From assembly GCF_028583425.1 (NCBI RefSeq), contig NC_072807.1:33175001-33239000 (forward strand): 64,000 nucleotides of DNA, read 5' to 3'. The stretch comes from Eublepharis macularius. Its lineage: Eukaryota; Chordata; Lepidosauria; Squamata; Eublepharidae. Below, piece by piece: positions 1-64,000 of this stretch (position 1 is the first letter of the stretch; every line of letters begins with the position of its first letter). A model generated the notes under the pieces. That model did not search any database. It saw nothing but the letters and a program-made list of their open reading frames with translations, and was not told the DNA's origin. The position numbers and the translations under genes are program-made.

Positions 1-57
1 TGTAGTATTTAGTGTGGCATTGCTCAAAGCCTGTCGGCTAAATGAGCAGTATCATTA

Positions 58-240
58 AAGTAAAGAAGGGTGGACTAGGTGGACTATTGATCTGATCCGG
101 CAGGGCCTCCTTATATACTAACTGAAACAGCATAAAATGGCACAAAATCAGCAGATTTAAAACAAAATCTGAAAGACCAGCAGCTAAAGGATCGATTTAG
201 ACAGGTCGAACATTCTAAAATTCAAAACAGGCAGAGAATA
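58..240 (+). repeat. Unclassified interspersed repeat, copy 1
   Basis: This stretch matches, as reverse complement, a segment at about 16330-16515. Shared landmarks include ACTGAAAC, CATAAAATGGCACAAAATC and TTTAGACAGGTCGAACATT. The two copies have diverged by scattered differences. I do not recognise the family. It could be the 3' end of an old LINE. Confidence 0.6.
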
Positions 241-273
241 ACACACAGCGATATTAGAGCTTGAGGTCCTGCG

Positions 274-513
274 GAGACCCAGTTTGGTATAGCGGTTAGA
301 GTGTGGGATTAGGATCAGGGAGGACCCAGGTTCGAAATCCACACTCTGCCATGGAAGCTTCCTGGGTGACCTTGGGCCAATCACACGCACTCAGCCTAAC
401 CTACCTCACAGGGCTGTTGTGAGGATAAAATGTAGGAAAGGAGAACAATGAAAGCTGCTTTGGGTCTCCATTGGGGAGAAAGGCAGGGTAATAAATGATG
501 TTAACAAATAAAT
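274..513 (+). repeat. Sauria-type tRNA-derived SINE
   Basis: The head resembles a tRNA, with an A-box-like TGGTATAGCGGTTAGAGT and a B-box-like GGTTCGAAATCC. A body follows with TGACCTTGGGCCA, CTCACAGGGCTGTTGTGAGG and GGGGAGAAAGGCAGGGTAATAAAT, and it ends in an A/T-rich tail. This is the typical Sauria SINE layout, with a tail resembling the 3' end of a LINE. The copy is nearly full length. Confidence 0.8.
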
Positions 514-516
514 ACC

Positions 517-1897
517 ATAGTAGAGTTCAAAACAGATGAAAAACTTTACTCAAACACATAATTGTTGTACCAGCTTCTGAAATGGTGACTTAGATGACTT
601 GCGGGGGAGCGACATAAGGAAGGGAACATTGCTCACGGTAGTTAATGGAGGTTAAAGGCAGGTTAACCTCCAGGTTAAAGGCAATATTCCTCTGCAAACC
701 TTTTTGCCTGGGGGAAGACGGGGAGGTCGTGTTGCTGTCATGCCCTGCAGGTGGGCTCCCCATAAGCATCTGGCTGTCCACTGCTGGAAATAGGATGCTA
801 GGCTTAGTTGAGCTGATCCATCTGTGCCGCTCTTTTGATCTTGGGAAAACCGCAACATGTTTTCATTTCCAAGCTGTCTGCATTTCCTCAGGCTGAGCCA
901 GAGATCTGTCCGGTTTTGAGAAACAGACCATGAGAACTCCTGCTCTCTTTTTCCTTGTTAAATATATGCTCTTTTTTTCTGAATCTCTCTGGAACTCTTA
1001 AACCCTCTTACAGCCCACGGAGCATTATCTTCCCTTGCTGGAAATTCTTGCAGAAAGGGATGGAGTGGGGTCGGGGGGGGGGGAGGGAGGCGGGGTGCAG
1101 CAAGGATGTTGTGTGAAGCAAATCATTCTGTATCTCTTTGCTTCTTGCAATGTGGTTGTGCTTATCATCCAATTTATTCCTTGCTGGAGCTGGGGAGGGA
1201 GAGTTTTGCATTGAATCAGAGTAGAATCCTTCTAAGTAGAGGAGGCTTGCGTTTGCTTGGATCTCAGCAGGTTCGACTCTCTTGCTAACCAATGTGTGTC
1301 TCTCCAGAATGAGAATCTAGGAGTATTTTCACAAGTGATGTGAAGATTGGCCCTTTTGTCAAGCGTCTGCCGCTTGTGATGGCTTCCGCAATACAGAAAG
1401 GAGAAAAAGAGATTTTTCAGTCTGGTTGAGGGAGGTTTTTGTGAGCTTTGAATAGGAATTTGCATACATTTTCAGCTTTCAGCTAGGAATACTGAGAAGG
1501 TTGGTTTCATTGCCATTTAAGCTTTCATAACAGGGGGGTAGTCCCCACTTTCTGCTATAAGCAAGCCACTGTCCTGGAAGACAGGCCATGACTGGAGGAC
1601 CCAGTGGCATACCTAACAAAATAAATTTGTTATCCAATAAAGGAGATTGCTCAGTGTTAAGGGACACAAGCTGTTTGCACACAGTGTCCTCGCCTTCCAT
1701 GCTTAGCATCTCCTATTTAAAGAATTTTTGGGACGGATCCCTGCCTAAGACCATGGGAAACTTTTTACTTCCAAGTAGATCCTGTCATCACCTTGTTTGC
1801 CACAGCGGCCAACCAACTTTCTCCATGAAGCCATAGACCAGGTGAAAGGACAAAAGAAACCTCCCCCAGCTGCCACCCCCTAGTAACTAGTTTTCAG
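517..1897. other. Intergenic stretch without recognised genes
   Basis: No exon-like or conserved coding block is visible. A poly-G run lies near 1073-1083. Short open frames here lack any family resemblance. Confidence 0.5.
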
Positions 1898-1945
1898 AGG
1901 TACACTGCCTCTGGACATGGAGGTTCCATTTAGTAGCTGTGATTG
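1898..1945 (+). repeat. Short 'CTGCCTCTG..ATGGAGG' interspersed fragments
   Basis: This fragment carries GAGGTACACTGCCTCTGGAC followed by ATGGAGGTTCCATTTAG. The same phrase recurs at about 11570-11640, 28990-29050, 29610-29690, 29880-29955, 47236-47300 and 52240-52285. It is a widespread unclassified repeat, present here only as fragments. Confidence 0.55.
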
Positions 1946-1947
1946 TT

Positions 1948-2110
1948 ATTTATTCATTATTCTCCTCCTTTCCATCCAAGGATGTCAAGGAAGAGAACAT
2001 GGCTCTACCTCTCCTGCTGCATCCTCACAACGGTCTTGTGAGGTAGAACCAGCTGAGAGAGAGAGGGTATGGCTCAATTACTCCACTCAGTAAGCTTCAT
2101 GGCAGAAAAC
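1948..2110 (-). repeat. Old tRNA-derived SINE, degenerate
   Basis: The minus strand shows the body of a Sauria-like SINE, including the 'CCTCACAACGGTCTTGTGAGG' type hairpin and a T-rich start. The tRNA-like head is not clear, so the copy is old or truncated. Confidence 0.45.
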
Positions 2111-2311
2111 CCCCATCCTTCAGTCCTGTGCGATGGTGAGAATCCTTGACTGAATCTCCCACTGTGTAATTCAAAAGTAAGCTATGGGGGCTGGGGGTGG
2201 AATTGGGACTAAGGAACTGGGGCATTAGATTCCATTCCATTTATTAACAGATTTGTCAATTCGGCTCAGCTTTTAGACGAGAATTATATTCCAATTGAAA
2301 CTGTCCAGGTT

Positions 2312-2632
2312 GTTTTAAGCCATTTTCTCTGGGGGATCTAGGGTTGCCAGCTCCAAGTTGGGAAATTCCTGGAGATCTGGGGGGTGAAACCTGGAGAAAG
2401 TGGGGTTTGGGGAGGGAAAGGACCTTGGCACGGCATAATTCCAAAGAGTCCACACCCCAAAGTAGCCATTTTCTCCAGGTGAACTGATCTCTGTGGCCTG
2501 GAGACCAGTTGTAATTCCGGGAGATCTCCAGCCACTACCTGGAGGCTGGCAGCCCTAGGGGGATCTGTAGTCTCGAGATTAGTTGTAATTCCAGGAAATC
2601 TCCAGGCCCCACCTGGAGGTTGGCAACCCTGC
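2312..2632. mobile_element. hAT-like MITE, TAGGG..CCCTA family, interrupted outer copy
   Basis: The flanks of the inner element at 2339-2557 read as one older copy of the same family. The left part runs AGCCATTTTCTCTGGGGGATC. The right part begins GGGGGATCTGTAGTC and ends GAGGTTGGCAACCCT. So one MITE inserted into another copy of itself. The left terminus of the outer copy is not clear. Confidence 0.6.
2339..2557. mobile_element. hAT-like MITE, TAGGG..CCCTA, exact 8-bp duplication
   Basis: The ends are TAGGGTTGCCAGC and GCTGGCAGCCCTA. The 8-bp direct repeat GGGGGATC lies at 2331-2338 and 2558-2565. No coding capacity is visible. Terminal inverted repeats and an 8-bp duplication point to a non-autonomous hAT element. 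Related copies lie at 9521-9702, 21434-21662, 29243-29403 and in fragments at 2755-2797 and 43425-43475. Confidence 0.8.
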
Positions 2633-2804
2633 CTCAATCCCATAATGGGGTCCTGTGGCTACTCTAGTTTTTTTGTGTAGTTTGGCCTAATACTTTAACT
2701 GGCATCTCACTACAAAGGACAAATTCTATGGCATCACTTCCAACACCACCCACAACTCTCCAGGAATTTCTCAACCCAGAGTTGGCAACTCTAGACCAGC
2801 CCAA

Positions 2805-2890
2805 GTGACCTTCACGGCTGAGTGGAGATTTGAACTCGGGACTTTGTGGTCTTCTTAATCCAGAACGCTAGCCAGGACACCACGCTGCCT
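2805..2890 (-). repeat. Sauria-type SINE head fragment
   Basis: On the minus strand this reads as the tRNA-like head, with 'GCGTGGTGTCC' and a B-box-like 'GAGTTCAAATC'. It is a fragment only. Confidence 0.5.
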
Positions 2891-2999
2891 TATTTCTTTT
2901 AGATCATTTGTAAGCCATTTATATGCTCTGCATTGTTAGTCTTCAGCAGATGCAAAAGAAATGTGCTGAATAGAGTCGATTTAATGGAGAGAATATGAC

Positions 3000-5450
3000 A
3001 CAAGGAAACAGAAAAGGGTGCAAAAAATGACTTCTGGGTCCAGTTTGCAAAACGGAGGAGAGAGATCGAAGAGGACATTTTTTTAGTTGAAATCGTAAAG
3101 TTGCAATCCTTTGGTGGCGTTCTTGTCTCCCAATATCCCACAATGAAGCAAGAGGACAGAAGCCTGTAGGCCGAGCATCTGCAAGTGACGGAAATCTAGG
3201 CCAGCTAGGAGAGGAACCTGGTGGAAGGTTTTAAGTCATCAACCCCTCGGATCCTACAAGGTGAAAACAGGACAGCCAGCTGCTTCCTTCCAGCTCTGGA
3301 AAAGTGGTGCCTCTTCCCTTTGCCAAAGTAGAGATCATTTAACAAGCATGGCAGATTGTATCTAGATCTGGGCTCTATTTACAAAAGGAGGCCACTCCTC
3401 CGGAGAGGAAACGCTCAAATTCTCTGATAGGGTTTCCTCCCCGTTTGTACAGTCCCTCCCCTCGTCAGAGTCGTTGGGATTGTTTCTTGCAGCACAGAAA
3501 CTTCTTACAACATTTCTCTAGGGAGGCTTTTGCGTGTTTTAGCATTGCATCTAATGTGTCGGATGCTTTCGCTTTGGGATTTCCTGCGCTGCGCAAGGAG
3601 TCAGACGAGATGGTCTCTAAGAACCTGTTCAGCTCTTATGATTTTACCATACTTTTTTTTTCCAGCTCTGAAATGTATCAGGAGCTGGAGAGGCCTTTTT
3701 TCCTGCCACATTCTGGCATGTCAGGTTAGAATAGGATCAGAGCCAATAAAAAGAAAAAGGTGGTCGCTTAGTTTAGAAATAGTGCCTGCCAAAGCTCTGA
3801 GACAGTTTTGGTGTGACCGATTTAGAAAAGAGATGATGGATGAGCCTGCGGGGCCTGCTTGCAGCTGGCACACACTGAAGCGGGTGCAGGGAATGAAAAA
3901 GCACGCCTTGTCGCCGTCCTCTCAGGCATACGGTGGCAGGGAGCTGACGGGCTTGCATTGAGATGTCTGAGCCATCAGGAAAGATGGCTCGCTTGAAGCC
4001 TGCTGAAGTAACACCTTCATTATCAGTGCTGAGAGAGGAGCTGTCAGGGTTATTAATGGAGGCCTCAGAGCTCAGGGCCAGATGATTCATTTTGAATAAA
4101 ACACACAAACAGGCTGATGGGATGGCGCCCTTCTGCGTTTACCGAGCACCTCGCCAGAGCGCTTGCCACAAGCTGGAAGCCACAGGTCATGTCGAAGTTG
4201 ACAGGTGTGATGCCCTTTTCTCTGTGTCGGCGGTGGGTGGGTGCCTTTTTACAATCAAAGAGCCAAAGTCTGGATCAACAAAGAGACGGTTTAAGAAACC
4301 CCATTAGCATAACAAACTATTCATTACTGATAATTGACGTGCTGATTCATAATCCGTAATGTTTCCGCAGCCAAAGCACTGCTGCTTGTGTGATTTATTG
4401 GAAAACGGCACACACGAGGTCACACAAGAACTCATAAAGATACACTGGAGTCTTCTGTGTGATTGTTTTACTGTTCTGGAATGAATCTGCACATGATTAT
4501 GATTTGCACTTGGATTCCTGGCAATCATCCACCTCTTTCTTTTCTCTTTCTGTCTTCATATCCTCTAGCTGTTTTCATGAGATGTTATGGAATGTGCATT
4601 AACATTCTAATTACTCATGGAGAAGCTGTCCGAGAGAATGCTCCTCCCTGTTAAAAACAACAACAAGCTCCTAGCTTATTAGAGAGTAGGATTCTAGCCT
4701 AGCCTTCTCTTTGATGCGCTAGCTTTCCTTGTTTGGGAAATGTTTTGGACAAAGGAACATTCCACCCCGTTAGCCCCGTCTACAGTCTAAAGGAGCCCTG
4801 GCACAGGTTGACCGCATTAAGAAGCAGGAGGAGGGGGTCCCAAATGGTCTAAATTTTGGTTTTCTTACCAAGCACTGCACGGCCTTCTTTCCAGAAGCTT
4901 TTTTGGCTGCAGGGCACCTGCCGCCTGCTCCTTTCCTCTTAGACCCCTCCCCTGCCCCACTGAAGCATCACTGACACAACGCCCCTTGCTCAGGAGTGTA
5001 AACGAGAACAAGCCAGCCTCTCGCACTTCGCAGAGGAAATAGTATCAAATTCAACCTCTCTTCTGTGAAACACATTTCCACGTTGCCAGCAGAACAGGTG
5101 GAAGGCGGCTCATCAGGTATCCGGGCAAGGTTACAAGGTGGAGCGATGCCAAGCTTCCAGGGTCCTCGGCCAGAACAGGTTATGAACTTTCACAAGGGGC
5201 GAGCCAGGTGGCTGAGAGGAATCGGGGCCAAAACAGAGTAGAGTTTAAACACTGGCAGGATGAAAGGATGAGGTGTGTGACTTCCGGCAACTGCCTGGCT
5301 GCGCTAAGAAAGTCATGGCCTGTCCGACAAGACTGACTGAGGTGAAGTTGGTTTTGAGGAAGTCAGCAGTATAGTAGTGAGCAAAAGGAATATGTGAGCT
5401 GACTCCATAGGATCAGAGTCTATTTACCTTGCAGTTTAGGGGCAGTGTAG
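3000..5450. other. Mostly single-copy intergenic DNA
   Basis: No recognisable exon is present. Between about 3900 and 4650 I see none of the repeat families that fill the rest of the window. That segment is A/T-rich with homeodomain-like TAAT/ATTA motifs and could be conserved non-coding DNA, which is a guess. Confidence 0.4.
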
Positions 5451-5451
5451 T

Positions 5452-5536
5452 ATTTATTACTTATTTGATTTGATTTGATTTATACCCTGCCCTCCCCACA
5501 AATGGGCTCAGGGCGGCTAACAACATTAATAAAATA
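5452..5536 (-). repeat. LINE (L2-type) 3' tail fragment
   Basis: On the minus strand it reads as the end of an L2-like 3' UTR ('..GCCCTGAGCCC..GGGAGGGCAGGGTATAAAT') followed by a short tandem tail, TTTGATTTGATTTGATTTAT on the plus strand. Only the tail remains. Confidence 0.55.
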
Positions 5537-5544
5537 CAGGGCTC

Positions 5545-5969
5545 CAGGGCTCATTTCGAGGGGGAACGTGCAGGAACGCAGTTCCCCAAAGAGGTCACAT
5601 GTCAGGTGGCCCCGCCCACCTGACTCTTGGCCATTTGGGGCCTGTTTCAGCCTGGATTGGGGTCGAAATGGCCTGGATCGGGCCTCTGACGGGTGGTGGA
5701 TCACTCTCCCACTCAGCAGCGGCCTGATCCTTACCATTTTGGGCCCCTTTTCGGCCATTTTCAGCCCCTTTTTGCCATTTTGGGCCCAATTTCAGCCCTG
5801 AATGGTCAGAATTGGGTCCAAAATTCCAGGATAGGTGATGTCAGGGGGTGTGGCATATGCAAATCAGTTATGCTAATAACACACTTCCGGTGATGGTAAG
5901 AGGTGTGGCATATGCTAATGAGTTATGCTAATGAGATCCTCCAGCTCTTTTTCTACGAAAAGACCCCTG
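5545..5969. mobile_element. 425-bp non-autonomous DNA transposon, copy 1
   Basis: The exact 8-bp direct repeat CAGGGCTC flanks it at 5537-5544 and 5970-5977. The ends are CAGGGCTCATTTCG and CGAAAAGACCCCTG, imperfect inverted repeats. A second copy of the same 425-bp length lies reversed at 20940-21364. No coding capacity is visible. An octamer motif ATGCAAAT occurs at 5857-5864 with several ATGCTAAT variants after it. The 8-bp duplication and CAGGG ends fit hAT. Confidence 0.85.
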
Positions 5970-6047
5970 CAGGGCTCAAAAGTCATTGGGCTACCTAAGC
6001 TCACAGGGCCTCACTGGTCTGTATTATGCTACTCAGCTCTGCAAAGT

Positions 6048-6258
6048 TTATTTTACTTACTTTATTTATACTCTGCTTTTCTCTGCGAAGGGGGGCACAC
6101 AGAGCAGCTAACATCATTCTCCTCTCCTCACAACAAGCCTGTAAGGCCTGTTAGGTTTGGAGGGTGTGACTGTCTAAGTGCTACCAAGCAAGCTTCCATG
6201 GATTCAAACCTGGGTCTTCTAGATCCTAGTACCAAATTCTAACCATTACACCACAACA
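6048..6258 (-). repeat. Sauria-type SINE
   Basis: The minus strand carries the tRNA-like head near 6258 (TGGTGTAATGGTTAGAATTTGG and a B-box-like GGTTTGAATCC) and an A/T-rich tail near 6048. It is an older, diverged copy. Confidence 0.7.
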
Positions 6259-6350
6259 CAAAGCTTCAGTCTTTGCTGAGTGAAGGCTGTTCTTGCAGCC
6301 TGGCCTACCTCATACAGTTATTTTAAGGACAGAAGAAGGGGAGGAAAAAC

Positions 6351-6569
6351 CAGGGCTTTTTTTCTGGGAAAAGAGGTGGTGGAACTCAAGACTGCACAAT
6401 GACGTCACTTTGGGTAGCTGGAACGGGGGGGGGGGGTTAAAGTTTAAATTGCCCTTGGCGAAAATGGCCACATGTCTGGCGATCAGGGGGCAGAGCCACC
6501 AGCCATGTGACCATTTTTAAGAGGTGCCGGAACTCTGTTCCACCATGTTCCCGCTGAAAAAAAGCCCTG
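6351..6569. mobile_element. hAT-like MITE, CAGGGCTTTTTTTC family, copy 1
   Basis: The ends CAGGGCTTTTTTTC and GAAAAAAAGCCCTG are inverted repeats. The flanks GGAAAAAC (6343-6350) and GGAAGAAC (6570-6577) are an 8-bp duplication with one mismatch. The interior holds a poly-G run and no coding sequence. It shares its interior with the palindromic copy at 30175-30487. Confidence 0.85.
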
Positions 6570-6999
6570 GGAAGAACTATGCACGCTCCCAGCCTGTGCT
6601 TCTTGAAAGAAGGATGGGATAAAATAGTCCTCCTTTTGCTTAGACTTCTCTGCACCAAGAGAAGTTTGCTTAAATGACATTGAAGTAAAGTGGGCCAGAC
6701 ACTGATTGGGACCATTCCATAGTGATGGGAAACCTGTCATTTAAATTCACTCCGTTCAAGTGGCAAGTACATAACCTGTTCATTGGCATTCATACCAAAT
6801 TTATCTGCCGTCCTCTGGGATTTTGTTGCTGAGCAGGAAATCTTGGCAAAAGTCCATAAACAATAAGTTGTGTTTTCTTCTGATTACGCACAGAGCTTCG
6901 GAAATATGAACCTTCGATTAAGAACACACACACTGAATGCTGACAGAGGCACACTTTCAAAGGTATCAAATGGATTCTCCTTGTTCCCATGGCCATTTA

Positions 7000-9000
7000 T
7001 ATTGCCTGGGTATAGAAGGAGGAAGAAGAGTAGGAAGAGGAGTGGAAAAGATGGACGGGACTGGGAAACTCAGTCTTTCTTCAACATTTGAGCAAAATCA
7101 GCATTTATCTGGAAGATGCAGATGGTTAGAAAGACGCGTTCTCCCTCCCCCCCCCTTCTTCAGCGAGCCCAGCTCAGCAAATCCAGCCTTGGGCATTGCA
7201 CCGCATGGCTAATTTCTCATTGGAGTTATAAAAAGCAGTGCCTCAAAGAGCCCCCTTGGTTCTGCTTGTCAGTTGGGCTTGCGGCTCAAGCAGAGTTCCT
7301 TTGCGTTTAATCAGCACTCTCCTGCAGGGCAGAGAAAGCAGTAGCAGGGACGATATCCAGGGTCGGGGGGGGGGGAATTAAAGGCAAGGAAGAGAGAGCA
7401 TGCTAGGGCCCAAACGTCTCTTGAACCAGGTTGCATGACACGTCCTTTAAATAGCTTCAGAATCAGGCTTAAAGTTTGGGTGGCCGTGCATGACACTTTG
7501 CTGCACGGCCCAAATTCCTCGGCCACTTGTGCTTTGGGAGCAGATGCAAGAATGTCAAAAAAAAAGACAGCTTAAAGAGACAAACATCAGTTGTCATGAA
7601 CTGGAGACCACTTCATCAGATGCATAGAAATTCCTGGTAGGGTCTATAAAAACACAACATATAAGGTCCAGGAAGTTGGTTTGCATTGGTCTGTAGAAAA
7701 ATCCAAAAACTAAAATCCACCTCCCCATCCTCTGGTCAGCTGATTCCCGGCAGCTCCCAATGGGCCCTTCCAGACAGGGGCACTTCCTCCACTGGCCACA
7801 TTAAGGAGGGCTTGTGGCACTGATGAGCCGGGGCCAGCAGCTCTTCCTGGAAGCAAGCAGCTCTCCCAAGACTACTGGCCTCCAGGTTTGAGTCCCCACA
7901 TGGCACTTGATAGTCTGACATTTCCAGCCAAGTGGCATGTTGGGGCTGGCCATTAAGGGGAGACAGTGGTGGCAGGGCCTGAGCTGCTCTAGAGGAAAAG
8001 ACTGCTCTTTTGCAGGCGTAGAGGCGATGCCAGCCAGCCAGATACATCTCAACAGCTGCTTTCGGCCCTGAAGTGCAAGCATCAATCCCAGGAGAAGGCG
8101 AGCTGCCTTTTTGGTCACTGTTCATAAATATCTTTCCCATAGGCTTGCAGCAGCATCCTCTTATCCCTGTATCTCTGCCTTCCAGGATGATGACCGGGCC
8201 ACTAGCAAGAACCTGGATGCCCAAAGATGCTGTACATGCTGACAGCTTCCCTTTGCAGGCTTCCACACAAAACCCACTCCGTATCAGCACCTGCAGGCGG
8301 CCCAATGTATTCATTGTTTGCATAAGCCCCAAAGCCAGCAGAGAGAGATACCAATCCCCCTCCCCTCAGCTCAGCCTTTCTGCCAGTATCTCCCCCATTC
8401 CTCGCCCAGCTTCCTCTTCTAATCCAGCAAGGGACTATAGAATTGGGTTGGGTGGGAGAAAATGACTAGTGCATGCTTTGTGCACACTGGGGGCAGGGAC
8501 TTGCATTCTTTTTGTCTGCCTTCTGCCGGATTCCCCCCCCCCTTTTGAAAAACACCAGCTCAGTGGGACAGAGAGACGGAGGAAAGGCCTGTAGCAAAGG
8601 ATTTGGCTTCTGAATGCCCTTTTTATCTCTCGACAGACAGCAGATCTTTTGGGCTGGAAGCAGCAAGCTTATCTGCCTGAGCCACAGATTGGCTGGTTGT
8701 GCTTATCTTGCCTCTGCATAATTGAATATTCATTTTTAATACCCCCCCCCCAGTAGGTGTCAGGCCTCTGCCCCATTTCTCTCCAATGAGGACAGGAGAA
8801 TTTGTTGCAGCAGAACAACGTGATGGGAGGAAGACCACATGGATCCTTGGGGTAATAAAGCAAGTCAGATAACAACAGATGGGTTTGCAGGATGGAGAGT
8901 GAAGCCATCCTTGGGCTGGGGGGGGCAGGCTCCTGAATTTAATCACCCATCAGTCACTGGCCTTTCCCTTCCTTCACTTTGGACTTGGAGTGACTGAGGA
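7000..9000. other. Intergenic DNA, no supported gene
   Basis: Apart from a degraded hammerhead-repeat trace near 7600-7650 (the minus strand reads GCATCTGATGAAGTGG), I see no exon and no well-defined repeat. A 198-codon minus-strand open frame at 7736-8332 has no recognisable domain and I do not call it a gene. Confidence 0.4.
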
Positions 9001-9091
9001 ATGTCGATTGTCACTTGCAGTGGGGGGTGGGCGGGCGTGGAGGCCAGCCCTTCAGAAAGGGTCTTCTGGACTTAAAACCACTAGAGGGTGC

Positions 9092-9386
9092 TGTCCATGT
9101 AGTGTAGTGGTTAGGGCATCTGACTGGAATCCAGAAGAGTCTGGGGTGGTCTTAGCCATAGGGAATCTGGGGCAGTTGTTGGGCTGAGGGAGATGGGAAT
9201 CACCCCCAGTCCTGCCCCGTGGAGGCCCACGTTTAAATCCCCACTACTCTGCCTTGGAGCTGGCTGTCTGACCAGGGGGCAATCAGTCTTTTTCAGCCTA
9301 ACCTCCCTTGCGGGGTTGTCATTGAGGGGATAAAATAAAAGAGGCAAGCAATTTTGGGTATCTGGGGTGGTGGTGGTAATAAACAT
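9092..9386 (+). repeat. Sauria-type SINE with internal extra sequence
   Basis: The A-box region GTAGTGTAGTGGTTAG starts the copy. The B-box-like part (GTTTAAATCCCCACTACTCTG) follows only after roughly 80 extra bases. The body then runs through AGCCTAACCTCCCTTGCGGGG to a TGGTAATAAA tail. The extra bases look like an insertion or internal duplication in the tRNA-like head. Confidence 0.6.
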
Positions 9387-9520
9387 CTAACTAAATCAAT
9401 AAAACAAGTTAGGTAAGCCTTTGGATTTAACGATCTGACGGAGCTCCTCCTCCAAAGATGAGGGTTCTCTAGTTCATAAACGTTGCTGCTGCAATAAAAT
9501 GCTGTTAGTCTTCCAGGGCT

Positions 9521-9702
9521 CAAAAGTTTGCCAACTCCAGGCTGGGACATTCCTGAGATCCGGGAAGGATAGTTTGGAGAGGGGAAGAGTGCTTAGCGTG
9601 ATGCCAGAGAGTCCACCCTCCAAGGTTGCCATGATCTTCAGGAGAACTGATGTCTCCTGTAGTTTGGAGATCAGCTGTAATTCTGGAAGTTGGCAACCCT
9701 AC
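9521..9702. mobile_element. hAT-like MITE, TAGGG family, old copy
   Basis: It shows GTTTGCCAACTCCAGGCTGG at one end and AGTTGGCAACCCTA at the other. The middle holds the family phrases GAGAACTGATGTC and GGAGATCAGCTGTAATTCTGG. Many differences from the 2339-2557 copy suggest age. Confidence 0.6.
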
Positions 9703-9880
9703 AGGAGACTCCTGTTTATTTGCCCTGCAGCTGATGGGCACAGCGATTCCTCTAGAAGAGTCCCAGGAATTGTGAAGGGTAGAAGACAATGTTTAGCATC
9801 CATAAGACAGGTAAGAAAAGAATTACGATTTGCCAGGGGTACCAGCAGGGATCTGCAGGGCATGTCTGAAGAATCACTGA

Positions 9881-10145
9881 CCCAGAGGAGTTAGCCATGT
9901 TAGTCTGTAGTAGCAAAATAGTAAAGAGTCCAGTAGCACTATTAAGACTAACCAACTTTACTGTAGCATAAGCTTTCGAGAACCACAGCTCTCTTTGTCC
10001 GATGCAGAAGAATCACCAGCACCTGCATCTCAAAGGAGAAAGCTTTGACTCTTGAAAACTAATACCCTAGCTGGCCTTTAAGGTGCTACTGGACCCGATT
10101 CTTGCTCTTCTACTGTTTGCCAACATGGCTATCCACCTGAAACTA
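9881..10145. mobile_element. Head-to-head pair of hammerhead-type repeats
   Basis: The left part (about 9881-10010) reads on the minus strand as GAGAGCTGTGGTTCTCGAAAGC, then TTAGTCTTAATAGTGCTACT and TTAGCCATGTTAGTC backwards. The right part (about 10020-10145) reads on the plus strand as a related subfamily ending CCAACATGGCTATCCACC. The flanks GAAGAATCAC near 9868 and 10008 suggest an original 10-12-bp duplication. The catalytic CUGANGA is altered in the left copy. Confidence 0.6.
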
Positions 10146-10892
10146 CATCTCAAAAGCATCTACGCGGACTCATCGCAGTTGCTCTCCGTCTGAGCAAGGT
10201 AAGATTTCCTGGTCTGATTTGCCCGTGTATCCACCCCCGTTTGAAAGACTTCCCATCCTATCTGATGCATCAGCCAAGATACTGTTATCCTCCCAAGCAG
10301 CAAGGGGTCTTGACCCTGCCACCTTGCGCCTTGCCAGTTCTGCCAGATCTGCCATCAAGGACACAGGCTGCCTCCTCATTCTCCCTCTCCAGCGAAGTTT
10401 AGACGGAGTCCCACTCCAGCTCCTCTGCAACCATGCAGCCGGAGCTGATTGATGGGTTTAATTTGTGGCGGGTTGCGCTTTGCTACGGTTGAGGGAGGGA
10501 GATGATGGATGCCCCCCCCAATATGAGGGGAGGCTGTCAACAGTCTTGTAGCTGTTGCTGGGGTGGGGAGGTTGGCATGGTGAAATTTTTGCATCTAGAT
10601 ACTTAAAAGGGGCGGAGGAGGGCAGCAAGATGGGAAGAAAGGGGAAAAAAATAAAGCTGATGTGAGGTGCAGTTTTAAACAAGCTGTGTTAAAATGGGCA
10701 CTGCCTATTTCTGAGGTGAGGAATTTACTCTCCTGCCCAACAGCGGGATTTGGGTTCGGTGGCACCTTAGAGACCAAGAAGATTTTCACACTACCTACCT
10801 GAAATTCACCTGCCCAAGGTACTACACCTGTAGGACATTTTCAAGCACCCAGCTGCTTCCCCCGCTGTCACCACTAGGGGGAGGAAGGTATC

Positions 10893-11096
10893 ATATTTTT
10901 ATCTCATCCTTCTTCCCAAGGAATTCAAAGGAGCATAAATAGTTTCCCCCTCCATTTTATTCTCACAACGCCCCTGTGAGGTAGGTCAGACTACGGCATC
11001 AGGACACTACTCAAGATCAGTTTCAAGGCCAAATGAGGGTTGGAACCTGGGTCTCCTTAGGCCAGCGCTCTTTCTCTACACCATGCTAGCTTAGCA
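10893..11096 (-). repeat. Sauria-type SINE
   Basis: On the minus strand, a tRNA-like head near 11096 (GCTAGCATGGTGTAGAGAAAG and a B-box-like GGTTCCAACC) is followed by a body with the CTCACAGGGGCG hairpin and a truncated tail. Diverged. Confidence 0.6.
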
Positions 11097-11239
11097 TCTC
11101 TTTAAGGTACTGTAGGAGAGGAAAATAACCTTTGTCCTAAAAACAGGTCCATAAACTATCTTCTAACCCTACTTTGGGCATGAGATAAATCCTTGGGAGG
11201 AAAGACCTTCTGGGTATTTCTTATATCTGGGGGAAACGG

Positions 11240-11390
11240 GGGTATTTGAGTCCAGTGGCACCTTACAGATCAATAAGATTTTCAGGGTAGGAGCTTTCAA
11301 GCTTACGCTCTGAAAATCATGTTGGCCTCCAAGGTACCATTAGACTCAAATCTCCTGTTCTACTGCAGACCAACCCGGCTACCTACTGGA
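11240..11390. mobile_element. Head-to-head hammerhead-type repeat pair
   Basis: The left arm is inverted (GAGTCCAGTGGCACCTTACAG..AAGATTTTCAGGG). The right arm is direct (TCTGAAAATCATGTTGGCCTCC..AAGGTACCATTAGACTC..TTCTACTGCAGACCAAC). The arms meet near AGCTTTCAAGCTT. The two 3' sides face outward. No clear target duplication was found. Confidence 0.6.
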
Positions 11391-12459
11391 AAGTAAATCT
11401 GGGAAGAGTTTCCTAAAGCTTTCTTTAATTCGCTGGCTGATCAGACCCGAAGTCCATCTGGACCACTAGCTCGATGTCTTCAGTAGCCAATAAGATGCCT
11501 CTGGGAAGCCCACAAGCAAGATATGAAGGCCGGCGCCTGCCTTATTTGTTGCCTCTTTAGGAACTGGTTTGCAGAGGTATACTGCCTCTGCGTATGGAGG
11601 CTCCATTTAGCCCTCACTGCTAATGGCCTGCTCTGAGAGACCTACGCTCCACGACCTTGCCTAATGAAGGGGGGAAAAAACCTTCAGAGCAGCAGGCTAG
11701 TTCCTCTCTCCTCTATGCTCTGTCTTACTGTTCATGGCAGGAGGGGAGAGAGAAGAAGAAAGAACTCGCCCTTCTCTTTCCATTTAACATTTTGCAAATG
11801 TTTCAAATGATTATTAATTGATTTTAGATGCAGGCAATTTCAAGCTATGAAAGCAACAGGGCTCTGGAGATTTAAAGTCCTTCATGCTTTGGCAGCTGAT
11901 CAAGAATTTCCTGCCTAGAGAGCAAGCGGGGGGGGGGGGGGGAGTTTGTTTAAATTAATTATGTGACCAAAAATAAAAAAGTATCTTAAAATAGCCCACA
12001 GAATCTTCCTCCACAGGGTCCTAAGATTCTTTTATCTATTACACTGCAACAGACTTTGTGCTTTCGAGATATGGCAAGCCGTACCAGAGCCGTGTTCTTT
12101 TATTCGTTTGATTTCTGGCACAGTTTTGTGTACCACGAGCAGTTGTATAACAAGCAGAAATTCAGCATGTAAGTTCCCCCCATCTTGGGCAGGCACCTTC
12201 TGTCTTGGGAAAAGCATTATCTGTTGAAATTCTGTTTCTCGTATAGATGTTAAAGATGCAGGAGTCATGGTTTATAGCCAATAAAGATGCTTGGTTTCTG
12301 TCATGGACTGACACAGAATTGCATCAGAATTGTTGAGATACTTCCATGGGAATAAGGAAGCTGAAGTGTGATGCCCGCATAGTCCACGATACCAGGATTT
12401 GTAGAAACGCTGGAAAATGGGACAGGTACATTCCCCTCCAAATATGGGAATCGAAATGT

Positions 12460-12640
12460 ACCAGTTAGAGTGTTTAACTAGGAGTGGGGAGAGTTCAAAT
12501 CCACCACTGCTAAGAAGTGTGGTGGGCTTCACCCAATGTCCTTCTCTCTCAGTCTTGCCTACATCATAGGGTTGTTGTAAGGATAATATGGAGGAACCAT
12601 GTATGCCACTCTGAGCTCCTTGGGTGGAATAATGACGACG
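12460..12640 (+). repeat. Sauria-type SINE, partial
   Basis: The copy has a B-box-like GAGTTCAAATCC and the body CAGTCTTGCCTACATCATAGGGTTGTTGTAAGGATAATATGGAGG. It lacks a clean 5' end and a tail. Confidence 0.55.
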
Positions 12641-12710
12641 ACAATGATGATACCACCACAAGAGTTAGAAAGATGGAGCAGGCAAGCCACCCAAAAACGT
12701 TTCATAAAAG

Positions 12711-12782
12711 AAATTAAGAGGCAATCTTGATTTTTTATAAGAGACATTAAAAAACAAAATTAAGAGGCAATCTTGATTTTTA
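12711..12782. repeat. 46-bp tandem duplication
   Basis: AAATTAAGAGGCAATCTTGA begins at 12711 and again at 12757. It is a short local duplication with no further structure. Confidence 0.7.
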
Positions 12783-13431
12783 TTCCTACGGGGTGCAGAG
12801 GGGTGTATGAGGACTTCCTGATTTATACATGATGTTTGGCCTCTCGAGAATGTGTGTCAGGAAATTGCGTCTCCCTTCACAGCAATGTCACCGGCGCTAT
12901 CCAATAGGTGATCATTATGATAGTGCAACCACTATGAACTCTGCACACAAAAATGTAATGGACGTGATTGGGGGAGTGTCATATAGCATGCTTTCCAGGC
13001 AACTTGATACTGTGGCAAATACTAGGGAAATGTAATTTCCTTGCAAGAGGAGTTAAACAGCAAGAAAGACATTTGGATCACCCACAACTCAGCAAACATA
13101 TATGCAGGGAAAGAACCTCGTAGCCACAAGGGGGCAGCAAAGGAAGAGCTTCCCAGTTCCCGGAGTGCATTGGCACAACCATTCAGCACGGCAGGGCTGA
13201 TGGTAGCAGTTGTGCCCATAGCTGAGGGGGGCACCCTCTTGAGCACCACATTGCAAGCTCAGATTGGCAGGAAGGCAAGCACGTGCACAGCGGAGCCAGA
13301 CAAGTTTCTGCTCCTAAGTTCGACAGGCATTTGAAACATGTAGCAAAACACAAGGCATTCAATGAATGAAGTTAAAATCTCTAGCATTTCGCTTATGCAC
13401 ATTTATCTGGTAGCCACAGAATTTAGAGGGA

Positions 13432-13855
13432 TCTGTTTTGGAATAAAATAAAATACCAGAGGACACTCCGATCAGGGGACAAACAGCTGTTGGTGGTCCC
13501 TGGCCCCAAGGAAGCCTGCCTAGCCTCGACCAGAGCCAGGGCTTTTTCGGTCCTGGCTCCCACCAGGTGGAACGCTCTGTCTGCTGAAATCAGGGCACGG
13601 CATGACCTACTATCTTTTCGCCGGGCCTGCAAGACAGAGTTGTTCCGACAGGCATATGGCTGAGGCTGGGCCTCTGCCAGCCTGGAAAAGGGGGTGTATA
13701 AATCTTAACCCTCCCTGTGAAGGCTGTCCACCATCCTGTTTTAAATGTGTTGTTTTCAACGTACATGAATTTTTAATTGTATTTTTAATATGTTGTTATC
13801 CACCCTGAGCCCGCTTGCAGGGAGGGCAGAATACAAATCTGAAATAAATAAAAAA
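13432..13855 (+). repeat. L2-type LINE, 3' end
   Basis: A plus-strand frame from about 13480 to 13665 reads as the carboxyl end of an L2-like reverse transcriptase polyprotein, with phrases such as VVPGPKEACLASTRARAFSV and LLSFRRACKTELFRQAYG before a stop. An A/T-rich 3' UTR then ends in CCCTGAGCCCGC..GGGAGGGCAGAATACAAAT and short A/T repeats. It is 5'-truncated, as is usual for LINEs. Confidence 0.7.
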
Positions 13856-14149
13856 CGCACACAGGGCAATTAACTATTAGGTTTCTATTAATGATGTGCC
13901 CATCTTAACTAAGCAGTAAAATAGAAACTGAGACTTGAAACAGGACAATGATCACACCAAAACACTTTTGCAATAGGTGGAAATGTACCCCCACCCTTCC
14001 TTCAACTCTCCAACGGAATTATTAGCCTTGCGTAGGATCCAGATCTATCATCACACATGCCTGGGTAAATTTAAGGCTAGCTAACTTTAAGGCTTTATAC
14101 ATGGAATTCAATTCAAGATCGTACCGGCAGCGCTGTGGAACCCTGGAAA

Positions 14150-14250
14150 TGTTATGACTCAGCCTAACCAACCTCACAGAGTTGTGAGGATAAAATGGAG
14201 GGAAGAATGGTGCAAGCCACTACGGGGATAAATAAATACAAATAAATATT
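14150..14250 (+). repeat. Sauria-type SINE, 3' half
   Basis: It carries ACTCAGCCTAACCAACCTCACAGAG, GGATAAAATGGAGGGAAG and an AATAAATAC-type tail. The tRNA-like head is missing. Confidence 0.55.
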
Positions 14251-14484
14251 CTTATTATTGTCCATTCAAATGTCTTTCTGCAGAAGTCTTGGACAATGAA
14301 AACTTGATGCACTTTTTAAGACTGGCTAAGAAAAATTCTGTATTTGATGTTGATAGACAAACTTACCGGGTATAAAATATATATGGGAGGAAAAAAGCAT
14401 TTAGACAAGGTATTATTTATTAGCTATTGAAATCAGAGAGACACATTAATCAATGCGCAGCAAAAGGTATTACAGGATATTTAA

Positions 14485-14573
14485 CAGATTAATAGTGCAA
14501 GCCTAAGGAGTTACTCCAATCTAAGCCCACTGAAAGCAATGGGCTTAGAGTAACTCTGTTTAGCATTGCGCTA
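14485..14573. repeat. Foldback repeat, 'GCAAGCCTAAGG..' family
   Basis: The segment is a near-palindrome: GGAGTTACTCCAATCTAAGCCC, a short loop, then GGGCTTAGAGTAACTCTG. Related foldbacks lie at about 16118-16210, 30095-30174, 54615-54690, 58868-58945 and 59748-59850. It has no coding content and is probably a MITE-like foldback. Confidence 0.6.
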
Positions 14574-14605
14574 TAAGATATATAGGAGTTTCTTCTTCTT
14601 GTTTT

Positions 14606-14700
14606 TGCTTCTGAAGAAGGGAGACTCTCGAAAGCTTACACCCTGAAAACCATGTTGGTCTCGAAAGTGCCACTGGACTCACATCCTGCTGTTTTTACTT
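14606..14700 (+). mobile_element. Hammerhead-type interspersed repeat, single copy
   Basis: It reads CTGAAGAAGGGAGACTCTCG, then AAAGCTTACACCCTGAAAAC and AGTGCCACTGGACTCACATC. The CUGAAGA and GAAAGCUU parts match the hammerhead-like layout of its relatives, but the helix II loop is shortened, so the fold is degraded. Confidence 0.6.
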
Positions 14701-14939
14701 TTACCGTTTTGGAAGTTAATCGTTTTCAAGAAAATCACCATCATAGGGGGAAGAAAATGTGCAATCTTTTAAAAGCTCCTCTTGTGGTAGGGAGTTCCGT
14801 AAACCTTAGGAAGAACGAGGGCGCACTGTTGACCCGCAAAATAAGAATAGTCCCAGCCAGCCAGCTGAAGATCACGTGGCACCCTCTTCAAAAGGCTATC
14901 AGCTTCCCCCCCCCCCTTTAAGGTGGGAGAAACGAACAG

Positions 14940-15400
14940 CGGGCGTATGATTGGCTCGCACCTCGAAGCTTTGTGACGCAAAAAGACGCTGGCCACGCCC
15001 CCGCCGCCTCTCTTTTTCAAGGCTGACAGTTAGAGGAGGAGCAAAAAATGGCGGCCCGCCTATCAATGAAGCCCCGCCCCTTTCCCTCCCACCCCTTGTT
15101 CTGTCTTTCCTTTTTTTTTCCCCGTCTCTTCCGCCTCAGCAGACGAGGATTGTCCGTCTCGTGCCGCCGTACTCCTGGCCTCTCCCACTTTTGCCCTCGA
15201 CCGTGGCAGAGCAGCAGAAGCAGCGCGTGGTCAGAGTGCGCGCGTGTCTGCCTGTCAGGGGGGCCGGCTAAGGAAGCCGGGAAGGGAACAACCACTGGTG
15301 CCGCGCGGGCCGACAGGCGCGTGCCCACCCGCCCCTCCCCCTCCTTCCTTCTCCATTCTCCTCAACCGCTCACCTCCGTCCGGCCGCCGCCGCCTCAGCC
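14940..15400 (+). promoter_or_regulatory. COX5A: COX5A CpG-rich promoter and 5' UTR
   Basis: G+C and CpG content rise sharply against the flanks. An inverted CCAAT box (ATTGG) lies at 14950-14954. A YY1-type AAAATGGCGGC lies at 15045-15055 and a GC box (GCCCCGCCCC) at 15071-15080. The YY1 motif suggests transcription starts near 15030-15050, as is common for nuclear genes of mitochondrial proteins. The start site itself cannot be read from sequence. An ATG inside the YY1 site (15048) opens a long frame but lies upstream of the true start. Confidence 0.6.
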
Positions 15401-24007
<8,607 letters not shown>

Positions 24008-24715
24008 ACGTTTCAGGTGAGAGAACAAACCTCCTGCTTCCTGGGAGGGGCCATCCAACTTTATTTAGCAAATAACAGGCGTTGTGAAGAATTCTAATAT
24101 ATTGATTTGCATGCAGTCTTGATATTATAGATACTTTGTGCCCTCAGAAAAATGTATGCTTTGCTCTATTAGTCTCATGGGCTCAGAACTCTTAGTGGTG
24201 TTTCCAAATGCAAAAACATATTTCCTACTTAGGAGGCTCACGCTCTAAATAATTAACAGTTCAGTCCATGTCCCCTATTAGGGGATATCTCTATTTTGAC
24301 CTTTGCTTGAGAAATTTTAGAATATTTGAAATGGGATAGGAACACTCTTCCTCTGCCCAACACAACTTGCAGAGCAAGAAGTTAACAAATCTTATTTAAG
24401 AGAGTGATAACTTCGGAGGACTAATACTGTGATACAAAGGATGGAACAACTTTACATAAAAGGTTACAGAACGGCCCACAAGATTTTAGTGGTTTAAGAT
24501 GTGTTTGTGTTTGGGGAAGATACTGCAGTACACTGAAGCATAGTCATATGAAGTTCTCTTTACATAGCAAAATATTTATCTTCCACTACCCTGTACAGAT
24601 TGGACAGTTTTCTTCAAACCATTCCATCCAGTTTCTTTTTCAGAGGTTGTGTGTTAGCAGGAAAAGATGGACTTAGATGTACCTGGACTAACCCTCAATA
24701 TCTGTTCTGTTCCAG

Positions 24716-24880
24716 ATGAGCTTCCCACGGGTTTATTGTTCATGCTACCTGATTGTACAACAATTACCTGGAGACAGATGTTATAATATTACTTATTGAA
24801 ATAACTTCTTCCTGTTGTTGAGTCCTGGAACACATACGGTGATGTTGGGCCTAATAAAGGGAAAACCTGGTTTGAACTGA
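24716..24880 (+). other. COX5A: COX5A exon 5, 3' UTR with poly(A) signal
   Basis: An acceptor TCTGTTCCAG precedes 24716. The sequence ATGAGCTTCCCACGGG starts the exon, and AATAAA at 24853-24858 gives the end, about 15-25 bases downstream. The exact cleavage site is inferred. Confidence 0.75.
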
Positions 24881-25056
24881 CCTTAGTCCTTATAGTCTGT
24901 GTGATTATCTCAAAGAAGAAATTACGTGGTTTCCCAAAGAGAAAAGTGAGTTAAAATGCTCTGAAGCCATGGAAGGTCTCCATTAAACTCCTGTGCATCT
25001 CGGCAAAGCCTTCTGTATAAATTCCCAGAATATTACAGCCTGACACAGGCCTTTTT

Positions 25057-25323
25057 TTGCACGGGCAATTTTTTGTCACCATACCTCTTGGTGATTTCTT
25101 CCGAATTCCAGACGATTTAACTCCCTCTTCAGATTTCAATGCGGCGTTTCAAGGGTTTTCTTCTGAGTTTTCTGCCTGTGCTTTTTCTGTGCAGAGAGAA
25201 AACTTGAAAAAGAACGCTTTAAATGCTGCATTGAAATCTGAAGAGGAGTTTAATCATCTGGAATTTAGAAGGAAACCCAAAGAGAGATGGAGCCAAGCGT
25301 GGCAAAAATTGCCCGTGCAAACC
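25057..25323. mobile_element. Foldback MITE with TTTGCACGGGC ends
   Basis: The outer inverted repeats are TTTGCACGGGCAATTTTT and its complement near 25305-25323. An inner pair (ACTCCCTCTTCAGATTTCAA and its complement around 25220-25255) makes most of the element one large hairpin. No coding frame or clear target duplication was found. A related end (TCCGCACGGGGC) appears near 45820. Confidence 0.65.
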
Positions 25324-25329
25324 CCACCC

Positions 25330-27790
25330 CCCCAGAATTCAGGACTTCAGAATACTAAAGCCAGCAAGGTTCCAATTCTCACTCCCTTTGTGATGATCTA
25401 TATTGAGAATTTAATCAGGGCAGCTTTGGATAAACATCACGCAGCTTCACTGTGTGAGATGTTCATCATGCAAGGGGAGTGACATTTCGTCCCTTGCATG
25501 TGTGTTTCTGTGGCCGCCATTCTTGAATCACCACAAAAGTTGCATGGTGGCAACTTTCTCTCATGGCTATAGAGGTACTTGGGAAAGAGTGGGTGTTGCC
25601 TGCCAAGATGTTGGAAGCCAGAGGAGTTACTGCATAAGATTTCCGTTGATCAAATGGCTGGACGTCGCTGCCCTTTAGAACTTCTTGGGCTTTCTCACGG
25701 TGATCAGAATAGTAAAAATAATTGCTATGATTTATTTGTGTGAAAATAAGAATCATTAGCAGAATTCATTCAAGGACCAGTCATTGAATTTTTCTCAGCA
25801 CAGAATTTTGTTGGGTTGTGGCTGGTAGCAGAATTCTGTCCCACACCTTGGCTTTGGATAGCTCAGTTAACTTTTCCTCTTTGTCCTGGGGCAACATGAG
25901 AAGAAGCCTTGGTAGCTGTGATAAAATGAGGTCTCTCTTGGTTGAGAAGGCTACCACGGCATTCTCTCCAGGCCCAGGAAATACTGGGGCGGAGGAACTC
26001 CTGCTCACCTGTGTAGACATGGTATGTTCAAGATAGATTGCTTTACCCAACCAAGATTGGGAAAATGAGCACTCTTACAGGCCTCTGCTTGAGAGAGGGA
26101 AGAACGCTTTAGTTCTCATCGTTCTCCCACTGCAACAGCTCTTCATCTTCCACAGCACATTCCTTGTGAAAAGGTTTGAATTTTAATCGGCTGCTGCCTG
26201 CGGTCTGTCCAGATGAGACTCATGCAACATTAGGGAAGACACAAGGGAGTGCAACATAAGGGAAGACACAAGGGAAATTAAACAGCCAAACAGCACCTTT
26301 TAAACACGTTGCTAGGTCAACATGAACTGTGCAGTGCCGACAAAAGAAAAAAAAAACGCAGGCCTTTGCTCTTGTAGTTCTAAAAGCAGCTCTTACAGTT
26401 ACTTTTCCCCATCTGAACAAAAATGCTTGAACTACTATGCAGTGAGTCAGCTTGGGTTTAGCAGATGGCAAAAAACACAGCCAAGTCATCCAAAGTGCCG
26501 CCAGACCCGGGTGCCAAACCAGGCTGCCTTCTGCTGTGCAAAAGGATTTGTGAGAAGGCAAATTTGGCGATGGTAGTCACCTGGTTTTTATGCCGCATGT
26601 GAAGATTCCAGTTCTTTTTCCTGGGCATGGTATTTATTTGCTGCTAGATAAACTTGGAACAAATAATGCTTTTGTACAGTGATAGCTGTAGCAATAATGA
26701 TGGTATTCTGACAGAAGGCAAATAATGGTTTTTTGTTTATTGGGGTCATGAGTGTATCTTACCAGTGAATTACTCAGGAGCAAAAAGTATCACATTCTCC
26801 ATACTACCACCTGCTCAGTTCTGGAGAACTGGCTAGGTTGCTTTGAGTGTGTTCTATGTGTTTTTTCCCCAGCTTAGCTGTGTGACCTTGTACCTGCATA
26901 TTGTTTCACGGGAACAACTTTAGTATTCGGTATAATAACACAGTGCCACAACTTCACCACCCAGTAGCTGTTTAGTTTCTGTTTCCAGTTTAGATAAAGT
27001 GCAGTGTACTATGCATCTTACTTCTTACCTATGCATTAGGCTTGGTGAGCTCTTAACATCTAGCTGAACTGGATAGATTTAGGAGTAAATAATGCTTTAT
27101 GACGTATGGGCACATCCTGCGCTTGGTGTAATAAATTCTATTCCTCTCATTCATTCCGACTCACTTTAATTTCTCACACTCAACAATATTTTTAAAAGAT
27201 TACTCAGGTCTTTCCTGTCTTAGGGTCTTCCAGTAGAAGAGTCTCTTCTTATGAACATCAAAATCAGAGTTTTTTCTTTCAAAAAATAGATCATGAAGCT
27301 CCTTTTCAGCTCCAAGCCATCCACTAGGGCTGTTTTAGCTCCTGTCCCCTGGGTTATAGAAACCAAACGTTCAAAGGAGGGCAACAGTGTAACAAAATGG
27401 GAAGATAGAGTAACCCCAGTTCTTCCCAGTTAATTGATTCAGAAGTTAATTAACTGCAGTAATGAAAACCTCCACGTTTAAAGGCAGAACATACATTTAA
27501 ATCAAGCCCAGTGTACATCTAAATTCTTGTCATAAAACGGGAAGCCTTTGTGCCTTGCTTTGTTGATAGAATACCCTGTAATGTTAATGACTTAAGTTTC
27601 TATTTGGGTAATGCTAAAAGCTTTCCTTTTGTGGCAACGTTTGGCCTATACTAGGCTTTGCCCAAGTGGGTGCCCGTTGTCCCCAGTATTTGATAGACAG
27701 AGCTATGCTCTGAACAGTATGGAGTGTAGTTTTGATAACAGCTGTAGGCTTTCAGAGGGTTAACTGTTAGTCTACTGTAGCAAAATAAAC
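25330..27790. other. COX5A-FAM219B intergenic interval
   Basis: I see no exon and no well-defined repeat in about 2.4 kb. Confidence 0.4.
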
Positions 27791-27796
27791 GGGATG

Positions 27797-27960
27797 CTGG
27801 TGTAGTAGTAAAGTGGTTGGGCTGAGAATCCACACTTTGCTGGTTCGAATCCCATGACTGCTATGAGCTTAGCAGGTGGCCTTCAGCGAGCCACTCCTCT
27901 CAGCCCCAGATACATTGTGGGGATAAGAACAAACGTTTGCCATTCTGAGCCGGCACTAAT
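27797..27960 (+). repeat. Sauria-type SINE
   Basis: The head GGGATGCTGGTGTAGTAGTA and the B-box-like TGGTTCGAATCCCATG are clear. The body is shortened. Confidence 0.65.
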
Positions 27961-28194
27961 TGTCCAGAAGAATTGTATAATAAAAATTACGGTTAGTCCA
28001 GTGGAACCTTGAACGGCATTTGTTCTGGCATGAGCTTCTGTGAGTTGGCTCGCTTTCACAGGTGCTAAGGGTGGGGGTGGCGGGAATATGGGAGGAAAGC
28101 CTTGCACGTGGCAAGTGTCATTGCAGGTGCAAGTTCCCATGGTGGAAAGTTTCACTGGGGGGAAAATCCAGTAACAGGAAAATTAATTACACGG

Positions 28195-28280
28195 GAATGC
28201 TAAACTTGAATGCTATCCCATCCTGAGCTTACTTGCGAGGGCGGGTTATAAATTGAATGAATGAATGAATGAATGAACTG
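28195..28280 (+). repeat. LINE tail with (GAAT)n
   Basis: ATCCTGAGCTTACTTGCGAG and GGCGGGTTATAAATTGAATG lead into about five GAAT repeats ending near 28276. This is the usual end of an L2-like 3' UTR. Confidence 0.55.
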
Positions 28281-28479
28281 CCTGTAGGTATACTTAAATA
28301 GAGGCAGAGCCCAGATCCAGCCTCATTCTGGCACCTGCACCCTTGCAATCTTATTGCCCTAGGGTTGCATGCTTTCAATGATCAACAGCCAAGTTCCCGG
28401 GTTAAGAGCCTCCAAGGAGCAAAGAGATAGCGACAGAAGCCTAGCACGGTCGAGATTCTTTCCCCCTTCCCTGTTTCCG

Positions 28480-28683
28480 TCGGAAGAGGCGGGCCTAATC
28501 CTGGTGGGAGGGTGGAAAACGAATCAAAACAGCCTATAGGCGTAGCCAAGCGAAAAGGGACTCTGCAGCTTGACCAATCGTCTTGTAGCCTGGTAAAGCA
28601 TCGATTTTTGATTCGTCGCCTAGCTGATGACGTTTAGAGGAGGGGCAGAGTCTGGCAGAAGCGGCCGGTTGAGGCAAGCGGCG
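28480..28683 (+). promoter_or_regulatory. FAM219B: FAM219B promoter region
   Basis: The region is CpG-rich. A CCAAT box lies at 28574-28578 and a CRE-like TGACGT at 28628-28633, both within about 110 bases of the start codon. The transcription start is not visible. Confidence 0.55.
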
Positions 28684-28761
28684 ATGGCGACGGGCGAGGA
28701 GGGCGAGGAAGAGCCGGCGAGGCGGAGGGAGGCCGGGCCCAGCAGCGGCACCCACAGCACG
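28684..28761 (+). CDS. FAM219B: FAM219B coding exon 1
   Basis: It codes for 26 residues, from [15 protein letters not shown] to SSGTHST. The start context GCGGCGATGG is good (G at -3 and +4). The donor is CACG|GTGAGG, phase 0. This exon is the least conserved part of the family. Confidence 0.85.
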
Positions 28762-31700
28762 GTGAGGGCCCGGGCTGAGGCCTAGGCCAAGGCCAGGCCT
28801 CCTTATCGCCCTGAGAGGGAAAAGGGGCTAGCATCCAGGGGTGACACAAGGCTGGCTTGACTGGGGAGGCGGCGCTGTGGGTATCTCTCTTGCGTCCGCC
28901 AGAAAGGCCCAGCTAGCCCAGCAAGCCCAGCAGGGGCTGAAGAGAAGCTTCCCCAGGAAGGTTGTCAAACATAGAAGTCTCCCTGTAAGAACAGGTAGAC
29001 TGCCTCTGGACATGGAGGCTCCATTTAGCCGTTGTGGCTAATTGGGGCGCTAATTCTATCTATCTATCATCTATCTCAGGGCTTTAAAACTCTTGATTCT
29101 CATATTTTATGTTTTATACCCTGCCTTTCTCCACAAAAGTGCTTTACATTGTTCCCCTGTTCCCTGTTTTACACACACAACGACCCTGTAAGGTAGGTTA
29201 GGCGGAGACGGTATTACTAGCTCAAGGTCACCCAGTGAACTTTGTGGGGTTGCCAGCCTCCAGGTGGTGGCTGAAGAGGTCCTGCAATTACAGCTTACCA
29301 CCAGATGACTAGAGATCAGTTTCCCAGCTCCCTCCCTAAACCCCACCCTCTCCAGGCTCCCTTCCTAAAATCTCCAGGAATTTCCCAGCCTGGAGTTGCA
29401 ACCCAATGTGGGGATTTGAACCTGGGTTTTCCAGTTCCTAGTAAGATACTCTAACCTCTACACCGCCATTGTTAATAGCTACAAGCTAGAAATTTAATTA
29501 ACTTTCCACCCATTCCGCTCTCCTGTTTCCAGCAGTGGCTGATCACATGCACGAGGAAAGTATCGTGTTTTCTGTCGTCCTTACTCTTTTGCCTCTTGTC
29601 AAGTGGGATTCAGAGGTACGCTGCCTCGGATTATGGAGGCTCTGCTGAGCCATCGTGGCTAATAGCCCACATGGAGGTTTCCAGTCCTAATTCTCTTGAT
29701 TAATAGCTGTGTGTCAGAAATTGCCCTAACCTTTTATGAGAAGCCAAGAGCAGCTCTGGCCATCTACCCCAGCATCTGATCTCAATTGGCATGAACCAAG
29801 AAAGCCAGGCCAGGGGGGTGATCCTAAAAGCAGAAGGTAGGCTTTTTTCCCCAATCTCTTCCAGCAACTACCTTCCTTTTCACTTCCCAGCTGCCTCTGA
29901 ACGTGGAGGTTCCAGTTTGACATCATAGCCAATAGATCTGAATAGACCTATTTGCTGAAAGAATGAACTCTGTGGCTGAGCCCCAAATTTTGTGGTTTTG
30001 AAAGACTGATGTAGGCATAGTGGGGGTTTTCTTTGGGGAGGATGCTAAACTGTAGGTGTAGGTTTTGTCAGCAAGAATGATAAAGGTTGTGTCAGTAAGC
30101 AGTTACTCCAGTCTAAGTCCATTGATTTCAGCAAGCTTAGACTGGGTTAGCTCTGTTTAGGATTTCACTGTAAGCAGGGCTTTTTTTCAGCAGGAATGCA
30201 ATGGAATGGAGTTCCGGCACCTCTTGAAAATGGTCACATGGCCGGTGACCCCGCCCCCTGATCTCCAGACAGAGGGGAGTTTAGATTGCCCTCCACGCCA
30301 CAGCACGGAGGGCAATCTAAACTCCTCTCTGTCTGGAGATCAGGGGGCGGGGCCACCAGCCATGTGACCATTTTCGCCAAGGGCGATTTAAACTTTAAAA
30401 AACTCTCCCCTTGTTCCAGCTGACCCAAAGTGACGTCACTGTGCAGTCCTGAGTTCCACCACCTCTTTTCCAAGAAAAAAAGCCCTGACTGTAAGCATCC
30501 AAAAGTAAAATGTTAAGTAGAAACTTCCCTCGCCCTGTTGCTACATCCTGCCTGACAACTTCCCTTCCTTCCAAGGTCACCACACATGCACCTTTTAGCA
30601 TACAGAACACATCTTGAATGGCCAGTGGTGTGATCTTTTTTGTTTTAGTGCTCAGTAAATTAGAATAAGTAAATGTAGTGCTTAATATGGGAAGCCATAT
30701 TTGCTTGAAGGAAATGGCTTTGAGAATGAGCCGTGAATTGCATTTAAAGCACACACCTACGTAGAAACAACTTGATGGCACAAGCAGTATACGCACTTGA
30801 AATTCCTCTATATGTTTGTGTCATATTCTCTTGGACCCGGACGGTGGGGCAGGTTAAACAGAGAGGAAAGAAATAGCCATTTTCATCTTTGCAGCAAAGC
30901 TAAACTAGAATCTTGTGTATCTCATGCTGGAATAAACTATTAGTTTTTATGCTTCTGTACGCAGGGACTAGCTTTTGTCAGCGGCATCTAGCGGAGATCT
31001 CACGAGGCAGATTTTATTTATAAAAGGTTATTACATTTTTTTAAAAAAAAACAGCAGTGTTAATGGGCCGTGACATGCAAGTAAGTACAAGGCGAGATAT
31101 AATTAGATAACGTTCAAGTGTAATCAGGATAAGTGGAGAAACCATTTTACAATAGCAGTCATTGGTGATAAAGCAGTTTCCCTAGTTGTATTAACCTAGT
31201 TGAGGCGTGTAGTGATGGAGGAAAGCCAAATCTTTGTTAAGTCCTCTGGAGATGATATCAGACTTCATGTTGAATTTCTAATTCACAGTGTCGTGATGGA
31301 ATGCCCCTTGGAAATTCTTTGCTGGAAAATGGTGACTTTAAGACCAGCAATAGCACATCCCGGGACACTGGACTGTTCTCTTCTTGGCTTCTCAGTACTG
31401 CCATTTTTCATGTCAGTTTTGTGTCCCTTCATACTTTTGCAATTTGTTGTATGACTAAAGCATACAAAGGGTATAACAACAAAAAAGCTGTTCTGGAAGT
31501 TTATGAATAGGGATATTAAGACTGGACATCAGGACAGGAGAGTCAGAATTGGGAAGACGCTAAACCCACAAACTTCTCCATGGAAACTCTAGGTCCTGTC
31601 AAGGAAGAAGAATTTGGTGAGCTGTTATATATGGAAGAATTAGGAAATGAAAGAAAGGGGAATGGTTTTGAGTATTCTATTAAGGGATGTTCAATTGCAA

Positions 31701-31838
31701 TGTCTCTGGAACTTGTAACTTCCCTCTTAACAGGGGCAGAAGGACAAGAAGAGAACAAGTAGAGAAACTTCAATGGAAAAAAGGGGACCGTACATTATGA
31801 ACAAAACTCCTTCTATTCAAGACAAGCTGCGTAAGTCA

Positions 31839-31886
<48 letters not shown>

Positions 31887-34800
31887 GCGCTGTTCCATTA
31901 ATCGCAGCTGGATTCCTATTGGGTTGGGATATCATAAGTCGTGTGAGCTGTTATATATGGAAAGGGAACTGAATTTAACAAACAGGTCAGACAGGTGGCC
32001 AGATTTCTGTGCCAGTGTAGCTATTGCCAGTTGATTCTTTAAGCAGCCTGCAGGCAATAAAGATTAGCATGATTTGCCCAGCAGATGACAGTGGCAGCTC
32101 CTCCTTACTTTGTGTTGCCATTTTGGGTTGCAGAAAAGCATCGGGAGATGGCGAAGGCGATGTTGCGGAGGAAAGGCGTGCTTGGGGGAACCGTCCGGAA
32201 CCAACCCAAATCAGCAGCCAAGAGGTCAAAGTCCCCTTCCCTCTCTTTTTCTTTAAATGGGTATAAGCTTTTCAGAATTGACCAGGTATTTGTCTCAGGA
32301 AGATTTGGGAATGAGGTATGGAATCTCTTGAGTATGGAATAGTTGAAACTCATCACTGTCAGGTGACAGACCATCACAGGAATCAGTACCTTTTTATTTA
32401 TTTTACTTCATTTATACCCTGCGTTTCTCTCCAGTGGGGACCCAAAGCAACTTGCAATGTTTGTTCCTTCTCTGTTTTATCCTCACAACAACCCTGTGTT
32501 AGCCCGAGCAACCTTCTGTGGCAGAGCAGGGATTCGAACCTGGGGTCTCCCAGATCCTAGTCTGGCACTTAAACCACTAAACCACGCTGGTTCCCATTGC
32601 AATACTGCATTTGATGTTGTATGTGCTTGAGGGTGATGGAAGCAGCTTACTTTGGGCAACGTTGTGCCCATGGAAAGTGTCAGAGGTCACTGGTGGAATG
32701 CTTTGCTGCCCTGGCTGTGGCTCATTGGTGGAGTGCAGAGGTCCCAGGTTTTGTTAGCGGGTATCTGCAGTGGAAGGTCCTTAAATAGCCACCATTGGGA
32801 AAGACTTTTCTGTGTTTGAGACCTGGAGAAACATTGCCAGTCACAGTAGGCAATACTGAACTAGACAGACCAACAGCCTCACTCACTGTAAGGCCAGTTC
32901 ATGTTGATTTAGACACATCCATCCAATGCAAGTCACCAATACGATCATTGTCAAAAACTGGCAAGATTGTCTTTTTTCAAGGGCCATCTGCTGAGATAGC
33001 CGCAGCCCTTGGGACGGGCAGGGCTTGCTCACAGCAATTCCCAGATGTTCTTAACTCCTGAGAGGATCAGCAGGCCTCAAAGAAGTCTGTACAGTCCAGC
33101 ATCCGGTGCCAGCCTTGATTTCAAGTCCTGCTTGTCTGCTGGGGTCCATGAGATGAAAACTGCACAATGTCTGTCTGCCAGTTGAGGCGATGCTATAATG
33201 CATTGTGTTGCCATATTGCACCGCTGTAGAAATCATTACTGAGTGCAGAAGCCAACATTCTGTGAATCTCTGCTTCTGTCTTTTAAAAGCGCTAGTGAGA
33301 TGGAGCAGAACATATGAGCGCTAGCAACGTTTTCTGGTACTTGCATGCCCTATCAAGTACGTACTGCTCCACCCAGCCATCCTTGGTTAAAAGTGTTATG
33401 CAGCTCTTCTTCCCTTCCAGCATCCCAAGGCTTTGTTTAAGGTGGGTCCTGTATTTGGTCTGCAGCAGAGCAGCAGGCTTTTAGTCCAGTGACACCTTGG
33501 AGACCAACAAGATTTTCATATCAGAGCTCCGTTCTTCAGACACGAGGCTTACTGCTGCACTAAGCCTGCCAGGTGTGTCCATCGGAACGGAAGTAACTTA
33601 CTGAATGGCTGCATTACGGATTGGGGTTTGAACATGAGCCTTCCTCATCCAAATGCAGCGTTGTGCCCACTGAAAACAACTCATTGATTTGCTTCACCTT
33701 CTCCCTGCTATGTTCTCTTCCTGCCCTCCCAACCCCAGCCATCTGTTGCATGTTGATTCGGGCTTCTCTTCTGCAGGTCAGTGAAGTTCAATAAGGGCTA
33801 TGCTGCTCTTAGTCAGACCTCGGATGAAACTCTGGTCTCCTTGGAGTCAGACAGGTGAGAGCTGGGACCATATTGAGGTGTTGAGGTAGGGAAAGCCCAG
33901 GAGTTCCCAACTAAGCTCTCAAGTAACATGCTAAGAAATGTCTTCTGGCTCTTTTTGACTCTCGCCATTCTTCTCCTAGTGATGGGGAGCTGGAATCCCG
34001 ATGTTCCTCTGGTTACTCTTCCGCAGAGGCAAGTCTGCATCTTTTGTTCCTTATAACCAGCAGTGTGGTTTTCCTGGGAAAATCTGAACCAGCAGGTTTT
34101 CCAATTCACTTTTAAATAACTTGATTTCATTTAAATATTCAAACTCTGTTAGCAAAAGAAGGTAAATACACCATGTGCAACCACTGGGGTTTGTGCATGC
34201 TTCATATCCCATATCTTGCCTTTCTAGCACTATGGCTTTTGTAGCACAATAGCCCTGACAACTATAGATAAGCAGACTTCTATTTACATACGTAGGATGG
34301 AAAATTTTCTACCGAAAAATACAGCATCAGAAAAATCACTGCTTATAACTGATGAAGTCTCAGGCTCACACACAGGGTCTCTTCTCCCATAATTCCTTGC
34401 ATCCAGTCAGCAGCGGGCAAAGGCTTTGTTTGGGGGGGGGGGGGGATGTCCTTAGAGTGTGTGATGGATATTGGACATGATTGGTGGCTTTCTTCCTTGC
34501 ACAAGAAAGCCATCTCCTCAGGGCATAGAGTTCCTGACTAGCAAACAGGTTGAAGATTGCCAAACGAAAACATGTCACTCAGTCCAACCAGTGACAAGAT
34601 TCCTGCCATTTTTAAAGAAGCTGTGTAAGCTGCTTTGGGGGTCCTGTGGTGCTGAAGGACAGACCATAAAGATTTTAATAAATAAATACAAAATAAAAGT
34701 GGTCTCTCTTTGAAAGCACATGCATGCCACCATGTTCTTGAGAAGTGTTTTGCAAGCTGCCTTATTTTGCATCATCAGATTGTATCAGCTGTGCAGCGTG

Positions 34801-36301
34801 GAATGTGCTCAGTCCTGTCTGGGTGTGAAAGATCAGCTGTTAAGTCATGATTTGCGGGGGGGGGGGGTTTTGCAGCGGGAGGATTCTGTGTTCTGTTTCC
34901 AACTAGATAAAGAGGAGCTAGGTAACTTTGAGAGGCGCTTGCCTGTGTTCAGATTGGAACTGCACAGGGAGGGGGGAGACAGTTTAATGGTTGTTGTGGG
35001 TTTTCCGGGCTGTATTGCCGTGGTCTTGGCATTGTAGTTCCTGACGTTTCACCAGCAGCTGTGGCTGGCATCTTCAGAGGTGTAGCACCAAAAGACAGAG
35101 ATCTCTCAGTGTCACAGTGTGGAAAAGATGTAGGTCATTTGTATCTACTCAGGAGGGGTGGGGTTGAGCTGAGTCATCCTGTGAGAGTTTTTGTGAGAGT
35201 TCTATCCCCCGACAATAGCCCTGCAGAGAAGATCAGCACATCAAGTACCAATCCATATGCAAAAGAACCTCCTCAGGATACAGTGAAGCCTCCCGCCATT
35301 AGCATTCCATACCCTGGGAAACTCTCACAGGATGACTCAGCTCAACCCCACCCCTCCTGAGTAGATACAAATGACCTACATCTTTTCCACACTGTGACAC
35401 TGAGAGATCTCTGTCTTTTGGTGCTACACCTCTGAAGATGCCAGCCACAGCTGCTGGCGAAACGTCAGGAACTACAATGCCAAGACCACGGCAATACAGC
35501 CCGGAAAACCAACAACAACCATCGTTCTCCGGCCGTGAAAGCCTTCGACAATACAGAGACAGTTTAACTCTGAATTGGGGAACTACCACCTCCTCGAGAC
35601 TTGCAAGAGGAAGAATGGAGTGGCGAGTGCCCTCAAGTCATAGTTGACGTATGGCGGCCCCTGGTGGGGTTTTCATGGCAAGAGACTGACAGGTGGTTTG
35701 CCATTGCCTGCCTCTGCAACCCTGGTCTTTGAAGGCATAGGGACAAAGTGGGTGTCTACAGTGGAAAGGTGAATCAGTCGAAATGGCTCTTTCCTCCTCC
35801 TCCAAAATCTTGTGTCTTAGGAATGTGGCTGGGGTTTTTAATAGCAGGAGATAGGATTTATAAATAAATAAATAAACGATCATCATGACTGTGTGAACTG
35901 AAACTACCCCAGTGCTGTTGCTGACCCTTTCATAGGTAAAAAGTTTGCCTGTCCAGGTAACAGCTTGGGGGGGTGGTGTGCAGGCTGCAGTTAAAAACCT
36001 GTCGGGATAACGGGCTATCAGCTTTCCCCTCCCTGAAATAGCTATTTAAAAATCTTGCTGAGCACATTCAGGTATATCCTTGTTCATCCCAATTGGGGGG
36101 AGTCTGATGCTAGCAAATACCTTCACCTCCTTTTCTGCTTCCCAGGTGAACCAGGATCTCAGTCGTCAGCTGCTGCAGGATGGCTATCACCTGGACGAAG
36201 TCCCAGACGACGAGGACCTTGACCTCATTCCTCCCAAGCCTGTCTCATCTTCCCCTTGTGCCTGTTGCTTCGGGGAATCCTCTTCTTGCTCCATCCAGTG
36301 A
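28684..36301 (+). CDS. FAM219B: FAM219B (6 coding exons)
   Basis: FAM219B is a small vertebrate protein of unknown function. The exons are 28684-28761, 31734-31830, 32134-32224, 33777-33854, 33980-34028 and 36146-36301. They join in phase to 182 residues. The conserved blocks are [76 protein letters not shown] and [18 protein letters not shown], then [13 protein letters not shown]. The C-terminus is Ser/Cys-rich ([18 protein letters not shown]), which could be lipid-modified. The N-terminal exon is acidic and low in complexity, beginning [18 protein letters not shown]. It is tandem with COX5A and convergent with MPI, as in human. One intron uses a GC donor. Identity is firm; function is not known. 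Confidence 0.95.
29112..29467 (-). repeat. Sauria-type SINE split by a MITE
   Basis: The outer parts are one minus-strand SINE: tail and body at 29112-29242, head at 29404-29467 with GGTTCAAATCCCC and GGTGTAGAGG. A TAGGG-family MITE sits between them. The SINE is therefore older than the MITE insertion. Confidence 0.7.
29243..29403. mobile_element. hAT-like MITE, TAGGG family, nested in SINE
   Basis: It runs from GGGTTGCCAGCCTCCAGG to CCTGGAGTTGCAACCC. It is slightly shorter than its relatives, and its target duplication is not clear. Confidence 0.65.
30095..30174. repeat. Foldback repeat cut by a hAT insertion
   Basis: AGTTACTCCAGTCTAAGTCC and its imperfect complement GCTTAGACTGGGTTAGCTCT form the foldback. 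Its right end is interrupted by the hAT element at 30175-30487, whose target duplication ACTGTAAG lies in this terminus. Confidence 0.6.
30175..30487. mobile_element. hAT-like MITE, CAGGGCTTTTTTTC family, palindromic copy
   Basis: The exact 8-bp repeat ACTGTAAG lies at 30167-30174 and 30488-30495. The terminal inverted repeats are CAGGGCTTTTTTTC and AAAAAAAGCCCTG. Unlike the 6351-6569 copy, its interior is itself a long inverted repeat (about 30225-30370) meeting near CACGCCACAGCACGG. It lies in FAM219B intron 1. Confidence 0.9.
31734..31830 (+). CDS. FAM219B: FAM219B coding exon 2
   Basis: It follows CTCTTAACAG and ends AAGCTGC|GTAAGT. It codes for [18 protein letters not shown], then [14 protein letters not shown] and one base of a Gln codon. 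Confidence 0.93.
31841..31890 (+). repeat. (GT)n(GC)n alternating tract
   Basis: Fifty bases alternate purine and pyrimidine without a break: first GT repeats, then GC with one CA step. The tract begins ten bases after the exon 2/intron 2 junction of FAM219B. Such tracts are known to favour left-handed DNA. Confidence 0.95.
32134..32224 (+). CDS. FAM219B: FAM219B coding exon 3
   Basis: It follows GGGTTGCAG. It codes for [20 protein letters not shown], then RNQPKSAAK and two bases of an Arg codon. The donor GAG|GTCAAA is weak after the GT. The phase to exon 4 is correct. Confidence 0.92.
32390..32598 (-). repeat. Sauria-type SINE
   Basis: The minus strand starts GGAACCAGCGTGGTTTAGTG with a B-box-like GGTTCGAATCCCTG. 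A body follows with the TGTTGTGAGGATAAAA hairpin and the tail GGTATAAATGAAGTAAAATA. It is nearly complete. Confidence 0.8.
32705..32905 (+). repeat. tRNA-Ala-like SINE, copy 3
   Basis: CTGTGGCTCATTGGTGGAGT and AGGTCCCAGGTTTTG form the head. The body has GAGACCTGGAGAAACATTGCC, AGTCACAGTAGGCAATACTG and AACTAGACAGACCAACAG. Confidence 0.65.
33455..33545 (-). mobile_element. Hammerhead-type interspersed repeat, single copy
   Basis: The minus strand reads TGTCTGAAGAACGGAGCTCT, ATGAAAATCTTGTTGGTCTC, then CAAGGTGTCACTGGAC and CTGCTGCTCTGCTGCAGACC. CUGAAGA is kept but the GAAAGCUU part is lost. Confidence 0.55.
33777..33854 (+). CDS. FAM219B: FAM219B coding exon 4
   Basis: It follows TCTTCTGCAG and ends GACAG|GTGAGA. 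It codes for [20 protein letters not shown], then SLESD. Confidence 0.95.
33980..34028 (+). CDS. FAM219B: FAM219B coding exon 5, GC donor
   Basis: It follows TTCTCCTAG and codes for [16 protein letters not shown]. The next bases are GCAAGT rather than GTAAGT, so this is a GC-AG intron with an otherwise strong donor (GAG|GCAAGT). The phase to exon 6 is 0 and the reading matches human. Confidence 0.93.
35040..35080 (-). ncRNA. Hammerhead-like ribozyme fold, left arm
   Basis: On the minus strand: CCU, CUGAAGA, U, helix II GCCAGC/GCUGGU with loop CACAGCU, GAAA, CG, U, C, AGG. Helix I is CCU/AGG. The outermost helix II pair is G-U here. ACGU is a palindrome, so helix III would need two RNA copies. 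Confidence 0.6.
35429..35469 (+). ncRNA. Hammerhead-like ribozyme fold, right arm
   Basis: CCU, CUGAAGA, U, helix II GCCAGC/GCUGGC with loop CACAGCU, GAAA, then CGUC before AGG. All core bases fit CUGANGA..GAAA..UH. Cleavage would fall after C35466. Helix III is the palindrome ACGU, typical of forms that work as dimers. One unpaired U between the core and helix II is non-canonical. Confidence 0.65.
35606..35745. repeat. 5S-SINE body, copy 2
   Basis: GAGTGCCCTCAAGTCATAGT, ATGGCGGCCCCTGGTGGGG and TTTTCATGGCAAGAGACTGA match the body at 22853-23035. The 5S-like head is missing. Confidence 0.65.
36146..36301 (+). CDS. FAM219B: FAM219B coding exon 6 with stop
   Basis: It follows TGCTTCCCAG and codes for [20 protein letters not shown] to SSSCSIQ, then TGA at 36299-36301. 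The Cys-rich tail is shorter than in human. Confidence 0.96.
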   Translation: MNQDLSRQLLQDGYHLDEVPDDEDLDLIPPKPVSSSPCACCFGESSSCSIQ

Positions 36302-37990
36302 GAGATGGGCTGAAGAGGCAACACTGCACAGGTCAAGACACCAGCACTTTTCTTTCCCCAATTTTTTTGGGGGGAGGGGGGACTTGTGGATGCCAGCAGA
36401 GGCTGCTGAGCCCACCACCAAACCTCGGGTCAAAGCAGTCGAGTGGGTGGGAAGAACAAAGCATCCCATTGCACCCCCGATTGGGGACACTTTAGCGTTT
36501 CTCCAAAAACTATTTCTGCAATACGCTATGAGACTGTTGGAGAAAGCAGCCTGCCAGTTACCTTGCCGAGGATTGCCTCTTTGTGGGAGGAAGCTGCACC
36601 GTTGATGGGAGAAGAGATCCAAATCTGGAGGCCGGCCGCAGAACTCATTTTGTGGAAAGGGATGTGGAGCCAAGGCAACCTTGGACTTCCTCTGAATATA
36701 AACCTTTGGAGTTGGAGTGGGGGAAGGCTGTTATAGGGCCCACGTAAGCAAATTTCCCTTTCCTTTGTACTTCAAAACCTTACAAAGAAGCAGTCCAAGC
36801 ATAGGCAACGTTGGGTGTGGCAGGGTGGAACGTTGGGTGTGGCAGGGTGGAAGCAGAGAGCTTTGCACATCAGACTCTGGGTAGCTCACCCGTGAGCCAG
36901 TTTATGGAGCTTTGCCTAGTAATCTGGTGGCTTTCTGTTTCCTCCATCCACTTCCTCACCCAGAGACATTTTTACAGGCTGGGAGCACTGTGGAAACTTG
37001 AGCTGAGGTCCTGGGCCTCGTAAAGGGCCTGCCAAGCCTTTGGAGGGGTGTGTGTGTTGTTTGGAAGAAGCATTTACGCCTCCAAGGCTGAGCTTTTAAG
37101 ACAGGCCTAGAAGACGGCAGAAGAGAGGCACTCATTTATCGCCGGCTTAAGCTCTGGGCTTCTCCGCGTGCTTTGGTGGGAGGCCGAGCTGAACGTGGCC
37201 GCCCTCCCACCTTCAGAAGCAAGACAGGGGCCCGAGATTTGGGCACTGCCTCCCTCTGATGTCCAGGAGCATCTGTACAGGAGTGAATCATCGGTTATCC
37301 AGACTAGCAAGACCTCCCAGGGCCTGCATGGTTCGAGGGTGTTACCGTCATGCTTCCTAACTCGATTGCAGCTCACCCCACTTTTTCCGCAACAGCTGTC
37401 TCTAATTGTTGTATTAACTCTAGGCAGCTTTATAAGGGGACTAACCCTTTACCATGTGAAGTTAGTGATACCTTTCATTAGAAGAGCCTAGATCTGCCCT
37501 CCCTTTACCTGGGACCACAGTTCATCTGTCCAGGTTGCTTTTACACAGTAATGATAGGCGAGGAGAATCAGTTCTTTTCTGATTGGTGGAGGGGTGTGTT
37601 TTGGGGTGTGCTTTGCTCACCACTTACCCTGCTGCCCTCCCCTTTTCATGCAGTTTGCCCCGCATAATACCAGGGCAGACTTGTACCGGGAGCAGAAGGG
37701 GTGGAAGAGCAGGAAGAAAGACATGACATTCATGTTTACTTGCTCTCTGTGTTGGTCCCCGAGGGCCACAGCTGGGTATTTGCCTCTGCAGATTACACTA
37801 CAGATTCAATAGTATGCTGGAAGCTTTAAAAAAAAAAATTCCACTAACATTTGGGTTTTGACCATGCCCCCAGACTGTGATTCCATAAGCATCCCAAGGC
37901 AGCCAAAGGCTGTTGTTTCTCTGCCTGGGCAATCCGTTATCAGCCGCTTGCCGAAATAAAAGCCAGTGCTCTTTTGCAACTTTCTTGCAG
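36302..37990 (+). other. FAM219B: FAM219B 3' UTR, probable
   Basis: Candidate poly(A) signals AATAAA lie at 37955-37960 and 38665-38670, and I cannot tell which is used. A duplicated 22-bp phrase (AACGTTGGGTGTGGCAGGG..) occurs at 36807-36851. The extent is inferred. Confidence 0.45.
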
Positions 37991-37999
37991 CTGCACGAT

Positions 38000-39790
38000 C
38001 CCAAGCTGCACATCATCCTTGCTTGGTGTAGCGCCGCAAGAGGGCTATTCCTGGCAGGACACAAGAGGCTGAAGATTCACTCTGGGGCACTCTTCCGTTA
38101 CTCATCAGTGTGGGCTGGGGGGCTGCCCCACAGACATACCCTCGCCCATTGGCTCCACTAGGGATGAGGAAACACTGCCCTTGCAGTGTGTTAAGTACAC
38201 AGTGATCTGCTTTATGGATCTGATCCCCGCTGGAGCCACTTGACCATTAAGGCAGATTTTTTTCTCTTTCGTTGCCTTTTATTTATTTGGGTGCTGCGTG
38301 CTGTGTTTTCTTCACCTGCAAAGTCTCCTGGTGGCAGAAGGCAGGTACCCTGACGGGCTGTTCTCTTTGAAGTTTAGTTGCAATAAGCTTTTATAGGTTT
38401 GGTGGGGAGGGGGGTAGAAGAATGTAGCAGACGGGTAGAGACAACAGCCCCCAAACAAGCTCTGCAGGTAAAGGTGGGAGCAGGCCCCCAGATGCGGTAA
38501 TCCAGGGTTGAGAAGGGCGACTCGTCATCCCTTCCAGACAGGGCTCAAAAATGCTGCCTTAAAATAATGAAATGCACAGAGGACAATCTTACTAGATTAT
38601 TTAATACTATTGTATATTCAGAGAATTATTGGTTTTATATATCATGATCAAGGGAAGCATATCAAATAAAACTCCCCCTTGTATAGCACTGGTGCTGTGT
38701 CTTTCTTCTTGAAAGGTCGTTTGATTGAAGAGTCTTTTAAGTAAGACTTGAAGTGAAACAAGGAGGCATTGCTTTGCAAAAAAACTAACAACGTTGCATT
38801 CTAGCTGGGCTTCCCCCCGCCCCCTCTGAAGAAAAGCATTTCCCCAGATCCTCGGGCACTGTTGCATCTGTACCAGTTATTTTTAAGGAACATTTTGAGG
38901 GTAATATTTCCAGGGTTCTCCTCCACTCGTCCCTTTTTCTTTAACTGTCCAAAAAAACAGTTGCTGTGGCAATAGTGTTTTCACTCTTAACAGCAACTTT
39001 TCTTTCCTGTGAAAGCAGAGCTGTCAGTCAGATTGGGCAAACGCATTCTAGTGCCCTGAAAAGAAGCAGACTAGGGTTTTGTATATTTTGGTTTGTAGAA
39101 CTTGACTCCCCCCCCGCCCCCAATGTGCCTGCTTTAGAGATCTGTGTTGGTGTTTCAGTGCGCTGGTGCAGACGGAAGGGTCTGCTGTCCTTTGGAACTC
39201 CCTTCCCCTAGAAACAGATCTGAACCTAAGCATCCTTTCGAGCTGCTAAAAGCACCGCTGATGAGCCGCAGGTAACTTTAGCTGTGGAGTGTGCCTGAAG
39301 TGCAATCTTAAGTCAAATTAGACATGGCCTTTCCCACAGCTCCCTGATTTTCAAAAACGTTGGGGTGAGATTCATGTGACCATTGCATACTTTTGGGGGG
39401 GTTGGAGGGGTCTAAGCCTCCTCCCTCCACATTCTTTTCCTGACCCTGAAACTGCTATGGGAGCTGCTGTGTGCCCCAGTGAGCAAACGTGTATATATAT
39501 TGGATCAGGAAGAGCCATTAGCTTCCCCCCTCCCATGAGATCAGATTGCAAGTTGTCGTCGTTTATGTACAGTATTATATACTCCCTTATTCTCAAATTG
39601 ACAGATCCCGATGCTGAGCTCCTAAGCAGCTCCATGCCCTTGCCCTGTCTCTAAGTCTGGTTCCTCTATCGTGCAGTTTGTATTTTGACAAGGGAATACT
39701 TTGCCTTTGAATACGAAACTAGCAGCACCGTTCAGCTGTTGCACCTGTGCTTAAACCTCCTCCTCAGAGTCCTTTTCTATTTGGCGGCAT
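38000..39790. other. Convergent FAM219B/MPI interval
   Basis: No exon or well-defined repeat is seen. The interval holds the second FAM219B poly(A) candidate at 38665-38670. Confidence 0.4.
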
Positions 39791-39801
39791 AGAGTTGCTA
39801 T

Positions 39802-40121
39802 GAGGGGTATGCACGCGAAAGATCCGGAAAACCCTGAAATCCAAAGTGGCATGCCGCTTTGGATTTGGGTTTTTGAGTCACTTTGGAATGCTCTGGAAAG
39901 ATTCGGAGCATTCTGAAGTGATGGGGGGGGGGAGGCCCACCCCCAGGTAAGGGGGGGGGTAAGGTAGGGAATAGGAAAGTTTAAAGGGCCCTTTAAACTT
40001 AACCCCAGTCCCCCGAAGCAACCCGCATCACATGCTGGCCCTGATTTGGAAATCCCGGATTCCGAATTGGGACCGATTTGGGTTAAAAACCGGAATCGGA
40101 AACCCAAAGTGCACACCCCTA
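39802..40121. mobile_element. hAT-like MITE, AGGGGTATGCAC ends
   Basis: The ends AGGGGTATGCACG and GTGCACACCCCTA are inverted repeats. The flanks GTTGCTAT (39794-39801) and GTTGCTGT (40122-40129) form an 8-bp duplication with one mismatch. The interior repeats phrases like TCCGGAAA and TTGGGTTAAAAACCGG. The left end resembles that of the larger element starting at 60317. Confidence 0.75.
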
Positions 40122-40139
40122 GTTGCTGTTCCCTCAGTG

Positions 40140-41390
40140 AGTACACAACAAAATCAAGGAATTTCCCCCATTAATAAAATAAACTGAACCATTCCTGAGA
40201 GCCCCCAACAGGGACGTTGATGTGAAATCAAACCAGTCTCTGGATCAATGCTGGTGCGTTTTTAAGAGGTACAGCAGCCATACAAATTTTAACATCCCTA
40301 CAAGTTTTTTTAAGATGCCATGTCCTGAGCACGGTAATTTAGTGAGGACATTGGTTATTCCAGGCTCCATAACTGATGCTCCTGGGGCCTTTGCAGGAAA
40401 GATAGCACTGCTAAGGATACGTGAATTTATAACATGGCTATAGGCAAGACCTCAGGGACAGCACATTTTACCCATCCATAAACTGCATTTGCGATAAGGC
40501 GCAAAACAGAAGCATGCAGCTATTCAGACTTACTGTTGGCAAAACTATAACTCTGAAACTTGTGTCCAAAAGGTATATGATCACCAACCATCTAAAAAAC
40601 AAACGCAAAACCTAAAGGAACATGAGGACTCATAACTACTCTTCTTTCTTGGTGTAATATATTCAAGCACCAATTTTACTCCAAGCTTATGCTACACCCA
40701 CCGGAGAGTGAGGCAAGAGACTGGGGGTGGGCAGAGCTGGATACAGCACAGTTCAAGAGGCAATCAAATACAAAAGCCAACTTGCTTTCCTGTCTCAGTC
40801 AGAGAAACATGGACCATCTCCCACTTTAAAAAAAAGAGTGCAAACGGAGCATCAACCTTCATGCATAATCCCCCCCACTCCAAACATCTGTATCCTGGTG
40901 GTGTTTTAATGGTCCAGCTTGGAAAAAGTATCCCTGTTACTGGTGAACTTTTTCCTTGCCAGCTGGCGCAGGTTTCAACTCAAGCCCACACACAGTGAGT
41001 GGAATTCTTTGGCTCGTTTCAAATGATTATGTGGATTTAAGCAGCTACACCTGTATAAATTCAACCCTAAGGCATTAGGCCTGTAAAGAAACTGGTTTGG
41101 CTTGGATGGCAGGCTAAGATGTTTCCTACACTGCAGCTGAAAGTACCGTGACGCTGTTACACCTGATTAATGCCCTGAGCAGGCTGAAGATGCTACTACA
41201 GCGTAGCCCCTAGGACAACTGCGTGACACAGTAACCTTTTGCCAGTCTCACTAACAAGCAGCAGAGATTTTGTACAAGAGGTGGCGGAGCAGCAGTCTTC
41301 AGCCTTTCCAGACCTGGGATCCATCACATGACAGGGAAGTGTAGAGCTAAAATTATCACCTCACTAGTTTCAAGGCCAGGATAGTGGATG
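40140..41390. other. MPI 3' flank
   Basis: No exon and no clear repeat is seen. The MPI poly(A) site on the minus strand could not be identified with confidence. Confidence 0.35.
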
Positions 41391-41590
41391 GAGAGAGCCA
41401 GAGACGGGGAACACAAACTGAGCACCAGGAGGTACGACTGGAATAAGGTACCCCATGAGGGGTAAGAGCCACGGAGCGCTCTACTGCACCGCTGAGCGAC
41501 CTCACCTCACCGCTACTGTTCCTCTGTGAAGAGAGGCAGGAGGGACACCAGCTTACGTGCGTATGCGCTAGCAGTAGGTCCCCCCCCCCC
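41391..41590. repeat. Dispersed repeat, copy 1 of a local pair
   Basis: GGAACACAAACTGAGCACCAGGAGG here matches GAAACACAAGTTGAGCACCAGGAGG near 42820. Similarity continues, with gaps, through GAGCCACGGAG/GAGCCACAGGAG. I do not recognise the family. Confidence 0.5.
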
Positions 41591-42293
41591 AGAAAAACTG
41601 GGTCTGCAACAGCCCACCTGAGGGTCCCAACCCAGCAGGCAAAGACCACTGTGAGAGCCAGTAAATGGAAGCATCTGCAAGTCCTTGCTGAAGTTTTGCT
41701 AGAGGAGGGAGCAATACAGAAAGGAAATTCGTTTTTCAGAGTTTGGAGCATTTTACTGAGAGGCTTCAGAAGCCATGGCACAAGCACGGGGCTAAATGGC
41801 GCAAGAGCTTTTTTCCCCTAAAGCTACAGTCTCCCTTGCACATGGTTGTTGGGGGTGAGAGGCACCCAACCCTCGTCACTCGAGCTTCCGAACAGAAGCT
41901 GGAGGGCAGGTTTTCCCCTTCCAAAGCACCAGGGTCCTACAGAAATAAAACAAGAAGAGGAGGAAATGTATCCTAATGTTGAAGCTTTGGCATTCTATGG
42001 GCTGGGAAGAACACTCAGTGTTGGGAGAGTAAGAAGTTAGCAACTTCTCCTTCTGCGTAAGCATGAGATTCTAATGTCTTAAAACAGGGCTGTGGCCGGT
42101 CGTGATCAACTAATTATCGGGGCTGCCCAGGGGACAAGGAGGGGGGGGGACACAGCCATCAGCTTGACAAGAGTGAGCCTTACTGCTTGGGGCGGGGTGG
42201 GATTTGGAGGTTGTGGGGACTCTTGGAGAAGGCAGGCTGTTTCTCGGTTCTAAAATCGAGTCACACCAGGTGAAGAGTGTTAAACATCCCGTG

Positions 42294-42512
42294 TTATAAG
42301 AGGCAACAGGCTCGGAAAAGCAGCATCCCTTCAGACACGGACAGGCGCAAGGAGATGCTCTCATTAGCAGAGATGAAGAGCACGGCGCCCGGGCGGAGGG
42401 CCATGTCGGAGCTGGCGGCAGTCGAGGTGCCCACAGCCGTTCCGCTGATCACCAACAGGATGCTGGCCGAGTCGATGGCCGAAACAAGGTACAGCTTAAC
42501 CGTGGAAGGAAT
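42294..42512 (-). CDS. MPI: MPI coding exon 8 with stop
   Basis: On the minus strand it follows TTCTGTTGCAG. It codes for [20 protein letters not shown] through [14 protein letters not shown] to LFRACCLL and TAA at 42296-42294. Confidence 0.96.
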   Translation of the reverse strand: MPSTVKLYLVSAIDSASILLVISGTAVGTSTAASSDMALRPGAVLFISANESISLRLSVSEGMLLFRACCLL

Positions 42513-45500
42513 CTGCAACAGAAGGGGGGGGGAGGCTGCTCAGGAGAGGTGGCCTGGCTCTTCCTGCTCGAGGAGTCTGGATGCCTCTCTGCTTTCGCTG
42601 CAGCTGAGCAAGCTTCCAGAAGATTGAGCAAAACTAAGATTCAAGGTGCTTGTTTACCACTCAGAAAATCTGCTCTTTTGCAAAACATGTACAAGGTCTT
42701 GCAGCTCACTCCCCGACATCTACCATGACCTTGGGGAAGCTGCTAACAACAAGAGCAAATCCGTACATGGCGGGAGCGGTGGTCCTCAGGCCCGCGGCAG
42801 GCTGAGAGCACCAAGGACAGGAAACACAAGTTGAGCACCAGGAGGTTTGATAAGGCATAAAGTGAAGGGTCGGAGCCACAGGAGAATTCTTTCCACCACT
42901 GACAGACCTCCCTATGTGGTACTACTGCTCCTCTTGGGTGGGTATGAAAAACAGGCGTGGTACTTTTGCTATGCCTGCATGCATGCTAGAAGCAGTTCCC
43001 TCCTCCCCCAAAATGACAGGGGCTTGCAATCTATCCAAGGTCCCCTTCCCAGAGGTTGAACACTCTGAACAACAACAACAACATTTGATTTATATACCGC
43101 TCTTCAGGACAACTTACTGTCCTCATGACCATCACCCTGGAAGGTGGGTGAGAGAGTTCCAAGAAGCTGTGATTGACCCAAGGTCACCCAGCCGGCTTCA
43201 AGCGAGAAGCAGGGAATCAAACTCCAGTTTAGAGTCCTGCCGCCCTTAACCACTACACCAAACTGGCTCTCAGAAGCTTAACCACAGCTCAAGAGTGCCA
43301 GGCTCTAGAGTTTTAGGAAATTCCTATAGTATCACCACGACATTACTTCCAGGTACGTACCCAAAGTGATGTCATGGCATCGTACACTGCAACTTGCCCC
43401 CTGCCCCACACCTTAAAGCTCCTGGGGGGGTTACCAGCAGGTGACCAGTTACCGGCAGGTGACCAGCAACCCTAAAACGGAGCAATGCGTGGCGCTTGCC
43501 CCTTCGCACACTTTCCTCGGCCCTCTTCTAAGAGGCCCAAGCTCACCTCTATCTTCATGACGCTGAAGTCTGGGACAGGGGGGTCGTAGATGGTGACGCA
43601 CGGGTCCATGCGGCTGGTGGTGGGAATCAGAAGCTTGGAGTTGCTCGGGGCTGGGGTGTAGTTCAGCATTTCACAGAGCGTGTGAACGTCAATGAACTTG
43701 GGCGTGAGGCCGGCCCGCACGGTGTTGTCAGAGCAAGCCATGCATTCGATGCAGTCTGCAGAATTTATATATAGCAAAAAGGCTGATGGTCAGCATGCAC
43801 GGAAGCCTTCCTGGCGGAACGGTGCCCCATCCTTTCCCTCCTCTAATCGATCTGAACCGACAGGCTGTACTCTGAGGTCCAGAAAATGTTACCCCAAACC
43901 CCTGACAGAATCACGATTCAGTAACCTGCGGCCTATCCTACTTCACAAGGCTTTTTGTGAGAACAGCTATGGAAGAAATGGAACTAGTTATGCTGCTCTG
44001 AGTTACTGGAGAGATAAAAACATAGTAAGATTAGAGTGATAGATAAATTGATCTCTCCAGTCCTAGCTAGACCCAGAAACTGCTATGCCACTCGGGCTCC
44101 ATGTCAAAACTCACCTCTGTAAGAAAGCAGGGAAATACTGGATAAAGATACATAAAGAGATGCAGGAGATTTTCAAGCTCAGGTTTGAGCTAAATCAAAA
44201 AATATATATATTAAACATTCTGCCAAATAATGTTACAAAAGAACAGGGAGACCTTTTCCGGTACATGGTGACAGCAGCAACATGGAAAACAGATCTGGGC
44301 CCTGACACGCACGTACCTATGGCCAAATTAACTTCTTATGTGCATAATAGACCAATAGCTTAATTTTGGAAAAAAATGGAAAGATTTCTTTGATTACTTA
44401 TGTTAAAACTAAGATAAATTAAGGTAACTTGATACAAAGATAAAAAGACAAAAAACAGGAGAAATGATTAAAAATAGTTGCTACTGAAGTCTGGGTATAA
44501 GCAACTAAGGAGAGGGAATGAGATCTATTATATAATTTAGCTGTGCTGTTAACATGCTTCGAATGCATCTTTCTATTAGTTTCATCTAACTTTAAATGTA
44601 ATGCCTCTATAAGTTTTGACGCACTTTCTATTGTTACGTTTTCTTTTTAAATAATTTTTTTTTAAAAACTCACCTCCGTAGAGATAGGCGTGCGGCTCGT
44701 TGGCTCCGAGGAACATGCATTCTCCTGGTTCTAGCCTGACCTGGTTTAGGAAATAGATGGCAAAGCAGCCGATGTCTCCGGGGAACTGTGAGTGAAGCTG
44801 CAGCAAAAGGTGCCCGCAGCTTGCTGAAGTGTCTTTTCCTAAAGCGGCTGAGGTAAAAAGAGACGCAGAAACCCTTCAAGAGCGAGTAGTGGCCTCCTAC
44901 TAAGGTCCTTAATAATATAATAATGATATTCAGTTTATATACTGCCCTTCAGGACCCACCCACTCAGAGCAGTTTACAAAGTATGTTATTATTATCCCCA
45001 CAACAATCGCCCTGTGAGGTGGGTCGGGCTGAGAGAGCTCTGAAAGAACTGTGATTGACCCAAGGTCACCCAGCTGGCTTCAAGCGGAGGAGTGGGGAAT
45101 CAAACCTGGCTCTCCAGATTAGAGTCCTGCTGCTCTTATCCACTACACCAAACTGGCCCTTTCATCTTCTAAGCCAGACCCTATTCCCGGGGATCAGCAA
45201 CGATTTATAATTAAGGAGCGGAAGAATGTCAAAATTCAGAGGATGAGATCAAACAGACTTAAGAAAAGCCCATTTGCATTGCGGAAACCTTACAACTTCA
45301 CAATACTGATAGCCAATTCACGGTCTACAAAGCCTCTGCTGCTCTAGGAGGCTCAGTGGCTGCATTTGGGTTGGTCTCTGCCTGCAATAGGTAATGGCTC
45401 AGTCATGCTATACCTTTATAAATGGTAAAGAGGTTAAATGGCTGCTATGAAATTGTTCACCAAACTGGCTAACCTTCTTGGCTGATCCGTTTCACCAGCA

Positions 45501-48500
45501 GGTTGAGCTGCTCCACACAGACTTTCTTCTCACTCTTCATCATCCTGGTGAAGCAGACGCGCAGCGCGGCCGACACTCCCCGCGGGTCATCGCCCACGCT
45601 GCGTTCTAGTTGCTCAGCTGCCACGTTCCCGATCAAGGCTCGGAATTCAGGAACGGCTGCGGGAAACCAGACACACACACACTGCCAGCAAGTGCTGTGA
45701 CGCACCTGCGGGTCTGCGGCAGAAAGTCCAATGCGGTGACAATGGGAGTCTATTGACTCACTGGCAACATCTTTTGGAGAACACCCCAGAATGGGGATTT
45801 GAACCCAAGGTCTTTTCCGCACGGGGCTTTTTCATCAGTTCTGGCCCCATACCGAATCGATTTCTCTCCAGACTTCTGTATGCAGGGTCAAAATACCTCA
45901 ATTCAGTCTCTAAACTGCTTCCAAGGCTTTTTTGCATTCTGCACAGAGAAAAATCAAAAAGAGTCCAGTAGCACCTTTAAGACTAACCAATTTTATTGTA
46001 GCATAAGCTACAATTGTAGCATAAGCTCTCGAAAGCTTATGCTACAATAAAATTGGTTAGTCTTAAAGGTGCTACTGGACTCTTTTTGATTTTGCTACTA
46101 CAGACTAACACGGCTAACTCCTCTGGATCTTTGCACAGAGAAAGGCTGCATCTGCCACAGTATTGATCTTTTCCCAATTTTTCTCCTTGCACACACATCC
46201 TGATGTTTGGGGAGTTTGGGGGGGGGGTTGCCAGCAAGTCAAGTCAGGGCTTTTTTGAAGCAAAGAATGCTTTCTTTGGTGTGAGGCCTGGCCCTGCCTT
46301 TCACCCTCTCCTTTATTCCCCTGCATCCTGATTGGTTGAACAGCAACCAATCCAGGTTCCCCCCCCCCCAATTGTAAAAATGGCAACTTTGGTGTTGTTA
46401 AAAAAGACAGCCCCTCACCTTTCTAACTTTCCTGAGCAATCAACTGAGGAAACTGAGAAGTCCTCAGCCCATGGCCTTAAGAAATTGACAAATCCTCAAA
46501 GCTCACAGCTGGATAGGGGCATTTTTCTAGTGCAGAAATAAAAAACAGATACCCCTTCTGTTCAACTCCCTCAAAGTGTAGAATTAAAGAACTGAAGCCG
46601 TATACTAACATTTAACATTCAATTTATATAATAACAACATTCGATTTATATACCGCTCTTCAGGACAACTTAATGCCATACTTAAGAGTGGTTTACAAAG
46701 TGTGTTATTATTATCCTCACGACAATCGCCCTGTGAGGTGGGTGGGGCTGAGAGAGCTCTGAAAGAGCTGTGACAGACCCAAGGTCTCCCAGCTGGCTTC
46801 AAGTGGAGGAGCGGGAATCAAACCTGGCTCTTCAGAGTCCTGCCGCTTTTAACCACTACACCAAACTGGCTAGCACAGTATGGAGCCAGAACTGATGAAT
46901 AAAGCAGATCCAGTCCTCATGGGCTGAATATGCAGAAAGTCTGATGTAAAGTTCACCATGCAGAAGAGGTCCAAGTCTCCCAGACCTTAGTCCGGCTCTC
47001 TAACCACTACGCCACATTGGGTCTCTATGCAGAATTACCTCCATTCATTCTATATCCTATTATAACCTGTAACAGTTGCTCCATAACAATATGAGCTCTA
47101 CTGGATCCCACCGGAGCTCCGTCTTAATCCTACATCCTATTTCCCAGTATGAATAACTAGAAGGAAGTCCCACATGCGAGGGCACAGAGGCCAAAGCCTT
47201 CCTTTATTGTTGCCCCGCCTCCAGCCACGGCCAATCAGAGGTATACTGCCTCTGTTCATGGAGGCTGTGTTCATGGCTGCATTATCCATCACTCCTCCAA
47301 CCTCGTCTTAAAGCCCCGTCATTCACTTACTCTGAAGGAAAGTCACAATCTCCTCAACGGGCCGGAAGCCGCACAGACCGTCGAAAGTAGTCAGGGCAAT
47401 GGTCATCTCTGGCTTGTGGTTGGCGTCGGGGTAGTGCTCTGGATTCTGGGCATGAAGCTTAACCGCCAGCTCCTAGAAGAAGAGCGCAGAGATCAAAGAT
47501 GGGTCTCCCCGCGGGCCACTGACTATGTGATGAACACAGGTGAGCATGGGGGGAAGCGAGAGTAGGCAGATCCAAAGTTATTTTATTAACCTGAAACATC
47601 AGAGTGTCACACTTAGAGCAGAACCACAAGTGACAAAAGGCACAGATTGGACACTTGTCAGCTTCCCTCAAGTTTTGATGGGAAATGTAGGCGTCCTGGT
47701 CTTGCAGCTTGACTCTCTGACTGCTGTCCAATGGACTTTTCAACTGTCACTTGTCCAACATTCCGCCAAGCTGCCTACATTTCCCATCAAAACTTGAGGG
47801 AAGCAGACAAGTGTCCAACCTGTGCCTTTTGTCATTTGTGGTTCTGCTCTTAGAATCTGAGATGCCCAGGTTCACTCTGCCACGGAAGCTGGCTGGGTGA
47901 CTTTGGGTCACGCACGTACTCTCAACCTCACCTACATCACAGGGCTGTTGTGAGGATAAAATGGAGAACAGGGGAACAATGGAAGCTGCCTTGGCGGAAA
48001 TGAGGGGCGTAATAAAAATTAAATAAATGAAATAAACTCAATCTTAAATGCAGTAGGTCTTCATCTAAGTACACAGCGGAATCCTGTTCTCAGTTGCTTC
48101 AATGGAATTTGCTCTCATCATGGGAGCATGGCTAGGTTTGCCAATCCAGGTAACCACCTCACCTTTGGTTTTGAAGTGATTTTGCACAAAAAGGTCAAAA
48201 CCCACAAAACCTGTTCCTAGAGAAGAGATCCTACCACAGAACAAGCTTGCTCCCTGCGTGTTGCCGATTCGGCGGTCCTGAGAGAGGATGCCACCACAAG
48301 GAGAAGGCTGACTGAGGATCGCATGTGGCACGTTGGAATATGTGAAGAGATGGCATCCGATTGACCCACACCCAAAAAGATCTCACCTTGGTAGGATGGG
48401 CCTGGATGGACAACGCAGAGTTGACTGAGAGCACCTTGAACAAGAAAGGCAGTTGCCCGTGAAACATATCCTTGACTTTGGAGCCCAAGCAACTGGGGTT

Positions 48501-51500
48501 GTCTGCGATCCACTGCCCTAAAGTCTTCTGGGTGATGCGGTTGTCCAAAATGATGGCATTGCCTTTGGGGTGTGTACCCATCCAGAGCTAGGACACGAGA
48601 GAGAAGAATAAAGATGAGGTTTTTCTTAACGTGGCTTCGTAAACAGCCGTCTAGGAAGAGGTACAAAGAAAAGGAAAAAAGCCCACACTCATTCGAGGGT
48701 CTGGCATTTCCCTCTTCTGGAGAAAGTTTTCCAGCCACTGCAACACCAGCGGTCCAGCGGACAGCCTGATTGAGAATCCTGCAGCTACCTTCCACAGCTG
48801 GTACTCCGGTGAGAAGTGGTGGACTATACCCAGAGAGGTCTGCGTTCGAAACCTCACTCTACAATGAAGGCTAATAAAGAGAGAGAATAGACTTAAGGAC
48901 ACCCCAGTGAGCGTTGGAGCAGTGTGAGGATTTGAACCGGCAGCTCCTTAGCCATCACCCCATACCACTCTCACAATGGTCTTTACACCCGTCACATTTT
49001 TCTCCTGATCTTCTTTCAGGGAGCTCAGGGCTGTAGATGCAGCTTTCCCCTTCTCCACGTAATCCTCGCAAGAACATGAGGTCAGTTAGCCTGGGAGGCA
49101 AGGTCACCCAGCATGAGAGGATTTGAACCCAGAGCCTAGTCCATCACTCTAACCTGTGCGCTATCCTGGATCTCAAACAGAATGAAGCGGTCCTTTCCCA
49201 TTTAGGCTTGCTGACTTTTTTTTTAAAAAAAGGGGTTTTGCTTTATTTCTGTAGCGTGACCCTGTATGTTTTAGGAACTTCTATAACTAACCAACACTGT
49301 TTAGCTCACCTCTTACTTTAAGGTGGGCAACTCAGAGCTTTCTTGCCACAGGTTTGGGAGGGATCCATAATTATTTATACTAAAGTCTTCCATGCAAAAG
49401 TGGCCATATTGCAAGTCAGACCACTGCACAATATTTCCAACTCAGACTAGCAGCAGCTTTCCAGAGTCTCAAGCAAAGGTCCTTCCCAGCACAGACCAGC
49501 TTCTACTTGAGGTTCTGGGGATTGAACCGGGGACCTTCTGCATGCCAAGCGGGTGCTCTGCCACTGAGCCATGGCCCCTCCCTTCCTGTAGGTTAACAAA
49601 CTCTTGCATACCAGCCCAGGCTGGAGGTACACCCCCTGTATTGCCTAGTCTTGGCCTTAACAAGGAATGGGAGTGGACAGCCTACCAGTACAGCTGCTAC
49701 TCACCAACTGCTTTCTCCCTTATGAAATACAAGTGTGTGCCTTAGTTCACTGCTATCTCCTAGGAGTTTTCCAGGATCTCAAGCAGAGAAATATTTTCTT
49801 CCCCCAACACCTACAATCAGAGATTCTTTAACTAGAACCAAACCAGGGATCTTCTGCTTGCCAAACAGGGGCTCTACCACCAATCCACTGGCGCGTCCTG
49901 ATGTCTTGATATACAGCTGGTCAAAGGAGAAAGGAAAGACTGACAGGGGCAGCCCCGAGGGAACGAAGCAGGCACTTACTTCGGCATACGGCTTGTCTAA
50001 CTCTATCCGCATTATAGGTTCACTGCTGGCCAGGAGCCTGGCCACTTCGCTGTCCCGGGCCAACTTGCCCCAGGCGTAGTTCTGTACCACACAGGCCAAC
50101 GGAAAGACTAAGAAAGCAGAGAAGAACAGAGGGGAAAGCCATTATGGAAGGACACGATGGGAGCAAACCATCGCTGGCATCAAACACCAGCCTTACAGCT
50201 TCCTGTTGAAAGAGTTTGTGATGCTTTGATTCTCCCCAATCATTACAAAGTTCCCATTTCCCTTTGTAAGTCCCATTACTGCCTCTTTTTTGGCATCCCA
50301 GGACATGGTCTGAATGCTCGAACAGCAGCAATCCTACTGAAGCTATTTAATCAGTGTCTGGATGGGAGGCCATCTGGGGACCCAACAGACATTGTTTTAA
50401 GCTCCCTGGTGGTGGGGGGTGGGGAACATGTTATGAATGAATGAATGAAAGCCCCTTCTTCTGCAAGCAGAAATGCTGTTCTGTTGGAAGGGACATGGTT
50501 GGCTTAGGGACAGAATTCATTTTGGTCATACTAGGGAACACACAACTGTCAGAAGCAACGGTCCCTGTGAAGGCGTTTGTGTGATGTGTTCTGCCTGCTT
50601 GGACAATTCCTCCCCAGTTGAGCACGGTCTGATTTGCTACAGCTCAATCCACAAGAAATATATTCATTCTGAGGATGTCACAAGACTTTTTTTTTGTTTA
50701 CGTCCCCTCAAACACAGAGAGGCTCGCTTCCAATTAAAGCATCTCTGACAATCCCAAAAGATAAACGTTTTGATAGACTGCAGGAAGCAAAGCCTCAGAA
50801 GGCAGAATTTAATGGTGGTGCCATCCAAAGAAGTTCTTGAGTTTCAAAACTTTTTTTAAAAAATGCTTATTTTCATTGTGTCAATTTTCAAAATTAATTT
50901 TGGGGGTAGCCATATTGGTCTGTAGTAGAAGAGCAAGATTTGGGTCCAGTAGCAGCTTAGAGACCAACTAGATTTCCAGGGTATGAGTTTTTGAGAGTCA
51001 AAGCTTTTATCGTTGTCATATGCCTTGAGTCCCAATGACCCAGAAGAAATGCAGGCTGATTGATGTTCTAAATGAATAAATAAAATAACTTACAAAAACC
51101 TGATGGATATGTATTTCTAAGATTTCCTTCCCAAATAAAAAAGACTTGCTTAGAAGGTATTCATACAATAAGCTTCTGAGGATTCCAAGAACACGACTGC
51201 GTGAGAGGTTACCAAGTACAGGCAGCTGGATATTTTTACATGCTACAAGGTGAGGAGGGGAGATCCAAGACCCCCGGCATCAGTGTGGGGTGAGGGCTTC
51301 AGGCTCATGTCCCATCCTAAGAAGAGTCTAGTGGCACCTTGAAGGCAACTCCGATATCCCCCACTCAACATGTACCAAATAGAAGGCAAAAGTCAGCTGT
51401 AAGGGGATTTATCCAGGATAAATGAACTGTACAAAGAGACCTCCAAGTCATCATTTATATTCCAGCAGGAAGGGGGGGGGGAGATGAGAGATTATGCTAG

Positions 51501-53216
51501 CGAAGGTTCCCAAATGCTAAGGGCACTCTGTCCCCTATAAATAGCCACAGCCCTTTGAAAAGCCATCGTCACGTGCCCGACATGGGCCGCACGTCTAATT
51601 TGAGACTGTCAAAGCAGAGCTGGAGCAGGCTGCCATGCCCTGGAAGGCACTGAGCACACCCCACTGGCATGTCTAATAACGTTTCTGCATCTCTGGGTTT
51701 CAAATAAACAGAAACCCACGTGGCCCGTGGCAGCCCACGACTCTGCAATCGGCACTGTCTCCATACAGAAATATACATCTGCGCCACCTTGCCACCTGTT
51801 TGGCCTCCCCCTGCTGCTGTGCCATTGGGTCATGCTTCTGCCACATTAATCTTCTTGTCTCCAGCGTGTTCAGAATGGAAAAGCAGCGGGCACTCGTTCC
51901 TACATACCCAGATGGCATAATCCCCTGATCCCTTCTCGCTTTCCTCAATCCACTTGTCTCATAGGAGGGAAGGAAACTGACTAGTACATACAACTCCTAT
52001 AGCGCCGCCCAGCCCACAGGACAGCACTACAAGGATTGCGTGTGCCACTCCATTCCTGCCAATGGCACCCCTTAATTCAGACCCCTTAATTCAAACCCCT
52101 CAAGTTCTGAGTGTCCCCTTTCACTTCTCTTCTTAGAAGTTTTTTTTTTGTTGCAAGAGCTAATATTATGCATTGCAAGATCCAAACGGAAGCTTTCAAG
52201 GATGTCAAGAACACAACAGGCCTCCAAATGGATTTCAGGGGTAGGCTGCCTCTGAACATGGAAGTTCCATTGTGCCATCACCACTTATCGCTGCTGCTAG
52301 CTCATTAACATGCCTAATCATTTTAAATTCCAGCGGGGTAGCCATGTTAGTCTACAGGAGCAAAACAAAACAGAAGGTTAGTGGCACCTTCAACGCTTAA
52401 CAGCATTGAGCTTTTGTGAGATGGAGCTGAAGACGGGAGCTCAGTCTCACAAGAACTCGGGCTGAAATTACATGTTCCAGGCAAGCAGCTGTGTTGGAAT
52501 AGAAGAACAAGATTCGAGTCCAGTAGCACCTTAAAGACCAACTAGATTCCCAGGGCAGGGTCAGTTTCCTTTGTCAAATACAAGCAGGAATGGATCTCCA
52601 CTCTTATTTGTATCTGAGGCAGAGAGCTTCATCTCTTGAAAGCTTATACCCTGGAAACCCTCAGGTCAGTAGCAATGTTGGGCTTCAGTAGATCCGCAGG
52701 ATTTGAGTTCAGTGGCACCTTACAAGAAGGGAGCTTTGACTCTCAAAAGCTTACACCTTGAAAATCTTACGGGTCCCTAACGTGCCACTGGACTAAAATC
52801 CTGGAAATCTTCTGGCATCTGAAGAAGTGAGCTGTGACTCAGGAAAGCTCACAAATTTTGTTAGTCTTATAGGTGCCTACTGGCCTACTTTTCTCCTGGA
52901 AATCTTGTTGCTCTTTAAGGTGCTGCTGGACTCCAGCTTTAAAGGGGAAAAAAAACCCTTTAAAGCCATCCTTGTTGCACGGGGCGTACCCCAGCATCCT
53001 GTTTCCAACAGAGGACAGCCGGATGCATCCGGGAAGTTCGTGGGCAGGGAAAGATAAGCTTCAGCTCTCCCTTTCAGTGCATAATGGGCTGCAAGTCCTC
53101 AAGGCACGCTTAGCCTGGAGAGCCCTTTCCCCTCGCGGTCGGCGGGTCTTACTCCCGAGTAGACCCGTCTCAACCCAGCGCAGCCCCTTTCCGCGCTCAC
53201 CTCTCAACTCTGCCAT
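42294..53216 (-). CDS. MPI: MPI, mannose-6-phosphate isomerase (8 coding exons)
   Basis: MPI is a cytosolic zinc enzyme that interconverts fructose-6-phosphate and mannose-6-phosphate, feeding GDP-mannose and N-glycosylation. The exons on the minus strand are 53216-53201, 50107-49980, 48587-48387, 47472-47331, 45656-45474, 44847-44674, 43755-43547 and 42512-42294. All join in phase to 423 residues, the human length. The zinc ligands Q110 and H112 (SIQAHPTK), E137 (NHKPEM) and H276 (NEPHAY) are all present. Other family blocks are [60 protein letters not shown] and LFRACCLL. The gene is divergent from SCAMP2 and convergent with FAM219B, as in human. It looks intact. Confidence 0.97.
42806..43010. 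repeat. Dispersed repeat, copy 2 of a local pair
   Basis: It pairs with 41391-41590 and lies in the last MPI intron. Confidence 0.5.
43078..43276 (-). repeat. tRNA-derived SINE, 'GAGCCAGTTTGGTGTAG' type
   Basis: The minus strand begins GAGCCAGTTTGGTGTAGTGG and has a B-box-like GTTTGATTCCC. The body is TGGGTGACCTTGGGTCAATC, and it ends GTCCTGAAGAGCGGTATATA. Close relatives are at 44918-45166 and 46620-46876. Confidence 0.8.
43547..43755 (-). CDS. MPI: MPI coding exon 7
   Basis: It follows ATTCTGCAG and ends ATAGAG|GTGAGC on the minus strand. It codes for [20 protein letters not shown] through [13 protein letters not shown] and [14 protein letters not shown]. Confidence 0.97.
44674..44847 (-). 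CDS. MPI: MPI coding exon 6
   Basis: It follows TTTTTACCTCAG and ends TACGGAG|GTGAGT. It codes for [20 protein letters not shown] through [14 protein letters not shown] and [10 protein letters not shown], including zinc ligand H276. Confidence 0.96.
44918..45166 (-). repeat. tRNA-derived SINE, 'GGCCAGTTTGGTGTAG' type
   Basis: The minus strand carries AGTTTGGTGTAGTGGATAAG and GTTTGATTCCCCACTCC, with the body GGTGACCTTGGGTCAATCAC and an end GGGCAGTATATAAACTGAAT, then ATTATTATAT. It is complete or nearly so. Confidence 0.85.
45474..45656 (-). CDS. MPI: MPI coding exon 5
   Basis: It follows GTTTCCCGCAG and ends CAAGAAG|GTTAGC. It codes for [20 protein letters not shown] through [15 protein letters not shown] and [11 protein letters not shown]. 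Confidence 0.96.
45952..46131. mobile_element. Palindromic hammerhead-type repeat with 12-bp duplication
   Basis: TGCACAGAGAAA lies at 45940-45951 and 46132-46143, an exact 12-bp repeat. The arms are inverted copies of GCTTATGCTACAATAAAATT, GGTTAGTCTTAAAGGTGCTA and CTGGACTC, meeting near 46015-46035. The right arm ends AACACGGCTAACTCCTCTGG. Both 3' ends face outward. The hammerhead core is missing at the junction, apart from TCTCGAAAGCTTATGC. It lies in MPI intron 4. Confidence 0.85.
46620..46876 (-). repeat. tRNA-derived SINE, 'GCCAGTTTGGTGTAG' type
   Basis: It has the same layout as 44918-45166, with the tail AACATTCGATTTATATACCG on the plus strand. A nearby fragment at 46968-47022 holds another SINE head. 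Confidence 0.8.
47331..47472 (-). CDS. MPI: MPI coding exon 4
   Basis: It follows TTCTTCTAG and ends CTTCAGA|GTAAGT. It codes for [20 protein letters not shown] through [16 protein letters not shown] and [11 protein letters not shown], including zinc ligand E137. Confidence 0.97.
47612..47853. mobile_element. Foldback MITE, about 242 bp
   Basis: Two arms of about 85 bases are inverted copies: CTTAGAGCAGAACCACAAGT..ATGGGAAATGTAGGC and its complement ending GGTTCTGCTCTTAG. About 75 bases lie between them. No target duplication was clear. It lies in MPI intron 3. Confidence 0.7.
47868..48035 (+). repeat. Sauria-type SINE, 5'-truncated
   Basis: It shows CTGGGTGACTTTGGGTCACG, CATCACAGGGCTGTTGTGAG, GATAAAATGGAGAACAGGGG and an AAATAAATGAAATAAA tail. 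It abuts the foldback element. Confidence 0.7.
48387..48587 (-). CDS. MPI: MPI coding exon 3
   Basis: It follows GTGTCCTAG and ends ACCAAG|GTGAGA. It codes for [20 protein letters not shown] through [15 protein letters not shown] and LSIQAHPTK, including zinc ligands Q110 and H112. Confidence 0.97.
48890..49170 (-). repeat. SINE fragments
   Basis: Two degraded tRNA-like heads are visible on the minus strand: a B-box-like GGTTCAAATCC near 48930, and GGGTTCAAATCC near 49125 with a body to about 49015. They are old copies. Confidence 0.45.
49460..49582 (-). repeat. tRNA-Ala-like SINE, well-preserved head
   Basis: On the minus strand GGGCCATGGCTCAGTGGCAG, then AGCACCCGCTTGGCATGCAG and AAGGTCCCCGGTTCAATCCC follow the tRNA-Ala layout with intact A and B boxes. 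The body decays after GACTCTGGAAAGCTGC. Confidence 0.7.
49757..49898 (-). repeat. tRNA-Ala-like SINE
   Basis: The minus strand carries GGTGGTAGAGCCCCTGTTTG, GCAAGCAGAAGATCCC and a B-box-like TGGTTTGGTTC, more diverged than the copy at 49460-49582. Confidence 0.6.
49980..50107 (-). CDS. MPI: MPI coding exon 2
   Basis: It follows TGCTTTCTTAG and ends GCCGAA|GTAAGT. It codes for [20 protein letters not shown] through [15 protein letters not shown] and LDKPYAE. Confidence 0.96.
50918..51010 (-). mobile_element. Hammerhead-type interspersed repeat, single copy
   Basis: On the minus strand: AAAGCTTTGACTCTCAAAAA, CTCATACCCTGGAAATC, TAGTTGGTCTCTAAGCTGCT, ACTGGACCC and a CTACAGACCAATATGGCTAC end. 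Confidence 0.6.
52330..52930. mobile_element. Cluster of hammerhead-type repeat fragments
   Basis: At least five pieces in both orientations lie here: about 52330-52430 (minus), 52500-52555 (minus), 52595-52670 (plus), 52690-52800 (mixed) and 52815-52925 (plus). The last begins GCATCTGAAGAAGTGAGC, then TGTGACTCAGGAAAGCTCAC, a third helix II variant. All cores are degraded. Confidence 0.6.
53201..53216 (-). CDS. MPI: MPI coding exon 1 (16 bases)
   Basis: On the minus strand ATGGCAGAGTTGAGAG is followed by GTGAGC. It codes for MAELR plus one base of the Val that begins exon 2. It matches the human start (MAAPRV) in length and phase. The start context is AACGATGG. Confidence 0.93.
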
Positions 53217-54277
53217 CGTTCCGACGCTGCCCGGCCTCATTTCCCAGCCGGCAAAAGGAGCGGAGGTGCAGCCGCCACGCCTCTTCCAGGCGCCCGGCCG
53301 TGCACGCCGGGAAAGGTAGTTCCTCTCCGGGAAAACTCTCCAGCCGCGGCAGGAGGGAGCTGAAATGCGGGTGAACAAAGCGGCGTTAGAGTCGGAGCAA
53401 CGCTCAGGCCCACGGCGTTGGAGCCAAAGCCATTAGGATTGATTTGGCAGGGCTGCAGCAGGCAAAAATCCCACCGGTGCAGCAGCCCCCCCCTTGAAGC
53501 ACGTGGTTGGCAAAGGAGGTTGCACCTGTTGCATGGCTGTTTCTTAAAGGCACCGCAGGCCGGCCCGAATGCAAAATGGGGCTTCCTTGTGCCTTGCCAG
53601 TTTTTCTAGATTGGCTTTCCTCATCTGTGTTCTTGCAAAGAAGCGACTAGTCCAGTTTAAGCTTATGGCAACTTTTGCATGGGGATGGACGGGTCGCCCT
53701 TATTAGGACGCAATAACCTGGGGTCTGCATGCGCCTAGTACTGTATTAAATCTTACTACTTTTTAATTAAAAAGATGGGTTTAAAAAAAATTGAACTGGG
53801 TAATAATTTTTATTTTTAACTCATTATTCTAATTGAAGTTTAATACTTAATTGAACTGAGTTATTTTAAAAAAAATTAATTAAGCGTTCATGCAATTCAT
53901 GAACGAATCTCTGTGAAGCCGCCCACCTCTCAAGCCCATTTGCAACGCAGCCGGAGACAATACCTACACTGGAGCCAGCCCGATCCTTCACACGCATGCT
54001 CAGAAGGCGCCGCTCCCTCTCAACCCTCCGCCCACAGCCGAAAAGGCAGGCGGAAAAGATTTCCTCCGTGCGCATGCGCCTTTGCCTACCTATTTCCCCC
54101 TCTCTGAAGTCACAAAGGCTTTGCTTTGTCACGTGGCTGAGAACGGGGAGGGCGTAACGCGCAGGCGCAGCGGATCAGGAACAGGCGCTGTCCTCCCGGA
54201 AGTGTGAGGTATCCAGGGAGCAGGAAGCGGACCAGGTTGAGAGCAGGTGCGGCGGCGGACCCAGCTTGGAACCGGCC
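53217..54277. promoter_or_regulatory. MPI/SCAMP2 divergent promoter interval
   Basis: The start codons face away from each other 1,061 bases apart. Two CpG-rich patches (about 53150-53420 and 53930-54450) are separated by A/T-rich DNA (53740-53900). On the SCAMP2 side lie an NRF1-type TGCGCATGCGC at 54069-54079, a CACGTG E-box at 54130-54135 within GTCACGTGGC, and a second GCGCAGGCGC near 54160. Two separate promoters are more likely than one shared core. Confidence 0.6.
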
Positions 54278-54334
54278 ATGTCGGCCTTCGATACAAACCC
54301 CTTCGCGGACCCGGTGGACGTGAATCCCTTCCAG
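54278..54334 (+). CDS. SCAMP2: SCAMP2 coding exon 1
   Basis: SCAMP2 is a four-pass secretory carrier membrane protein of post-Golgi and recycling vesicles. This exon codes for MSAFDTNPFADPVDVNPFQ, identical to the human N-terminus as I remember it, and ends CCAG|GTGAGG in phase 0. It contains two NPF motifs (residues 7-9 and 16-18), which bind EH-domain proteins. No later SCAMP2 exon was found before the window ends, so intron 1 would exceed 9.6 kb. The gene is partial only because of the window edge. Confidence 0.95.
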
Positions 54335-54614
54335 GTGAGGCGGCGGCTACTAACGGGTTTAACGGTTTTTTCTTCCCCTCCCTGAGAGTTGTTTAGAGGA
54401 GGGTCTGCGCGCGCAGCCTCCCCCTGAGGGGGGGGAGTGCGAGGTCACGCCCTAAATGAGAGGGCTTCCTTGCCACGCCCCCTGATTGGCTAAGGAGCTG
54501 CAGGGAGGTGGGAGGAAGAAGAAAGGTATTCTCTGTCAATCATTGCGAGGGAGGAAGCAGCAAGCTTTGAGTCAATAGTTCAGGTTAAGAGGGGACTTTT
54601 ATTAGGGATGTACA

Positions 54615-54690
54615 GTGTAATCCTGAGCAGAGTTACTCCAGTGTAAGCGCATTGATTTCAATAGGCTTAGACTGGAGTAACTCTGTTGAG
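54615..54690. repeat. Foldback repeat
   Basis: CAGAGTTACTCCAGTGTAAG and its complement CTTAGACTGGAGTAACTCTG form a long near-perfect hairpin around TTGATTTCAATAGG. It directly abuts a hammerhead-type repeat. Confidence 0.65.
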
Positions 54691-54698
54691 TAACTCAT

Positions 54699-54830
54699 GC
54701 ATCTGACCAAGAGAGCTGTGGTTCTCGAAAGCTTATGCTACAGTAAAATTGTTTAGTCTTAAAGGTGCCACTGGACTCTTTACTATTTTGCTACTACAAA
54801 CTAACACAGCTAACTCCTCTGGATCTGTTG
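54699..54830 (+). mobile_element. Hammerhead-type repeat, AGCU subfamily
   Basis: It starts GCATCTGACCAAGAGAGCTG, TGGTTCTCGAAAGCTTATGC and continues TTTAGTCTTAAAGGTGCCAC to AACACAGCTAACTCCTCTGG. Helix I is GCAU/AUGC, helix II GAGAGC/GUUCUC with loop UGUG, and helix III the palindrome AGCU. One core base differs from CUGANGA (CUGACCA), so this copy should not cleave. Confidence 0.7.
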
Positions 54831-54834
54831 AAAA

Positions 54835-54962
54835 TTATTATTGCTTGATGATTTTATATTTTATGCTGCTGTGTTTTTATTATTGTATTTATGATATTGT
54901 TACAAACTGCTTTGAGCCCGCTTGCGGGGAGAGCAGAATATAAATTCAGTTAAATAAATAAA
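54835..54962 (+). repeat. L2-type LINE 3' tail
   Basis: AAACTGCTTTGAGCCCGCTT, GCGGGGAGAGCAGAATATAA and an AAATAAATAAAATG tail mark an L2-like 3' UTR end. Confidence 0.6.
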
Positions 54963-55063
54963 ATGAATAGGATTGGGCCGAAAGACTTTCGTGCACTGCT
55001 TTTTTTTTGTTTAGTCTTTAAACATACATTTGCATACATGGTTCTATTCTACCCCAGAAAGCT

Positions 55064-55995
55064 TCGGATGGGAAGCTGTGTTGGTCTGCAGTAGAAAAAC
55101 AAGATTTGAGTACTCCACTAGCTTGCTAGAATTCAACTAGATTTCCAAGGTATGAGTTTTTGAGAGTCAGAGATAGCTGATGAAGGAAGCTTTAACTTTC
55201 AAAAGTTCATACCCTGGAAATCTAGTTGGACTGTAAAGTGCCTCTGGACTTGCATCTTCCTCTTTTGCTGTTAGATGTTATCATGTTTTGTAATTCACTT
55301 ACTGATTGACTGAAAAGTTTTTTCCCCCTCATGCTTGTAATCCACCTAGGGTCCTAGTGAGAGAGGCTGTTAATAATAATAATAATTTTTGAGTCCAATG
55401 CTATCTAAAGATGGGTGCTTTGACTCTTGAAAACTCATACCCTGGAAATCTTGTTGATCTCTAAGATGCCACTGGACTCAAATTTTACTGTACTACTGCA
55501 GACCAACATGGCTCCCTACCTGTTGTTATTAATAAGTATAATCACATTACACCTCTAGTCTCTTACACTTGAAAGAAACAAATAGAAGAGAGAAGGTTCA
55601 TGTTAGGTACAGAAAAAATGGTCTTTATTATTATTGGCAATGATGATTTTATATATATACAGAGAGAGAGAGAGACCAACCAGATTTTCAGGATGTTAGC
55701 TTTTGAGAGTCAGAACTCCCTTTTTCAAGTACTGGAGCTTTGCCTCTTGAAAGCTTATACCACGAAAATCTCATTGGTCTCTAGTGTACCACTGGACTTA
55801 AATCCTGTTGATTATTTTGTGCTGGTCTGCTCTGCAGTAGAACAGCAGGATTTGAGACTGGTGGCACCTTAGAGACTTAAAAGATTTTCAAAGTATAAGC
55901 TTTTGAGAGTCAGAAATCCCTTTAGGAGCTTTAACTCTTTAAAAGCATATCCATGAATATCTTGTTGGTCTGTAAGGTGCCACTGGACTTAAGTT
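55064..55995. mobile_element. Cluster of head-to-head hammerhead-type repeats
   Basis: Four inverted pairs follow one another at about 55064-55262, 55395-55515, 55670-55805 and 55815-55995. Each has a minus-strand left arm and a plus-strand right arm of the CUGAAGA..GAAAGCUUAUACC subfamily, ending in GCCACTGGACTY and CTACTGCAGACCAAC. The cores are degraded. All lie in SCAMP2 intron 1. Confidence 0.65.
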
Positions 55996-56007
55996 CTTAT
56001 TAGTGCT

Positions 56008-56215
56008 TCTTGATTTTGCCCTTTCTCCAAGGAACTTGGGGGCATACTTGGTTCTTGCTTCATCTTCTATTTTGCACACACAATCACCCTGTGAGGTAGG
56101 CCAGGTTGAGGAAGCAGACAGCTCAAGCTCGGCCAGTAAACTATTCATGGGATTTGAATTCGGGTCTCTGAGAACCTAGTTCAGCACTCTGACTGCCATT
56201 CTGTGCTGGCTGTTC
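56008..56215 (-). repeat. Sauria-type SINE
   Basis: The minus strand shows a B-box-like AATTCAAATCCC near 56150 and a body with CCTCACAGGGTGATTGTG. It is diverged and immediately follows the cluster of inverted pairs. Confidence 0.6.
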
Positions 56216-56750
56216 TGTGTCTCCAATTACAAGCTTCCTTTCTGGAACCTGAGAAGGAACAGTCGGTCCCTCATTCTCAGCACTAAGCGTTTTTAATATG
56301 AAACTGTAGCAGTCATAAATAAAGTGTGTGCATTTGCAGGGAAGACTATATATTTTTTCCTAGCATAACTCCGAAAGGTTGTCCCTTGAGCATCTTGCGC
56401 TGCCAGTTCATAGTCCCTCTTCACGTCTGGGTTGAGGGGGAAGAGCTTTCAAGCCAGAGACAGCAACTTCTAAGAAATACTGTTTGCTTCTCGCTGTAAG
56501 TCCGTATGGCAATGACCTTTCCATGTGTGGATTAGGCCTTTTAAAAAGGAATTTGCCTTCTGGCGTCCCCACCTGGCAACTCTTTTGGCAGTTGGTCTTC
56601 CAACTATCCTCTTATGAAGAGAGGGAAAGTTGGTGGAGTGGTGAAAACCCCTGGGCCTGTGTGGGGGGCGGCTCCCTCAAACAGTCTTTGGTAGCCTACA
56701 TCCTTAAAAAACTATCTTGCCAATGGCATGTGTGAATCCATCCAAAGAAA

Positions 56751-56961
56751 CAGAGAAGTTAACCATGTTAATCTGTAGTTGCAAAATAGTAAAGAGTCCA
56801 GTAGCACCTTTAAGACTAACCAACTTTATTATAGCATAAACTTTCGAGAACCACAGTTCTCTTGGTCATGCATCTGACAAAGAGAGCTGTGGTTCTCAAA
56901 AGTTTATGCTGCAATAAAGTTGGTTAGTCTTAAAGATCCTACTGGACTCCTTACTATTTTG
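56751..56961. mobile_element. Palindromic hammerhead-type repeat with 12-bp duplication
   Basis: CATCCAAAGAAA lies at 56739-56750 and 56962-56973, an exact 12-bp repeat. The left arm is inverted and the right arm direct, meeting at TGGTCATGCATCTGAC near 56860. Both arms keep the hairpin GAGAGCTGTGGTTCTC or a close variant. Both 3' ends face outward, and the left arm extends further 3' than the right. Confidence 0.85.
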
Positions 56962-56989
56962 CATCCAAAGAAAGAAGCTCTGTAAATAA

Positions 56990-58860
56990 TTCTTGCCAAG
57001 TACCCAAGTGGCTTCTGCTTTCTCTTCAGTTGGTGTAAAGGAAGTTGTTGAAACTCCCAAGTAGCAAATTGGAGGGGGGATGCAGTTGCTGTCGCAATGG
57101 TGTACCGAGTGCATCTGATGCAAAACATCTTGCATTCATTGGTTTTAACTGCATGCCGACTGCATTCCTGTGCTATCGCAATTTCTTTCTACTGTGATAT
57201 TTTGGATACACTGTTTAAGGCAACTGGGCATTGTCCATTCTCAGCAACCGGGAGGGGAATGAAGCGTTCTGGAATTTTGTTCGTTCCCAGAGTACAACTT
57301 GCCATTTGAGTCAGCTGCCTTGGCAGCTCTGTGCATCTTTGAAACATGCCTTTGTTTACCAAGGGAGTTGGCTGGTGGCTCCCAAACCAGCCTCATAATC
57401 TTGATGGCCTGGGTGTCGGTCAAGCACAGTTCTGCTGATGAGCGAATGCAACGATGCAGTAGCACCATGGAGAACTGTTCTGGAGGGCACAACTGCCTGT
57501 TTCCTCTTGTGGAACTTGGGTTTAAATTTCCCTATGGGTAAACTGATGATGCCATTCATGAGTTCCTTAAACCAGGTATTTCCAGGCATGGTACAGAGGT
57601 TTTTCCTGTTCTTCTAGCACCCCAAGAGAGGTTTTCAGAGGTCTTTGAAAGATGGTGTTGAGCCTGCCTTCGTTCCAGAACATCCGATTCTTGGCCATCT
57701 CTTTCCCACGGCTTGCAATAGAAATGAATCTGCTGCCACCAGACTCTCTCACTCTCAGAACTGAAACATAACTCATGCTTTGACCTTATTTGGTCTTCTT
57801 TTTCAGTCCTAGCAAGGAGTGTAAGTGAATCAGAAACCTTTGAGATGAACCAGTTCATCCTTCCTAACAGGGCTTGTATCCTTAATCGTATGGCTAATAG
57901 AAGTTACGTTGTTCCATTGCAAGCTTAAAAGTCAGGATTCCAGTAGCGTTGGTGTAAACTCTCTGCGTCTACTTTTGATTTGATTGTCCAAAAAGGAAAT
58001 CAAGGGGTGGGGTGGGGGAACGTACATTCACTTAAACAAAACAAAACCAACCCTGCTTGGAATCCTTTGAAGTTAATAGTAGCTGGTAGATTAACTTGCA
58101 GTCCCTACCCCCACAAAAGAGATCTTTTTGAACGCCAAGGATGTGGCGTTGCTTCCCAACAGGCTTGCCTTCCTTTCCCATGTTTGCAGATAAATCCTGG
58201 GAAAATACTAAGAAGCTTTGATCGTGATGCTGACTAAACTCCCTTTATAATGAACATCCATGGCCTTGCTTACCTTGATTCTAATGGATCCTTTTGCAAA
58301 GCACTTGAGCGCGCAACAAGGGTTTTGCAGCCTTTCCCCTCTTGTGAAACAAGTTGCCATCCTTTGAGGATCAAGTTAAATCAGTTTGCCTGAGGCTGAG
58401 ATGTTAACCACAAGCCCTTGGCAGGTGTGATCTCTGGCACTGGCCTCAGTGGGTTCCCAGTTGTGTATCAGAGCAATGGTACTTCTGGAAGTATTTTCTG
58501 AAGAAGATGAAACCTTCCAGCAAAACTCTTGACTTGGCTGTCCTGTGGCTTCTCGTGCTTTGTGAGCCATTTAATTGTATTTCCTTGAAACCCCTCTTGC
58601 GTTCAGCAGGTCTTATTTTCTCCTTCAGTTTTTGATGCCAACTTTTACTTCTGCTCTTTTACAGTTTTGAGGGTCCAGAATACAAACCTGTGGCTTCAGG
58701 AATCCCATAGGATTCTCTGCAGTCCCTTTATGTTCATAAAGTCTTGCTCCAATAAATAACATAAATATTCGAGGTCCACCCATCAGCTTACATCGCTCTC
58801 TCTGTATACATTTGGTTGCACTCTTTCAAAGAACGTGGAACTTTCCATTTTCATAAACGT
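56990..58860. other. SCAMP2: SCAMP2 intron 1, no recognised element
   Basis: I searched by eye for the next SCAMP2 exon (DPSVTQ-like) and did not find it. No clear repeat lies here. Confidence 0.4.
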
Positions 58861-58949
58861 GTCACCTTTGCATTGCAATCCTAAACACAATTATACACTT
58901 CTTAGTCTAGTGATGTCGGTGGGCTTTAAAAGGTCCTACTGCGCTTAAG

Positions 58950-59090
58950 ATGCACATGAAACTGTCTTATACTGAGTCAGGCCTTTGGTCCATCAAGGTC
59001 AGTATTGTCTGCTCAGACCGGCAGGAATAGATGCTGACAGGGAGTGAACTGAAGACCTGTTTGTCATGCAGGAGGTTCGAGATTTTGGTC
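58950..59090 (-). repeat. tRNA-Ala-like SINE
   Basis: The minus strand carries CTCCTGCATGACAAACAGG near the head and a body ending CTGACTCAGTATAAGACAGT, the typical 3' phrase of this family. Confidence 0.6.
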
Positions 59091-60316
59091 TTTAAAAGAT
59101 CCATGCGCACAAATATGTTCCACCTACTTTATGTATAGACGGATGAATGAACAGTAAACTTCTCCCCATCACTTCTTGAATCTGCTCACAAGAGGGAACC
59201 AAACATTGGCATTTGTGATCTGTGCTGTAGGCAGTTGAATTTCGTCTGTAATCACAGGAAATATTTGTCCTCTTTTTAAAATATGCTGTTCTCTCCGCTG
59301 TTGAGTTTCCTGCAGGTTGTAATTATTTTCTTTCTAACGTGAAACACAGGTCTGTAATATCAGCTTATATTTGAGTAAACATTGGGGGAGTTTTGTTTCC
59401 GTTTCTTAAAAGTGGATTGCTTCAGAAAATTAGTGGCGTTTTATTTTTTTCATTTAAATATAAGCCAAGCAAATGTGCTCAAAATCAGACTGCAGTAGTT
59501 CTGTGCTGGAAATGTTTTTTTTAAAAAAAATCCAACTACATCTGTATGCTGATGTAACTCATGGGACTTTGCAGAAATGTCCTGTAGCTTTTAAATAGCT
59601 AAGTGTTTGATTTTGTTTTATTTCTGCTTTTATTTTGTTTTATTTCTGATTTTTAAAAAATCAGATAATCAGTCTGTGTTCAGAGGAAAATACAACTAGG
59701 AATATTCAGGGGGAACAGGAAAAAACACGGGATGTGTGTGTGCGAGATGGTGCAGTCCTGTATAGAGTTACGCCAGTCTATGCCTGTTGAAATCAGTACT
59801 CTGAAATCAGTGGATTGCGAGTGGAGCAACTGTGGAAAAGACTGCACTGTAAAGCCTTCTAATCCCCCACTGTGTAAAAACAAAGTTCACAAAGCTGAAT
59901 TGCTTGTGACGGTGGTGTAAGGTGGCTCTTCCTCAGGAGAATGGAGTTGCCTTTTGCAACAGGGAGTGAACAGTAGCTTCTTCTGCAGCAAGGCACACAT
60001 TTTGCAGCTTTACCTTCTCGTGCCTTTCTGGACCTCCGTGGCCAGACCAGCCCTGAGGCTGTTGTGCTTGGGATAAGCCAGCCTACTTGGTGGAGGGGAT
60101 TTTTGGAGCAAGGCACTCTCCCAACTTTCTCTGGCTCTTCGCCTTCCCAGTGCAACAGCTGCCTCTGGTGTGCATGCCAAGAAACCTTAGATTCCAGTGA
60201 CCCAAGCTACAAGAGATGAATTACACGAGGAGGAGCACTTGAAGGGGGTCACAGTGTTAGCCAGGAAGCTGAGTTTTAAAAGAGATCAGAAGGCTTTGTT
60301 AATTTCCCCTCTCTAC

Positions 60317-61545
60317 TAGGGGTGTGCAAGCGAAAAATTTTCGGCTATAGCCGAAAGTAGAAAGCCGAAAGAAGATTCTCTATCGTTAAAGCCGAAAGCC
60401 GAAACAAGAATCTCTTTCGGCTTTCGACTTTCGGGATTCTTTCGGCATTATTTCGGCATTCTTTCGGCTTTTTTCTATGGGAAAATGCCTCCGTCTTCCA
60501 GGATGCCTGGAGGAGGCATTTTCCCACCGAATAAGCCCAAAATTGGTGGGGACCTTCCTCTAATCCTTCTCTAACAACCACCCAAGTTTCAGGCAGATTG
60601 GACTTTGGGGGGCCATGTTATGGCCCCCCAAAGCAGGTCCCCCCATCCTCCCATAAGAAAGCGAAGGAGCAGCATATTGTTAGCATGCTGCTACTCATCT
60701 TCTTCATTATTTCCTATGGGGAAAAATGAAGAGGCAGGCTTCCTTTGCCAGGGGTGGCATTTTGCATGCAAAATGCCCCCCAACCCTCTGGGGCCCTTCT
60801 CCCACCCCTCCTCCCACCCCCCACCAAGGCTCAGCCTGATCCCACTTGGGGGGGCATTTCATGGCCTCCCCAAGTAGGTGCTCTAATCTCTACCACTGAC
60901 AGCTGGGGGAGGCTTGTGTTGCCAGGGGTGGCATTTTGCATGCAAAATGCCCCCAAGCCCTCAGGGGCCCTTCTCCCACCCTTCCCCCCACCCCCCACCC
61001 AGGCTCAGACTGCTCCCACTTGGGGGGGCCATTTCATGGCCTCCCCAAGTAGGTGCTCTTTTCTCTACCACTGACAGCTGGGGAAGGCTTGTCTTGCCAG
61101 GGGTGGCATTTTGCATGCAAAATGCCCCCCAGCCCTCTGGGGCCCTTCTCCCACCCTTCCTCCCACCCCCCACCAAGGCTCAGACTGCTCCCACTTGGGG
61201 GGGCATTTCATGGCCTCCCCAAGTAGGTCCTCTCAGCCCCTAAAGTCCACCCCTTACAGCCCCACACAACCCCAATTCCCCCCCAGCTGCCACACACAGA
61301 CCCAAATCCCCACATTAGCCCCTCACAGACCCAAATCCACCCCCCACCTGCCCCACACCCATAACCCCAGGAACAGGCTGGCAAAGGCCAGCCCTCTCCC
61401 TTTGTTCCCTATGCTGGGAACTTCTAAACTCTCTTTCCCTGGGCAATTCTGCACAGCCCAGGGGTGCCACAATGGTGGGCACACTTCTGAGTGCCAGCTG
61501 GTCCCTGTGAAAGAGCACACACCAAAACAAGGAAGTGTGCCAACA
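60317..61545. mobile_element. Repeat-rich element with TAGGGGTGTGCAAG end
   Basis: The left end TAGGGGTGTGCAAG resembles the terminus of the 39802-40121 element. Inside are many CGAAAG/CTTTCGG words (60330-60470), then A+G-poor, C-rich DNA holding a 175-bp tandem repeat. No right terminus or target duplication was found, so extent and class are uncertain. It could be a hAT-like element that captured satellite-like sequence. Confidence 0.45.
60747..61240. repeat. Tandem repeat, about 175 bp, nearly three units
   Basis: Units start at 60747, 60921 and 61096 with GCCAGGGGTGGCATTTTGCA. Each carries the perfect palindrome GCATTTTGCATGCAAAATGC and phrases such as CTTCTCCCACCC and TTTCATGGCCTCCCCAAGTA. 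The last unit is incomplete. Confidence 0.9.
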
Positions 61546-61752
61546 CAGCTATTATTATTATTGCAGCACAAGTAAATTATACAGTCAATATAAACACAAC
61601 AGTTTCGATTCCATTCAGTTCAATGTGGCTGCAAACTTGTTCCAATAGACTGGGAGAGTCAAGTCCCATGTGTTAACGGAACCTCTTTATCACAGGCTGC
61701 AAACGGTGCCAGTTGAAGTTAATCGGTGGCGTCCAAGATTTATGAGCTCCAA

Positions 61753-61820
61753 GGTGGCGACGAGCTATACCGGTCTATTCCTTTCGGCTCGTTTCAAACC
61801 CAGTTCTTCATCAGGCCACC
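61753..61820 (-). ncRNA. Hammerhead ribozyme, complete fold
   Basis: Minus strand: helix I GGUGGC (61820-61815) with GCCACC (61758-61753); core CUGAUGA (61814-61808); helix II GAAC/GUUU with loop UGG; core GAAA (61795-61792); helix III CGAGC (61791-61787) with GCUCG (61765-61761) and a 21-base loop; then U and C before cleavage, between 61759 and 61758. Every core base fits. The weak points are a short helix II with a G-U pair and one unpaired A before it. Hammerheads are known in PLE terminal regions. Confidence 0.75.
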
Positions 61821-61890
61821 AATGTCCTACAATTTATATCACAAACTATCAGTAATCAGCCCAATATTGGCTGCCCCTGTGTTACCGTCT

Positions 61891-62831
61891 GCCAGTTCAT
61901 ACTTACAGTTAATCAAAGTATTTCGTATCCAAACTCAAAAAGCATTCCGGTTTACATTCAGGTTTACATTTACAGATCCAGCTCCCGAGTTAGGTGCGGG
62001 GGGCGTAGATATCCACCATTAAATACAAGCCACTAGGTCAATTGTCAATTACCATACAATTAATTGATTTAAAGACATATCAGTACCAGGTACATTTATT
62101 TCAAATGACTAATGTCTGAGTGGGACCTTAGCAAGGGAAGGGGGGGGGGGAAGGAGAGACAAAAGAAAAAGAAAAGCAAGAAAGAAAAAAGAAGGAAGAA
62201 AAAAGAAAAAACAATATAAAGAGAAAAAGAAACAGAAGCCAGAAAGGGGGGGAGCAAGGAGAGAGGGGGGAGGGAGGGGGGAGAAAACGGAGAAAAAGAA
62301 AACGAGAAGAGAGAAAGCCAAAAACCAGAAACGGGAGGAAAGAGGAGCGGGGGGAAGGAACGCCAGTTCATACTTACAGTTAATCAAAGTATTTTGTATC
62401 CAAACTCAAAAAGCATTCTGGTTTACATTCAGGTTTACACTTAGAAATCCAGCTCTCGAGTTAGGTGCGGGGGGCGTGGATATCCACCATTAAATACAAG
62501 CCACTAGGTCAATTGCCATACAATTAATTGATTTAAAGACATATCAGTCCCAGATACATTTATTTCAAATGACTCATGTCTGAGTGGGACCTAAACAAGG
62601 GAAGGGAGGGGAAGGGAAAACCAAAAGAGAAAGAAAAATAGTAAATAAAAAGAAAAGGAGGGAAGAAAGAAAAAACCAGTAGAAAAAGGAGCCAAAAAAG
62701 GGGGAGGGAGAGGGGAGACAGGGGGGGGAGGGAGGGGGGAGAAAACGGAGGAAAAAAAGGAGAAAAAAAGGGGCGAGAAAAAGGGAAACCAAAAACCAGA
62801 AACGGGAGGAAAAGGGAGCGGGGGGAAGGAA
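61891..62831 (-). repeat. Two tandem 471-bp units in the PLE 3' region
   Basis: GCCAGTTCATACTTACAGTT starts at 61891 and again at 62362. Each unit contains GCATTC(C/T)GGTTTACATTCAG, TTAGGTGCGGGGGGCGT, GATATCCACCATTAAATAC and TGTCTGAGTGGGACCT, then about 230 bases of almost pure purine on the plus strand. The units differ at scattered sites and in the purine tract. Confidence 0.9.
62130..62355 (+). repeat. Polypurine tract 1
   Basis: About 225 bases are nearly all A and G on the plus strand, including runs of eight to nine G. The PLE transcript would be pyrimidine-rich here. A matching tract lies at about 62595-62832. Confidence 0.9.
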
Positions 62832-62832
62832 A
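62595..62832 (+). repeat. Polypurine tract 2
   Basis: This is the tract of the second 471-bp unit, with the same composition but different spacing of the G runs. Confidence 0.9.
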
Positions 62833-62891
62833 GGGGTGGACAAATGTTGATCTGGAAGGAGGGAGATGCTTATATGTTTTACGCATGAAGT

Positions 62892-64000
62892 TCAGAGGAA
62901 CACCGAGTAGTCAATATCGTTATTCAAACCCTCTGGGAGCATAGTATCTAACCTAAAAATCCATCTTATCTCTGCTTGGAGGAGCATACGTTTGTTGAAA
63001 CCAGGGTTCTTTACTACTTCTAAAACAGAGAATCTGAAACTTCTATCCCCTCCGTGTTTCATTCGGAGATGTTGGTAAAGGGGTGTGTCTTCACTATGGG
63101 TTTTAACCCTTGAGAGGTGTTCCTGAATGCGAAGGCGCACAGAGCGGCTAGTGCAGCCTACGTATGACATTGGACAACAGCATTGTAAAAGGTACACTAC
63201 ATTGTGTGTATTGCAAGTAGAAAAGTCTCTAGATTTTATTGGATACTGAATCTTGGGGAATTTTAGCGTGTTAAGATCTGCACTGAGAGCACACACACTA
63301 CAGTGGCCGCAAGGAAAGTGACCAAGTGGTAAATTGGTTTGTTTAGCTCGGTCCGTAAGGTCCGAGTGTACTAGAAGGTCTTTAAAACTCCTAGTTCGCC
63401 TATACCCAATGCGGGGCGGAGTTGAACAGCCAGGGATACCTGCCAGGACGCGCCAATATTTCCTGATGATTTTAACTATCGAATCCGCTAATGGGGAATA
63501 GTCGATGGCCCAGGGAATACCCCGCCCATCTACCTCACGCTGTCTATAGGATAGCAACTGTGAGCGGGTGCAACGATCCGCTCTTTGTTTCGCACGGGAA
63601 ATTACCCAAGTTGGATATCCACGTGCTTTAAAGTCATTACTCATCCTATTAGCTTCTTGTTGGTAATGAAATTGAAACGATGCATTTCTCCTAATGCGTA
63701 AAAATTGTCCCACCGGGATGTTCTTTTTAAGCGCCATCCTATGGTAAGAATTATATTGCAAGTATGCGGCTCTATCAGTGGGTTTCCGAAAGGGCTTAAC
63801 ACCCAGGGACGTGTCTGTCCTCTTGAAGACCACTACATCCAAAAAGGGGATACTCTGATGGCTGCCTTGGTGTGTAAAGCGTATGTTTTCATCTAATCCA
63901 TTTAACCAAGCCACAAAATCCTCTACTACTGATGACGTGCGCATTATGCAAAAAATGTCGTCAATGAATCTTCTCATGCAAATCATCTGTTTCAAGAACG
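62892..64000 (-). CDS. PLE reverse transcriptase / GIY-YIG protein, C-terminal part
   Basis: An open frame of at least 367 codons enters from the right edge; the first codon fully inside, TTG at 63995, is not a start. Residue numbers count from it. The RT palm motif FIDDIF is at 10-15, with RT-type SIPFLDV at 48-54. A Cys/His cluster CGHCSVC at 229-235 with CNTH at 261-264 looks like the zinc finger seen before the nuclease in many PLEs. The GIY-YIG nuclease has VVYLL (266-270), YVG (278-280), RIQEH (289-293), E342 and GLN (356-358). The protein would copy PLE RNA at a nicked target. The in-window part is uninterrupted. Confidence 0.85.
   Translation of the reverse strand, partial: FLKQMICMRRFIDDIFCIMRTSSVVEDFVAWLNGLDENIRFTHQGSHQSIPFLDVVVFKRTDTSLGVKPFRKPTDRAAYLQYNSYHRMALKKNIPVGQFLRIRRNASFQFHYQQEANRMSNDFKARGYPTWVISRAKQRADRCTRSQLLSYRQREVDGRGIPWAIDYSPLADSIVKIIRKYWRVLAGIPGCSTPPRIGYRRTRSFKDLLVHSDLTDRAKQTNLPLGHFPCGHCSVCALSADLNTLKFPKIQYPIKSRDFSTCNTHNVVYLLQCCCPMSYVGCTSRSVRLRIQEHLSRVKTHSEDTPLYQHLRMKHGGDRSFRFSVLEVVKNPGFNKRMLLQAEIRWIFRLDTMLPEGLNNDIDYSVFL

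Follow-up and report, generated by a model that had tools for sequence, protein, structure and literature searches.

We found an insertion of 568 bases at positions 34988-35555 of the window, the 64,000-nucleotide stretch of the Eublepharis macularius genome that was analysed here (C18:33175001-33239000), flanked by exact 12-base copies of GAGACAGTTTAA. The repeat finder returned GAGACAGTTTAA as the single direct-repeat family of at least 12 nt between 34800 and 35760, the 12-mer has no further occurrence in the whole window, and an exact 12-mer repeat at the same spacing was present at none of 63407 other window positions. Repeat finder and spacing control thus confirm the 568-bp insertion with an exact 12-bp duplication that an initial annotation had described. 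The same program detected a single inverted pair, 34987-35190 and 35319-35522, with 204 nt per arm, 99% complementarity and 128 nt in between, in line with the two inverted arms of about 210 bases reported earlier; both element 3' ends point towards the target, as had also been claimed. Base 34987 is compatible with duplication and arm alike, which leaves the left border ambiguous by 1 nt. The arms differ at two sites, 34998 versus 35511 and 35051 versus 35458, the second being a CpG change in the left arm, and on its target side the right copy possesses 33 extra nucleotides (35523-35555). The parts of the insertion are as follows (PLE, Penelope-like element; Poseidon_Ac, a green anole PLE; pLTR, pseudo-LTR).

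34976..34987, no strand: left copy of the target site duplication, GAGACAGTTTAA (repeat finder and base-by-base reading)
34988..35190, minus strand: putative left cDNA, an antisense pLTR arm without tail, with its 3' end at Poseidon_Ac ORF +83/84 (site 1; alignment)
35039..35077, minus strand: hammerhead motif in the left copy, altered at one position next to the core (GGTGAAAC)
35191..35199, no strand: putative filler of about 9 nt at the inner joint, repeating the adjacent TGTGAGAG (TGTGAGAGTT at 35180 and 35192; starts of sister rows)
35200..35555, plus strand: putative right cDNA, comprising upstream ORF end, pLTR with hammerhead motif, ORF start and tail, with its 3' end at Poseidon_Ac ORF +118
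35211..35360, plus strand: C-terminal codons and stop of the PLE ORF (DNSPAEK...QPHPS stop), covering the spacer plus a little of the arm (frame compared with sister ORFs L043 and L031)
35432..35470, plus strand: minimal hammerhead motif CTGAAGA...GAAACGTC of the right copy, predicted cut after 35466 (motif and position)
35438..35554, plus strand: first 39 codons of the PLE ORF, ending ESLRQY (alignment with the Poseidon_Ac template)
35523..35555, plus strand: 33-nt 'tail', at the right end only
35556..35567, no strand: right copy of the target site duplication, GAGACAGTTTAA (repeat finder and base-by-base reading)

Further element copies in the window were limited to short, chance-level BLAST matches, and the joined flanks have no empty paralogue of the target site within the window. 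Contaminant copies were rejected, the exact patterns having no match in viral contigs and genome contigs. The surroundings hold a COX5A exon at 23230-23601 (Pfam COX5A, E 1.6e-18), about 11 kb beyond which the insertion lies, a 112-bp repeat that is 86% alike at 22864-22975 and 35622-35729, the latter within the right-hand flank, and two tandem arrays at 60745-61233 (unit 175 bp, 2.8 copies) and 61891-62831 (unit 471 bp, 2 copies).

The spacer between the arms, about 115 bases that the initial annotation had taken to be unique, is instead element sequence that codes for the C-terminus of the ORF and matches the ORFs of sister copies: together with the start of the right arm it encodes the same residues as the ORF end of sister copy L031, bar one. 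Given that the left arm extends to 35190 and that sister rows begin at 35200 (query 213) in 38 of the 39 best rows besides that of the window, the other row starting at 220, the spacer would consist of the 5' extension of the right copy plus about 9 nt of filler. These bases, which repeat the neighbouring TGTGAGAG, look like templated filler, as is left by polymerase-theta-type joining. Because the spacer codes for the ORF end, the right cDNA appears to have run on into an upstream ORF end, as would happen on a tandem PLE RNA; both cDNAs seem to have been extended past the hammerhead site.

Family membership and the hammerhead motif

Judged by its sequence, the insertion is a PLE of the Penelope/Poseidon kind and a relative of the green anole element Poseidon_Ac, the nearest one in print. 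The right copy (plus strand) aligns to the printed Poseidon_Ac template RNA from ORF -10 to +118 with a score of 136, versus at most 46 in 200 shuffles, while the remaining UTR gave no alignment with Poseidon_Ac; the right end aligns at ORF +118 and the left end at +83/84. The ORF start codon lies at 35438, and the anole counterpart protein reads MPAIDVGETSGENASGTWPHSPKDIQQPCDPGHESLRQH. Each arm represents the pLTR and includes the hammerhead motif, the start codon and the first 28 codons of the ORF. The first 39 codons, a short piece, have no Pfam match, and the window copy retains just the two ends of the ORF; a reverse transcriptase (RT) is encoded by sister copies, in which an 861-aa frame (L043) and a 470-aa frame (L031) match RVT_1. 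Both sisters also carry a GVYRIP...GQVYIG stretch, which resembles the GIY-YIG endonuclease motif; Pfam returned no GIY-YIG family at E <= 0.01. Two further hallmarks of PLEs are present, namely a pLTR that includes the ORF start and has an optional tail of 30-40 bp (here 33 nt), and head-to-head pLTRs with a target duplication. The initial annotation had described the element without its family name, and it missed the two different initiation sites at the ends. Head-to-head pLTRs with duplication and a one-end 'tail' have already been published, and anatomy and family are therefore known. The end counts and the arm-length test below are additions of this analysis; neither was recognised in the literature searched, which misses most subscription papers.

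The hammerhead core, CTGAAGA-stem-GAAACGTC, spans the start codon, and its predicted cut after 35466 lies 26 nt past the ATG. The accessible text on Poseidon_Ac states the same distance and likewise places the ORF start inside the pLTR (PMC11167929). By motif and position, the pLTR thus probably contains the minimal hammerhead expected of PLEs. The earlier label 'ribozyme-bearing' agrees with a hammerhead motif in both copies and less well with the structural searches: Rfam matches were absent both from the window at gathering scores and from 34900-35650 at E up to 10, and in the predicted minimum-energy fold of 90 nt just stem II forms, the core CTGA pairing with TCAG in an otherwise not hammerhead-like structure. 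PLE hammerheads are described as minimal, without helix III, in the part of PMC6155905 at hand, and the anole ribozyme cleaved only with protein present, according to the available portion of PMC11167929.

Ends and arms of related insertions

The genome (2.24 Gb, 72 contigs) was searched for relatives of the insertion, with samples that consist of the best-scoring, youngest copies. A first search, in which the best 40 of 928 candidates were scored, favours tail-bearing copies, whereas queries 35319-35522 and 35400-35522 stop at site 1 and are thus blind to the tail. Query 35319-35522 gave 36 loci from its best 40 rows, 32 of which were obtained, the window included. Among these matches listed, 22 of the 32 loci hold a head-to-head pair in which both 3' ends could be resolved; duplications of 12-13 bp are present in 16 of them, the window's own pair being one, which bears out the expectation about arm orientation and duplication length in the initial annotation. 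Three loci (L029, L034, L040) are single, 5'-truncated copies that end at site 1 and have duplications of 9, 13 and 11-14 bp, respectively. For the other seven, neither a partner nor a usable duplication was found; six are tail-ended (L036, L009+L060, L015+L061, L041, L020+L064, L044) and one is site-1-ended (the 4423-4632 copy of L047).

From the 40 loci listed for query 35400-35522, 11 were taken for their already visible partner fragment, and this sample is therefore uninformative on pair frequency. It contributed 11 pairs, 10 of them distinct, because L057 and L058 (C2:47031400-47041500) are the same insertion in opposite orientation, about 9.5 kb apart, in a large inverted duplication. 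Five more pairs adjoin targeted copies (L011, L039, L043 twice, L047), one L043 pair (7400-7726) having been joined by hand across a 23-nt fragment. The nine loci from the tail-favouring search alone added three pairs (L013 and L022); in the other seven (L010, L012, L017, L021, L024, L025, L026) no pair was assignable within the short stretches. Tail-to-tail pairs were not noted, duplications being tested for head-to-head neighbours only.

In all 40 head-to-head pairs, the 3' end of one copy lies at site 1 and that of its partner at the tail, about 33 bases further on, with alignment ends at 198-212 of 237 for site 1 and at 232-237 for the tail. This one-site-per-end arrangement holds for 22 of 22 pairs of query 35319-35522 and for all 10 distinct pairs of query 35400-35522; with independent site choice at equal odds, such an outcome in the first 22 would arise with a chance of 2.4e-7. 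The three single and seven partnerless copies among the 32 loci mean that the rule may have exceptions. An arrangement with one tail end, one site-1 end and free arm lengths would also result if the RT started at the tail on a sense RNA and jumped, at the 5' side of this RNA, to an antisense RNA with its 5' end at site 1, and antisense templates have been suggested for rotifer Penelope in the available text of PMC3846280. We nevertheless regard such a template jump as quite improbable, since the RT starts at two adjacent sites in vitro (PMC11167929, accessible part) and the single site-1-ended copies L029, L034 and L040, with their duplications, require initiation at that site.

Exact duplications of at least 11 bp accompany 33 of the 40 pairs and of at least 9 bp 35 of them; the remaining duplications are short (7 bp in one L043 pair, 8 in L056 and 6 in L048, within chance) or absent (L047, L049). 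Duplication length was taken as the longest exact match with a slack of up to 8 nt per border (12 in some), and lengths may therefore include a few bases shared with the element end; in a random control with 8 nt slack, 9 bp was reached in 2 of 300 position pairs and nothing longer occurred. The 33 pairs printed base by base have duplications of 9-16 bp with 72% A+T, versus 57% in the 9-kb loci, and the PLE endonuclease is reported to favour AT-rich DNA in the part of PMC11167929 consulted. A duplication of at least 9 bp that spans both arms in 35 of 40 pairs makes a later inversion, or a second PLE insertion beside the first, very improbable as the source of the inverted arms, even though PLE copies do cluster at L022, L043 and L047. 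Inverted ends with a duplication could also bring to mind a DNA transposon with 204-bp terminal inverted repeats. This is barely credible, because the ends differ by 33 nt, the duplication length varies over the range just given, sister copies code for RT and the arms come in many lengths; identical ends and a fixed duplication length, which define that class, were not found, and we rejected this assignment.

The arms of a pair are frequently unequal. Arm extents were read by hand and are approximate for L031, L046, J018 and J023, which have internal breaks. The site-1 arm is more than 30 nt longer in 15 of the 40 pairs and the tail arm in 9, with 16 pairs within 30 nt, a number reached in 0 of 20000 permutations; the 22 pairs of query 35319-35522 divide into 13 with a longer site-1 arm, 7 with a longer tail arm and 2 near-equal ones. 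The arm lengths thus look correlated over all 40 pairs, but no such correlation is left among the 24 in which an arm extends beyond the pLTR (2 within 30 nt, permutation mean 1.1). A single RNA shared by both arms is therefore unsupported and was discarded.

These lengths bear on the snap-back route, by which a tail-primed cDNA would fold back at its 3' end and copy itself into an inverted second arm. Self-priming of this type, placed on an antisense template, was favoured for rotifer Penelope on account of palindromes at the inverted junction, as stated in the available part of PMC3846280. Features of our data fit it as well: in the window the tail arm exceeds the other in length, TGTGAGAGTT next to the joint recurs inverted as AACTCTCACA at 35320, and 8 of the 10 short pairs of query 35400-35522 have arms that come within 7 nt of each other. 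However, a folded copy can be at most as long as its template, whereas in the 15 pairs mentioned above the longer arm is that of site 1; copying back would be expected to run to the tail end, whereas the second arm terminates at site 1 in all 40 pairs; and a snap-back that begins from site 1 cannot produce a tail. Pairs in which the site-1 arm is longer thus contradict snap-back as a general route, and we consider it an unlikely explanation overall, although less so than a template jump. Since either the site-1 arm or the tail arm may be longer, two RNA-templated cDNAs explain the pairs, which simple snap-back does not.

The survey yielded several further observations. Short, near-symmetric head-to-head insertions (L049-L059, e.g. 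L052, L054, L056) span 254-320 bp, their arms terminating at query 60-106 of window 35319-35555; both cDNAs may have reached the 5' end of a short RNA. On the side of site 1, ten of the 33 duplications terminate in TG, where tailed copies read CAT, a hint of possible priming by short microhomology at this site. At L018+L062 (C5:113978800-113983100), a PLE pair is apparently nested in a truncated pLTR of a PLE, and its 15-bp duplication ACATGGTTGTTGTGG is itself mostly element sequence. At L020+L064 (C5:64364200-64368500), two tailed pLTRs point the same way at a distance of about 2.7 kb, as tandem PLE copies would. In L025, L036 and L041, an inverted piece of the ORF body without pLTR adjoins a tail-ended copy, and no duplication was found for these pieces; such an arrangement resembles the 5' inversion of LINEs.

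A proposed two-primer reaction

The insertions most probably arise from two separately primed cDNAs on element RNA, with one initiation site for each strand. Ends, duplication, arm lengths and the one-site-per-end arrangement are read from the sequence, and from them we infer cuts, primers, a dimer and a joining enzyme. The RT-endonuclease would cut both target strands about 12 bases apart and leave 3' overhangs, one of which would prime a cDNA at site 1 (ORF +84, CAACAACCA) and the other at site 2, 33 bases further 3' (ORF +118, CGACAATACA). Both cDNAs would then be extended towards the 5' end of the RNA, through the hammerhead motif, and halt at different places. Their 3' ends would be joined, in the window via a 9-base filler copied from the neighbourhood, and fill-in of the overhangs would create the target duplication. 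The initial annotation had likewise envisaged priming from both nicks followed by joining of the cDNAs; with cuts and joining as presumed steps, this idea is supported with good likelihood by the survey, by extension of both strands and by the unequal arms.

This scheme agrees in several respects with biochemical data on the anole element, as given in the accessible text of PMC11167929. The anole PLE protein cuts and extends both target strands in vitro, its RT-endonuclease is a predicted dimer, and the RT of Poseidon_Ac starts at two adjacent sites, the tail of 30-40 bp being the stretch between them. The commonest start lies at ORF 111-118; the second published start would correspond to ORF +84, a match that rests on tail length. 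The systems differ in that both strands used the start sites alike in vitro, whereas each end has its own site in 40 insertions here. With strands that behave alike, mixed pairs would be predicted unless initiation is coupled, and the lack of a strand difference in vitro fits our data if either strand may receive either site. Moreover, the anole targets were tagged on the top or the bottom strand, and the pairing of sites within one product would therefore not show. PLE integration could thus be a coupled two-primer reaction in which an asymmetric RT-endonuclease dimer assigns one start site to each cut strand, a proposal of our own to which we give an even chance.

Among PLEs, self-priming was hypothesised for Pen2a_Av of Adineta vaga and other Penelope elements, and the available part of that report contains no count of ends with exactly one tail (PMC3846280). 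A two-primer model for PLEs was not recognised in print in the literature searched, outside of which most subscription papers lie, which leaves its absence unproven. In LINE-1 twin priming, the second cut strand primes a second cDNA, which leads to an inversion within one duplication, and the inverted piece is a non-overlapping internal part of the RNA. Priming by the second strand of the cut is thus common to both reactions, whereas the two arms found here each start from an initiation site of the element itself. A twin-priming product of the LINE-1 type was rejected for the window, where the arms overlap by 204 nt.

PLEs have been described as the third class of eukaryotic retroelements. Proposals for their insertion comprise target-primed synthesis without detail (PMC11167929) or self-priming (PMC3846280), as far as the accessible parts of these reports go. 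The window insertion itself is ordinary, and it is the rule found for its family that bears on how PLEs integrate. In natural insertions of a single young family, the two ends of every event are preserved, and the pairing of start sites per event is what the genome adds to the in vitro data. These insertions suggest two primers and two start sites, one each, rather than simple snap-back. If the coupled reaction is true, every completed two-sided insertion would have a tail at exactly one end, and the 'optional tail' of PLEs would be not a random variant but the footprint of divided labour.
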